From Selaginella tamariscina (Eukaryota > Streptophyta > Lycopodiopsida > Selaginellales > Selaginellaceae), in the NCBI GenBank assembly GCA_003024785.1, contig PUQB01000866.1:19471-83470 (forward strand): 64,000 nucleotides of DNA, given 5' to 3'. The notes under the pieces were generated by a model. That model saw nothing but the letters and a program-made list of their open reading frames with translations, did not search any database and had not been told where the DNA came from. Each line of letters opens with the position of its first letter. Position 1 is the stretch's first letter. Shown here piece by piece: positions 1 through 64,000 of the stretch. Position numbers and translations under genes: made by a program.

Positions 1-397
1 ATATATTCTGATTCTAAAAGGTTTTAATATAATATATATTTTAAACCTTAATAATATTCTCAACCATATTTCATTGTACAAAAGAACAAACTAATATGTA
101 TGATAGTTTCAACTATTATACATTAAATATATATTATTATATACATTTGTGTATATTTATGATATAAGATATATACCATAATATTAAATATTATTAAAAT
201 TCTAATTCACAAAAGTCGACATAAATAGAAGTTTCAACATTTATAATATCAAAAATATATTTAAGCGGAAGGGAATGCTTGGGCATCATCTATATATTTC
301 TTTTTTTTATCCTTGTGTGTGTGTATACATAGAGAGAGAAGATTAAAAACTGAAATTAAAGAAAACAAACATAAAACAAATTAAATGTCTTAACAAA

Positions 398-740
398 CTA
401 ATCGACCATCCAGCCATTACTTGTTGTCCTTGGGTGGGTCTGCAGGAAGGATTTGCTCACGACTCGTGAGTCTACAATGACATTCACAGCACGATGAGCA
501 CCCTTGTTCAAATAATCGAGTCCTACAATGTCATACAAAAAACATTTATATGCTTTTATATATGCATATTTATGTATAACGTACCATGGACAATACCCCT
601 CAACAAGCACTTCCAGCTTTCTGCGTTTGCAAAAGTCCACGTCCCTGATTTAAATTTCATTATAAATTCTGTAAATTCTAAATTTCAAAATCTGTCTTAC
701 CTCCACCGCCGCCTCTGCGCCCCATAGGAATTTGTGACCT
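398..740 (-). pseudogene. Gene W, unrecognised host gene, last two exons (copy A)
   Basis: Two exon-like blocks on the minus strand are shared with 10,510-10,830, 36,520-36,860 and 39,175-39,510. The upstream block (about 600-740) encodes a stretch around FCKRRKLEVLVEGYC. The last block (about 400-530) encodes GLDYLNKGAHRAVNVIVDSR. The other copies continue to a shared C-terminus (VVKQVLPADPPKGNK then stop), but copy A has lost that frame through small indels. The block just upstream is glycine-rich in the 36.5-kb copy. I do not recognise the family. The four copies place it about 130 bp from the gene V exons, and it could be the 3' part of gene V. Confidence 0.45.
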
Positions 741-869
741 TTAAAAGAAAAGATCTACAACTCTAATTAAGGTTAAAATATACTAAAACATATTTAATTT
801 TTAATATGCTTTAAGAATATGCTTATACAATTTGGAATTTAGAAAGCGTGTCTTGTGAATTGATATATT

Positions 870-1421
870 CATATTCATATGTATACATATATTACAAAAT
901 GCATATGGTATATGCCTGTGACCTACAAGTATTATGGACACACATACACATGCAGACACCAACTAGAGTCGTATACATACATACACTGTCTATATGTTTA
1001 GATGAAGAGGTGTGTGTTTGTGCAGTTTTATTACGGCGGCATATCGTCTTTTCCTCCCGCCGGTTGGGGGGCTCCAAGCTCTAGTGCTTTCAGAGGAACA
1101 GTGCAAAGTCCAAGGCCTGTAGGAAGACGATCCGAAGGTAACAGGTTTAACTTCTCATACTTTTGCTTGAGGTCCACATAGTCTCCCTGTTAGAAAACAG
1201 TAAGTACATTGCACGCACACCACGGGTATACACCTGACACAACATATAACCTATGTGTATATATGCATTCTGCCTGGTTCAAAGTGTGAGATTGCCTATC
1301 AGCTCCAAGGCACCCGACGTGGATGCATCGCACACTAGAGAAAAACACATTTTAGATAAAGTTAAACGGGAATGTTTTAGCATGTCTAGATTTAATAGCA
1401 TATACATACATACATGCATGA

Positions 1422-1464
<43 letters not shown>

Positions 1465-2060
1465 AAGATGTGGCTCAATAATGCGAGATATGTAAACATG
1501 GTTAAATGAATACATAAACTACATATATGTGTGAAGTGGTTGAGTTCATGTAAGTCCAGCACGTGTAACAATGAACTAGTGTTTTGTTCCAGAGAGAGAG
1601 ACCGTGCCAAGGCTTTTTAAGAATGTCCATGAAACTATCAAGGGAATTCTTTGGGCCTGAGTTCTATAAGCATACATCCGCATTAGTGCGTGTTTGTGTG
1701 TGTGTGATATATACACTCAAAATATCATAGGTGTGAATTATGTACGTGTATGTGCACATCCATAGAGTTATTTAAAAGCCACCTTAAGTTTCCCCACACA
1801 CTAATATAATCAGAATACACAAACATACACAGGCACAAGCTATTACGCACATACACATATATACATATGTTAATCCGACACACCCAAACACAGTCAAGAT
1901 ACACACATACCCAATCCACGCAGCTTCTTCCAACAGTCTGGGATCCTGACGATTTAAATCCACCTTTGGGGCAATCTGCCGTCGAACCGGCGTGCATTCC
2001 TCTATGGGCAGAACCCTAAAACCCGTTAATGGAAAACTCAATTTCGCCCTTAATTGCCCT
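870..2060 (-). pseudogene. Gene V, unrecognised host gene (copy A), head-to-head with the ING-like gene
   Basis: Four exon-like blocks lie on the minus strand, separated by TG/CA-rich introns. Reading 5' to 3', they lie at about 2,045-1,910, 1,690-1,540, 1,350-1,290 and 1,195-1,030. The copy at 41,560-42,800 keeps clearer frames: its first block contains GRPRRLPQGDLNRQDPRLLE and its last contains QYVDLKQKQEMYEKLNPLPS. These give the best evidence that the blocks are coding. I cannot name a family. The 5' block starts about 100 bp from the ING-like start, so the ancestral pair was probably divergent with a shared promoter. Copy A has frame-breaking indels. Confidence 0.45.
1424..1462. repeat. 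(TA)n microsatellite
   Basis: An uninterrupted TA run sits in a gene V intron. Similar TA, TG/CA and GA/CT runs recur throughout the duplicated cluster, for example 3,083-3,140 (TG then AG), 3,524-3,580 (TA), 5,630-5,657 (CA), 7,945-8,010 (TG then AG) and 43,815-43,865. They account for most short ORFs of repeated dipeptides in this part of the window. Confidence 0.9.
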
Positions 2061-2161
2061 TAGGTAACAGGCATCATTATTAATCGATATTTTTTTCATA
2101 TTTGGCTACACGGGTGTAGTTTGTACGAATACCAACTATTTAGTTTACATTTGTAAGGATT

Positions 2162-3085
2162 ATGGGCACCATTTCATTTCTGGAAGATTTTGTTGCAAAT
2201 GTTTAATATTGTACGTTACATTATCGTTTAGTATATATACGTTCGAGCTATATACACTCGTACATATGCACGCACTTATGCGCACTTTTATACTAGTTAC
2301 GAAGCTAAGAATGTTGAGCGTATTCACACATATACACATGCGTGTATGAAGATACCGTTATTTACTATTTTCCCCCTCATTATTGTAGGCACGGCATCTC
2401 TACCTGCTCACCTTCAACAGAATTATTCACTTATTCGTCAGCTCGATGAGCAACAAAGTGGTATGTATATGAATGGTCAAGTAACATGTGTCTGCATCTT
2501 ATTGCATTATATCTGTGTGTGTGTGTGTGTGTTGTTACAGTGATCCGGGTCTAGTTTTAGTTGATAACTATCCTCAATGAGACATCTATTACAGTGTAAT
2601 ACTAATACAAAATACTATAGTATATTTGTTGCTTATATGCCCTCTTCTCTCTCTCTCTCTTCCTAAGTTTAACGAACTTCGATACTGTACATAGAGCTTA
2701 TGCATGCTGTGCACAAGGCATGGAGGATATACGGCAAGTATTGAAAGCGGGTGGAGCTGCTGCAGAAGCGCTAGCGAGCAGATCTACAACCGGTATTTTA
2801 TCCATACACAAAACATGCCTGGACGTTGCAAATAAGAAGGTTGCACTTGCTGTTTCTACATACGATAAGTTTCACATATCAGATAGTCACTCACATAAAT
2901 AGGATCATATGTACGTGGACATGTGTCTATATATCAGTCGTCTTTGTGTTTGTGTTATCCTCTCGTTTTACTGATTAAGTTTTCTTTAAGGTTTGATCAC
3001 TATATACAGCGCCTGGACAAATATCTTAAGAAATTAAGGAAGAGAATGAGCAAGGTCACTCACTCACATCTCTCTAGATATTTGT

Positions 3086-3141
<56 letters not shown>

Positions 3142-3528
3142 GAGTGAAGAGTGAGAGAGAGAAAGAGAATCCTAGTGAATGAATGCAAATACATGTTTAA
3201 CATATTAAGAAAAATGTTTTATGCTTTCAGCTAAGGACTCCTTAGTGACGAGTTACAAAATGATGGTGGAGGAACAGGGTAAGCTTTTAATAGTTTCAAT
3301 AATACACGATACTCGCATTGGGCATGTCCTGTGCTTGTTAATCAATTAGCCCGTATCTAAGTTATTAATTCTTTTCTGAGAAGATGACAGGCAGACATTC
3401 CTGTTGATCACAACGAACCACGTATTGCTACTGCAAATCAAGTTTCTTTGGGGAACATGATAGCGTGTGATAATCCAGACGTAAGTTGGCACGCACACGA
3501 GAGAGAGAGAGAGAGATGGAGGGAGTAT

Positions 3529-3562
<34 letters not shown>

Positions 3563-3798
3563 ATATATTATATATATATATTGGATATGGATAATTTGGA
3601 GTCGGAAGTGCAAACTATACGTCATATCTGTATATGCATATAAATATATGCACATATAAAGATAGTATTACATCTATATACTTTTATTCCTGTGTGTGCA
3701 TTTATATCTCTAGGCAGTGTAAGATTGAGTGGTTCCATTTTGATTGTTGTGGGGAATGGTATTGTAGCGATTGCTCCTCATTAATGAAACGTCGCCGT
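2162..3798 (+). pseudogene. ING-family PHD-finger gene (copy A), decayed
   Basis: Eight exon-like blocks can be seen. Exon 1 (2,162-2,199) encodes MGTISFLEDFV. Exon 2 (2,389-2,460) encodes SLPAHLQQNYSLIRQLDEQQ, the ING N-terminal helical signature. Later blocks (about 2,668-2,792, 2,816-2,875, 2,995-3,053 and 3,231-3,278) carry the coiled region, including NKKVALAVSTYDK and QRLDKYLKKLRKRM. The block ending at 3,480 encodes [15 protein letters not shown], and 3,714-3,798 encodes CKIEWFHFDC and EWYCSDC, which are the PHD zinc ligands. ING proteins read H3K4 methylation within histone acetyltransferase or deacetylase complexes. Several exons are out of frame, and part of the PHD loop between the two final blocks is missing, so this copy is probably not functional. 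Confidence 0.75.
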
Positions 3799-4220
3799 GT
3801 ACGTATATACATGTATACGATTAAACCTTTTATTCATGACAGATTTCACGTGGTTAAAAGTTCTAATTTTGTTATGCTGGGTTTGAGCATTGTATAAGGT
3901 TTGTATGTCTGTTTATATTTTAACACTTCAAGGCTTTCGGGCTATAGCATAGATACGCGTGTGTGTGTGTGTGTGCGTGTTGTGCGTGTGTTTGAAGCTA
4001 GTTATAAACTAAGCTTGCAACTGATATAGAAGGTAATATGCATGACCACGTGTATGTATGTACATGCGTGAGTGTGTTAATGCAGAATATGTTAAAATAT
4101 TCTGTATAATAGAATCGAACTAAAAGCCATACACAAAGTTTTACACTCATGCAAGTATATATATTACACCTTAAACGAGGTTTATTCCATTTTAGAAGCC
4201 AAATCTTCCATGACACACGT

Positions 4221-4918
4221 CTATTCCCAGCTTCTTCTTTTCTTCTTCAACTGCACATAGAATGGGATTTTTGTACACTGTTGGGCTTCTTCTTGCCGAT
4301 GAGGGTGGCAGCAGTTTTGAAACTTCCACATTGCAAACCTTGAACCTGCTGCTGGACGGTGGGGAGAATTCGCATTTACCTGTACACCTCCTTCGTACAG
4401 TTTGCTACTATTAACACCTAAGCATTACCTCCTCCTACAAGTTTACTACTATTAAAACTTAAACATTAAACATTAACTCACCACAGTAGGAGGAGGATTA
4501 TCCGCTGCCGGTGTCTCAGGCAGGGGTTCATCTGGAAGTACACGCTTGATGATTTGTATAGCACTGTCATAGAGGAACAGAATCGTCTTCTCGGAAAACA
4601 ATCCGGAAGGAGCCTTCAAGTTAAACCCTACTGTAGAAATAAAAAAGATCACACAAATATGTATTATATATATGTGTGTGTGTGTGTGTTTGTTTGCTGT
4701 TCGTTCAACCGAAAATCTTTAGTTCAGAAGCGATTTACACAAAAAACCATTGACATGATACAAAAACAATTGAAAACTTTGATTTCAGCACAAATACTTC
4801 TTTAATACATAATCTAGCTATACAATCACACAAAATCACATCTAAAAACATAAATTTTATGATAGATAGAGCAATTACCCGCGAATGCATCGTCTGTGAA
4901 GCCGTCGCTCATCTCCAT
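4221..4918 (-). CDS. Gene X, small three-exon gene of unknown function
   Basis: ATG at 4,918 opens MEMSDGFTDDAFA. A GT donor follows at 4,878, and an acceptor restarts coding at 4,630 (exon 2, 4,630-4,482). Exon 2 encodes GFNLKAPSGLFSEKTILFLY and then a proline-rich tail with LPDEPLPETP. A GTGAGT donor follows. Exon 3 (4,379-4,221) keeps the phase and ends at TAG, giving about 115 residues. Other acceptors would put exon 3 in different frames, so the C-terminus is uncertain. No domain or family is recognised. It is tail-to-tail with the ING-like gene and has no visible copy in the 36-45 kb cluster. Confidence 0.45.
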
Positions 4919-4921
4919 TTC

Positions 4922-5455
4922 TTTATGGCGGGAACAAGATTATGCCAAGCCGTAGGATTTATCATTTATGCATCGTCAGATTTAATAGACGTCATCATTC
5001 TACTTTACAACGGATAGTACAACTTTATTGTTAAATTCAAATTCGTTAAGTTAATTTTTCAAAATAAAGGTGTTTTGAATTTGAATGAATTACGTTTTAA
5101 TTTTCCGTTTCGTTCAGGGTTTAGGGTTTAATAATTATAGTTTGTTATTTATTTTTAAGTTTAAGTCCAGTAATTATATATCAATAAAAAACGTAAATAA
5201 ATTTCATGTAAAATATATTAAATATATTGATATACGTATATCTACACACACATACACAACTCATATTAACATTGTATATTCTTCATAGAAAGATGTGCTT
5301 AATCCATGGGATACAGATAACAATTATTATAACATTTACATATACTACAGTTCATATACATACACATGTTTTGCATATACGTAAATACATATACATATAC
5401 GACGGAGACACATACACGTGGTACTTAATATAAATAAACTGTGAACGACTGCATC
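4922..5455. other. AT-rich intergenic stretch
   Basis: Apart from microsatellite-like TACACA runs (5,215-5,420), this stretch holds short unsupported ORFs only. I see no gene or repeat family in it. Confidence 0.5.
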
Positions 5456-5625
5456 AATGATTAATATATACACAAGCAGGAGCCTTAACAATAAGGGAGT
5501 GTGTAACAGTACCAGCAGCAATATCTCTCTCTTCTGGCCCAAAAGAGATTTCAAACTTCTCAGTCTTATGCAGCGCCTTCTCAGAGATATCAGTCTCAGA
5601 ACACAAGGCATCTCTCTCTTGCGCT

Positions 5626-5658
<33 letters not shown>

Positions 5659-5872
5659 CGCACGCAAGCACGCTCACAGACACACACATAATTGTGATGC
5701 AAGTATTATAACAGGTTACACAGCTGAATGGGGAGACCTTTTGAGGCAACCAACATAGATTGTACCAGGGGAGGATATCACAGAGCTGGAGAGGTCTAGG
5801 TTTGTAGAGCCACGGTGGCTCAAGAGTACGGAAATTGTATCTCGGTGCCCAAGTGAGCCACCCAGGGTTGTA
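5456..5872 (-). pseudogene. Gene Y, inner part (copy A), unrecognised host gene
   Basis: This stretch is the reverse complement of about 37,670-38,095 and 41,020-41,450. In those copies it continues without interruption into the gene Y 5' exon. Here the sequence is cut at 5,877 by the 1.4-kb insertion and resumes at 7,282. The 41-kb copy reads CPPYNPGWLTWAPRYSFRTL in frame across the homologous section. No family is recognised. Confidence 0.5.
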
Positions 5873-5877
5873 CGGAG

Positions 5878-7276
5878 TGTTGGAACTAAGCTGAATATAC
5901 GCGTAACCCCATAATCCGGGCAGGTGTTTGTGGCGACATTGGCTGTTCTTTGTGGCACTTGTGGTGAATGAGCAAAGCTATGTGGCAAATTCGTATGCAC
6001 TTAATTGGCTCACTGCTCGGGTTAGGCACCACCTACGGGCCTGTGCTGAATGGTCAGGACTGAAGACCTCAAATACGTGTTGTTGGTTAGGTGTCTAGAA
6101 GGAGTTATACACTTTGTTGGTTCAGGCATTTGTGTTTCGCGCTTCATTGCCTTTTACTGGTTGCAGTAGTGACATCTTTTTCAGTCGGCTTCCCGGGATT
6201 TGAGCTACTAATGGAAGTGCGGCCCCCATGTTTGAGGTGGTAAGGGTTATGGCTTGTCGTGTGTGCGTTGAACCTAGCACATCCCAAGAGTGAGTCTCCC
6301 ATGCTTGGAAACGAGTATGGTTATTTTGGTACGGTGTTGCTCCTCTTTGATGGGCATTTACTATACAATTTGCGGGGGATTTCTTTAAGATTTAATGGGT
6401 ATCTTCTAATAGGGCAACTGCAATGATAATTTTGTTTACGAAGAGGCTTGGTGTGTTTGTAATAAGTGGTCGGTCATTCTTGATTGATGTTTAATTTTGG
6501 TGGATGTGTATGTGATGCTATAGTGATTGTCATGGAACTACTTTGGGCATATGCTACAAATTGGTTGGCCTTATTTGTTTGTGTTTGTTTTTTGCTTTAG
6601 TGTGTGCTTGTGAGTTATGGTTTGGAGATTGAAGCTTGAGACAATATCCGGTGAGAGACTAAACCTGTAAAGATCTAAATCGATCACTTTCTTCTTTAGA
6701 CACTCAACGGTGCTGAATAAGAGTAGGTCTATATAAAATTTTGGATGTTTTGATGTACACTTGTATTTAGCCTCGTGAATAAACTTTTAAACTTCCTCAT
6801 AACCAGGCAGGAAGGACACTTTACGGATACTTGTGAATACTGTTTTGAAGGACAAGGAGCTAACGCAAAGGAGGTTGATATGCGGTGTATAAGTGATGAC
6901 TGGGACAGTAAGGCCTACGGGAAAAGAGTGGCAGTGAGGATGACGTGGCCGCGAACGTGGCAGATGAGAATAGCTGGCGGGGATGAGTACGTGGCGAGAT
7001 GACATGGCCGATGCATAGCTTTTGCAGCAGACCAAGGGATGAAGTGGCGGTTCACGGGGTTGAGCATGTGGCGAGATGACATGGCCAATGTACAGAATTT
7101 TGTAGCAGACTTAGAGGCAAGTAGGTAGACGGAGAGGGAACAAAAAGAAAATCAGGAAGAAATATATTTATATATGCACCTTGAATAACCAAATAATCTT
7201 CCTATATAACCCGGGCAGGTAGCTTGTAGGAGGTCCTGGGTTCAATCCCCGGCCTGTCCAGATCCGTTTTGCAACT
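5878..7276. mobile_element. 1.4-kb insertion with 5-bp target duplication, solo-LTR-like
   Basis: The paralogous sequences near 37,675 and 41,020 are continuous across this position, so they act as empty sites. The insertion is flanked by CGGAG at 5,873-5,877 and 7,277-7,281. It begins TGTTGG and its right end reads TTGCAACT, giving weak terminal inversion. A TATA-like TATATAAAA (about 6,730) and an AATAAA (about 6,778) lie inside. The 5-bp duplication and these signals suit a solo LTR, but the terminus is not a clean CA and no internal domain is present. A 70-bp block with GTGGCGAGATGACATGGCC is tandemly duplicated at about 6,975-7,110. The family is not identified. Confidence 0.6.
7213..7260 (+). 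other. tRNA-like remnant at the right end of the 1.4-kb insertion
   Basis: A 7-nt acceptor-like strand GGGCAGG (7,213-7,219) can pair with CCTGTCC (7,253-7,259), allowing one G-U pair. A T-arm with a five-pair stem encloses the loop TTCAATC, and a discriminator-like A follows. Only about 16 nt separate the acceptor strand from the T-arm, so the D-arm and anticodon arm are absent or collapsed. It is not a working tRNA. It may be a tRNA-derived segment of the inserted element or a box-B promoter. Confidence 0.35.
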
Positions 7277-7281
7277 CGGAG

Positions 7282-7870
7282 GACTCTGAGGGTTCGCACG
7301 CAGGTACGGATTGAGACCGAGGCTACAGTACTGGTATAAGCTTCTTCAGTTGAGAGGACCGGATACGAAAGAAGTTGAGAGGACCGGATACGAAGGACTC
7401 TGACCATGGCTTCAGGCATGTTCCCATAGAGATGGCCATGCACGCAGGTAACGGATTGAGACCGAGGACCGGATACGAAGGACTCTGACCATGGCTTCAG
7501 GCATGTTCCCATAGAGATGGCCATGCACGTAGGTAACGGATTGAGACCGAGGCTACAGTACTGGTATAAGCTTCTTCAGTTGAGAGGACCGGATACGAAA
7601 GAAGTTGAGAGGACCGGATACGAAGGACTCTGACCATGGCTTCAGGCATGTACCCATAGAGATGGCCATGAGGAGGAAACTTAACAGGGGTTCGAGATGA
7701 AGAGGGTTGAAAGTAGAAGGGGATGAAGATATATCTGTACGCTTCGTCGGTGTAAGGTATGTATATGCATGCATGCGTGTGTGTGTGTATCTGTGTGTAT
7801 GTGTGTGTGAGGTAGAACGTGATATAGTTATGCAATGCAGGGTTTCAGACCCAAGTTCAACTAATTATAC
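7282..7870 (-). pseudogene. Gene Y, 5' exon (copy A) with internal tandem duplication
   Basis: This is the reverse complement of 37,340-37,675 and 40,640-41,020. The 5' exon contains VRVLRIRSSQLKKL-type sequence, rich in arginine and without acidic residues. A block containing CTTCAGTTGAGAGGACCGG and GACTCTGACCATGGCTTC is repeated two to three times between 7,300 and 7,680. The copies in the 37- and 41-kb regions have it once. The repeat breaks any original frame. Confidence 0.5.
7300..7680. repeat. Tandem duplication inside the gene Y exon
   Basis: Three direct copies of a segment with GACTCTGACCATGGCTTCAG are visible, each ending GATGGCCATG. They sit near 7,386-7,434, 7,480-7,525 and 7,626-7,670. 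The flanking GAGACCGAGGCTACAGTAC and TGAGAGGACCGGATACGAA segments are also repeated. The duplication is absent from the 37.5- and 40.9-kb copies, so it arose after the cluster was duplicated. Confidence 0.75.
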
Positions 7871-7944
7871 AGGGAGACAGTTTGTGTAAACATACTGTCC
7901 TCGTACAACTTCGGTTCAAGGTACATATAGGATACAAACTAAGA

Positions 7945-7987
<43 letters not shown>

Positions 7988-8880
7988 AAAGAGAGGAGAG
8001 AGAGAGAGAGATTACTCGAATGATATATGAGAAGAAGCCTCTGTATTATATGTGTGTATGTGCTGCATGTTAAACGCACGCAAACGCACACACACACACA
8101 AAGGAAGATAAAACGCACAAGCTCTAAGCATTGATGTATGCCTCTATGGGTGGGTGTGACACTTACAAAGACTGCACAGACTAATTGAAACTAAAACATA
8201 TGTTAAACAACAAATACCAGAAACATTATTTAAATAATAAACATCTTAACAAAAAAACAAATAAATTCGTATATTATAATTCAATTATCTATCGGATAAA
8301 GAAGATTTTATAACTCCTAACACAACAGATAATCATGTTTCAGTTTATTTTTTACAAAATTCTTTAATGAATTTACTTATTTTACACAAATCATTACAAT
8401 TTGTAATTTTTAATCTGATATTTTATTTTTTTAATATAAATTTACTAGCTAAGTAGTTTATAATGCATACATTCGAGGACTCCATCTTAAAATATGTATA
8501 AACATATATGTCTTGCATATGTTATACGTCTCGTCAAATTTGTTGAGTTTTTGGTTGTAAATATCACGTGTGCGTGTGCGTGTGTTAACAGGCTATACTG
8601 CAGACTGAGCAAGTCTTCATAGTTTTGGGCAAATATGCATAGGGATGGCCATGAGAAGGAAGCTTAAAAGTATTATATGGGTTTGAGAAGCTGCAAAGTA
8701 GAACAATGAAGGTATGTACATTATATGCTTCTTCAGTCAGGTAAGCACATTATATGTACATATATATATAATAAATTTTCTATTGTACCCCTACACACAC
8801 TGCACACGTATGCGTTCTCAATCTCTCATACACAACCCAAGCTTCTTTAAATTTATCCTTGAAGTGCTGAAAATTTACAT
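7871..8880. other. Non-coding spacer of the palindrome, shared with 40,070-40,640
   Basis: The stretch holds a TG/AG microsatellite (7,945-8,010) followed by AT-rich sequence. Its reverse complement matches 40,070-40,640 and, in part, 37,100-37,330. I see no convincing gene. Confidence 0.55.
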
Positions 8881-9036
8881 TTTTGCCCTTAATATGTGTA
8901 TATGTGTGAATACGCTCACATTCTTAGCTTCGTAACTAGTATAAAAGTGCGCATAAGTGCGTGCATATGTACGAGTGTATATAGCTCGAACGTATAATAC
9001 TAAACCATAATGTAACGTATAATTTAAACACTTACT

Positions 9037-9072
9037 TGGAACAAAATCTTCCAGAAATGAAATGGTGCCCAT
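9037..9072 (-). pseudogene. ING-like gene, exon 1 only (copy B)
   Basis: The minus strand reads MGTISFLEDFVP followed by a good donor (AAGTAAGTG). The next exon is absent because arm B ends here. Copy B keeps a better donor than copy A, which suggests the exon boundary in copy A has decayed. Confidence 0.7.
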
Positions 9073-9194
9073 AATCCTTACAAATGTAAACTAAATAGTT
9101 GGTATTCGTACAAACTACACCCGTGTAGCTCAAATATGAAGAAAAATCGATAATAATGACGCTGCCTTTACCTAAGGGCAATTAAGGGCGAAAT

Positions 9195-10240
9195 TGAGTT
9201 TCCAATTAACGGGGTTTAGGGTTCTGGCCCATAGAGGAATGTACCGGTTCGACGGCAGGCCGAGAAGATTGCCCCAAGGTGGATTTAAATCGTCAGGATC
9301 CCAGACTGTTGGATGAAGCTGCGTGGATTGCAGGTATGTGTGTATCTTGACTGTGTTTGGGTGTGTCGGATTAACATATGTATATTATGTGTATGTGCGT
9401 AATAGCTTGTGCCTGTGTATGTTTGTGTATTCTGATTATATTAGTGTGTGGGGGAAACTCAGGTGGCTTTTAAATATATCTCTATGGCTGTGCAATACAC
9501 GTACATAATTCACACCTATGATATTTGAGTGTAATATCACACACACACAAACACGCACTAATGCGGATGTATGCTTATAGAACTCAGGCCCAAAGAATTC
9601 CCTTGATAGTTTCATGGACATTCTTAAAAGCCTTGGCACGGTCTCTCTCTCTGGAACAAACACTAGTTCATTGTTACACGTGCTGGACTTACATGAACTC
9701 AACCACTTCACACATATATGTAGTTTATGTATTCATTTAACCATGTTTACATATTTCTCATTATTGAGCCACATCTTTCTTTTATATATATATGCATGCA
9801 TCATGCAATGTATGTATGTATACGCATTAAAATCTAGACATGCTAAAACATTCCCGTTTAACTTTATCTAAAATGTGTTTTTCTCTAGTGTGCGATGCAT
9901 CCACGTCGGGTGCCTTGGAGCTGATAGGATCAATCTCACACTTTGAACCAGGCACAAGAGTAGTGTCAAACCAGGTGCATATATACACATAAGTTATATG
10001 CGTGTCAGGTGTATACCGTGTGTGTGCGTGCAATGTACTTACTGTTTTCTAAAACAGGGTCAAACTAGACTATGTGCAAAAGCAAGAAATGTATGAGAAG
10101 TTAAACCTGTTCCTTCGATCGTCTTCCTACAGGCCTTGGACTTTGCACTGTTCCTCTCACAGCACTAGAGCTTGGAGCCCTCCAACCGGCGGAGGAAAAG
10201 ACGATATGCCGCCGTAATAAAACTGCACAACACACACCTC
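9195..10240 (+). pseudogene. Gene V (copy B)
   Basis: This copy has the same four exon-like blocks as copy A in inverted orientation: 9,210-9,330 (with a GTATGT donor after GCGTGGATTGCAG), 9,580-9,710, 9,885-9,975 (CDASTSGALELIGS, SHFEPGTRVV) and 10,060-10,230. At least two blocks contain stops or shifted frames, so it is read as a pseudogene. The family is unrecognised. Confidence 0.45.
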
Positions 10241-10509
10241 TTCATCTCAACATATAGACAGTGTATGTATGTATACGACTCTAGTTGGTGTCTGCATGTG
10301 TATGTGTGTCCATAATACTTGTAGGTCACAGGCATATACACATATGCATTTTGTGTATATATGTATACATATGAATATGAATATATCAATACACGCTTTT
10401 CAAATTCAAGTTGTATAAGCATATTCTTAAAGCATATTAAAAATTAAGATATTCTTAGTATATTCTTAACCTTAATTAGAGTTGTAGATCTTTTCTTTTA
10501 AGGGTCACA

Positions 10510-10822
10510 AATTCCTATGGGGCGCAAGGCGGCGGTGGAGGTAAGACAGATTTTGAAATTTAGAATTACAGAATTTATAATGAAATTCAAATCAGAGACG
10601 TTCTGGACTTCTGCAAACGCAGAAACCTGGAAGTGTTGTTGAGGGTATTGTCGATGGTACGTTTGTAATTTGTTTAATTTTAATATATATAACTGTTTCT
10701 TTATGACATGTAGGACTCGATTATTTGAATAAGGGTGCTCATCGTGCTGTGAATGTCATTGTAGACTCACGAGTCGTGAAGCAAGTCCTTTCTGCAGACT
10801 CACCCAAGGACAACAAGTAATG
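10510..10822 (+). pseudogene. Gene W, last exons (copy B)
   Basis: The final block encodes GLDYLNKGAHRAVNVIVDSR followed by VVKQVLSADSPKDNK and a stop. This C-terminus agrees with the 36.8-kb copy and indicates the true end of gene W. The preceding exon is out of frame. No family is recognised. Confidence 0.45.
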
Positions 10823-10829
10823 GCTGGAT

Positions 10830-11400
10830 GGTTGATGATGTGACATTGAAGACATTTTAATTTGTTTATGTTTGTTTTTCTTTAATTTTAGTTTTTAATC
10901 ATCTCTCCTCTATGTATAATATATACACACAAGGATAAAAAAAAAGGAAATATATAAATGATGCCCAAGCATTCCCTTCCGATTAATTATGTTGCATATG
11001 TATATATTTTGATATTATAAATGTTGAAACTTCTATTTGTGTCGACTAGAATTTTAATAATATTTAATGTTATGGTATATATCTTATACATAAATATACA
11101 CAAATGTATATAAATAATATATATTTAATGATATAGTTGAAATATCATACATATCAGTTTGTTCTTTTGTAATAATGAATATGGTTAAGAATATTATTAA
11201 GGTTTAAAATATATTATATTAGACCTTTTAGAATCAGAATATATTAAAATTTAAAATATTTTAGTATTTGAAAATATCTTAAAACCTTAAAGAATACAGA
11301 ATTGAAATCAATCGTATACAGTATATTCAAAAAGCAAAGAAAATATAAACATGTATTAGCTACATCTATAATAAACATATGTTACATTTATATTTGGGGA
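10830..11400. other. AT-rich outer block of arm B and flank
   Basis: Its outer part is the reverse complement of 1-390 and it matches 38,640-39,100. No gene is seen. The Ty3 element at 11,401 is inserted in it. Confidence 0.6.
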
Positions 11401-11557
11401 TGTAGAGATTGGAATATAGAATGTGTATATCATTAATTCAGAAACCCTAACTTATATACAAGAGCGAGTGGTCCAGATTGAATCCAATCGACGGCTATCA
11501 AAATCCACTACGCTAATAATAGTATGTGCACATGCAGCCGTACACGTGGATCTTACA
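11401..11557 (-). repeat. 3' LTR of the Ty3 element
   Basis: It matches 16,102-16,258 over its whole length, and both copies end GTGGATCTTACA on the plus strand. Confidence 0.92.
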
Positions 11558-11589
11558 TCATCCCCTCCTCTCGGAAGGGTGTAAGTTGG

Positions 11590-14500
11590 TTAGGGTTCTC
11601 TTGTAGACGGGCCCGGATCTGGAGGAACATCAGGAGGAGGTACTGGTGGATCTGTAGGCGGCACAACTTGTTCCCGTTGCACAAAATGCTTCAACCGTTG
11701 CACATGTACAATCTCTGGAGGATCGGGCTGAATGTCGTGCCGAACCTCATAAACCTGTGGCCCTACTTGCCGTAGCACTCGATACGGTCCTTTCCACTGA
11801 GGAAGGAGACTCTTAGCTAAACCACGTACCGTAAGCTTGGGAAAACGAACCAACACCAGTTCATCAACCTTGTACTCCGTAGGAGGACGATGATGCGAGT
11901 TGTAGCGTTGTTGTTGTCCTACTTGTACGCGGCCCAAGTGTTCTGCTGACTCCGCACGAACCAATGGAAGAATGCTCGTCAGATACCGATCCCACGACCT
12001 AGCATCAGCAGCTCGCGGTAACCGAGAAGGCAAACCCAACTCCGTTGGCAACACCGGGTCATGACCATACAAGAGCTTATATGGGGAAGTACCAATGGAA
12101 CTTTGAACTCCAGTGACATAAGCATATCGGAGAGACGGCAGATAACCATCCCAATCCGAATGTTGAAAGTTCACATACTTCGCGATCATCCCCTTGAAGG
12201 TTCTGACGAGCCGTTCCACTAAACCATCTGTCTGAGGATGATAAGCACTTGTGAAAGTGTGGCGTATCCCTAGTCGAGATGTCAAAACATGAAATGCCTC
12301 AGCCATAAATGCGGACCATTATCCGAGAGAATTCGCTCCGGACAAGAATGCTGAAACACGACCCGATTAGGAGAAACTGACCAACAGCAGAAGCAGTCGC
12401 ACTAGCAAGAGCACCAACTTCTACCCAACGAGTTAGGTAATCAGAAGCAATAATAACGTACTCGTTACCAGCAGTTGACCGCGGAAAAGGTCCCATCAAA
12501 TCAAATGCCACCAATCAAACGGACGAGAAACTGCAATTGACTCCAACCGTCCTTCCGAAGCACATGGGGGAGTATTGCGAGCTTGGCACCACACACAGCT
12601 ACGCACATACCGAATCACATCTCCTCGCAACTCCGGCCAATAGAAAGATCTGCGCAGCTTCTCCATCACCCGACGATGTCCCATGTGCCCGCCAAGAATA
12701 GGAGAGTCATGGTAAGCATGGAGGAAGCGTGGAATGAAGATTGAAGGCACCACCAACCGCAAAGGATCATCTGGATCAGTCCCCACAAAATAAAGAAGGT
12801 CATCCTGAAGGCGATACTGTGAATGTAAATGCCTGAAAGGCAAGTCATCAGCAAGTGATGCAGGATTTCAAACCCATCACGAAGCCTTCGAATCCACGGC
12901 TCAACCTTTTGAGCTTCCCGAACCTCATCCAAAGACGGCAAATCTAACTCTGCATTCTGCGGACACTGAATGTCAAGCACAGCAACTGCTGATGGTACGG
13001 AATCTTCATCCAAAAAGTCCACTGAAGCTGGAACAACTGGTTCCTCTGGGGCAACAGAAGAGAGAGAAGGTGGAAGAGGAGCCCGAGAAAGAGCATCAGC
13101 ATCAGCCATGGAACTCCTGGACGATGAACAACTTCAAAGTCGTAAATTTGAAGTTTCAAGGCCCACCGAGCAGTACGCCAATCAAATTCTTCCGCTTCAA
13201 CAACGAAGTGACTGCTGCATGATCGCCTTCCAACAACGTCCGCGAACCATGCAAGTAGGCATGGAGCTTCTCAAAACCCCAAACTGCTGCTAGACACTCC
13301 TTTTCTGTCGTGGAGTAATTCACCTCTGCTGGCTGCAATGTACGGCTGATGTACGCAATGGGATGTCGTTGGCCAGGAACACTCGTACTCTCCTGCATCA
13401 ATACGCCCCGAGGCCGATGTCAGAAGCATCTACACGCAAGATGAAAGGACGGGTAATCCGGGTACGCCAAAACTGGAGGAGTCGTCAACAACTCTTTGAG
13501 ATCTGCAAATGCCTGCTTGCAATCCTTAGACCAAACAAAAGAAGTCATTGACGATTTCAACAACGCGCGCAACGGTGCAGTACGATCTGAAAGATGATCC
13601 ACAAAACGACCCAGATATTGTACCTTGCCAAGAAAGCGTTGCACATCATTCACACACTTTGGCGTAGGGAACTTCAAAACTGCAACTAGTTTGTCAGGAT
13701 CGACTTGCAAACCTTCACGTGAAATGCGATAACCCAGATAAGTGGTGTCCTTTGATCCAAACACACACTTAGATGGCTTCAACTTCAAACCAACTTCCCG
13801 CAGCCATCCAAAACCTTACGTACATCACCGACATGCTCTCCACGTTCCATCCGAATGGATCAAAACATCATCGATGAAATCGCAGTCACCTCCGGCATGT
13901 CGCAAAGAACCTCGTCCATCATACGTTGGAAAGTTGCTGGAGCATTGCTCAAACCGAAAGGCATCACCAAGAACTCGTACAGGCCAAATGGTGTCCGAAA
14001 AGCAGTCTTGGGAATGTCCATGTCAGCCATCGGAACTTGCCAATATCCAGATGCGAGATCTAACTTGGTGAACCAACGGCTCCGCCCCAGTCGATCCAAA
14101 AGGTCTGCAGTATGAGGAAGTGGGTACACATCTGAGACGGTTACCTCATTTAATGGGCGATAGTCAATGCAGAATCGAACGCTCCCATCAGGCTTCGTCA
14201 CAAGGTGAGGTTCGCACACCCAAGGACTTCGAGATTTCCGGATAACACCCTTCTCCAACATCTCTTTGACATTCGCTCGTAAGATCTTGAGCTCCTTTGG
14301 TGACCGACGCCGAACAGGTACCTTGATTGGCCTAGCATCTTCCAGTTGGAATAGGGTGGCGTGTCGCAATCTTGGCCCCAGATGACAAGTCGAAGTTGAA
14401 AAGATCAGCATACTCCTTCTTGAGTTGATCAACAACTACAGCACGACGATCATCTGATGGATCCAGAGAAGGAAAGGAAAAGCATGAAGGAAAATGGTTG

Positions 14501-14881
14501 GAAAAGGGTGAGACAAAAGTGATGGAAGCAGAGGTGGAAGTAGATGGACGAAGTGGAATAGAAGTAAGAGGAATGGAAGAAATACGAGGGAGAGTCAAAC
14601 AAGGGGAGACTTTCAAAGTCACACTTGGCATGATTGCGAGTTAACCAATCCATACCAAGAATAAGGTGAAAAGCTTGACTCGGCACCACCCGTAAAGATT
14701 GAAGCTCGAGCTCACGATCATCCACACGAACAACAATGTCCACTTCATCTCGCGAACAAGCATGAGTATGTCCGTTGCCGTACAGAATGAAGACTGGTTC
14801 TTCCGCACGACGCAAATGAAGGCTACAACGTGTAGCAACAGATTGAGAAACAGAGGACAAACTTGAACCTGTATCCACCAA
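11590..14881 (-). pseudogene. pol region of the Ty3 element
   Basis: Protease is recognised from VDTGSS and LILGMDWL, and reverse transcriptase from RFCIDYRPLN, DLASGYWQVP and MPFGLSNAPATF. RNase H and an integrase zinc region (GHMGHRRV with CVWCQ) follow, then the integrase core with AYHPQTDGLVER. A proline-rich tail ends the polyprotein and no chromodomain is seen. It is a fossil with several breaks. Confidence 0.85.
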
Positions 14882-15390
14882 TACTGAAAGGAAAAGGACG
14901 TGGCGTGTGATTAAAACGAGCTTGAAAAGTGAAAACCGGATGATTTGGTGCCGAGTGAACCCCTTGATGATACTCCCGAAAGAAAGATGGAGGGGTCACT
15001 AATTTATTCGCACAAGGACCCTCCTCTACTCGTGCGATTCGTCGTTTCCTAGAAGATCCACTGCATCACAACCTTCCATTGCAGCAGCACCAATCGGACG
15101 TTGTTGACGCCATGGCCTCCATCCTGGAAATGGGGGACGCCAATCGGAAAACCGTTGACAGCGCCGATACGTGTGTCCAACCTCATCACACGCCCAACAA
15201 CGAACTGCACGTCCACGTCCTCGTCCACGGGCCCACCTTGTGCTGGTACACGAGCGGCAATAGCCTCAACCTCCATCGGAGCAGGTCCATCCCCAACATG
15301 AAGTGGAACAGAGCACGTGAAGGCGCAAGTGGGAGAGGTGAGACTCATATCGTTGTGCCAGCCTCAAAGCATCATCAAGAGTCATTGGAG

Positions 15391-15978
15391 CTAGTGCATG
15401 CACAAGCCCCACAAGGTCTTGACGAAGTGTGGCCACAACATACCTAACTTGATGCGTTCCGACATGTTAGGTTCTGCACGCAGCAAAAGGCTTCGAAAGT
15501 GAACACCAAATTGCATCACCGACTCAGATGGCTCCTGACGAATACGATGCAACTGCTGAAAAGCATCATCACAGTCATCCACATGCCCAAATGCACGTTT
15601 GAAGATCTCTGGAAGAATATTCCAATCTCCACGAGTTGCAACGTCCAGACCATTGTACCACTGCAACGCCGTCCCTTGAAGATAAGTAGGAAACTCACGC
15701 AAACACTGAGCACCGTCCCACGAATGATATGTGGCAACCACAATGAAATGGTCAAACCAATGGTACACATCATCTCCAGGATTTCCGCGAAAGAAATCCG
15801 GCCGGACACGGGGGTTTGCAACATGAGTAGGAGTACCCTGGACTGTGAATGCTGCCATCAACTGAGAATGATTGTTCAATTGCACACGCATGGCATCCAA
15901 CAATTGCATGAGTAACTGCTCCACATACAAGGGATTTGCCTGTTGTGGATTCATGGACAAAAAAGAGACAAAATCCAC
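15391..15978 (-). pseudogene. gag region of the Ty3 element
   Basis: An open stretch of 195 codons has a Ty3 gag core: RPDFFRGNPGDDVYHWFDHF, then AYL-type LQGTALQWYNGL, and RIRQEPSESVMQF. It lies directly downstream of the 5' LTR in the element's orientation. Confidence 0.8.
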
Positions 15979-16101
15979 AAGAAAAGAATAGATCTAAACA
16001 ATGGAAAAGCTAGACCTAAGAAGACAAAGAAAATTGATAAAAAGACACAAATCCAAGCACTCCGTAGGGACAATTAGAGGTGCCCCTCACTTCCACCAAT
16101 G

Positions 16102-16258
16102 TGAGAGCTCGGAATATAGAAATGTGTATCCATTAGTTCAGAAACCCTAGCATATATACAAGAACGAGTGGTCCAGATTGAATCCAATCCGACGGCTATC
16201 AAAATCCACTACGCTAATAATAGTATGTGCAGATGCAGCCGTACACGTGGATCTTACA
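16102..16258 (-). repeat. 5' LTR of the Ty3 element
   Basis: This is the partner of 11,401-11,557. GGGA follows at 16,259-16,262 and precedes 11,401. Confidence 0.92.
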
Positions 16259-16286
16259 GGGAGTCCACTTTTATTAGTGTTTAAAC

Positions 16287-16391
16287 CCGTAGTCAAAAAA
16301 TGATATAGATTAATAATTAAACTAGATTAGTAATAAATTTTTTATTATTAATTTAATTTAATTACTAATCCGTAGCATTTTTTGACTACGG
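16287..16391. mobile_element. MITE-like 105-bp palindromic element (copy 1)
   Basis: The terminal inverted repeat CCGTAGTCAAAAAATG is matched exactly by CATTTTTTGACTACGG at the other end, around an AT-rich core. A related element lies at 38,923-39,007. The superfamily is not clear from the ends. Confidence 0.75.
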
Positions 16392-19027
16392 ATATAAACA
16401 TAAGTATATGTATACATAGGGTATGACTGTGTATGACTCATGTTAACCCTAGTCAATAATAATAATTAATAATACTCCCTCTTTGTAGTTTATTAACAAA
16501 TTTTGAATTTTCTAATGTTTTAAAATATTAAATGTTTATGTTATTATACATATTTTTTCTTTACCCTATAAACAACGTACGATACCATAAATTTTATTGT
16601 TAGCTTTTGGCGGTTCTTCGACTTTTGGATGATTAAGTGGTAATATCTCTTCTTTATGAAATATTATTACAAAATTATTTAGTTTTTTAACATCATCTAC
16701 CTCAAACTCGTACAACTTCAACTCCTTATTCATTAATTTTGAGATAACAAAATCTAAAGTAATATACTTATAATTAAATCCAATTTTAATTTCACATTAG
16801 TTGGTTTATCAAAATAATCATGTCTAATCTTTCTTGATATTTTAATTATTTCACCAATATATCAAGTATTTCTTTATTGCCTTTGTTGTTTTGAATTTCT
16901 TAATTAAATGGTTTGTTTGTATCTTAAGTTAAAACAACTAAAGTTATATAATATAATTTACAAAGTGTAAATATTGCCTTGTATAATACATCACAACCTG
17001 AGTTGTTAATGTTGTTAGGTACCAAAAGTTTGTAAAATATGTGTCAGCTCTAACTCAAGTCAAGTTGTATCAAAAATAATGTTTTTTATACAAGTATATA
17101 TATTATTTAAAAAAAAACACACGTCTTTGCTTAAAAATGAGTTGCTATTTAACCTACTGACTAAGGTGCTTTTAATAATCTTTTAAATGATGTCATCATT
17201 TTCAAACTCTACTTATGGACAAAATAAGGTCATCTCTCTCTTTTCCATGTGAGACATTTATATTAATTTCAGCTTTTTCATCCATTGCCTCAAGATAAAC
17301 ATTATATATTTCATCACTAAGCACCAAATTAAATTCAATATTATCTCTGGAATGCTCTTTATAAATTTTTTATATTGTTTAAGGTTCACTCCACCATTCA
17401 AATGTACTTACATGTGTATGTAATTATAAGCATTTATACATTTATCTATACATATATACAATTTATATATAGGTTTAAGTATATATATATTTATGTATAT
17501 ACACATACAATCACATCTTAGATATCTTTATGTGTGTGTACATACACACATATAATTTGACTTCAAAACACTTGTCTTGTGCGTTATTTAAACTTAATCT
17601 TAAGGCTCTCTATATGTCTACATTCGTAACTATAAAATTGTAATTGCATAAGTTAGTCTTGACTCCACTTGTCTTTTCAACTTTGACTAAATGCTCTTTT
17701 GCTTTGCATGTGCCTTAAGAAACTTAATTTTGCCCTTAACAACCGCATATTCATTGAACTATAGTATGTAACAAGTCTTATTCATCATATGTTTCTTGAA
17801 CCATGCCTCTCACCTCCGAGAGAAACGTTTCACAGCAATTAAATTATATAGATGCCAAAGGAATTGCTAAATGAGGAAATTTATCTTTGAATAGCTTCAT
17901 TAATAACACAATAAAATGATATGATATTTGTATATCCATAAAAGTTTCTCTACTAATAAAGTGACTTTCAAGTCATCTCTTTATTAATTTATTAGTAAAT
18001 AAATGTAGTTATTTATAATTAAACAAGAATATGATCTATATTAGTATACTTCAATAAATGCTTATTTAAAAAAGAAACTCACAGTTAAAGCAACCTCTAC
18101 ATGTGAAAAGAGATTCATGATTGGAAACAAAAAGATCTCCGCAACTTTATAGCAATGGAGAAGTATACTTTTGTCCCTAATGTTTAAATATAAGGTTTAT
18201 ATATTATAGATAATGCATGTTACATAAGGAAAACCCACTCTCGTTGTGTTACTTGTTCCCTAAGTTCTCTCTAAACATGCTCTAACTTTAGCCATCAATC
18301 ATTGTACGGCAACTAGTTCTATTGATCTCTTTCTTAAAACATCATCTTTGTATAGACCATGCTTATTGTAATTTAGTTTTTTCAAAACTTGTTATATATA
18401 TTTATTGCTTAAACATAAAACATAAAACATAAGAGATAAAAAATGTAAAATTGAGAATATTACACTCTGCAAAACTAAATAATAACTGCTTTGTTAGTTG
18501 ATCAATTAGGTTAATAAGCTTCTTACCATTATGAATATCGTCTTAATCATGAAGACATTAAGATATTATTTGCTTATAACACAAAACCAAGCTAGTCAAT
18601 AATGAACTTTCTTTGCTTATTTGACATGTAGTGATGCAATATGATTTTTCTTCTTTGACCATCATTGTCTAAAGCATAGCCAATGACAGGACCAACAATA
18701 GTCAAATATAAAGATCCTCTATTACTTTCCATTGTTCTCTACAATTGTAGCTATGAATTTATTACAAGTTATATTGTAAGCTTTGGCAACCTACCCAAAC
18801 AAAGGATTGAGTATCATCATTTAAATCATCTATAGGAATATGGTCTTGAAAAGCTTGCAAAACATTTTCATAACCTTGTCCATCTCCAATTTCAACCTCA
18901 TAATCAACCATGCACTTATGATTTTTCTTTTCTTCATAAAAACTAGATAAGCAATTATATGTGAACATCCATTTAATAACTCTTTTTATCCAAGTTTTAT
19001 CTTCATAAATTATAATAGGCACCCTAC
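16392..19027. other. Old AT-rich sequence without recognised gene
   Basis: There are no long open frames except 18,762-19,027 on the minus strand. The rest contains short fragments only and microsatellite-like TATA/CATA stretches (17,400-17,560). I see no recognised domain, RNA gene or element boundary. Confidence 0.5.
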
Positions 19028-19031
19028 CCAC
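18762..19031 (-). pseudogene. Unrecognised coding remnant, cut by the 12-kb chromovirus
   Basis: An open minus-strand frame includes RVPIIIYEDKTWIKRVIKWM and an acidic stretch with DYEVEIGDGQGYENVLQAFQ. It ends at the insertion site at 19,028-19,032. Coding-like sequence in the same orientation lies beyond the element at 31,203-31,796. I do not recognise the family. It may be a host gene or an older transposon gene. Confidence 0.35.
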
Positions 19032-19032
19032 A

Positions 19033-19994
19033 TGTCATAGTTTTACTATGACTCGACCTTTACTTTGGGGTTTGACTGTTGTTACCTACCGAGTTGTGTG
19101 GCGAACCCTAGTTGTAGTGAGAAACAGCCCCGCTTAGTGCACTTAGGTGTTTAGGGGTAGTCCGGCCGGCTGTCACTAGGTACCTCGAGAAACTCTAGGC
19201 GAAGGTAGTACTTACCCTTAGAAAACTCTCCCCCAGTTTGACGTTACAAAGATTTTTCCGTTAAAATAGCTTGTCAAAAAGGGTTAGGGACACCCCTAGG
19301 GTTGACCTAACCCTAGGGTTGCCCTAACGCCCTAATACCCCCCCTAGGGGTTAGGTTTAGGGTTAGGTTAGGACAACCATTTTCTCTAAGGGCTGGCATT
19401 TCCGTGCCAGCCCACTTACTCATTTAGGTAAACAGGGGGGGGGGGGGTCCGTCACATAAATAAGGTAGAGTATATGTAGTGAGGCTTCCTGGGTTCAAAA
19501 GAGAGCTCGTTAACCTCCTACCGGTGCAAGCTAAGCTTGTGTCGTCAAGGTGCAACCCTCTGTTGTGCCGCCCAAACTTCCACACGACAGGGGTACAACC
19601 CACCCTAGGGTTAGACTATCCTTATCGTTGGCAGGATCTTGCCTTTGAGATAGGGGCACGTCACTTCCAAGGAGTTAGTCAGATTCCTTGGTCCGAAAAC
19701 CTGCCGCAAGCTCAAAGACATTGCCCGAGTTCACGTTCCGCAAACTAGTGGTTGAGGCCTTGCTCCGGCCGCCTCAACCACGCCAAGCTAGGAACGACAC
19801 CTAAAGCTCGGCTAGTCCGTGTATCCTGATTCACAAGGTGAGTCTCGTTTGGACTTAGTCAGTTAGGGTTTGTTCCTAAGGCTTGGGTTCCTAATACGGG
19901 TTACTTTACCAGATTCCGTGGGGTTTCCAGAGAGGGGATTCCAGGGTTGGCACCTGGCAAGCCGCCTTTGTGGCACCAGGTAAAAACTCTGACA
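19033..19994 (+). repeat. 5' LTR of the chromovirus
   Basis: It matches 30,180-31,161. Near 19,290-19,375 it carries clustered CCCTAACCC/TTTAGGG-like and CCTAGGG motifs, and near 19,435 a poly-G run. Confidence 0.93.
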
Positions 19995-19996
19995 AT

Positions 19997-20008
19997 TGGT
20001 ATCGGAGC
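19997..20008 (+). promoter_or_regulatory. Primer binding site of the chromovirus
   Basis: TGGTATCGGAGC lies two bases inside the 5' LTR. The common plant site complementary to initiator Met-tRNA is TGGTATCAGAGC. Confidence 0.85.
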
Positions 20009-20369
20009 AAGTTCTCTGCGGTCAGTAGGACTGCCTTAAGTCATAGGGTGTTTCAATGTTTAGATAACTCTAAATTCTTGATTATACTCTATTGCTTTCG
20101 GTTGACATGTCTGTATTCTGCGCAGAGAGTTTGATCCTGTGAGTTGTCAAACTTCGGAGAACACTTGCTCAGTGAGTCGGCGTGAGATTCTAGGTATGTC
20201 CGAAAGTCTTATGCTAGTTTAAGCTGATGTGTGTGGGTGTACAACCTGTGCAGGGTGTTTCCAATTTCACATTGGGAATATTCCAAGCATATTCTCCGAG
20301 TGTTGAACTAGGGTTCAATACGATGAGCAAGAAAGCAACCAGAGCCTGAGGCAGAGAGGGCTGTCGCAG

Positions 20370-23300
20370 AGGCTCAAAATGAGGAGATGGATGAGGCTGA
20401 TCCAGGTCGACCCCCTAGGTTAGACAGACCTGGTTGGCGAGAAATAATGATGGATGCCCTAAACGAACTTCGAGGGGATGTTTGGGTTGAACGACCGAAT
20501 CGATAATGTTGCCGTTCGGATTCCAACGAATACTGCAGTGCCAGATGTTCCGCAACCAGACACACGGAAAAAGAAGAAGAAGCATGACTCAGAGTCAGGT
20601 TCCTCTGAATCAGATTCTTCGACGGAAGTAGTGGTGGAGGTCCCAGTAAATTCAAACCGGTAAAGCCTTCGAATTTCATGGGTTCAAAGGATTACAAGGT
20701 TTTGGATGACTGGTTGTATGATATGGAAAGCTATTTCGAGGCTGCTTCCGTGAGAAAGACAGAAAAGGTTGCATGTGCCAAGCAGTTTCTTAAAGAAGAA
20801 GCTAAGACTTGGTGGCGAATTGTTGAAGGTGAACGTGGATACCGAAACAGCTGGAAGCACATGAAAAAGGAGATCAAAAAGCAGTATATGCCGGATGATC
20901 TCGGTTTGCGATTGCGTGCTGACCTGGCACTTTGTCAACAGGGTTCGGGGAAGTCCAATGGACCACGTTTATCGATTCGAAAGTGTACGGCGATTGGTGC
21001 CAAATATGAGCGATGATGAAGCTCGAAGTTGCTTCATGGCTAGCTTGAATGAGAAACGCGAAGAGAAATCTTAAGGTACAAGCCAACAAGCTATCGGGAA
21101 TGTCAAGAGGCAGCTCAAAAGGTTGCTTATGGCATGTCGTTAGAAGACTTGTACAAAGGGGAGGAAGCAAAACCTAAACCAAGGAGTTTCCTCCAAAGTC
21201 TGGGTTCAGAAGGTTTGATAGGCGACCAGATCAATCGCCATCAATTCGAAGTGCAAGTCCCTTTGTCGGCAGTTCCAAGTTTTCGGACACATCAAGACCC
21301 ACCGGATTTCGGAAACCATTGGCGTTACCACCTCCTCAGCAGGCCAAAGGATCGGCTCCAAAGTCTGCTCCCCCGCGTTCCGCAGGCGGGGTTGTGAAAT
21401 GTTATAATTGTAACAAGCCTGGTCATTTTGCTAAAGAGTGTCAGGCACCCTCACAACAATCAGGACATTTCAAGGCGATGGTAGAAGAGGAAGTTGCTGA
21501 ACCAGAAACGCTTGAAGATCCGGAAGATGAGTCAGAAGAGGTAATGTTGTGCCAGACACAACCTGCCTTATTCGCTATTCAAGACAAAACTGACCCTTTG
21601 CTATATTTGACAGGAAGGATACGAGGGGACCGAGTCCGAATGATGATCGATACTGGAGCAACATACAACTTCATATCGACTAGTCTAGCTCGTCGATTGA
21701 ATTTGGATGTAATAAAGATGTGTGAAATAAAGATCAATTTTGGCAAAGGTTCTCAAAATACTAATAATATAGCAAGGGCAGTTCCTGTCCAAATCAAAGA
21801 TTGGAAGGCTAAGCTAGACTTAGTTGTCTTGAATATGACGGGGTTTGACTTTGTTTTGGGTATGGAATGGTTCCATAAACATGTAATCGAAATGAGGGGT
21901 TCCGGAGATAATCGAATCACGCTTGCAGCAGATAAAGAAGGACATTAGAAAAACCACGCTCAAAATGGAAACGCTAACTGATAAGGATTGGAATCCTATG
22001 TTCCTTACCTTAACTCAGTTGCGTAAGGCAGTTAGACATCGAACGTGTGTTTCTTGCAATGGTTTTGGATACTGGTGAAGTCAAAATAGGAGATGGTCAA
22101 GAATCTGTTCCTAACCTATTTTGGAAGTCTTGAACATGTTTAAGGATGTGTTGCCAGAAGACTTGCCGCCTGAGTTACCTCCACGTCGAGTTGTGGACCA
22201 CAGGATAGAGATTTTGCCAGGTTCGTCTCCACCGGCAAGAGCCCCATATCGGTTGAATCCTCAAGAGTTAGTAGAATTGAAGAGACAGCTGACAGAATTG
22301 ATTGGTCGAGGACACATTCGACCTAGTCGATCGCCGTATGGTGCACCTATCTTGTTTGTAATGAAAAAGGATGGTACGATGCGAATGTGTGTGGACTATC
22401 GAGCGCTGAACGCGATAACTATCAAAAAAAGTATCCTCTTCCACGAGTGGACGACTTATTTGATAGGCTATCGAAAGCAAAGTATTTTTCAAGAATAGAC
22501 TTGAGATCGGGGTACCATCAGATTCGGGTAGCAGAGAATGACATTGAGAAGACCGCTTTTCGAACGCGTTATGGATCATTTGAGTTTCTAGTCTTACCAT
22601 TCGGGTTGTGCAATGCTCCAGCAACTTTTTGCACAATGATGGATGATGTGTTTAGAGACTATCTAGACGAGTTCGTAGTGGTGTATATTGATGACATTCT
22701 GATTTTCAGTTCGACAATTGAGGAACATGTGGAACACTTAGAAAAAGTGTTTCAGAGGTTGAGAGAGAACCAGTTGTATGCTAAAGAAAGCAAGTGCGCA
22801 TTTGGTCAAACCAAGATAGATTTCTTGGGACACTTGATCTCAGGTGGGGAGGTTGCCATGGACCCAAAGAAAATTCAAGCTATTACTGAGTGGATGACTT
22901 TAAAAGATGTGCATGAAGTTAGATCATTTCTTGGTCTGACAGGGTATTACCGAAGATTCATAAAGGGTTACTCGGAAATAGCGGCCCCATTGACAGATCT
23001 TACGAAAAACATTCCATGGCATTGGACTCCAGAGTGCCAACGTGCGTTCGTCAAACTCAAAGAGGCTATCTCTTCTGAGCCAGTTTTGCAGTTGCCCATC
23101 TTTGAAGATCCCTTTGAAGTAGAATGTGACGCTTCCGACTTTGCAATTGGTGGTGTATTGCAACAGAAAGGACATCCAGTGTCCTTTTTCTCGAAGAAGT
23201 TAGATGCCGCGCAAACTCGATGGCCTACTCACGAAAAGGAGATGTATGCTATTGTTGCTTCCTTGGAGTATTGGCGTCATTATCTTCCAAGTCATGGCAC

Positions 23301-24560
23301 TGTGGTTTGGACAGATAGTGTAACTCTAAGGTATTTTGAAACGCAGCCGAAGCTATCACCGAAGTATGCTAGATGGCAGCAGAAGTTGGCACGATTTCAG
23401 CCTGAAATCAACATAAAGCGGGAAAGGACAATGTGGTAGCTGATGCACTCAGTAGGAAAGGGTCATCTTCGATTATGTCAGCACCCATGTCAACTTTGTG
23501 GATGAATTTGTGACGGCGTATCCTCAGGACAAGTTTGCTAAGGAGCTTTGAGCCTGGTGGCAAAGAGGAAACAAGTTCATCAGTTACGAAGAGATGGTAA
23601 TATTCCAGCAGGAATAGAAAGTCGAATGGATGCACTCAAACAGGCATTTTGCGTACGAGATGGAGTTCTTTATTATAAAGAAAAGAGACTCTATGTTCCA
23701 GAAGGGACATGGAGGGAGAGGCTGTTAAGAGAGCATCACGACGTTCCTTTGGCAGGACATGGTGGAAGGCATAAGACGTTGGCTTTGTTGAAGCAGGGAT
23801 TCTATTGGCCGGGTATGATAGATGATGTTGCCAAGTATGTCAAGACATGCCCCACATGTCAACAAGTAAAGAGCCGATCGCAAAAACGAGCTGGGAAGTT
23901 GCAGTGTATACCGATTCCAGAGCGGCCATTTCAAAGTGTTACTTTGGACTTTATCATGGGATTGCCAAAATCTTGTGGTTTTAATGCCTCATGGTGGTAG
24001 TCGATCGGTTTTCAAAGGTTGCTCATTTCATTCCAACTGTAGAGACAGTGAATGCAATTCAAGCAGCGAAGTTGTTCTTCCACGAAGTCATAAGAGTGCG
24101 CGGACTACCGGAAACCATGATCTCAGATCGGGATCCTCGGTTTACGGGAAGTTTTGGGGACATTGTTTAAGCAGTTTGGTACGATGCTCAAGTTCAGTAC
24201 AGCTTACCATCCGCAAACTGATGGTCAAACGGAGAGGGTGAACCGACAAGTCGAGGACTATCTCAGATGCTATGTTCAAGGTGATCAACTTGATTGGGCT
24301 GAACACTTAGATATGGCTGAGATATGTTACAATAACTCGACGCACACTGCATCGGATGTAGCCCGATGGAAGTGTTAACTGGGAATAAGGGTGGTATTCC
24401 TCAGAGTATGGTGTTACCGAAAGACGATAGCAATCGAGTTCCATCTGTAGCAGAGTTCACGGGACAATTGTATCGAACATGGGAAGCTGCTCGTCAAGCG
24501 ATGGCTGCAGCACAGGAAAGGTATCGTCAGCAGTACGATAAGCATCACGGGATGTAGAGT
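20370..24560 (+). pseudogene. gag-pol region of the chromovirus
   Basis: The gag CCHC knuckle reads CYNCNKPGHFAKEC. Protease has MIDTGATYNF. Reverse transcriptase has [10 protein letters not shown] and YIDDILIF within a 350-codon open stretch (22,387-23,439) that also covers RNase H. The integrase zinc region has CPTCQQVK and its core has AYHPQTDGQTERVNRQ. The region is a fossil with several breaks. Its 3' part is separated from the rest by the nested element. Confidence 0.85.
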
Positions 24561-24654
24561 ATCAGGTTGGGGATATGGTATTGTTGAGTACCAAAAACCT
24601 GAAGGTTCCAACAACTCTTTCAAGAAGTTTCTATCACACTACATAGGTCCATAC

Positions 24655-25356
24655 TGTCAAGCCACGATCCAGGAACAAAGAAGAGAGTAGGATTCTAAGA
24701 ACAAGAAGGCTTGACTCAGGAGCCGGACAAGGAGTAGGATAGGAACTTGGAACTCAGGAACAGAACAAGGAGTAGGACAAGGAACAGGATAGGAACTGGA
24801 GCAAGATAGCAGGACAAGGAGCAGGATAGGAACCGGAGCAGGATAGCAGAATAGGAACTGGGAACTCAGGAATTAGGAGAAGGACAGGATTCAGGAGCAA
24901 GACAAGAACATGACAGGATTCAGGAGCAAGACAGGAACCGGATAGGATCCAGGAGAGACAGGAACAGGATAGGATCCGGGAGCCATACAGGAAGGCGCAG
25001 GACAGGATCCAGGAACAAGACAAGAGCAGGAGGCAAGACAAGAACAAGACAAGAACAAGAATGATCGTAGAAAGACTGGTGTTGATAGTAACTGATTGTA
25101 CAACAATTAGGTCGGAGCTTTTATGCTCACAACTCCAAGCTAATCTAGTCATGAGTCTAATCTAGTCATGAGCTAAGAATAGTGTCCCTTATTCTCTAGG
25201 CATATCCTATAGCATATCCTATAGGCATATCCTATAGGAATATCCTATAGGTATATCCTGTAGGAATATCCTGTAGGCATATCCTGAACCCGTATCTTGT
25301 ATCCGAAATCCTGCATCTTGTATTTTGTATCCGGAATCCTGTATCGGGTTGTGACA
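24655..25356 (-). repeat. 3' LTR of the nested element
   Basis: It is largely the same as 28,663-29,419. It is rich in imperfect short repeats of AGGATAGGAAC and CAGGA type, plus a run of TATCCTATAGG units near 25,200-25,290. Confidence 0.9.
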
Positions 25357-25367
25357 GCACCTCCTCC

Positions 25368-26712
25368 CTAAGGACGAGTTCTACGAGTCTGAGGACCTGA
25401 TTTAGCAGGATAATGCCGATGAAAGGCAACAACTTTGGAAGAAGCATGGAGTAAGTTGGATGCAGGTTCCCAAGTGCGATCGGTAGGCAAATAACCTTTC
25501 CAATCCACCAAGTATTGAAGTTGGCGGCGATGAAGACGAGAATTAAGGATGGCTGCAACTTCGTACTCAGGTTCACTAGCAATGACCACAGGAGGGGGAG
25601 GAGAAGAAGCACGACCAGGAAGAGAAGAAGGATGATACGGCTCCAACAAGGAGGTGTGAAACACAGGATGAAGTTTCACTGTGGATGGTAACTCGAGTCG
25701 GAAAGCTACAGGATTTACCTCCGCCACGATCCTGTAAGGGCCCAATCGTTAAAATCCAACTTAGAAGAAGGCCTGTTGGTGCGAATGTGGCGACGAAGAA
25801 GCCACACGAGATCACCAATCTTGTATGTAGGTGCCGGCTGACGGTGAGCATCAGCATGATGCTTGTACCGTTCCTGTGCCTGCTGAAGGTGAACCTGGAG
25901 ATCATCCTGTACCTGCCAAAGATGCTGAAGACGATCCTGTACTGCAGGAGCGGAAGAAGAAGAAGCGGGAGGAGCGAAGTCAAAACGTGGATGGTGGCCT
26001 GTAAGAGCAAAGAAAGGTGTCTGTCCTGTAGATGCGTGAACGGAGTTGTTGTAGGCAAACTCTGCCATTGGAAGAAGGTCCAACCAGTTGTCCTGCTGTA
26101 ACTGATGAAGCAACGAAGATACTGTTCTAAGGTCTGAATTGTGCGTTCGGACTGCCCATCGATTTGTGGGTGATATCCTGAAGAAAGATCTGCTTTAACC
26201 TGTACACTCCGAAGAAGCTCTCGCCAAAACTTGGACATGAATTGTGGACCTCGATCGGAAACAATGCTCTCACGAAGACCATGATGTCGGAACACCTCAC
26301 GGATCACCAGCTCAGCAGTTGTCTGACCTGTAGCTGTCTTGTTGCAGGATAGGAAATGAGCCTGCTTGGTGAAACGGTCAACCACCACAAGAACTGCATC
26401 GAATCCACGAGAAGGAGGAAGATCTGTGAGGAAATCCATAGAAATGGATCTCCAAGGAGTAGAAGGAATAGGAAGAGGACGAAGAAGACCAAAGGGTGCA
26501 TGACGAGGCATCTTCGACCTGTTGCAGGTGTCACAACTCCGTACAAACCTTTCCACAAAACCTCGCAACCCAGGCCACCAATAGTTGCGAGTCACCAACT
26601 CAACTATCTTGGCCACACCAAAATGTCCTGTAGCCGGGGTATCATGACAATCCTGTACCACATGAGTCCTGTAAACACCAACAGGAACGTACAGGAGACC
26701 TTCCCGGTACAA
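25368..26712 (-). pseudogene. Integrase and chromodomain of the nested element
   Basis: The zinc region (GHFGVAKI, CDTCNRSK) is followed by the integrase core (SMDFLTDLPPSRGFDAVLVV, IVSDRGPQF, GYHPQIDGQSERTIQTLEQY). The chromodomain has EYEVAAILNSRLHRR and YLVDWKGYLPTDRTWEP. The chromodomain assigns it to the chromoviruses. It is a fossil. Confidence 0.85.
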
Positions 26713-27097
26713 GAGTCCGTCCTGTATGGCAAACAGCGTGTAGTCTGAACGAGAACTGGAGGAAGAGGAGCTTGCAATGTCAGGACTAATGGTGAGAACA
26801 CATTCCTTGCCAAGTCGTCTGTAGCCAACTGCTAACGGATGTCCTGTAGAAGTGTTGAATCTACTGGAGCCTGATGAACATGTAGTGCTGATGAACGGAA
26901 AAGAGGTGAATCCTGTCGAGGATCAAACTTCGACATTGATACAGGATTGGAAGAACCCTGTACAGGAATCCGCGAACTTACAGAAGTGGAGAAAGCCTGC
27001 AGATGTGCTGAGGAACCAACAGGAGGTGGATCAGGAATGGAGAAAGCCTGTGGATATGCTGAGGAATTGATATGAGGTGAATCCTGTCGAGGAGTCT

Positions 27098-28566
27098 TCA
27101 ATACTGGTACAGGGAACATGCACAGTCAATCCTGCAGCAGACACAAGGATGTATCCTGCACGCGGGAAGGTACAGGATTGATCCTGGCTGCTGGAGAGGA
27201 AACGTGAGTGTCCTAGACCTCCAGTCGATCTGAGGATTTGCAACCATGAACCATGGCATGCCCAAAATGATGGGAGTCGACCAAGTCTTGATCAAGTTGA
27301 AGGAAATCGAACAGTTGAATGTGCCATGATTGCAAAAGAGAGGTTTGGTAGCATGGGTAACTGCCCAGAAGCAATTAGACGACCATCGGCCACCTCTACA
27401 GGAACTGCAGCGCTTCAACTTCACCACCGGAATGCCATGTTGAGTTGCAAAAGTGTCATCCATGAAGCATGCATTTGCACCAGTGTCTAACAGGGTAAAC
27501 TTCTTGAGCTCTCGATTGTTGAGGCGAATGTGTATAGGAAACTTGAGTGATGAAATGGTATGAGCAACACTAATGGAGCCTGCACCTACATCCAACTTCG
27601 CGACTCCTAGACAGATGGACATTGAACTTCGGCTGCAACTTTTGCACGTCTTGAACTTTCTAGCTTTAGTAGACATTCCGCCACCTTGTGTCCTACTTCA
27701 CCACAATACAAGCATAAGTTCTCATTGCGACGGCGTTGCTTCTCAGCAGTTGAAAGTGGGACACGCTTGGATTTGTTAACCTCCATATGAACTGCTCCAG
27801 AAGGTGTCGTAGGAACATGTGCTGCGGCTACAGGATTGGCTGGTAGGAATTGCTGACGGGATTTTCCTGACGGCGCTCGAACAAATGATTGTCGCAACAA
27901 ACGGCATGTTGAATGATCTCTGCTAAGGTTTGGGCATCCGGTAACGTAAGGAAAGGTCATTCACGTCATCCCTCAACCCAAAACGGAAGTGTTCGATCAA
28001 TGCAGTCTCATCCCATGGAACATTCGTGCAAAGTTGTTGAAATTCAAATGCATAAACAGAAGCTGGTCGGGATCCTTGTGTGAGCTTGCGTAACTTTGTG
28101 CATGTAGAATGGTACTTATCAGGATCTCCAAAGCAGGCTTCAAAGGCAGCCACGAATCCTTCAAAATCTTCCAGCAATGGGTTGTCACATTCCAACAAAG
28201 GGGCAACCCAAGCTCGTGGAGATCCAACTAGCAAGGATGCCAAAAGGCCAACCTTTTGTGCATCAGTTGAGTAGCGGCGTGGTTGCATGCGGATCAAGAG
28301 CCGGATCTGATTCAGGAAACCTTGGAAATCGGTGCGATTGCCACCAAACTTTTCTGGCATGCTGATCTTTGGCTCTGAAGAAAAGTTCGATGGAGAGGAA
28401 ACCACCGATGCTTGAGAGAGAGCATGCGCAGCAGCCTTGGAGGATGCATCAACAGCTGCATGCGCCGCGTTGGTGGAACCTTGCAGATCTGTGACCACTT
28501 GGCGCAAAGTGGCCAACTCGTGAAGCAACATTTGGTGCTTGCGTTGAATCTGCTCAAAAAGGCCAT
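27098..28566 (-). pseudogene. gag and protease of the nested element
   Basis: The gag core includes KISMPEKFGGNRTDFQGFLN and FEACFGDPDKYHS. The knuckle is CLYCGEVGHKVAEC. The protease reads LLDTGANACFMDDTFA. It lies directly inside the 5' LTR in the element's orientation and is a fossil. Confidence 0.8.
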
Positions 28567-28662
28567 GATCTAATGAAAGAAAAAGGAGGAAAACGAAGGA
28601 AAAGAATCAAGGAAAATAAAGTAGCTGGAAACGGAAAGCTATGAAAGCAGTTACTATCAAAC

Positions 28663-29419
28663 TGTCAAGCCACGATCCAGGAATAAGGAAGAGAGTAGGA
28701 TTCTAAGAACAAGAAGGCTTGACTCAGGAGCCGGACAAGGAGTAGGATAGGAACTTGGAACTCAGGAACAGAACAAGGAGTAGGACAAGGAACAGGATAG
28801 GAACTGGAGCAGGATAGGAACTAGAACTTAGGAGTAGGACAAGGAGCAGGATAGGAACTGGAACAAGATAGCAGGACAAGGAGCAGGATAGGAACCGGAG
28901 CAGGATAGCAGAATAGGAACTGGGAACTCAGGAATCAGGAGTAGGACAGGATTCAGGAGCAAGACAAGAACATGACAGGATTCATGAGCAAGATAGGAAC
29001 CGGATAGGATCCAGGAGAGACAGGAAATGATAGGATCTGGGAGCCAGACAGGAAGGCGCAGGACAGGATCCAGGAACAAGACAAGAGCAGGAGCAAGGAG
29101 GCAAGACAAGAACAAGAGAAGAACAAGAATGATCATAGAAAGACTGGTGTTGATAGTAATTGATTGTACAACAATTAGGTCGGAGCTTTTATGCTCACAA
29201 CTCCAAGCTAATCTAGTCATGAGTCTAATCTAGTTATGAGCTAAGAATAGTGTCCCTTATCCTCTAGGCATATCCTGTAGCATATCCTATAGGAATATCC
29301 TATAGGTAATATCCTGTAGGAATATCCTGCAGGCATATCCTGTAACCCATATCTTGTATCCGAAACCTGCATCCTGTATTCTGTATCAGGAATCCTGTAT
29401 CCTGTATCGGGTTGTGACA
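28663..29419 (-). repeat. 5' LTR of the nested element
   Basis: This is the partner of 24,655-25,356 and is somewhat longer, through differences in the number of short internal repeats. Confidence 0.9.
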
Positions 29420-29427
29420 CATACAAG

Positions 29428-29760
29428 GTGGTGAAGCAAGTAGGGAAAGTGGCTTATGAGTTAGATCTTCCTCCGGAGTTGGAACAATTACACAATGTGT
29501 TTCATGTCAATTTACTCGAGCCATTCCACAAGGATGAGAAACATCCGCAAAGATATGAAAACTTACGTCCGCTTCTTGAGCTGGTCGGCGATACGAAGGA
29601 GTTCGAAGTTGAGTCGATATTGGATGCAAAGGATATTAAACGCCGAGGGACGCGAAAACGTAAAAGAGAATATCTTGTTAAGTGGAAGGGTTACCCGGCA
29701 TGCGAGTCGACATGGAACCATTGGATAATCTACAGAACGCGATGGAGATAGTGAAGGAGT
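29428..29760 (+). pseudogene. Chromodomain end of the chromovirus integrase
   Basis: An open stretch encodes the integrase tail (LDLPPELEQLHNVFHVNLLE), then a chromodomain with EFEVESILDAKD and EYLVKWKGYPACESTWN. Chromodomains of this type guide integration to heterochromatin. It resumes directly after the CATAC duplication of the nested element. Confidence 0.85.
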
Positions 29761-30179
29761 TTGAGGCAAGGTCTCAAACTGTTAGTAATGATGATGAGAA
29801 ATAAAGTGAACTTATTTCTTATTAACCTAGGGGCCGACAGACAACCTTAACTAGAGGCCTCCAATATAAATTCTAGTTAACTTAAAGAAATTAACTAACT
29901 TGTTGTCTGTGTTAGGTGACAGACTTTGCAGACGTGCAAAAGGTCTCCAAGTGACTTCTTGTCGCAGGTGGTACTCCGGCAGCTGAGTTGTCGCTCAGGA
30001 ACGACGGTTCTGAAGTACTTGGCTTCGCGTAATGCAAGGGGGGTAATAAAACTTGTGAACGTTTTGGCTGACTCCGCATAGAGTGATTAGTGTTAGTTTT
30101 CAGTTAATTTTTCCTAACCTAGTTTAGTCCTAGAGTTAGACGTCAACGAGGACGTTGACATTTCCAAAGGTGGGGAGTG

Positions 30180-31161
30180 TGTCATAGTTTTTACTATGAC
30201 TCGACTCTTTACTTTGGGGTTTGACTGTTGTTACCTATCGAGTTGTGTGGCGAACCCTAGTTGTAGTGAGAAATAGCCCCGCTTAGTGCACTTAGGTGTT
30301 TAGGGGTAGTCCAACCGGCTGTCACTAGGTACCTCGAGGAAACTCTAGGCGAAGGTAGTACTTACCCTCTAGAAAACTCTCCCCCAGTTTGACGTTACAA
30401 AAGATAGGTTTCCATTAAAAATAGCTTGTCAAAAAGGGTTAGGGACACCCTAGGGTTGACCTAACCCTAGGGTTGCCCTAACCCCACGCCCTAATACCCC
30501 CCCCCTAGGGGTTAGGTTTAGGGTTAGGTTAGGACAACCATTTTCTCTAAGGGCTGGCATTTCCGTGCCAGCCCACTTACTCATTTAGGTAAACAGGGGG
30601 GGGGGAGGGTCGTCACATAAATAAGGTAGAGTATATATGTAGTGAGGCTTCTTGGGTTCAAGAGAGAGCTCGTTAACCTCCTACCGGTGCAAGCTAAGCT
30701 TGTGTCGTCCAAGGTGCAACCTTCCGTTGTGCCGCCCAAACTTCCACACGACAGGGGTACAACCCACCCTAGGGTTAGACTATCCTTATCGTTGGCAGGA
30801 TCTTGCTTTTGAGATAGGGGCACTCACTTCTAAGGAGTTAGTCAGATTCCTTGGTCCGAAAACCTGCCCGCAAGCTCAAAGGCATTGCCTGAGTTCACGT
30901 TCCGCAAAACTAGTGGTTGAGGCCTTGCTTCGGCCGCCTTAAACACGCCAAGCTAGGAACGACACCTAAATCGGCTAGTCCGTGTATCCTGATTCACAAG
31001 GTGAGTCTCGTTTGTGGACTTAGTTAGCTAGGGCTTTAACTTCCTAAGGCTTGGGTTCCTAATACGGGTACTTTACCAGGTTCCGTGGGGTTTCCAAGAG
31101 AGGGGATTCCAGGGTTGGCACCTGGCAAGCCGCCTTTGTGGCACCAGGTAAAACTCTGACA
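30180..31161 (+). repeat. 3' LTR of the chromovirus
   Basis: This is the partner of 19,033-19,994, preceded by the purine tract AAAGGTGGGGAGTG and followed by CCACA. It includes the same telomere-like block at about 30,435-30,535. Confidence 0.93.
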
Positions 31162-31166
31162 CCACA

Positions 31167-32518
31167 TCCTTGCCCATGTATGACTTTATAAGTCTTGGCT
31201 ACCTATTTAAAAATACCCTTCTTAAACCCACCATGAAACTTGACACTGTGTTTGTTTTTCCTCTTTGTTGTGGATAAGTCCAATCCTCCAAAGTTTGCAC
31301 TAATAAAATTATGCATCTTAGCTATGCCATATAATCTTATAGCATCATAAAGATTTTTTGAAGCTTCATTCCATCTCTTATATGTACCAAGATGGTTGAC
31401 ATTCTGTACCATGTCACATAATAATTCTAAATTCCAATTTTTCCTTCAAAAACCCTTTCTTATGTGGAACTACAATTTGTTAACAAAATTGTGCAAGTGA
31501 TCATGTTTGAAGGACTCCCAAGAGCTTCTTGCAAAGTGCAGACTCAAAGAGGGAGAGAAGCAAAAATTTTATAATGCAATCTTTTGTTGTTTTTAATTAA
31601 ATTTACTTCTTTGTTGAGCTACACATATTAATTCATCTTTGTTAAGATGATTCCTTGAGTAACTATAAACCTTATCTTGCATGCTTTGGAAAGTGCCCAC
31701 CACTTTTATGATTTTCTCATTAATAACCAACTTTGTCTTGTATTTAGGCTCTAGATACCAATTAGTATTATGTAAGTCATTAAGAAAAACTTTCACATAG
31801 AATATTTTTAAATTATTAATTTTTAATCAATTAAATTAAATAAAGTTGAAATGAATTAACTATAAAATAATCATGAAATGTATTTCATATACAAAGAGAT
31901 ATTTTTCTTGCTTGACACAATAATTATTATGAGCTAGTCTAATATTTGTGGTTTCCCTTAATGAACAAAATAATATATTTTTATAAACATAAACATTAAA
32001 GTTTTTTTTAACATTTATTTTGTTTAAGAAAGAAGAGTTTGGCAAGGTTGTTAATTCACATAATCTTTGAGGCCTTTTTTGTTGTCCACCCATGTATAAT
32101 GTTGGTCATTTTTATCGTCTATTGGCATATAATATACTGACATTTAACAATGCATCTTCTTGCTTGGTTGACTTTGTACAAGAATCCTTTGCTTGGCATT
32201 GGACCTTCTTTATATATTCTTTTTCCTTTAATAGAATGACTTATGATCCTTCTAGTGCAAGACCCTTGCAGAGGTTTGCTAATGTTAGATTTAAATACAA
32301 TTTTATCTATGTGTCATCCATAAGTCTTAAAAGTTTGAGTGTTGAATCATGCATGGATGTAAAGGAAATAACAATCTTAAACCAATTAAGAATTTTGTTT
32401 TTATTTGACTCATTCAGATGTGCAACTATTACAATCCCATTAGCAAATGACTCACCATTCTTACCAAGTAGGATAACCTCAATGCCTACTTCATGTATTT
32501 CTTTTGTGAATCACAATG
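31167..32518 (-). pseudogene. Unrecognised coding remnants
   Basis: Open minus-strand pieces lie at 31,203-31,412 (NVNHLGTYKRWNEASKNLYD), 31,593-31,796 and 31,860-32,093. More coding-like sequence lies at 32,100-32,500 (GESFANGIVIVAHLNES on the minus strand). The base composition is AT-rich and the frames are broken. They share orientation with 18,762-19,031 across the chromovirus, so they were probably one locus. No family is recognised. Confidence 0.35.
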
Positions 32519-33360
32519 TGTCACAACCCGATACAGGATTTCGGATACAGGATACGGGTTACAGGATATGTCTGCAAGATATTCCTACAGGATATACCTA
32601 TAGGATATTCCTATAGGATATGCCTAAGGATATGTTACAGATATGCCTAGAGGATAAGGGACACTATTCTTAGCTCATGACTAGATTAGACTCATGACTA
32701 GATTAGCTTGGATTTGTGAGCATAAAAAGCTCCGACCTAATTGTTGTACAATCAGTTACTATTAACACCAGTCATTCTATGAATTTTCTTGTTCCTTGTT
32801 CTTGTCTTGTTCTTGTCTTACTCTTTGCCTCATGCTACTGTCTTGCTCCCGGATCCTATCTTGCTCCTGTCTTGTTCCTGGATCCGTCCTGCGCCTTCCT
32901 GTCTTGCTCCCGGATCCTATCCTGTTCCGTTTAGCTCCTGGATCCTGTCCTGCGTCTTGTCTTGCTCCTGAGTTCCTAGTTCCTGTCTTGTTTCCTATCC
33001 TGCTCCTGAGTCAAGCCTTTCTACTCTTGGAATCCTACTCATTTCCTGTTTCCTGGATCGTGGCTTGACACAATGAAGGATTCAGAGGCTATGTCATATG
33101 AGCTTGCATGTTATCCCTAACTTTGAGGAGACCCATGCATCCTAGACCCCAAATAAAGGCCAAGCAACAAGACATTTTGGGTGCAATTTAAAGTCGATTG
33201 TGTTTGTAAGGTGAAGACTTGCGAAACCTCTAAGTAGACTTGTTGAGTCTCAAGAATATGCAATGGTATTTCCGCAAAGGATTTAAAGATACAATGCTGC
33301 CAATTTTCTACGACTCCATCATGATGAGTCAATATCTATGTTTGTTTGAATTTCAAATGC
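31720..33360. repeat. Tandem duplication, first copy (contains a solo LTR)
   Basis: It matches 33,640-34,600 in the same orientation: both contain ACTTTCACATAGAATAT, AATAAAGTTGAAATGAATTA and GAGGAGACCC(A)GCATCC-type segments. The first copy carries the solo LTR at 32,519-33,070 and the second lacks it. The copies are diverged. Confidence 0.75.
32519..33070 (+). mobile_element. Solo LTR of the nested-element family
   Basis: It starts TGTCACAACCCGATACAGG and ends CGTGGCTTGACA, as in the LTRs at 24,655 and 28,663. CAATG flanks both sides (32,514-32,518 and 33,071-33,075). No internal region is present. It is probably the product of LTR-LTR recombination. Confidence 0.9.
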
Positions 33361-33639
33361 AGTCATCATTCATTCACCCATGCTTTAAATTGTGTCAACA
33401 TGTCAATCTTATAGCTTAGTGAACTAGATTTTTACAACTCATCAATTCATTAGCAATATACTATTCATATTAATCCTTTCACATTAAAATTATTTCCATA
33501 TAATTATAGTCTATTTTACTCTATTGTACTTTAGTTTATTTTGTAATTCAATATTGTATGGATATATTAAATAATTACATATTCTTCATCATTATTGTTT
33601 AAAATGTATTGCTTCTTACTTTGACACCAATATTATGCC

Positions 33640-34600
33640 AACCTATTGATCTGGTGTTAGATAACATAACTCTAGATACAATTAGATTATGTAAGTCATT
33701 AAGAAAACTTTCACATAGAATATATTTCAATATATTAATTTTTAATCGATTGAATTAAATAAAGTTGAAATGAATTAACTATGACATAATTATGAAATGT
33801 ATTTCGTATACCAAGAGATATTTTTCTTGCTTGACATAATAATTATATGAGTCAGTTAATACTGGGATAGGTGACAAATTATTTTGGTTTCCTTAATGAA
33901 CAAAATTATATATATTTTTAAAACATAGACATTAAAGTTTTGCTTATTTCCTTCAAGAACGAAGAGTTTGGCAGGGTTGTTAATTCACATAATCTTTACT
34001 GCCTTTTTTTTCTGTCCACCATGTATAATGTTAGCCAGTTTATCGTCTATTTGACGTATAACATACTGACATTTGACAATGCATCTTCTTGCTTGGTCGG
34101 CTTTGTGCAAGAATTTTTTATTCAGCTTTGGACCCTCTTATACATTCTTTCCTTTTAATGGAATGACCTCTGATTCCTCCAGTGTAGGACCCTTCAGAGG
34201 TTCGCTAATGTCAATTTTAAACACAATTTACCTATGTGTTGTCGCACAGTCTTCCAGTTAGCTTAAACATTGGAGTGCTAGATCATGCACAAATGTAAGG
34301 AAATAATAATTTTAGACCAACCAAGAGTTTTGTTTTCATTTGACTCATCAGATGTGTAACTATTACAATCCATTAGCAATTGATACACCATTTTCACCAA
34401 GTAGCATAACCTCAATGCCTACCCATGTACTTCTTTTGTGAATCACAATGGGGATGCAGAGGCTACATCAAGTGAGCTTGCACATTGTCCTGACTTTGAG
34501 GAGACCCAGGCATCCTTAACCCTGTGGTGTAATTTGAGTCAATTGTGTTTGCAGTGGGAAAGATTTGCAAACCTCTATGTAGACTTGTTTATGTCCCAGT
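33640..34600. repeat. Tandem duplication, second copy
   Basis: It matches 31,720-33,360 without the solo LTR. The junction AATCACAATGGGGATGCAGAGG is an empty site for the solo LTR. Coding-like traces are more decayed than in the first copy. Confidence 0.75.
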
Positions 34601-34602
34601 GT

Positions 34603-35520
34603 CATGACCCGATATAGAATATAGGATATGCTTATAGAATACGATCTATAGGATACATGTACGGGATACAGGATATGCCTACAGGATACCTACAGGATAA
34701 GGGACATTATTTTAGGTCATGCCTAGATTAGCTCTTGGAGTATCAATTTTAGCTTATGCCTAAATTAGTTTTTGGAGTATCAATTTTAGCTTATGCCTAA
34801 ATTAGCTCTTGGAGTTGTGAGTATAAAAGCTCCGACCTAATTATTGTATAATTAGTTACTATTAATACCAGTCATTTCTTGTCTTATTCCTTGCTCTTCT
34901 TAAGTCAAGCCTCCTTGTTCTTATCCTGCTTTTAGGTTGTGGCTTATAGTTTGATAATAACTGCTTTCATAGCTCCTCAATTTTTAATTATTTCTTTTTT
35001 TCTTGGTTCTTCTCCTTTATTTTCCTTCTTTTTTCTCTTTCACAGATCATGACAATTTTGAGCAATTTCCATGCGAGTACCAAATGTTGCTTCATACTTT
35101 GCGCCAAGTGTGTCACGCCCGATACAAAATATAGGATACGAGTACCAAATGTTGCTTCATACTTTGCGCCAAGTGTGTCACGACCCGATACAAATACAGG
35201 ATACGACCTTACAAGATATGGATACAGGATATGCCTATAAGATATACTTACATGATTACCAATAGGATATGCCTACATGATATGCTTATAGGATATACTT
35301 ACAGGATAAGAAACACTATTTTAGCTCATGGTTAGATTAGCTCCTAGAGTATTATTTTTAGCTTATGCCTAGATTATATCTTGGTATAAAAGCTCTGACG
35401 TAATTGGTGTACAATCAGTTACTATCAACACTAGTCATTTTACGATCATTCTTGTCATGTTCCTTATTTTGTCTTGTTCATTGCTCTTGCCTTGCTTTTG
35501 AAGTCAAACCTCCTTATTCT
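34603..35520 (+). mobile_element. Older relic of the same Ty3 family
   Basis: An LTR-like segment starts TGTCATGACCCGATA (34,603) and runs to about 34,935. A short internal stretch similar to the gag start of the nested element follows (34,940-35,110). A second LTR-like start, TGTCACGACCCGATAC, lies at about 35,178. It is far more diverged than the solo LTR, so it is the oldest copy in the window. It is badly broken. Confidence 0.65.
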
Positions 35521-36120
35521 CATGTTCTTAGTGGTTCGTCGGGGATCCACAGGCCAGATGTGGTGCTTCTCAGGAAGCTACAGTGGTCGCCAGACGTTGT
35601 GGAGAGCGTCATCTCTGGGGTCCGAACCGACAACAGCCTTACTTGGAAGTGGTGGAAGGTGTTGGATGGCCTCTACCTGGACACTGCAAGGGCTCGTGTA
35701 CAGGGTAGGGAGAGTTCTACTACGGTGATTTGGCAGAGAGTGTTGCTGAGCCCAAGAGTAGGACAAGCGGGGAACACCCGCTTGTAAGGTGAATAGAAGG
35801 AATATGGATATATTATATTGCCTGTCTGAGTACAAACTATCTCCAATAGAGGAGCAAGATATAAGATGCAGACTTGACTCCTAAAGACTTCGACCACTAC
35901 CCGCCTTCCTGCTTATTAGTGGGTTACCTAACATTAGACCCTAGGTACAGGTGGCGGCACCTTCTTACTGGTCTGCCACCTGGGTGACAAGAGTCTTGCC
36001 TGTCACATTTTATGCGCCTCCCTCACGCGTGTTGTCCTACGTACCCTGGGTAGTTGATTCAGATGATCGGATCTACGCCTGGTTACGCCGCCCCTAACAT
36101 TGGTCAACTTTATTGATATA
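35521..36120. other. GC-richer unclassified block
   Basis: This stretch differs in composition from its AT-rich surroundings. It has a plus-strand open stretch with RPDVVLLRKLQWSPDVVESV but no recognised domain. The block from about 35,525 (TGTTCTTAG) to about 36,098 (CCCCTAACA) has TG...CA ends with weak inverted termini and could be an old LTR. No target duplication is visible. Confidence 0.3.
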
Positions 36121-36420
36121 TGGCTTATATGTTTATGTAAATACTATTAAAAAGTAAAAACAATATATTTATTTTAGAATTTTAAATATATATACATCGA
36201 GAGAGAGAGAGAGAGAGATGTAGACATTTGTATATAATCTTTAAATGTGTATGTATTAGAGAAGTAAGTTTTTTAGCTTTAATTTGATATGTATTGGTGT
36301 GTGTTTTAAATATGTTATATGTTAGATACTATTCAAGAAGTAGAAAGCAATATGTTTATTTAAATAAATATGCTAAATAGATAATCTTATGTTATAATAA
36401 TAATTAATTTCAAGTACAAT
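36121..36420. other. AT-rich spacer with (GA)n
   Basis: A GAGA run (36,200-36,220) and AT-rich sequence are present. No gene is seen. Confidence 0.5.
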
Positions 36421-37100
36421 ATATAATATATACATAAGCATATTCTTAAAGCATATTGAAAATTAGATTTCTTAACCTTAATTAGAGTTATAGATATCTT
36501 TTAGGGTTACAAATTCCTAGGGGCGCAGAGTGGCGGTGGAGGCGGTCGTGGAGGTAATACGGATTTTGAAATTTAGAATTTACAGAATTATAATGAAATT
36601 CAAATCAGTAACATTCTGGGGTTCTGCAAACGCAAAGAGCTGGCGTTGCTTATTGAGGGATATTGTCAATGGTTGTTCCTAATTCATTTAATTTTGTTTA
36701 TATATAACTGTTTTAATTTTGTTTATATATAACTGTTTTCTTTGTGACGCTGTAGGACTTGATTATTTGAATAAGGTGCCCATCGTGCAGTGAATGCCAT
36801 TGTAGACTCACGAGTCGTGAAGCAAGTCCTTCCTGCAGACCCACCCAAGGGTAACAAGTAATGGTTGGATGTTCGGTTAGTTTGGGATGTGACATTTATA
36901 ACATTTTAATGTTATATATACACATTATAGATGATGCTCAGGCATCCCCTCCGCTCGTAAAAATTAATTATGTTTTGTTGCATCTGTATATATGTATATA
37001 TTTCTGATATTATAAATGTTGAAACTTCTCTGTGTCGACTTTTGTGAATTACAACTTCAATAATATTTAATATTATGGTATATATCTTATACCATAAATG
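36420..37100 (+). repeat. Copy C of the W block, same orientation as arm B
   Basis: It matches 10,420-11,100 from the TTCTTAAAGCATATTG segment to GATATATACC-type AT-rich sequence. Beyond 37,100 it joins sequence homologous to 8,110 and 40,430 instead, so this copy has a different outer junction from arm B. Confidence 0.8.
36520..36861 (+). pseudogene. Gene W, last exons (copy C1)
   Basis: A glycine-rich block (GAQSGGGGGRGG) precedes a GTAATA donor-like site. The next block reads ISNILGFCKRKELALLIEGY. The last block ends VVKQVLPADPPKGNK then stop. A frame offset lies within the last block. This copy gives the clearest view of gene W, whose family I do not recognise. Confidence 0.45.
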
Positions 37101-37107
37101 CTTACAG

Positions 37108-38340
37108 CTTGTGTTTTATCTTCTTTATTTTGTGTGTGTGTGTGTGCGTTTGCGTGCGTTTAACATGCAGCACATACACACATATAATACAGAGGCTTCC
37201 TTCTCATATATCATTCGAGTAATCTCTCTCTCTCTCTCTCTCCACACACACACACACATCTTAGTTTGTATCCTATATGTACCTTGACCCGAAGTTGTAC
37301 GAGGACAGTATTTTTTACACAAACTGTCTCCCTGTATAATATGTTGAACTTGCCTGCATCCACCAACAACTACGTTCTACCTCACACACACATACACACA
37401 GATACACACACACACGCACTCAATACATACCTTACACCGACGAGCGTTTAGTAACAGCACTATACACGCTGTATACAGATATCAACCCTCTTCGTCTCGA
37501 ACTCGAACTTAAATCCGCGGGCCCTGTTAAGTTTCCTCCTCATGGCCATCTCTATGGGTGCATGCCTGAAGCCATGGGTCAGAGTCCTTCGTATCCGGTC
37601 CTCTCTCTCAACTAAAAGAATACCAGTACCGTAGCCTCAGTTTCAATCCGTTACCTGCGTGCGAACCCTCAGTGTCCTCCGTACAACCCTGGGTGGCTCA
37701 CATGGGGCACCGAGATACAATTTCCGTACTCTTGAGCCACCGTGGTCTACAAACCTAGACCTCCTCTCCAGCTCTGTGATATCCTCCCGTGGTACAATCT
37801 TCACTTCACGTATGTGGATGCCTCAAAAGGTCCCCCCCATTCAGCTGTTATAATACTTGCATCACAATTATGTGTATCTGTGAGCGTGCTTGCGTGCCAT
37901 ATGTGTGTGTATATATGCATATATATATATGAGCAAGAGAGAGAGAGATGCCTCGTGTTCTGATACTAATCTCTGAGAAGGCGCTGAATAAAACTGGAAG
38001 CTTGAAATCTCTTTTGGGCCAGAAGAGAGATCTCCCAACATGCTCAAGTCTACTGTTACACACTCCCTTATTGTTAAGGCCCTGGTTGTGTCTTCATTTT
38101 AACCCATGCATCCAGGCCCAGCTGTTGATGGCGTAAGTGTCTACACTCTGTACAATGAACTTAAGTTCGTCTATACGTAGATCTATGCCTCCTCCTCTCT
38201 CTGCTAGAAGTACATCATATTCATATGTATACATATATACACAAAATGCATGTGTATATGCCTGTGACCTACAAGTATTATGGACACACATACACATGCA
38301 GACACCAAGTATCTTCTCAGAAAGGAGTCGTATACATGCA
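37108..38340 (+). pseudogene. Gene Y (copy C1)
   Basis: It matches the reverse complement of 5,456-5,872 plus 7,282-8,110 with no 1.4-kb insertion, and 40,420-41,560 directly. The 5' exon lies at about 37,540-37,850 and is out of frame relative to the 40.9-kb copy. Beyond it, minus-strand coding-like sequence (IDELKFIVQ, NSWAWMHG) is shared with 41,460-41,560. The repeated segments do not let me decide the strand of the 3' part. Confidence 0.4.
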
Positions 38341-38699
38341 TACACTGTTAAATGGCAACCCATTTTAAAAAAGACATGTGTTTTTTTTTAATTTTTTTTA
38401 TATATTCTTATATAAAAGCATTATTTTTTGATGCAACTGAGTTGACAAGTCACATATTTTACAAGCTTTTTGAACTAAAGACATTAATACGAGGATATGT
38501 AGAGATTGAGGTAAACGATATTAAAGAACTAGATAATCTTATGACAACTTTTCATTAAAAAAAAAACATATTAGCATTTAATCATCTAAAAGCCAAAAAC
38601 CACCAAAACATAACAATAAAATTTATGCTAATACATCTTTGCTTTTTGAATATGTTGTTAATTTATTTAAAGGATATGTTGTATATATACATTTGCTTA
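38341..38699. other. AT-rich spacer
   Basis: Poly-T and poly-A runs (38,388-38,400 and 38,556-38,570) are present. Parts match the AT-rich flank of arm B. No gene is seen. Confidence 0.5.
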
Positions 38700-38922
38700 T
38701 TTTAAATTTTAATATATTCTGATTCTAAAAGGTATATTATATTTTAAACCTTATAATATTCTCAACCATATTTCATTGCACAAAAGAACAAATTAATAGT
38801 TTCAACTATAGCATATTATACATTAAATACATTTGTGTATATTTATGGTATAAGATATATACCATAATTATTATTAAATATTATTTAAGTTGTAACTCAC
38901 ACAGTTTCAACATTTATATATG

Positions 38923-39007
38923 CCGTAGTAAAAAAATGCTTAATTAAATTAAATTAATAATTAATAAACTAATAATTAAATTAGTAAGTAGCATTTTTTG
39001 ACTACAG
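38923..39007. mobile_element. MITE-like palindromic element (copy 2), 85 bp
   Basis: The ends CCGTAGTAAAAAAATGCT and AGCATTTTTTGACTACAG are inverted and match copy 1 at 16,287-16,391. Arm A (about 240) and the 37.0-kb copy are uninterrupted here, so it inserted after duplication. Confidence 0.75.
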
Positions 39008-39174
39008 ATTTAATCACTATTTTATATACACATGCAACAAAACATAATTAATCTTATGGGATGCTTGGGCATCATCTATACATATCCTTGTGTGTATATA
39101 TACACAGAGAGATGATTAAAAAATTGAAATTAAAAGAAAAACAAACATAAATAAATTAAAATGTCCTAAATGTC

Positions 39175-39510
39175 ACATCCCAAACTAACCAACCATCCTA
39201 CTGTTTGCCCTTGGGTGGGTCTGCAGAAAGGACTTGCTTCACGACTCGTGAGTCTACAATGGCATTCACAACACGATGAGCCCTTTATTCAAATAATCAA
39301 GTCCTGCAGTGTCACAAAGAAAACAGTTATTATACACAATCAAACGAATTAGGAACGTCCCATTGACAATACCCCTCAACACACAATCCAGGTTTCTGCA
39401 TTTGCAGGACCCCAGAGTGCCACTGATTTGAATTTCATTACAATTCTGTAAATTTTAAATTTCAAAATCTGTCTTACTGCCTCCACCGCTGCCTCTGCGC
39501 CCCATACGAT
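39175..39510 (-). pseudogene. Gene W, last exons (copy C2)
   Basis: This is the same two blocks as 398-740. The minus strand reads through the segment beside CACGACTCGTGAGTCTAC. Small indels leave no full frame. Confidence 0.45.
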
Positions 39511-39660
39511 TTTTAACCCTAAAAAAGATTTACAGCTCTATTTAAGATTAAGAATATACAAGAATATCTAATTTTTAATATGCTTTAAGAATATGCTTAT
39601 ACAATTTGGAATTTAGAAAAGTGTGTAATGTGAATTGTATATATTTATATATTGCACCTT

Positions 39661-40069
39661 GAAATTAAATTATTATTAGTAACATAAGATTATATTTCAC
39701 TATTTAATTATTTAAGATATTTATATGAAATATTTAAATAAACATATAATCTAAGATTAAAATATTCATTATTGAAATCATCAAAATATAATAAGAAAAT
39801 CTTTAATGGTAATCATGTTTTAATAAATTATGTGATATAATAAAATAATTTAGATTTACAAATAAATTGTCAGCATCTTTAAATTTTCAAATCAAGTTCT
39901 ATTTTTTTTTTTTTTTAATTATTTTGCAGTTATTTAATAATTCTTATTACTAAATTTTTTCAAGAAATTATTTTTATGTGTGATTTGGTCTACTTTAAAC
40001 TTATAAAGAGTTTGAAGTGGTGCGAAGTTTAATAAATGGTATTTATAAAAATGCAAAATTTTATTAAGG
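39661..40069. other. AT-rich sequence unique to this copy
   Basis: No match to the other cluster copies is seen, and no gene. It contains a poly-T run at 39,902-39,916. Confidence 0.45.
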
Positions 40070-41560
40070 GCAAAAATGTAAATTTTCACCACTTCAAGGA
40101 TAAAGCTTGGGTTGAGAGAGCCAGTTGAGAACGATTAAAAAACAAACAGATTAAAATTACAAATTGTTTAAATGATTGTGTAAAATAAGTAATTCATAAA
40201 GAATTTTGTAAAATATTAAAAAAATTAAATAAACTGAAACATGATTATCTGTTGTGTTAGGAGTTATAAAATCTTTTTTATCCGATACGAATTTATTTGT
40301 TAAGATGTTTATTATTTAATAACGTTTCTGGTATTTGTTGTTTAATATATGTTTTAGTTTCAATTATTCTGTGCAGTCTTTGTAAGTGTCACACCCACCA
40401 GAAATGGCCGCATGTACACACATCAATTGTGTGTTTTATCTTCCTTATTTTTTGCGTGCGTTTAACATGCAGGACATACACACATATAATACAGAGGCTT
40501 CCTTTTCATATATCATTCGAGTAATCTCTCTCTCTCTCTCCACACACACACACACACATCTTAGTTTGTATCCTATATGTACCTTGAACCGAAGTTGTAT
40601 GAGGACAGTATTTTTTACAAAACTGTCTCCCTGTATAATATGTGAACTTGGGTCTGAAACCCTGCATCCACCACATTGCATAACTATATCACGTTCTACC
40701 TCACACACATACACAGATCACACACACACACGCATGCACGCATGCACGCACTCAATACATACCTTAACCGACGAAGCGTTTAGTAACAGCACTATACATG
40801 CTGTATACAGATATATCTTCATCCCCTTCTACTTTCAACCCTCTTCGTCTCGAACCGAACTTAATCCGCTGAGCCCTGTTAATTTCCTCCTCATGGGTAC
40901 ATGCCTGAAGCCATGGCGTCCGCCGTCAGAGTCCTTCGTATCCGGTCCTCTCAACTGAAGAAGCTTATACCAGTAGCCTCGGTCTCAATCCGTTACCTGC
41001 GTGCGAACCCTCAGTGTCCTCCGTACAACCCTGGGTGGCTCACTTGGGCACCGAGATACAGTTTCCGTACTCTTGAGCACCGTGGCTCTACAAACCTAGA
41101 CCTCTCCATCTGTGATATCCTCCCGTGGTACAATCTTCACTTCACGTATGTTGGATGCCTAAAAGGTCCCCCCCCCCCCATTCAGCTGTGTAACCTGTTA
41201 TAATACTTGAATCACATTATGTGTATCTGTGAGCGTGCGATATGTGTGTGTGTATATATGTATATAATATATTATATATATATGAGCAAGAGAGAGAGAG
41301 ATGCCTCGTGTTCTGATACTGATATCTCTGAGAAGGCGCTGCATAAGACTTGAAATCTCTTTTGGGCCAGAAGAGAGATATATTGCTGCTGGCTCCCAAC
41401 ATGCTCAAGTTTACTGTTACACACTCCCTTATTGTTAAGGCTCCTGCTTGTGTCTTCATTTTAACCCATGCATCCAGGCCCAGCTGTTGATGGCGTAAGT
41501 GTCTCTGTACAATGAACTTAAGTTCGTCTATACGTAGATCCATGCCTCCGTCCTCTCTCT
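40070..41560 (+). pseudogene. Gene Y (copy C2), the best-preserved 5' exon
   Basis: ATG at 40,913 opens a frame with ASAVRVLRIRSSQLKKLIPV and then SIRYLRANPQCPPYNPGWLT, open to 41,203. The start is rich in arginine, lysine and serine and lacks acidic residues, as in a mitochondrial targeting sequence; that is an inference. Sequence upstream (40,070-40,900) matches 7,700-8,880 in reverse. No splice site clearly links the exon to later blocks, and no family is recognised. It may be an expressed gene or the least damaged pseudogene. Confidence 0.4.
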
Positions 41561-42850
41561 CTGCTAGAAGTACATCATATTCATATGTATACATATATAC
41601 ACAAAATGCATATGTGTATATGCCTGTGACCTACAAGTATTATGGACACACATACATGCAGACACCAAGTATCTTCTCAGAAAGAGTCGTATACATACAT
41701 ACACTGTCTATATGTTTAGATAAAGAGGTTTGTGTTGTGCAGTTTTATTACGGCGGCATATCGTCTTTTCCTCCGCCGGTTGGAGGGCTTCAAGCTCTAG
41801 TGCTTTGAGGAACAGTGCAAAGTCCAAGGCCTGTGGAAGACGATCCGAAGGTAACGGGTTTAACTTCTCATACATTTCTTGCTTTTGCTTGAGGTCCACA
41901 TACTGTCTAGTTTGACCCTGTTTAGAAAACAGTAAGTACATTGCATGCACACACACGGGTATACACCTGAACAACATATAACTTATGTGTACATATGCAC
42001 CTGGTTTGACACTACTCTAGTGCCTGGTTCAATGTGTCAGCTCCAAGGCACCCGACGTGGATGCATCACACACTTGTCAAGCCACATCCTTTGCAGAAAA
42101 ACACATTATAGATAAAGTTAACGGGAATGTTTTAGCATGTTAGATTTAATAGCATATACATACATACATGCATGCATATATATATATATAAAAGAAAGAT
42201 GTGACTCAATAATGAGAGATATGTAACATGGTTAAATGAATACATAAACTTATATGTGTGAAGTGGTTGAGTTCATGTAAGTCCAGCACGTGTAACAATG
42301 AACTGTTTGAGGAGAGAGACCGTGCCAAGGCTTTTAAGAATGTCCATGAAACTATCGCACCATACACGGCCAAGGGAATCCTTTGGGCCTGAGTTCTATA
42401 AGCATAATCCGCATTATAGTGTGTGTGGTGCGTGCATATATACACTCATAGGTGTGAATTATGTACGTGTGTGTGCACATCCATAGAGATATATTTAAAA
42501 GCCACCTGAGTTTCCCCCACACACTAATATAATCAGAATATACAAACATAGGCACAAGCTATTACTCATATATACATCATATATGCACACCTCACATCTA
42601 TCACTTCTATTGTCACTTATTAATCCGAACACACCCAAACACAGTCAAGATACACACATACCTGCAATCCATGCAGCTTCTTCCAACAGTCTGGGATCCT
42701 GACGATTTAAATCACCTTGGGGCAATCTTCTCGGCCTGCCGTCGAAGAATTGGCACGGTTGAGTAGAACTTCCTCAAACCCCTTAATGGGAACCCGTTAA
42801 TGGGAAACTCAATTTCGCCCTTAATTGCCCTTGGGTAACAGGCAACGCAG
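41561..42850 (-). pseudogene. Gene V (copy C2)
   Basis: The exon blocks here are clearer than in copies A and B. The block near 42,665-42,750 encodes GRPRRLPQGDLNRQDPRLLE ending at a GT donor. The block near 42,285-42,400 encodes NSGPKDSLGRVWCDSFMDIL. The block near 41,740-41,930 encodes QYVDLKQKQEMYEKLNPLPS and DRLPQALDFALFLKALELEA. No known family is recognised. The block carrying CDASTSGALEL (about 42,040) has lost bases relative to copy B. Confidence 0.5.
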
Positions 42851-42943
42851 GCAGCTTCATTATTGTCGATTTTTCTTCATATTTGAGCTACACGGGTGTA
42901 GTTTGTACGAATACCAACTATTTAGTTTACATTTGTAAGGATT

Positions 42944-43811
42944 ATGGGCACCATTTCATTTCTGGAAGATTTTTTTCCAAGTAAGTGTTTAATATTATAC
43001 GTTACATTATGGTTTAGTATTATACGTAACACTCGTACATATGCACGCACTTATGCGCACTTTTATACTAAGAATGTGAGCGTATTCACACATATACACA
43101 TGCGTGTATGAAGATACATTTTCCCCTCATTTTTGTAGGCACGCGTATCTCTACCTGCTGACCTTCAACAGAATTATTCACTTATTCGTCAGCTCGATGA
43201 GCAACAAAGTGGTACGTATATGAATGGTCAAGTAACATGTGTGTGCATCTGCTTGTGTAATTTATTGCATTATATCTCTGTGTGTGTGTGTGTGTGTTAC
43301 AGTGAGTATGAGTGGTCTAGTATTAGTTTATAACTATCCTCAATGAACATCTATTACAGTGTAATACTAATACAAAATACTATAGTATTTGTTTGCTTAT
43401 ATGCCTCTTCTCTCTCTCTCGTAGTTTAACTAACTTCGATACTGTACATAGAGCTTATGCATGCTGTGCACAAGGCGATTACGGCAAGTATTGAAAGCGG
43501 GTGGAGCTGCTGCAGAAGCGCTAGCGAGCAGATCTACACCGGTATTTTATCCATACATAAACATGCCTGGACGTTGGAAATGAGAAGGTTGCACTTGCTG
43601 TTTCTACATACGATAAGTTTTCACATATCAGATAGTCTCTCACATAAATAGGATCATATGTACGTGGACATGTGTATATATCAGTCGTCTTTGTGTTTGT
43701 GTTATCCTCTTGTTTTACTGATTAAGTTTTCTTTAAGGTTGATCACTATATACAGCGCCTGGACAAATATCTTAAGAAATGTAAGGAAGAGAATGAGCAA
43801 GGTAGGATCCT

Positions 43812-43866
<55 letters not shown>

Positions 43867-44445
43867 ATATCTAGAGAGAGTGTGAGTGAGTGAGTGAGTG
43901 AATGCAAATACATGCTTAACTTACGAAAATGTTTTATGCTTGCAGCTAAGTCTAGGTGACTACTGATGGTGGAGGAACAGGGTAAGCGTTTGATAGTTCC
44001 AATATACACAATACTCGCATTGGGCATGTCCTGTGCCTGTTAATCATTAGCCTGTATCTAAGTTATTAATTCTTTCCTTTTTTTTCACGCAGAGAAGTGA
44101 CAGGCAAAATCCCAGCACTGATCTTGACATCACGACTAACCACGTATTGCTACTGCAATCAAGTTTTCTTTGGGGAACATGATAGCGTGTGATAATCCAG
44201 ACGTAAGTTGGCACGCACACGAGAGAGAGAGATGGAGGAGCATATATATATGGATATGGATATTTGGAGGCGGAAGTGCAAACTATACGTCATATCTGTA
44301 TATGCATATAATATCACAGTATACTTTTATTCCTGTGTGCCCATTTATATCTCTAGGCAGTGTAGATTGAGTGGTTCCTTTTGATTGTGTGGTCCGAAAT
44401 GGTATTGTAGTGATTGCTCCTCATTAATGAACGTGCTAGATAAGT
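42944..44445 (+). pseudogene. ING-family PHD-finger gene (copy C2), decayed
   Basis: The block order is the same as in copy A. Exon 1 lies at 42,944, exon 2 at 43,139-43,212 (SLPADLQQNYSLIRQLDEQQ) and the QRLDKYLKK block at 43,740-43,801. A block ending at 44,202 encodes YCYCNQVFFGE, and the last block is at about 44,359-44,440. The helical exon near 43,470 and the PHD block are out of frame, so it is a pseudogene. The block ending at 43,801 retains a GTAGG donor. Confidence 0.7.
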
Positions 44446-44705
44446 AAGGTACGTATATAACATGTATACGGTTTGCATTATTAAACCTTTTATTCATGAC
44501 AGATTTCACGTGGTTTAAAGTTCTAATTTTGTTAAGTTATTTGAACTTTAATTATATGCTTATGTTGGGTTTGAAATCAAGTTTAGCATTGTATAAGGTT
44601 TGTATGTCTGTTTATATTTGATTAACACTTCAACAAAACTTCGCATAGATACGTGTGTGTGTTTGTGTGTGCGTGTGTGTTGAAGCTAGTTATACTAAGC
44701 TTGCA

Positions 44706-45210
44706 ACAGCATATACACCTGTTATGGATAAGAAACTAAGTATAAGATCTACAAAATACATGTGAATCCATACTTAGATTAGCTACATATGCGCACGCAG
44801 GCCAAGCAATTTCCATAGAATATTACATTAGGATCCTGCAATCTCCACCTCTACAGTTACGGACTGCAAACTACTGTATATTTATTAATATGCATATATA
44901 CATTATAAAGATATATTTTTTTTTATATATATATTCTGTAATACTATATATAAACATAGAATTATATATTTAAAATTTATATTTATTGTCTGCAATAGTC
45001 CTTAACTTGCAACAAACTCGTTTCTAGACAGTAGGATCTAACATAAGTACAAGTACATATATTTCCTTAAACAGGTTTTATATTACATCTTTAGAAACAT
45101 TCTTTGTCCATGCTTGTCATATTCATACCCCTTACTACAAGAAGAATCAGACCAGTGTAAAATCCCATTCTAAGAAGTAAAGAAGAGCCACTATTGGTTA
45201 TATGGTTGGT
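44706..45210. other. AT-rich spacer beyond the duplicated cluster
   Basis: Similarity to copy A (to about 4,020) ends near 44,705. No gene is recognised before the possible exon at 45,217. Confidence 0.45.
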
Positions 45211-45216
45211 TGCAGT

Positions 45217-47153
45217 GGGGCAAAGTGATCATCTAGCGGACATGTGCAAGTGGATGAGTGAGAAGATGTTGATAACCCGGTGAGTTTTGAAGGTTTGTGT
45301 TATTTTAATTTATTTGTTCCGTGATATACTTTAATAAATTAAATAAATTTCATACCATAGAATAAAAATTTAAACTATTCTTGTACATGTGAAAGTTAAA
45401 ATATTTATGATAAACAAAGAATATTAACTCAAATTTATGTACATATGCATATGAATATGTGTGTATATGAATATATAAACATTACTATTTAATAATATAC
45501 TTTTATTATAATATACATAAAATAATCAATATTTAAATTATACATTTAAATTTAAATTTCACAGATGTTTAGAAAAATAACTTTATATAACCTAATTGAT
45601 TTAGGGTTTGGCACCATTACGGAATTGCCTTTCGGAGGTGCTGTGCTGCATCCTGACAAAATAGGTGAGCGCGAGATGAAAACATTCTTGTCTGCCTCAG
45701 CAGTGTGCAGGCATTGGAGATGCAGCTCTAGCTGGGTAAGCTCAATCTCCTTCGCAACCTCTTGGAACTGCAAGAAGCACGGGATGTTCCCTTTGCCGAT
45801 TGCATCCGGAGTATCCTTGATCGAATCCGTCTCAAAGCTGAGGATCGATTTGCCCTGGTACTGGCGATATTCAGACATTCCCAGTCTATAGTGTGTGATG
45901 TACTGGGCAAATGTATAGGCACTCTTCAAGAGCTTCACTTGGGATTGGGGTGTACTGTGGAGCTATCGCAAGTCCTTCGGAGCTGTAACAACCTGTCTGT
46001 CTTGTCGACTAGGGATATATCAGAAGATTTGATCTTGACCAACTTGAAGAGCCTTGATATTTCTGGTTATATTTCAAATAGAACAATTCAGTTGCTAATG
46101 AAGGTTGCTAACCTTGAGTACTTACGTATCTATTCTAAGGAGTCGCAAAGTACACTTGTTTATATGCACCAGCGAGCGTGATACGGATGGAGCTGTATCT
46201 CTTTATGGCTAAAACCTTTTGGTAAATGCAGCTGGGGTTAAAGACATGATTATCAGGGCATGCTGGTGGAACTCGAAACTCCTCTTCTCCAAGAGCTTAC
46301 ACTTTATTTTGGAAACACAGATTATTAAGGGTTCTCCAGCTGTTCGGAGATTGTACATGTGCCTTACCGAAGAATGGTCAAACAATATAGTAAGCACTCT
46401 GAATTCCTGTTTCGCCTTGTCAGGGGTTAACACCCTCTGCATAAGTCCTCTTTTGAGATATTGGGATTACGACGACGAAGACAACTCACATAGAGAATTC
46501 TTGGGCATTCTTCGAGGTTGTGAGCAAGCTAACGAGTTGGAGGAACTAGAGCTTATTTTTGATATGGTTATGCAGGTGCTGTTCCTAGAGGCTATATGTA
46601 AGTGTTTTTTAACTGTGTTTCCTTTCTTCTTGCAGTTTTATCACCTCAAGGGCATCCGGTGACTGTGTTCCTTCCAAAACTGAGGACACTGGCACTTGAT
46701 TGCAGCGTTTATACATTGATTACAATCATGACCTTGCTAAGAGTGAGGATTTTTTTTCTAGAGAAGTTCCGGAGGGCTTGGGAATACTTGAAGTCTGTGA
46801 AAGTGGTGATTAGAAAAGGAGCATCGTTCGAGCCTCACAAAGAAGGTTGATCTATGACGTACATGTACAGGATAATCCGACTACTTAACGCTATATTGTT
46901 TTCTTATTTTGCTGGCACTCCACCGAGTTATAATTGTTGTATTCTTTGTCAACTGTGGAACATCTAATACTGTTTCCCTTGCACAGCATTTCCTGATCAA
47001 TTGTAGAATGCAAGCTTCCAACAGTTAATACACCAAACAGTCCTCTACACACTTCAGGACCTCTCCTTCTTAAATGAGGCCACGACCAACTTCTCTGTGT
47101 CGAAATTATATATGCCTCAAACCGTCATCCACAACTCAGTTCTGACTATATAG
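45217..47153 (+). CDS. Possible leucine-rich-repeat (F-box/LRR-like) gene, model uncertain
   Basis: A short exon-like block (about 45,217-45,279) encodes SDHLADMCKWMSEKMLITR, followed by a GTGAGT donor. A block from about 45,565 encodes TITELPFGGAVLHPDKIGER and AVCRHWR. The main LRR part is 45,762-46,181 (GTLQELHLGLG, LTNLKSLDISGY, VANLEYLRIYS). More leucine-rich sequence lies at 46,219-46,600 (ANELEELELIFD) and 46,640-46,850 (LPKLRTLALDC). A last coding-like block ends at 47,153 (YTLQDLSFLNEATTNFSVSK). Frames change near 45,735 and 46,180 without clear splice sites, so it may be partly decayed. The spacing of L-x-x-L-x-L motifs supports LRR. The F-box assignment is a guess. Confidence 0.4.
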
Positions 47154-47463
47154 AGACACAACACTTCTAGGAACATTTCTGGAAACTTAAGTCCACGTGT
47201 GCGTATACTTTAATCTTAGCCGTTGAGGTCGTTCTAGAATATTCGGTATATTGTGTAAAAGATTATCAAGCATGAACCTAATAAAAATATTAATTTATAC
47301 ATGCGTCTCAACATAAGAAAGTTTTTAAAGGCCAAGTGAAATATCTTTCATGATTTTTATATATGGCAAATATTAACATGAATAAATGTTAAGTTAACAC
47401 TTTAAGCAAGAAATCGCAAGTGATAAGGTGTGTCATAATAATTTCTTATGAAGGAGAGCTTGG

Positions 47464-47580
47464 GGTCTCGGCGAAAAGGAGGCTCCGGCTCAGGAGGCTT
47501 CATATTATTCTAGTATATTCGCGGATATTCTAGGGTTATTCTAGCATATTCTAGAATATTCTCAAGAATATTCTAGAATA
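47464..47580. repeat. Left terminal inverted repeat of the MULE
   Basis: It starts GGGTCTCGGCG, followed by GGAGGCTCCGGCTCA and several ATATTCTAGAATATTCT-like units. It aligns with the reverse complement of 55,640-55,708 at about 18 of the first 28 positions. Confidence 0.6.
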
Positions 47581-47598
47581 TATAAGTTTTTTTTAATA

Positions 47599-47626
47599 TG
47601 CCGACTGGCTTAATATATGCCGACTG
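47599..47626. repeat. Subterminal TGCCGACTG motifs, left end
   Basis: TGCCGACTGGCTTAATA occurs twice in tandem (starts at 47,599 and 47,618). The same core is at 55,611 (TGCCGACTGA) and, with one change, at 55,630 (TGCCGACCAG). Confidence 0.8.
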
Positions 47627-47659
47627 GCTTAATAAACATTATCCTAAACCCTAAACCAT

Positions 47660-50600
47660 TTATCCTTGTAGCACCGGTGGGTCATGAACTCTGTTGCAAT
47701 TCACCAGCAAACGGTGGACCTCCATGTCACTGAGCGATCGCCTTTGTAGAAAATATGTGACTTCCGGGTTCAAGCCAAGCACACGGCTATAGACGAAGTA
47801 CATGTGTACACATGGGCTCCAACTTTTGCTCTTCTGAAATGTAGAACAACTGCATGAAGGATAAGTATTAATAGTCACCTTTGCAGAGTCATTTCCTGCC
47901 GACACAACGAAAGCCTCCTTCCGTCCTCTAGCTGTCACTTCAACATTTCGCACACAACCTAAAAACGTCTTGGCCTTGCGGAAATTCTTCTCTTGTTCCT
48001 TAGACATTTTTGTTGGAGTCCGAACCATACGTCCTTCGAAAGGTGGAATTGTTGTAGATCCAGCTCCACGTGGTGGCGATGGTGTTTTGTCCTTCTGACC
48101 CTCATCTACTCTTCCTGCCATCCCCTGTAAACCTTCCAGAACAAAGCCTGCATCCTGTAGTTCTCTGACCTCCTCACTTGTCAGCTTCGTTTCCTTGAGC
48201 ACAGGCCAAACCGTTGGTGGTGTTGGAATTCGTGACCGAAGAATTTTGCCGTTTGGCCGCGTGAAACACCCTGAATCTTTTGGGCAGAACCACATCATCT
48301 GTTGTACATACTCCTCATTCCCCAAGGCATCAATGTACATTCGTTTTCCATAGAATCCTGGTGCTGGCACTCTGCTTGGATAACCGATTGGTTTTCCACA
48401 CAGAGCAGTTCCTTCCTGATTCATCCCCAAACACTTAACCTTACTGGATGCTCCGATTCGTCTGATGGCCCACTCTGTTTGAGCAATCTCTCTCTCCGAA
48501 ACCTCTTCGAACCTTAACCTCTTTCTCCTGTTGTTTTGGACCACCCGCTCTGTGTACTCTACATCATGTCTGTGTGAACGTCGAGCATCAGACTGTTCTG
48601 TTCCTGTGACTGTTCTCCTAACAGTTTGCACTCGAACGTTAGTGGTACGTGAACTCCGGGCTGGTCAAGTGTTCCTCGCCTTCCACCAGATTAATAATTG
48701 TTGATGGAGATACACTTTTCCCCTCAGAGAGTTTGCGTTGCACTCGTTTCAACAGAGTTTCCTTCGAAGGCCCTGACCCTGTATACCTCCCTTCTATTGC
48801 CGCTTTCACCTTCGCACTCTGCATAACTGCATCGGTGAGGTCTAACATTGTCGCCTCCAGCAGTGGTACTCTTTTGGCCAATCTTGCTCTTCTTGCTCTA
48901 GCGTGAATCACTTCAGCATTGTTTGTAGTTGGAACGCTCGCGAGTCCTTCTTCTGTCATGTCTCCCAGTTCCGCCATGGAGATGTGGTCCTCATGCCTGA
49001 TCCACCAAGACAGCCATGTCTTCAAAGCTCGAATGTTTGACGCTCGTCCTTCCCAAAAGACTCGAGAATTGCCAGTTGTTCTTTCTTAGATTGTTCATTC
49101 AGTGCTGCAGGCCAGGCACGAGCAAGCTTCATGTGTTCTTCGCGATGTTCTTCTGCGATCCATTTCTTTGTCACCTGACGCACGGATTGCATAAAGTGAA
49201 ACAGACAGCTTCTTTCCCTCCCTTTCATCTTTGCTCCGTTGTTGAATACTTGGCGCAAGGCTATCCATATCGCTCCAGCCTCATCCGACATGAAACCAGC
49301 AAAGTTGACATTCTCCAAACCCTGCTTCTTACAAACCTCTAGCATTGTGTTCAAGAACTTCAGCACTGCAACATTATCTTCGCGGCACATATCTGCGTAA
49401 GCTATAGTCACCATGGATCTGACACTGCAAGAGAGCGTTAGATAACGAAGATTAGAAAGTGTTATGAAGAGTTTTACAACTTACAATGGGTCATAAAGGT
49501 GTATTCCAATTGTCGCCCAGTCTGGTATGCGGTGCGTGTGGTCCAGAACAACCCATTGATCATGAAGGTCTCCTCCACTTTGACACCTTCTGATGTACTC
49601 AACTCCTGAACCCGGTCCCTCAACTGTCATTTTGAAGATCAGAGGCTGCTCCTCAGCACCATGCAGTTCCATCCCTGGAACATGTATGACGTGAATGAAA
49701 GGTATTGGCAGCTTTGTCTTCAGCTCCAGAAGACCCTCGTAACCCTCTCTAAAGTGTGTCTCCTTCTGTCTTGATTGTGTAATCCAGTCCCGAGTCCTAA
49801 AGAAAAGGTCACGTCAGTGTGTAGAGATCTAAAAAAAATACCTTCGATGGTTTGTTAGAGGTTCAAGTTTTGAGAGTAAACCAGTGTACGAGACTTCTCC
49901 TTCTTCCTTGAAAAGTTCTTCAAAGATGAGCTCACGCGCGGCTTGAAACTCAATCACTCGTTGATTGGTTCGCGGACTGCTCTTTACCACGTTGCTGACA
50001 CTAGATCTGGCTCGCTGAACGTTTGAAGCTGACACTGAGGGGCTGACTGGATGCTGATGAACACCTCTGTGAATGAACAACCTTGTAAAAGAAATGTCGT
50101 CTGGCAGAATGTAGTACACATAAGCCGGACAAGTGTGCACCAGCAATGGCTCCTCTCCACAATGCTTACATTTTATGCCTATTACTTTGCCTGTCTCAGT
50201 TGTCTTTGCCTTCTCCACAGCACCCTTGAAGTGACATTCATTTGCTTTCTTCTCAAAAGCCAAGTAGGGGCAGGTAGGATTGATGCATTGGAGATGTCCG
50301 ACACATGAACTTCGACTGACTCGCGCCGGAACATGCCAGTGTGTTGTGCTCGGGTGTGTCCAATGGTAGCAGCCATCCTTGCGATTCATCCCCGAGTACT
50401 TCTCTGTGCTTTCTGTCTTAGGGGGAAGTTCGAAAATGACATTTCCATTGTATATCTGCGGTAGTTCAGAGACTCGTTTAACTTCAGACGAACCAATGAG
50501 ATCCTTCCCTATCCTACATTTGTCTGCTCTTAGAAGACACACCAGCATGGATTCCTCACGCTCCTCTGTCCGCAACCTGAACAACGGGCCCTTTGCCGGG

Positions 50601-50821
50601 CACAATGTGTAAAAGACAAACTGGTTTGATGCATTGCCTTCTGGTAACAACTCCACATCTTCTCCAGAACTCGCAGAAACTGACATCAATTGAACCACAT
50701 GTATACTGAACCAACAAGGAATGTTGAAAGCAATGTGAAGATCATGTTCAAACACAAAAGCATTTCCATCTTCATCGACTGGGAAATCTTTGTCAATGCC
50801 TTCATAGGTAACTCTGGCCAT
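47660..50821 (-). CDS. MULE-type transposase with WRKY/GCM1-like and SWIM zinc regions
   Basis: It is a cut-and-paste transposase of about 1,000 residues acting in the nucleus on the element ends. Exon 1 is 50,821-49,842, exon 2 is 49,796-49,485, and exon 3 starts at 49,424; the introns are 45 and 60 nt with GT-AG. The N-terminal half has a Cys/His region (CINPTC, CKHCG, then HRGVHQHP), as in the WRKY/GCM1 fingers of MULEs. The DDE core follows: VVLDHTHRIPDW (first D), FAGFMSDEAGAIWIAL (second D) with ERSCLFHF (CxxH), and PTTNNAEVIHA (E). A SWIM finger lies near the C-terminus (CSCSTFQKSKSWSPCVH). Frame offsets at about 49,024 and 48,640 each coincide with a short GT...AG stretch (14 and 31 nt), so they are either tiny introns or frameshifts. 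Confidence 0.85.
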
Positions 50822-51300
50822 GACAACGCAAGGAGAAAGCTCGGTGGTTTAGGAAAGCAAAGCAAAAGATTAAACACACTTTCTCTTACCAAAAAAAAAT
50901 TACAATCGTTAACAATAAACGTGAATACACGTTTGTATATAATTAATTCTATGCTGCCCAGTTCACAGTGTTCTTAATGATGTCCTCTCTAGTATCACCG
51001 ATTTAATTTAATTTCTACCTTTTATGATTTGAAATATCTTCACATTTACCAATTATTCACATATTTTAAAATAAACCCTAAATATTAATGTCACATTTAT
51101 TCCGTAGGGTTCACTGTTTTCATTGCGGCTAGGGTTTTTTGGTAGATAGGGTTTACTGTTTCCATTGCGGCTAGGGTTCTTTCAATCTCAGATCTGTTTC
51201 CACTGCGCAGATCCAGAGGGTTTCTTCAATCTCAGATCTCAGAGTTACGGTTTCCACTGCGGCGCCATCCATTTCGACTCGATTCGTGCAGCGCCCAAGT
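50822..51300. promoter_or_regulatory. Divergent promoter region between the two MULE genes
   Basis: The only non-coding space between the transposase start and the leader array lies here. AGGGTT..ACTGTTT.CATTG then CGGCTAGGGTT is directly repeated at about 51,106-51,140 and 51,148-51,180, and CAATCTCAGATCT occurs twice (51,183-51,240). No TATA box stands out. Transcription of both genes probably starts in or near this stretch; that is an inference. Confidence 0.45.
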
Positions 51301-52271
51301 ATAACAATGGAGATTTCTGTGCCGATTTAGATTCTCGGCACCATCCTGCTCAGCCGGCGGCCACAAGGTATGTGTAATTTCTGTATTTTATGATTTGCTG
51401 CTCAAAGTATTTCTTTTTCCAGAGATATAGGGTCTTTTATTTGTGCCGACTGAGAGCACGGCACCATCCTGGTTCAGTCGGCAAACACAAGGTATCGTCG
51501 ATTTATTTATTTTTTTCCTTGCGGCTCAAGTATACGTGTCACAATGTTTTTTTTTCAGAGTTAATGGGTCTTTCCATTTGTGCCGACTGAGAGTGACGGC
51601 ACCATCCTGGTTCAGTCGGCAAAAGGTATTTTCGATTTGTTTTTTTTTTTCTGGCTCAAGTATTCGTATCACAAGGTTTTTTTTTCAGAGTTAATGGGTC
51701 TTCCCATTTGTGCCGACTGAGAGTGACGGCACCATCCTAGTTCAGTCGGCAGCCACAAGGTATGTTCGATATATTTATTTTTTTTCTGGATCATGTATTC
51801 GTATCACATTGTTTTTTTTCAGAGTTAATGTGTCTTCTCATTTGTGCCGACTGAGAGTGACGGCACCATCCTTCTTCAGTCGGCAGCCACAAGGTATTTT
51901 GAATTTGTTTATATTTTTCTTTGCGGCTCAAGTATCCGTATAACAATGTTTTTTTTCAGAGTTATAGTGTCTTCCCATTTGTGCCGACTGAGAGTGACGG
52001 CACCATCCTTCTTCAGTCGGCAGCCACAAGGTATTTTGAATTAGTTTTTTTTTTCTTTGCGTCTCAAGTATTTCTTTTAAAACAGTTAATGGGTCTTCCC
52101 ATTTGTGCCGTCTGAGAGGGACGGCACCATCCTATCTCAGTCGGCACCATTATCTCTTCAGTGCCGTCTGACAGAGTCGGCACAAACTATCTCAGTCGGC
52201 AGGTTTTTTCTTCTACATCTCTCTGCCGACTGAGAGGGTCGGCACATCTAGCTTGAGTCGGCAGCCACAAG
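51300..52271 (+). repeat. Tandem leader mini-exon array with inverted-repeat motif and uORFs
   Basis: About seven units have a period near 130 nt. Each exon-like unit starts after a T-rich tract plus CAG and ends CACAAG before GTAT. Exon-like blocks are 51,423-51,491, 51,559-51,625, 51,689-51,759, 51,823-51,893, 51,960-52,030 and 52,086-52,271 (the last is longer), plus the end of a first block at 51,367. Intron-like blocks are 55-67 nt. Each exon-like unit carries TGCCGACTGA and TCAGTCGGCA about 21 nt apart, and an alternative GTGCCG/CGGCAC hairpin. In four units ATG-GGT-CTT opens an eight-codon ORF (MGLPICAD or close) that stops at the TGA of CCGACTGA. Confidence 0.8.
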
Positions 52272-52348
52272 GTTAGTCATCTTTGTTTGTTTTTTTATTT
52301 TGACTCCTCATCAATTGACTTGTGTGTTTACTTTCCAGAGTTTACAAA

Positions 52349-55300
52349 ATGGTGAGAGCTTCAAAACGTCTACTAGAGACTGCGCCTGATGAAGAGCCAC
52401 GGGAAGAGAAGAGGATATCGAAGCAGAAGCGAGGCAAGAGAGGAGAACCATCTAATGTAGCAAAGGAGGATCCTCCAGTGACTCAGTCTGGAGTAGTAGC
52501 AGTTGAGCAAGAACAGCCTCCACCAACAATCACAGATTTCCCGGAGAGCTCGTCGCAGTTGCCTCCTTCATCCGCTGAGGTTGCAGTCCTGAACGAGCAA
52601 GTGCAGATGACAGAGGCAGCTGAAGCTAGCGAGGACGACTTGGAGGAGGCAGTCAGCAAAAAGAGAGGCCGCGGGAAAGCTGATTCAAAAGGCAAGAAGG
52701 CGAAGAGCGATAAGGAGCCGAAGGAGTTATACAGCATACCGGCGAGCCTGCATTTGGAGAGCTCAGCAAACCTGCTCGACAAAATTACTATCAAGGGACT
52801 TGGTGATCCTCCTGATGTGCCCATCTGCAGAATACATTCCAACGAGGTGGTTCGACGAGTGAACCCAGGGGACTTGGACAGGCTGGTGTCATCGTTGTTC
52901 ATTCTGTCCATCGGAGATCGACTCACTGCTGAGGAGCTATCGGAGCTGTCGAAGGACACGATTCAGTACGAGCAGCACCGGTCTTTCGAGCAAGCTCTTA
53001 CTCAGCCGGAGTACAAACAGTGGGCTTCAAGGCTCTCAAACAGGAAGTTTAGCTGCTGGGACGGGAACCATAGGCTACAGGCTTTGCAGAAGCTGTACCG
53101 AGAGGATGCAGAGGACAACCAGCGATGGGCTATTCGCGTTCGATCGAGTTTCATCTCCACGGAGAACCTCGACATTCTTCAACTGGTTTCGATGTTCCAA
53201 TCGATTAACATGTGAGTATTTTCTTTTCTTTTTGTTAAGAGTTTAGACTTACAGTTTCGTTGAACAGATCTTCAGCAACATCTGTGGAAACAACGCTACC
53301 ACATATTCTCCTCGCTGTAAAGGCGGTCTGCACTAGTACAGAAGGAACTCAGAAAATCCTCGAGTCACTCACGGAGGTTGATCGTCTTGAGGTGCGGAAG
53401 TGGAAGGAGAGTTCATCAGGAAAGACGGCTTGGCATCCTCTTCCGAACCTGATCTGCGCAAAGATACTTTTCAAGGTAACCTCCGATTTAATTTATAGGA
53501 AAGAAATTTTTAACTTGTTCTATGTGCAGAACGAGATCGACGATGATCTCGACAGAGCAGTCACCAGTGCTAAGGGCAATCCACAGGTTGAGGTGAACCT
53601 AAGCAGCTAGTGTACAAGAAGCATGACAAGCGTATGCACAAGTTCCTCTCCATCATAGACCCAGACTTGGGGGAGGAGTGGTTCCAGAAGGTGACAAATC
53701 TCTCATAAGCAGTGTCGCTGGATGGGCATTGAGAAGCTGTATGCGATGTCAAGGGCGAAGATTCCAAACATGCTGCGACTCCGATACCTCAACAAGCTCA
53801 CCCGTCTCGAATCCAAGGCAGAACAACAGACACTTGGGCTACCGGGCATGCAGGACAAAGAGTGGATCAAGTGGTTCACCTTGGACTTATATTGGAAGGC
53901 TGTGCGCGAGGAAGCCATTCAGATCCTTAAGGGGTTGCGAGAGGATGGTGAAGAAGTTGGAACGGATGTCGACTTCATGAGCTGGTTTGACGAGATGAGA
54001 ATTCGGAGCAAGTGCCTGGTCTTTCAGCCCTTCCATGACTGCATACGGTTCACTTATTCGATGGAGCCGAATGAGTTTCTGGAGCGTGAGGAATCTGCGC
54101 GTCGGATGATATGGAGGTAAGCTTTCAATCCAGCATTGCTACTGTCTGACTTTGTGTTGCAGGTTCATACTGGCGAAGCAAATGACACCGTCCCATACGA
54201 TGAAGCTGTGGACAGATCATACAAGCGAGCCTCACATGTGGTCGAAGAGCAGAGGAGCTCTAACACCGTTCGAACGGGAGCATGTTCCATTCTGGCTCGA
54301 CTGTCCGTCGCAACAGCCACCAGCTTGGGAGAGCACACTATTCGACATGCACGCCAATGATCTACCAGCGATTGTTTGGGAGCCAGAAGAAGTAGAGGCT
54401 ATCAAGAAGAGCAAGATGAAGAAGACGGTGCGGAAGACAACTACACCTGCAAAGGGATCGGGAGCGGGACCAAGCTCTTCTACAGCACCTCCGCCGGCAT
54501 TCGACTTTACAATCAATGAGGTACAGCCACTTGTAGCTAGTTTGGACATCAAGGACGACCTGATGACCTTCATCCCGACCCTGGCTGCATCCTACGACCT
54601 AGCTGTGTGCGACATGGAGGAGATGAGCAGGTCTTTCTTCGAGCCAGGTGCTTCCCAGACAGAGGTGTACACCAAGCTCCGAGAACAGGTTGACAGACTA
54701 CATACGGTTGAGTCACAAACGTTGTTCCAGGAAGTGGTAGGTGAATACGGCTTCAACCTCATCATCCTCGACTTGCCCAATGAGCTTGTATATGGAGGTG
54801 CTAGCATCAACAAGGACATTGTGCAGCTAGATCCGGTGAAGTTTGAGGAGGCCTTGCAGTTCAGTGGAATGCACTTGGCAGCGAGTGGTTTCATGGTCGT
54901 CTTCGCGAGTTCTCCTTCTGTTTCGGCGGTGATTCAGGCGGCTGCAGTAATCAACTTGGAGGTTGCAGGGACTTACAGCGTCTACCGTGCACGAGGCTGG
55001 GGATACCGTGACAAAATTAAGGTAAGCTAGCTATTCAAGTTCAAGTTTAACTTGGTCTATGTGGCAGGATAACTTGTTAGTTCTCTTGGTGCTGCAAAGC
55101 TCTGAGAAGAAGTCGAAGAGGCCAAACCCTCTGGCGTTGACGAACACGATCCTCGTCGACACTGCCGACCGTTATCAGGAGGCTTGGTAAGGAAGTGCTT
55201 TGCTATGTTTATCCTAATGGAAGATTGTGCAGGATTATGATTCAACCGAAGAGTGTTCGACTCATGCAGCTTTTGATCGAGCGTCTCAGTAGACCTGGCG

Positions 55301-55530
55301 ACCTAGTCTGGGATATTGGTTCCGGAACCGGGTCATCATTGTTAGCTGCCGTCGAGCTCGGAAGGAATATTATAGGAACCGAGAAGAGTTTCGAACTCTC
55401 TAGGTTGGCAACAAACAAGCTTGCAGAGAACATTAGACCAGAAGAGTTACCTACTCAAACACCTCCACGTCCAAGCGTAACTGGTGGTTCGAGAACTGCA
55501 GCTTTACTTAAGATGAAGAAGAAACTTTAG
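52349..55530 (+). CDS. ParB/sulfiredoxin-like domain fused to a beta-class DNA amino-methyltransferase
   Basis: Exons are 52,349-53,211, 53,268-53,475, 53,530-54,116, 54,163-55,021, 55,068-55,186 and 55,233-55,530. Introns are 46-56 nt with GT-AG. The start ATG lies 10 nt after the last leader acceptor. Residues about 1-130 are charged and low-complexity with basic clusters, which could serve as a nuclear signal. Residues about 150-290 form a ParB/Srx-like domain (VPICRIHSNEVVRRVNPGDL, then CWDGNHRLQALQ). The C-terminal third is methyltransferase in beta-class order. Motif IV region is FNLIILDLPNELV, then LAASGFMVVF. Then come the Q-P-K-S-V-x-L-M motif X-like segment and motif I VWDIGSGTGSSLLAA with NIIGTEKS. 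Motif IV is normally (D/S/N)PP(Y/F/W); here it is DLPN, so catalysis is uncertain. Two compensating frame offsets (53,593-53,606 and 53,691-53,709) coincide with GT...AG stretches. Confidence 0.8.
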
Positions 55531-55639
55531 CTAATGTATATTGAGTAATAAATTAAGCTAATATAAAAAAAATTAAAAAGAAATACAACAGTTTTAATAG
55601 AATTCTTTTTTGCCGACTGAGGCCAATACTGCCGACCAG

Positions 55640-55708
55640 AAAGAATATTCCAAAATATTCTAGAATATTCTTGAATATTGAGCCCAAGCCTCCAAAATGG
55701 CGACACTC
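55640..55708. repeat. Right terminal inverted repeat of the MULE
   Basis: On the minus strand it reads GAGTGTCGCCATTTTGGAGG, then CTTGGGCTCA, then ATTCAAGAATATTCTAG. This is the inverse of the left end. The sequence beyond it (AACATCAAC) does not repeat at the left flank. Confidence 0.6.
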
Positions 55709-56529
55709 AACATCAACTAGTTTAGCGAGTTATATATCTCATTAATCTGTACAATTAACATACTTACATAGTTGTAATTGAGTTGTTCCTATTGCAAATA
55801 ACATTCAACCAGTTGCATGGATCATCATCTGACACATCCCAACTCAAAAATACATTTAGTGGGTCCTCCTCAATCCCATCCATGAAGGCGGCCAAAGCCA
55901 TAACTGCAATAGAAGCAAGCATATAGAAGATTAGAGAGAGAAGGGGGAAGATAATATATATTGTACCTCTTTATTATTTGTATTGGGGCTGAAGTACACA
56001 CGACAAAAACACGGAAAGGAACATATGGAAAGAACAAGAACAAAAACTATCCAGAATTTCCATCTCCATATGTCTAAATGGAAAAACAAAACTTCCTAAG
56101 AAAAATACGATTGCAACAAGGGAAATAACTAGGGCAAAATGTCTGTTTATACTATGTGGCTCTTGGTATAATAGTATGTGAATCTATTTAAGAAAGAAGA
56201 AAACTTCCACCTCTCGTACAAAGGGGAAGAGTCTATCTAACTATGTTAAGATATATGTTACATTGGGTTTGGGCATTTCTTGTTGTTGGTGTAGCCAAGG
56301 GAGCTTGCTTTTGTGGGAAAACCTGTTAACACTTTATATGAATGTATGTTCCTATGTGGATCGATCCGTCTGTTTAAACTGATCTCCTTTTCTAGTAAAT
56401 CAACACTTACCACATGGTCCAATGGTTGGTAGTCGACCATGTGACCATCATTCACCTACTTTCTGGAATCTTACGATGGCCACCTATATCGTCATGAGAT
56501 TGAAACACCTGAGAAGATGGGAACACTAA
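55709..56529. other. Intergenic sequence
   Basis: No supported gene is seen. A short run reading CCTCTTTATTATTTGTATTGG (55,969-55,989) and scattered AT-rich pieces could belong to an older element. A minus-strand open stretch of 65 codons at 56,258-56,455 has no recognised features. Confidence 0.4.
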
Positions 56530-57900
56530 CAATTATGGGAAAAATAGTACCATCTACCTTTTGACAACGAGGATACGAATCACAATATTCAGCAATTTGA
56601 GAAGGCGTGTGAAGTTAACGAAATTACGGATGAAACCGAGAAGCTCCAAATATTCCTATTTACACTGAAGGGAAATGCTAGTGATTGGTAATACGAGAAT
56701 GCCATCACAATTGATAAATACGATACACTACTTGCACTATTTAGGAACTACTATGTATGAAAGTATCGCAAATGAGATTTAATAGTCTAGCTATAGGAAT
56801 TACGGCAAGGTCCTATGGAGGCGGTGGAAGAGGTGGGAGATGTCAGTGATCAATTAGCAAGAAATGGTATATCACCAAACTATGGACAACTTACAGCTTC
56901 AAGTACAATTGATAAAACCACATAACTTAAGAGATGCAATAAAAGAGGTTAAGCAAATTGAAATACTGATACCACCAAGATATGTAGACAATGATGAACG
57001 AGAATCAAGAAGAGAACATTGGAGGGAGAACGAGATACGAGCGAGATCCAGAGTAGTATTTTGTACAACATACAAGAATGAAGGACATAATGCTTTTGAA
57101 TATAAAGTACCCAAGTGTTAGATGTGTGGAGGAATAGGTTATAAAGCAAGGCAATGCCAAAGTACATGATATAAACCCCAACCAATGATTGGATGCACTG
57201 AAGGCTATCCACCACCACCCAAATGGGACAACACAAGGAATACAAACCCATATGATTATCCACAATCTTGGAATACCAACCCATACGACTATCCGCAAAG
57301 ACTATATAATGGAGAACGAAGAAACGGCAATGGAAGGAGATTTCCTCGTGAATCAAGGGTGTTTTACTGACAAAGCAATAATACAGAGATACCGCGAGGA
57401 GGATAACCTTTATTACCAACCCCAACACAAGTCGAACCACCTTTATTGCCACCAATACTGCCTCCACCAGCATTACGTGGTCTGAATCCAAATGTGACAT
57501 GTTTTAAATGTAGAGAGAAAGGACATTATTCCACTTAATGTAATAGACTCAACAATGTTTGATGCTACACATGTGGACATTATTCAACGAAGTGTCCACA
57601 ACGCGAATTTAATACCGAAGCACCATCCACAGAACCAGTAACACAAAGGATTGAAGTTCAATAAGAAGATGATCAAAAGGATGACCGTGAAGAGCAACAT
57701 CTCAAATGCAAATGGGAAGAAGATATGGAATTACCCTCAACAAAAACATACGCACTAACACGGGCTAAACAAATACAAGTAGAACCAAGCAAAAAAGAGC
57801 CAATACATAAAAATTGGGGAAAAGAAAAAACAACAGTACAAAGAGTGGCAGATCAAATTCAAAAAATACAGCGAGAAGAAAAGTAAGATCCTATACCATA
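56530..57900 (+). mobile_element. Ty3-type gag relic
   Basis: The plus strand shows a gag core (NIQQFEKACEVNEITDETEK, LKGNASDWYENA). Downstream are two CCHC-like knuckles (CFKCREKGHYST and CYTCGHYSTKCPQ) near 57,500-57,600. No LTR was found and no pol domain is recognised. It is old and badly broken. Confidence 0.6.
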
Positions 57901-58100
57901 AGGAGCCGTAGATGGTGGATTCCCAATTCAAAGTGGCTTTTGTATTTGTATAGTGAAGTCCTATAGTGGCGTCATTTCTTGAACTGGATTTTTGTAGTCA
58001 AAAATTTGTGATTGTGGATTCCATTGCGGGTATAAAAGACAATATGTAAGTTTGTAGTGTGGCATTTTGTAAACTTAGTCATCATCTATTAAAAAATATT
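57901..58100. other. Short unassigned stretch
   Basis: It lies between the gag relic and the Tnp2-like remnant. No feature is recognised. Confidence 0.4.
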
Positions 58101-61100
58101 GTAGAGCACCTATAGAAGAGCTAGTTACTGCACTTTTCTCTTGCAGTGCATTTGAGACCAGCAACATATGTGGAGTTTTGGTTAGCGAGTTTGTATAGCC
58201 ATCATCCCCAACTTCCAATAGTTGAACTTTGAAATTTTTTTGCCTTGATACAACTGCAAGTTGGTTATGCTATAACTCGATCACATCCTCAGCTTCTACT
58301 ATAACAAAACCGTCTTTTGATTTCAGTTTGTCACATAGCACAAACCGTTCCACTTGAGTCCATATCTTTTTTGTAGTGTGTTGTGCACCTCCTAGTAGTA
58401 AATGTTCTTCTCCAACTCTGATATGATGTTCAAGCCACTGTACATCCATGGTTTGCCTCTCAACGTTGCTGGATATCACAATAGCAAATTTCAAACTAGC
58501 TCTCCCTTGGATCTCTAAAATGTCGCATGTTGTCACCCAAACAAGGTGTTTACCAACTCCATTCAGTAGATGTGTTGGGAATGAACTTCTATAGCAATAT
58601 CAAAGCCTCTCTTTGCCAGTGCTTGGTTTGTGTGTGGCACAATGCAAACTTCACGCTGAATGTCATCCACTAGTAAAATACAAGTTGAGTCGAAATGGTA
58701 ATGTCTAGGTGCCAAAATATACATTCCACTTGCTTCATGAATGCTTGGTCAAGAAGTTTGGTCTTGGCAGTGGTATCTAGACATGTGATAAACCAATTAG
58801 CTTGAGGTTAAAGTTCATAGGTCTAGAAACTCACTTTCTAAAGTCAGCTGAAAACAACACATTTATTTGTCCATTGTACTCCACCAAAAAAATATCCATG
58901 AGTTATGCATAGCAAACTTCGCCTACATGGACAAAAAATTACACTATGTACAACATGATATTAACTTCAAAAAACATGCATGTGTTGTCAGGGTCATGAT
59001 TTGTGATTCCCCATGGACACAAAGCTATTTGTATTCATGGAACAATCTTCAAGTCAAGCAGTACAATGGTGATCTCAATATTTGCATGGTAGATTCCTTG
59101 CCTTCTTGTATTTTGTTGAATGTTTGCTCGTTGCACACTTTAACACATTCAGACACCACAAATGCATCATGTCAAATGTTGAAAACTCCAATAAATTAAC
59201 TTTGAAAAGAAAAGTGATGAATTGGCTCAAATCTAAAATGAAAACTATTACATGTTTGCTTACTCATAAACATTAGCTAACTTGAGCAGCATGCTTGCAC
59301 CACGTACTCCAGAATCCCGCTGGAATTTTTACTTATGAGATGTGCTTGAGATTGTTCCTAGCACCTTAATCGCTTCATTGATCTCACGAACTGTCCGAAG
59401 TTGAGGTGGCTCCATGGAATTCTGGAAAATGTCAGAATGTTTTCGTTGCTTCCCATCTTGTGTAACTGGAGTCTTACATTTCTTACAATTGTTTTGCCAC
59501 CTGCATGGGGGGATAGCTTGTTAAAGACTTCCTTAAATAAAAAAACCCAGCATCAACGTACCACTCGAAAGCTTGAGAAGTTTGCATTGTGCCGAATGGT
59601 CTGCAGCAAAAACTAGGAGTAAAGCCCTGAGACGAAAGTTTTTTGGCAGCCGCGCATACTAGTCAGAATCTAGAGAATAATTTACCTCCACCCCTTCTAT
59701 AAACAATGACACAAGCTCCTCAATCAACAAGTTCATGAATGCATCTAGGTTGTTTGTCCTTGCTTCCACTTCTAACTTCGGAATGTACATGATTGGTAAT
59801 GTCGCTGTAGAGTGTGCTGCTCCTTGCAAACCTGATTTAGTACTCTAATGTTTAATGCTCCTGAACTCCTCTACTTGGTTTTGGCGGACTGAAATCCGTC
59901 CCAATGAAGTTGTAGTGCCAAGTTCATGGGGTCCCCTTTGACTAGCCTTCAATTAGCTTCAAAAACATAATGGCATGAAGGGCATTTTACCTTGTACATA
60001 CCATGTTGATCCATGTTTACACCATTCATGCACTCATTTCTAAATGGCCATTGACGTATGAATTCCTCGCAGAAGTAACACTTGATAGGAAGCTCAAACT
60101 CTTGATCAGGATCAAAAAACGCTTGATACTATTGCCATTTGCTACCTTCCCAAATCTCATTAATTTGTTCAGGTGGTTCGTGCAATGCTCTACATCGCCA
60201 CAAATCTCGCGCTCTCCAAGGCCTAAGGTCATCCCAGCATATGGATTTTACTTTGGATCGTATAAAGAGTCGAGGACCCAAGGGAATGTAGTAAAAGGAT
60301 ATTGAGCTACTAATACTTGCACCACAGAATGAGCATTCCTCTTTGCATGTGGCACAATGATGAAGGGGAACCCTACATAAAACACAAATTGGTTGTGTCA
60401 ATTCAGGGCATTTAACAGACCACTATGTTAGAGACTTACCCGCACCCACACTGCTCATCACGACTGCTGAATGCAAAAGATGGAGTGTTTTTATGCAAGT
60501 AGAAATCATGATGTCTTGGATCTGGCATACCTAAGTTGCGTAGAAGGCAATCTAGGGCACACGAAGATTGTGGAACCTTCAAGTCGCCCCACCTCCCAGT
60601 CCAAGATGGGCACAAGATATGGGCTATTGTTGCTTCTCCTGTGCCAAACATTGCTTGCAAAATGTTTGTCCTCATTGCCTTTGAGACATGCCCATAATCA
60701 AACAAATGACATAACTGAAATAAAAACCTCAACATCTGTGCTGCAATAGGTTGGTTTGGGGCGGGAAGTTCATCAAATGCCAAATATGCTCTTGATCATC
60801 TTTGTTTGCCGAGTCAACACAGACAGCATCGAGTTCATCTTCATCTTCATGGTGTTGATCTTCATGAAAACTATCATCTCCATCTTCCAAAGCCCCCATT
60901 ATTAGCTCAAAGTGACAAACATTTTGCTGAGTATGAGAGACTTCTTCATGGCTCTCATTAGGCTCATTGCCTTCAATAATGTTTGTGTTAAACCTAGACT
61001 TGTATCTTGTGTGCAAGTGATTATAGAAGCTTGACTTGCTGTAATGTTTACCTCCACTCCCAAACTGCTCAGAGCATTGTGAACATTGATAGACAAAGGC

Positions 61101-61186
61101 TCCACAAGGATCTTCATGATTTTTTGCACGGTTTGATTGTTCTCGTGTGTGCCATTGCTAGGCACCCCTTGTGACCTGCTTCCCAT
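58100..61186 (-). pseudogene. Tnp2/CACTA-like transposase remnant
   Basis: ATG at 61,186 opens the minus-strand gene. A C2H2-like finger follows (YQCSQCSEQFGSGGKHYSKS, then NHLH; about 61,100-61,010). Next come an acidic stretch, a block with FDELPAPNQPIAAQMLRFLF (60,436-60,783), and a zinc-like CATCKEECSFCG followed by YYIPLGPRLF (about 60,260-60,370). The segment MNLALQLHWDGFQSAKT (59,876-59,947) resembles the region around the first catalytic Asp of Tnp2-type transposases. The C-terminal part (58,270-58,536) includes DVQWLEHHIRVGEEHLLLGG. Many stops and frame changes are present, including near 61,090 and 60,125. Family assignment rests on motif resemblance only. Confidence 0.5.
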
Positions 61187-61460
61187 TGATTATGTACTCT
61201 CTACGCCTGGTCATGTTTTGCATTGATGAACATGTTCTAAACATCAACTAAAAGAAGTTTGTTTTAAGCAAAATGTGAAGTTCTTCATTGTTTCATTAAA
61301 GGCATGCGGCACATTAATCTATACAATGATTTTCGCGTTGTGGTGGCGGGCTTACTTATGGATTTCAAGCTAAGAAGTACCTCTAGGTTTAGTATTTTGT
61401 TCTTTAGTGAATGTGGGTTTAGTTTATTCCATCCGTACCCTCACTTCACTCAAATCGATA

Positions 61461-62664
61461 GATGGCGACATCTGTACAAACAAATCTTGAATCCTTGAAG
61501 CTGGAAGAGGTAGGTGCCTTGCTATCCACGAAGTTTGGTTCAGCTGGGGTCAATTTCAATACCCTAGTTGCAAAGGAGAAGATCAATGGAGAGGGCCTTG
61601 CTGGGATGAGCATAAGAGATTGGTTTGATGTGGGTGTACCGCGAGGAACAACTGCCGCTATTGTTAGGTAAGCTCCTTCGTGAATCCCATCAACATCTGC
61701 AAATGCTAAAGTGCACATTCATGGCAGCCGCACCAAAGTTCACATCCATGGTTCTGGACGTGAAATTGAACACAGGGTGGGCGCCACAGTGTCTCATCTT
61801 CTTTGACTAATTTGAAGGCTGGCCAAGTTGTCACTGCAAAGGAACTCCATTGGCAGGTGAAAGCTACATTCCTAATTATTGAGCTGCAAGGTTCAAGGAA
61901 AAGCTTGTTGGTAGATATCTTCCACAAAGGACAAAAATCATAGATTGACTATATGGAGTGAACTGCTCAATGGAAACTCAAGAGCATGCAGAGAAGGAAA
62001 TTGGGCTTAAGCTTGTAAGCTTTCGTAGAAACATCACCAAAAAGAAGCAAGCTCTTAGGGAGGAAGGTCGGTTGGAACGTGATTATATATGGAATTGTAC
62101 ACTCGTGGAATTGCAAGCATATGGGCGAAAGCTGAAAGAAATAGATGTTGAGGTCTTTATTGAGCTGCACTTAGCTCAGATGCAGAAACCACATCCACAC
62201 TTAGAGAAGAAGGTGAGTATAGTTCCAATTTTATTTAAAAGTTGTATGTATTTACTAATGGCCAAGGATGTTTCAGGCCATTGTGGTTGAGAAGGTCGTG
62301 AAGGAAGGCCTCCCGACACCATGTTACGAGTTAAAATAATCAACAAATGGTACATACAAAAGGATTTGCCTATCCCATTTCAACAATGCTTTCCAGCTTC
62401 TGATGAATGCCAACCTAAGTGGGTCTCTCAGCTTGTTGAGGAGGTACATAGTTAGTTACAGGTAGTGATTACATTTTGTCTAACTCTTGGATAGCGCAGA
62501 AATTGGTGTTGGGGCTTGAATGTTGTACAAGGTTCATAGACGAAGAGGAAGATGGTGGTAGCTCTGATGGTGGTGAGGATAGTGACAAATCCCGGTCTTT
62601 TGAATTGATAACACTGCCAACAAAGAGAATTAGAAGCAGCTCATTAGGTGAAGTGGTAAGTTAA
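61461..62664 (+). pseudogene. SAM-like domain ORF, divergent from the Tnp2-like gene
   Basis: ATG at 61,461 opens MATSVQTNLESLKLEEVGAL. The segment VAKEKINGEGLAGMSIRDWF resembles the end of a SAM-like helical domain. A GTAAGC donor follows at about 61,669. Further blocks are 61,958-62,210 (a lysine-rich helical stretch with EIGLKLVSFRRNITKKKQAL) and 62,476-62,664 (acidic, DEEEDGGSSDGGEDSDKS). Intron-like gaps with GT-AG separate them. It starts about 275 bp from the Tnp2-like start in the opposite direction, so the two probably formed one two-gene transposon. Some frames are interrupted, so its present function is doubtful. Confidence 0.4.
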
Positions 62665-62679
62665 TTTTTTTTTTATTGA

Positions 62680-62930
62680 GTATGAGGAATTAAATATAGT
62701 AATGACATTGTATAGTATTTGGTTAGGAACCACTACATACAAACTAGAGACCCTCACAAAACCACCCGACCTCCCCCAAGCTGTCTCTAGTCTCCACACG
62801 CTGCTCTCCAAAAAGGCTTCCAATATTAGTGTGCCCTTAATTCTCTTAGATCTAGGTATAGCTCTTTAGGAATATTCTAGCTTATACCTTTCTAGGGAAT
62901 ATTCGTTGATTTGTTATACGGGTCGTAAAA
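62680..62930. other. Unassigned stretch, possibly the 3' LTR of the next element
   Basis: The purine-rich tract GGGGGGAGGATTT (minus strand, about 62,926-62,938) abuts this stretch, as expected beside an LTR. LTR ends could not be fixed because the other LTR lies outside the window. Confidence 0.35.
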
Positions 62931-64000
62931 ATCCTCCCCCCATTAGCAAGTCCTTGTCCTCAAGGGCAGTATAACTTACTCAACTGGTCCTGTATCATTA
63001 GCCTTGTACATCCACAAAGAATCTACTCGAGACTTGTTCCTTGTGAGTACTCTCTTAACTGGCTAACATGAAACACTGGGTGCACCCTCACTCCTTCTAG
63101 CAGCTGTAGTCGATATGCCACCTTATCGATACGCTCCAGAATCTCATAAGAACCTGAGTACCTGGGAGACAACTTATCATTGTGTTCCTTCCGTAAGGCC
63201 ACAACAGTGTTCTGCCTTACATGTGTGGTAAATACCACTCGGAGATATACATAGTCTCCCACTTGGAACTCTTGGAAGCTTTGTGCTTATTAGCAAACTT
63301 AATAGCTCGGCTTTGAGCTGCTTGTAAGTTCTTCTTGCACAAACTCTGAATGTTTCTAAGCTCAACACTCAGATCTTTAGCTTCCTCATCCATGTTGCCT
63401 TGAGCTTTCTTACTTGCTAAACCCAACTCAAAAGCTGTCTTGGAATGCCGTCCAAACATAGCATAATATGGACTCATTCCAATGCCACTGTGTCCTTGGA
63501 AAATGGGTGACAAAGTCCATAGAGATACTGCCCCATCACATGTCTGGAATAAGCAATGGTACTAATAGCCCACTTGGTTTTTCCTTGGGCACCTTTACTT
63601 GCTGACACTTGTCACAAGTCCTGCAGTACTCTATGATATTAGCTTTCATATTCCTCCAATAGAACTTCTCTTGATCAACTTACACATTTTCCTCCCCCCA
63701 AAATGACCAGCCTCCGGGTGATCATGATGGAAATATAGTACCTGGTTGATCAATGGTCCACACAAGGAAGATACACACGGCCATTGTAGTACAAAACTCC
63801 ATCCTAAAATGAGAATGGTGGCTCTAGCTATCCTCTAAGCTCTTACACCTCAGCGTCTTGTGCTTGAGCATGTTGAACTACCTGGCTAAACTCACTAACC
63901 GTCCATGCATTACAAAAGCGTGTTTGGAATTCTCTAACCACTGTGGCTCTCCTAATGCGTGACAAAGCATCTACCACCACGTTAGCCTTTCCCACGCAAT
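62931..64000 (-). mobile_element. Ty3-type element, integrase part, cut by the window edge
   Basis: The minus strand shows an integrase zinc region (CRTCDKCQQVKVPKEKP, about 63,590-63,640), a core stretch with GMSPYYAMFGRHSKTAFELG, and the integrase tail (DKLSPRYSGSYEILERIDKV, RVHPVFHVSQLREY). The rest lies beyond 64,000. It is broken. Confidence 0.75.

Follow-up and report, generated by a model that had tools for sequence, protein, structure and literature searches.

A high-copy, two-gene MULE-type DNA transposon with a methyltransferase-like gene and a conserved array of paired sites

The window, the whole stretch of 64,000 nucleotides of Selaginella tamariscina DNA that was analysed, contains a whole element at 47463..55708, a member of the family here called A, which is matched end to end, with arrays differing in length, in copies L012, L013, L014, L017 and L037. 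Its left end lies one base outside the start given by an earlier sequence-only reading. The terminal inverted repeats, at 47463..47600 and 55604..55708, are imperfect and in family A weak, with end alignments in three copies scoring 57, 52 and 63 against shuffle maxima of 51, 46 and 42. Each contains a cluster of AATATTC and TTCTAGAA, palindromic at 47504-47581 on the left and lying at 55642-55679 on the right; these clusters at the extreme ends, separate from the TGCCGACTG sites described below, probably represent the transposase site. Between the repeats lie a transposase gene on the minus strand and a second gene on the plus strand, the arrangement of inverted ends around a divergent gene pair that the sequence-only reading had proposed.

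The transposase gene has three minus-strand exons, the boundaries of the first two read from the sequence: exon 1 (49842..50821, ATG at 50821-50819), exon 2 (49485..49796) with the candidate first catalytic D (VLDHT), and exon 3 (47660..49424) with the candidate second D, a CxxH, the E in TTNNAE and a CxC..CxH. In the window copy exon 3 has two frame breaks, near 49060 and 48650, and the corresponding family B exon reads open in L023. In transposases of the MULE/Mutator type, a CxxH separates the second D from the E of the DDE triad. Between families A and B, whose transposases are 65% identical, the candidate catalytic residues D412, D478 and E602, the CLFH (CxxH; C504/H507) and the C-terminal CxC..CxH are all invariant, with residues and labels assigned by eye. 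However, the Pfam MULE model PF10551 did not match at E 1, and the SWIM model PF04434 matched at E 0.0053-0.04, below the cut-off, the CxC..CxH being visible. If it is a MULE, it is a divergent one. The PDB searched with the transposase gave nothing relevant, and viral contigs no useful match.

The second gene is spliced, with six plus-strand exons and GT-AG introns of 46-56 nt. Exon 1 (52349..53211) encodes a charged N-terminus and a DGNHR (ParB/Srx-like) domain and is followed by exon 2 (53268..53475), exon 3 (53530..54116) with a middle region, exon 4 (54163..55021) including motif IV, exon 5 (55068..55186), and exon 6 (55233..55531) with motifs X and I (DIGSGTG). The gene is open in copy L013, where its product has 992 aa. 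A 22-nt intron considered within exon 3 was dropped, an alignment of 12 copies showing a 2-nt indel there. The methyltransferase motifs run in the order IV, X, I, and the last exon matches Pfam PF01555 above the cut-off (E 1.5e-9) at profile positions 165-219 of 221 only, a stretch with motif X and SAM motif I in beta order. The protein also matches a PHROG DNA methyltransferase (3.5e-11) and, at motifs X-I, the PDB chains of MboIIA (1.6e-4), DpnA (5.5e-4) and CcrM (0.002). By these matches it ends in a beta-class (N6_N4) methyltransferase fold; the sequence-only reading had described beta-class methyltransferase motifs. Motif IV is atypical. At 28 of 40 loci, representing 21 distinct places, it reads DLPN instead of [DNS]PP[YFW], and no other tetrad was found; at the remaining 12 loci the stretch was missed by the search pattern or the locus was too short. 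Catalysis by the second protein is therefore only putative.

The ParB/Srx label attached earlier to the DGNHR segment comes from motifs and is putative. No ParB-type match for the second protein was found in PHROGs, Pfam, PDB or NCBIfam, and among hhalign comparisons with five ParB-type proteins only the DGNHR segment aligned, with the DGNER of ParB, at a probability of 2.8% (P 0.016). A single-sequence structure model of part of the window DGNHR exon, which lacks 11 codons of the domain, had a pLDDT of 37.2. Searches of protein candidates, viral contigs, phages, and bacteria and archaea yielded no homologue that spans the greater part of the protein. Two full-length searches, which scored 7992 and 7985 candidates, gave no match at E 0.001; the methyltransferase part alone had six matches with E values of 10 or less, of which the best (0.078) was not significant and neither were the others; phages matched only the methyltransferase end (best E among the matches listed 3e-4), and neither viral contigs nor bacterial and archaeal genomes gave a useful match. 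With no near-full-length homologue found, a phage or bacterial origin of the second gene is putative only. EmiRose gp39, considered as a ParB fusion, turned out to be a plain methyltransferase, and a search of Rfam returned 0 matches.

Each gene occurs at well over 100 places (among the matches listed) in the window's own 300.7-Mb genome, which places the element beyond chance. Transposase sequence is contained in 20 of the 24 copies retrieved from this genome by the second gene, and a divergent second-gene partner lies beside 65 of 119 transposase exons (among the matches listed), with a same-strand or convergent partner beside none of the 119. The copies form two families, A and B, with the same two-gene layout in both, and no candidate for a single-copy host gene was present among the matches listed. 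The core of the sequence-only reading, a MULE-type transposon with a methyltransferase-like second gene whose layout recurs in other genomic copies, is thus borne out by many copies.

Target-site duplications in the MULE/Mutator superfamily are 8-11 bp long, usually 9. Among 22 sequences scanned for the best duplication at lengths of 8-11 with a shift of up to 1, both ends were located in 11, and 8 duplications were perfect at 9-10 bp, within the superfamily range, representing 7 distinct sites. In L017, L022 and L026, outside this count, duplications were read by eye only. Partial duplications were found in L013 (8/9) and L012 (8/10), and none was present in the window copy at the same lengths and shift. 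Families A and B each move as a unit, with 9-bp target duplications, and the element is a two-gene MULE-type DNA transposon that has been recently active. The frame breaks and missing duplication of the window copy might point to an assembly or annotation artefact, or to a host gene lying beside a MULE by chance, but set against the seven distinct insertions with perfect duplications and the many places at which each gene occurs this deserves almost no credence, and for the family as a whole it is already refuted. The element is genuine and is one copy of a large family. The window copy itself is damaged or partly mis-assembled, given the frame breaks in both genes (two of them in exon 3 of the second gene), an 11-codon (33-nt) deletion in the DGNHR domain and the absent duplication. 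When differences in the second-gene region are counted, 6 of 8 B copies have more small indels than substitutions, as expected from assembly error. Of 12 A copies just 1 does, so some of the A frame breaks are probably real.

Synonymous divergence between families A and B has reached saturation, whereas both proteins remained constrained: pS is 0.78-0.86 against pN of 0.23-0.31 for both genes, and these ranges also hold when the DGNHR, the middle and the methyltransferase region are taken one by one. Within family A, 11 comparisons of the second gene with the reference L013, at dS of 0.003-0.136, put dN/dS at 0.29-0.41 in all but two, the window copy (0.144) and L037 (undefined). The transposase and the second gene have therefore been under long-term purifying selection. 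MULEs often capture host gene fragments, and the second gene could accordingly be captured, hitch-hiking cargo with no role in the element. However, a six-exon gene that is open in L013 and sits in the same layout in both families makes this highly improbable, and functionless cargo was rejected on pN far below the saturated pS between families and on dN/dS of about 0.3 within A.

Upstream of the second gene is an array of ~137-bp repeats (51414..52272) with paired half-sites, in which TGCCGACTG faces CAGTCGGCA at a distance of about 31 bp. Arrays of such pairs lie just 5' of the second gene in both families, within surrounding sequence that differs between them and with a repeat period of about 137 bp in A against 40 bp in B; they hold 6-22 sites per copy (11 copies) and end 32-126 bp before the second gene ATG. 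That both families carry arrays of one paired half-site is the new observation here; as in VANC-like systems, non-coding stretches of the element thus hold arrays of a motif specific to it. The commonest 9-mer common to A and B is CAGTCGGCA, with 17 occurrences in L013 (A), 14 in L028 (B) and 0 in the remaining 55.75 kb of the window, and the high-copy 9-mers common to both families number 2, against 0.006 expected. In 11 copies drawn from both families the inward-facing pair is found again and again with a spacing of 29-32 bp, with at most 1 site in Markov controls, and genome-wide there are 2155 TGCCGACTG/CAGTCGGCA pairs against 0 in the control. Outside the array, the window copy has two TGCCGACTG sites near its left end (47599..47626, plus strand) and one near its right end (55611..55619, plus strand). 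The array units of family A resemble repeated 5' UTR exons, making a role in RNA possible.

These conserved arrays lend support to an action of the second protein on the element's own DNA, and the combination of a methyltransferase-like gene with clusters of a matching short signal suggests that the elements may tag or control their own copies. The arrays might instead be transposase-binding or promoter sites, with the second protein serving an unrelated step such as DNA repair, target choice or partnership with the transposase. TGCCGAC sites near the ends of both families and the A-B identity of the transposase fit this possibility, but most sites lie in the array before the second gene and it is a different motif, AATATTC, that clusters at the extreme ends, and we regard it as possible though unlikely. 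The preferred reading, with roughly an even chance of being correct, is a two-gene MULE whose second protein, with its methyltransferase fold, would serve as a VANC-like regulator of its own element, binding paired TGCCGACTG half-sites for anti-silencing and self-regulation. The second protein, probably as a dimer, would bind the clusters of paired half-sites upstream of its own gene and the single sites near the ends, and paired-site binding would limit its action to its own family. It would either modify the element DNA (N6A or N4C) or occupy it, and the promoters and ends would be kept accessible, as VANC does for VANDAL elements. Against this reading, the transposase is equally well conserved and could bind the arrays instead; in family B (L028) only the right end has the full 9-mer nearby, the left having just the 7-mer TGCCGAC, and in L017, a copy of family A, the left end lacks a site altogether; the DGNHR domain went unmatched by profiles; and the exon-like units of family A could act in RNA.

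Motif IV weighs against both this reading and a stronger one, in which the second protein is an active self-modifying methyltransferase. It would place 6mA or 4mC on the sites of the array and in this way mark the element DNA for transposition or keep host cytosine methylation out. The fold with its conserved SAM motif DIGSGTG, the conserved motif IV, the constraint on the region and precedents for transposon-borne methyltransferases (PMC5890265, PMC3627910) are consistent with such activity. However, DLPN has neither the aromatic residue nor the first proline of SPPY, DPPY/F, NPPY and DPPW, the tetrads named in the relevant part of PMC8885841, where changing SPPY to APPA abolished the activity of bdelloid N4CMT, and an active enzyme appears rather improbable. 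It is also doubtful that the transposon has a self-recognition and DNA-modification system of its own, in which a DGNHR (ParB-like)-methyltransferase fusion reads the paired arrays of family copies in the manner of parS (centromere-like) sites and writes 6mA or 4mC, a mark of bacterial type, for family-specific silencing escape or for tagging copies for transposition.

To our knowledge, few transposable elements bring their own DNA-modifying enzyme, and the present one is a high-copy MULE-type element pairing a methyltransferase-like gene with a conserved cis-site array. With the site, a candidate protein and many natural targets defined, epigenetic self-management of selfish DNA becomes directly testable. 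If the second protein methylates, a plant-type genome would have in it a transposon-borne source of 6mA or 4mC; otherwise, a methyltransferase fold would have been turned into a sequence-specific regulator. Among the papers listed from a mostly open-access literature, Repbase Reports aside, none was found to describe an earlier MULE that carries a ParB gene or one for a methyltransferase.

Several known systems share parts of this design. The VANDALs of Arabidopsis, which are described as MuDR-type (PMC12730594), combine a transposase with an extra gene and tandem motif arrays in non-coding parts, and the arrays bound by VANC differ from one related element to another (PMC5735166). The methyltransferase fold sets the present protein apart, the word "methyltransferase" being absent from the main text of PMC5735166, and VANC sites are same-orientation YAGTATTAY whereas those here are inverted pairs; the likeness is one of how the systems may work. 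DIRS retrotransposons with Dam-like N6A methyltransferases and Symbiodinium and Klebsormidium retrotransposons with C5 DNMTs likewise carry a DNA methyltransferase gene, but are retrotransposons with Dam-like or C5 enzymes and, in the portion of PMC5890265 consulted, no cis-array is described. A virus-integrated Mariner with a methyltransferase and an endonuclease, and a Fanzor-bearing MuDR, are DNA transposons with a methyltransferase or other accessory gene; the former is a Tc/mariner of large viruses whose C5 or Methyltransf_26 type enzyme is paired with an endonuclease, according to the relevant section of PMC3627910. Fungal TET/JBP DNA transposons carry a DNA-base-modifying enzyme for which silencing escape has been proposed, but belong to other superfamilies and oxidise methyl marks rather than write them, as outlined in part of PMC12730594. 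Bdelloid N4CMT is an N6_N4 methyltransferase fold in a eukaryote, differing as a horizontally acquired gene with a chromodomain and an SPPY motif in the account given by PMC8885841. Bacterial and phage ParB-DNA-methylase fusions, whose relatives were collected with P0004 (PF02195+PF01555) as query, have the same order of a ParB-like domain followed by an N6_N4 methyltransferase, but P0004 has 464 aa, motif IV ADPPW and no comparable long middle region, and the ParB similarity here is putative. P0004 came second in the methyltransferase-part profile search (E 0.15, not significant), and hhalign aligned its motif I region with the second protein at a probability of 93.9%.

On contig C1244 of a genome of 300.7 Mb in 1391 contigs, the window carries a divergent gene pair whose flanking inverted ends, at 47463 and 55708, are imperfect. 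The minus-strand gene comprises three exons (about 1020 aa), and its sequence-only reading as a MULE transposase holds for motifs (candidate residues in the order D, D, CxxH, E and a visible C-terminal CxC..CxH), but not for profiles, as the Pfam MULE model gave no match and the SWIM Pfam match lay under the cut-off. The plus-strand second gene comprises six exons with five GT-AG introns of 46-56 nt, is open over 992 aa in copy L013, and encodes, from N to C, a charged N-terminus, a DGNHR domain, a long middle region and a methyltransferase-like C-terminal region with motifs in the order IV, then X and I. Around the element lie Ty3/gypsy-like retrotransposon gene pieces (window 11590-15993, minus; 21178-23439, plus; 25576-28606, minus) with gag, protease, reverse transcriptase, RNase H and integrase Pfam domains.

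The two-gene element is a family with many copies. Searches of the genome returned at least 150 matches to PF01555 (150 scored of 739 candidates), each listed one above the cut-off, at least 137 to exon 1 of the second gene (136 scored of 1738), 76 of those listed being printed at 100% identity, and at least 120 to the first transposase exon (119 scored of 1968). Other copies with the same two-gene layout, proposed as a check when only the window copy had been read, were found in number. Transposase sequence was present in 20 of 24 copies fetched, which were chosen by the second gene alone, and at least 80% of the transposase lay upstream of the second gene on the opposite strand in 16; in L016 and L040 the transposase-bearing copy was rearranged, and the stretches fetched for L009, L018, L019 and L039 held no transposase. 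Among the matches listed, leaving out one fragmentary row per list, a second-gene exon lay in divergent orientation at 1.0-2.3 kb from 65 of 119 transposase exons, and no pair within 5 kb was same-strand or convergent. The 54 transposase exons unpaired among the matches listed at least partly reflect incomplete match lists, because C113:321578 (L014) and C1293:526002 (L017) carry the second gene yet are unpaired there.

Fetched copies of the window copy's family (A) gave long alignments about 87-99% identical to it, and a diverged second family (B) was about 64-68% identical to family A. The element moves as a unit, with both genes jointly transposed: of 22 sequences examined for target duplications, both ends were located in 11, and eight of these had perfect 9- or 10-bp duplications, representing seven distinct sites because L023 and L028 share one. 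For L017, L022 and L026 the reading was made by eye. Duplications were imperfect in L013 (8/9) and L012 (8/10), and none was found for the window copy, in which both ends were found; 9-bp duplications are likewise given for MuDR elements in PMC3627910. The common flanks and target duplication of L023 and L028 over the stretch fetched represent a segmental duplication or duplicated contigs. L011 and L012 have an extra inverted right-end fragment just beyond the right end, as in composite or aborted transposition, and in L019 (C531:70794-80694) two family B copies of the second gene lie head to head within a large inverted repeat.

The second gene had been read as a ParB-DNA-methyltransferase fusion, of which the methyltransferase half is the better supported. 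Besides the three motifs of the C-terminal region, there is a match of the last exon to N6_N4_Mtase above the cut-off (E 1.5e-9, profile positions 165-219 of 221) and to PHROG DNA methyltransferases (best 3.5e-11), and a profile of both families matched PDB chains at the same place (MboIIA 1.6e-4, DpnA 5.5e-4, CcrM 0.002). Motif IV reads DLPN at 28 of 40 loci (21 distinct places), with no other tetrad seen and the stretch not found or not covered at the remaining 12, whereas the N6/N4 enzymes named in PMC8885841 carry SPPY, DPPY, NPPY or DPPW, and the same source reports that an SPPY to APPA change abolished N4CMT activity. DLPN may represent either an atypical catalytic site or a fold that binds SAM but carries out no transfer. 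The ParB/Srx identity of the DGNHR domain is doubtful, being a likeness seen by eye with no ParB-type match in PHROG, Pfam, PDB or NCBIfam searches; hhalign against five ParB-type proteins aligned the DGNHR segment only (P 0.016, probability 2.8%). P0004, a 464 aa bacterial/phage-type fusion of ParB and DNA methylase, ranked second for the methyltransferase profile among 5.8 billion proteins, though at a non-significant E of 0.15, and hhalign of the whole second protein against it covered the motif I region only (probability 93.9%).

The commonest word common to families A and B was the 9-mer TGCCGACTG (complement CAGTCGGCA), with 17 occurrences in L013 (A), 14 in L028 (B) and none in the remaining 55.75 kb of the window. 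Words present at least five times numbered 53 in A and 14 in B, two of them in common (CAGTCGGCA and AGAATATTC) against 0.006 expected; only 53 of 5000 shuffled sets had even one in common. Each of 13 copies has 5-23 sites within the element, against 0-1 in the fetched flanks. At most one site arose in first-order Markov controls built from L013 and L028. The bulk of the sites (9-17 in A, 6-22 in B) in each of 11 copies sit in one array, which stops upstream of the second gene's ATG, by 124-126 bp in A and by 101-103 bp in B (32 bp in L020). Near the ends, family A has one or two sites on the left (none in L017) and one on the right, and family B has one on the right, with only the 7-mer TGCCGAC, seen in L028, on the left; AATATTC palindromes instead cluster at both ends, within about 120 bp. 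Both arrays place TGCCGACTG then CAGTCGGCA at 29-32 bp start to start, about three helical turns, the pair repeating about every 137 bp in A and every 40 bp in B within otherwise different sequence. Genome-wide, TGCCGACTG-N21..23-CAGTCGGCA occurred 2155 times (reversed control 0) and the family B palindrome CAGTCGGCATGCCGACTG 1135 times against 0. The same paired half-site was kept, and apparently amplified separately, in two families with otherwise unlike intergenic arrays, for which the best explanation is a dimeric DNA-binding protein, encoded by the element, as candidate reader. The position of the arrays upstream of the second gene favours its product as this putative binder, and as an autoregulator and self-recognition factor. 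By eye, the 137-bp units at window 51414-52146 have T-rich CAG and AAGGTAT at their borders; as the units thus resemble a repeated mini-exon with splice sites, the family A array may double as a 5' UTR of several exons with the capacity to form hairpins.

The nearest working model is VANC of Arabidopsis VANDAL elements, which, according to PMC5735166, causes DNA methylation to be lost and binds arrays of YAGTATTAY that differ from one related element to the next. The second protein would bind the arrays and act there on its own family only; since it differs from VANC in having a methyltransferase fold, its act could be a methyl mark excluding or overriding host cytosine methylation. Other enzymes that modify DNA are already known from transposable elements: Dam-like ones in DIRS elements and C5 ones in retrotransposons (PMC5890265), methyltransferases in viral Mariners (PMC3627910) and TET/JBP in fungal DNA transposons (PMC12730594). 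Among the papers listed by the literature search, none described a MULE carrying an N6_N4-type protein.

The element is both recent and constrained. Synonymous sites have reached saturation between families A and B (pS 0.78-0.86), with pN of 0.23-0.31 for both genes and for the DGNHR, middle and methyltransferase regions; a short N-terminal piece of 41 codons gave pS 0.69 and pN 0.43. Within family A, nine of 11 second-gene comparisons with L013 gave a dN/dS of 0.29-0.41; the window copy gave 0.144, and for L037 the ratio was undefined. Given this constraint, the second gene is most likely functional within the element. Over the 3.2 kb second gene of family B, seven of eight copies had 0-3 substitutions from the column majority (L020 had 57), each with 2-7 indel runs, mostly of one or two bases; the transposase region of the eight had 0-35 substitutions and 0-12 indel runs. 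In family A, substitutions exceeded indel runs in 11 of 12 copies, so that some frame breaks there may be real, perhaps including those of the window copy. In the second-gene region of family B, small indels exceeded substitutions in six of the eight copies (L020, L022-L028), which suggests assembly error; transposon genes may be missed where this genome is annotated by reading frame.
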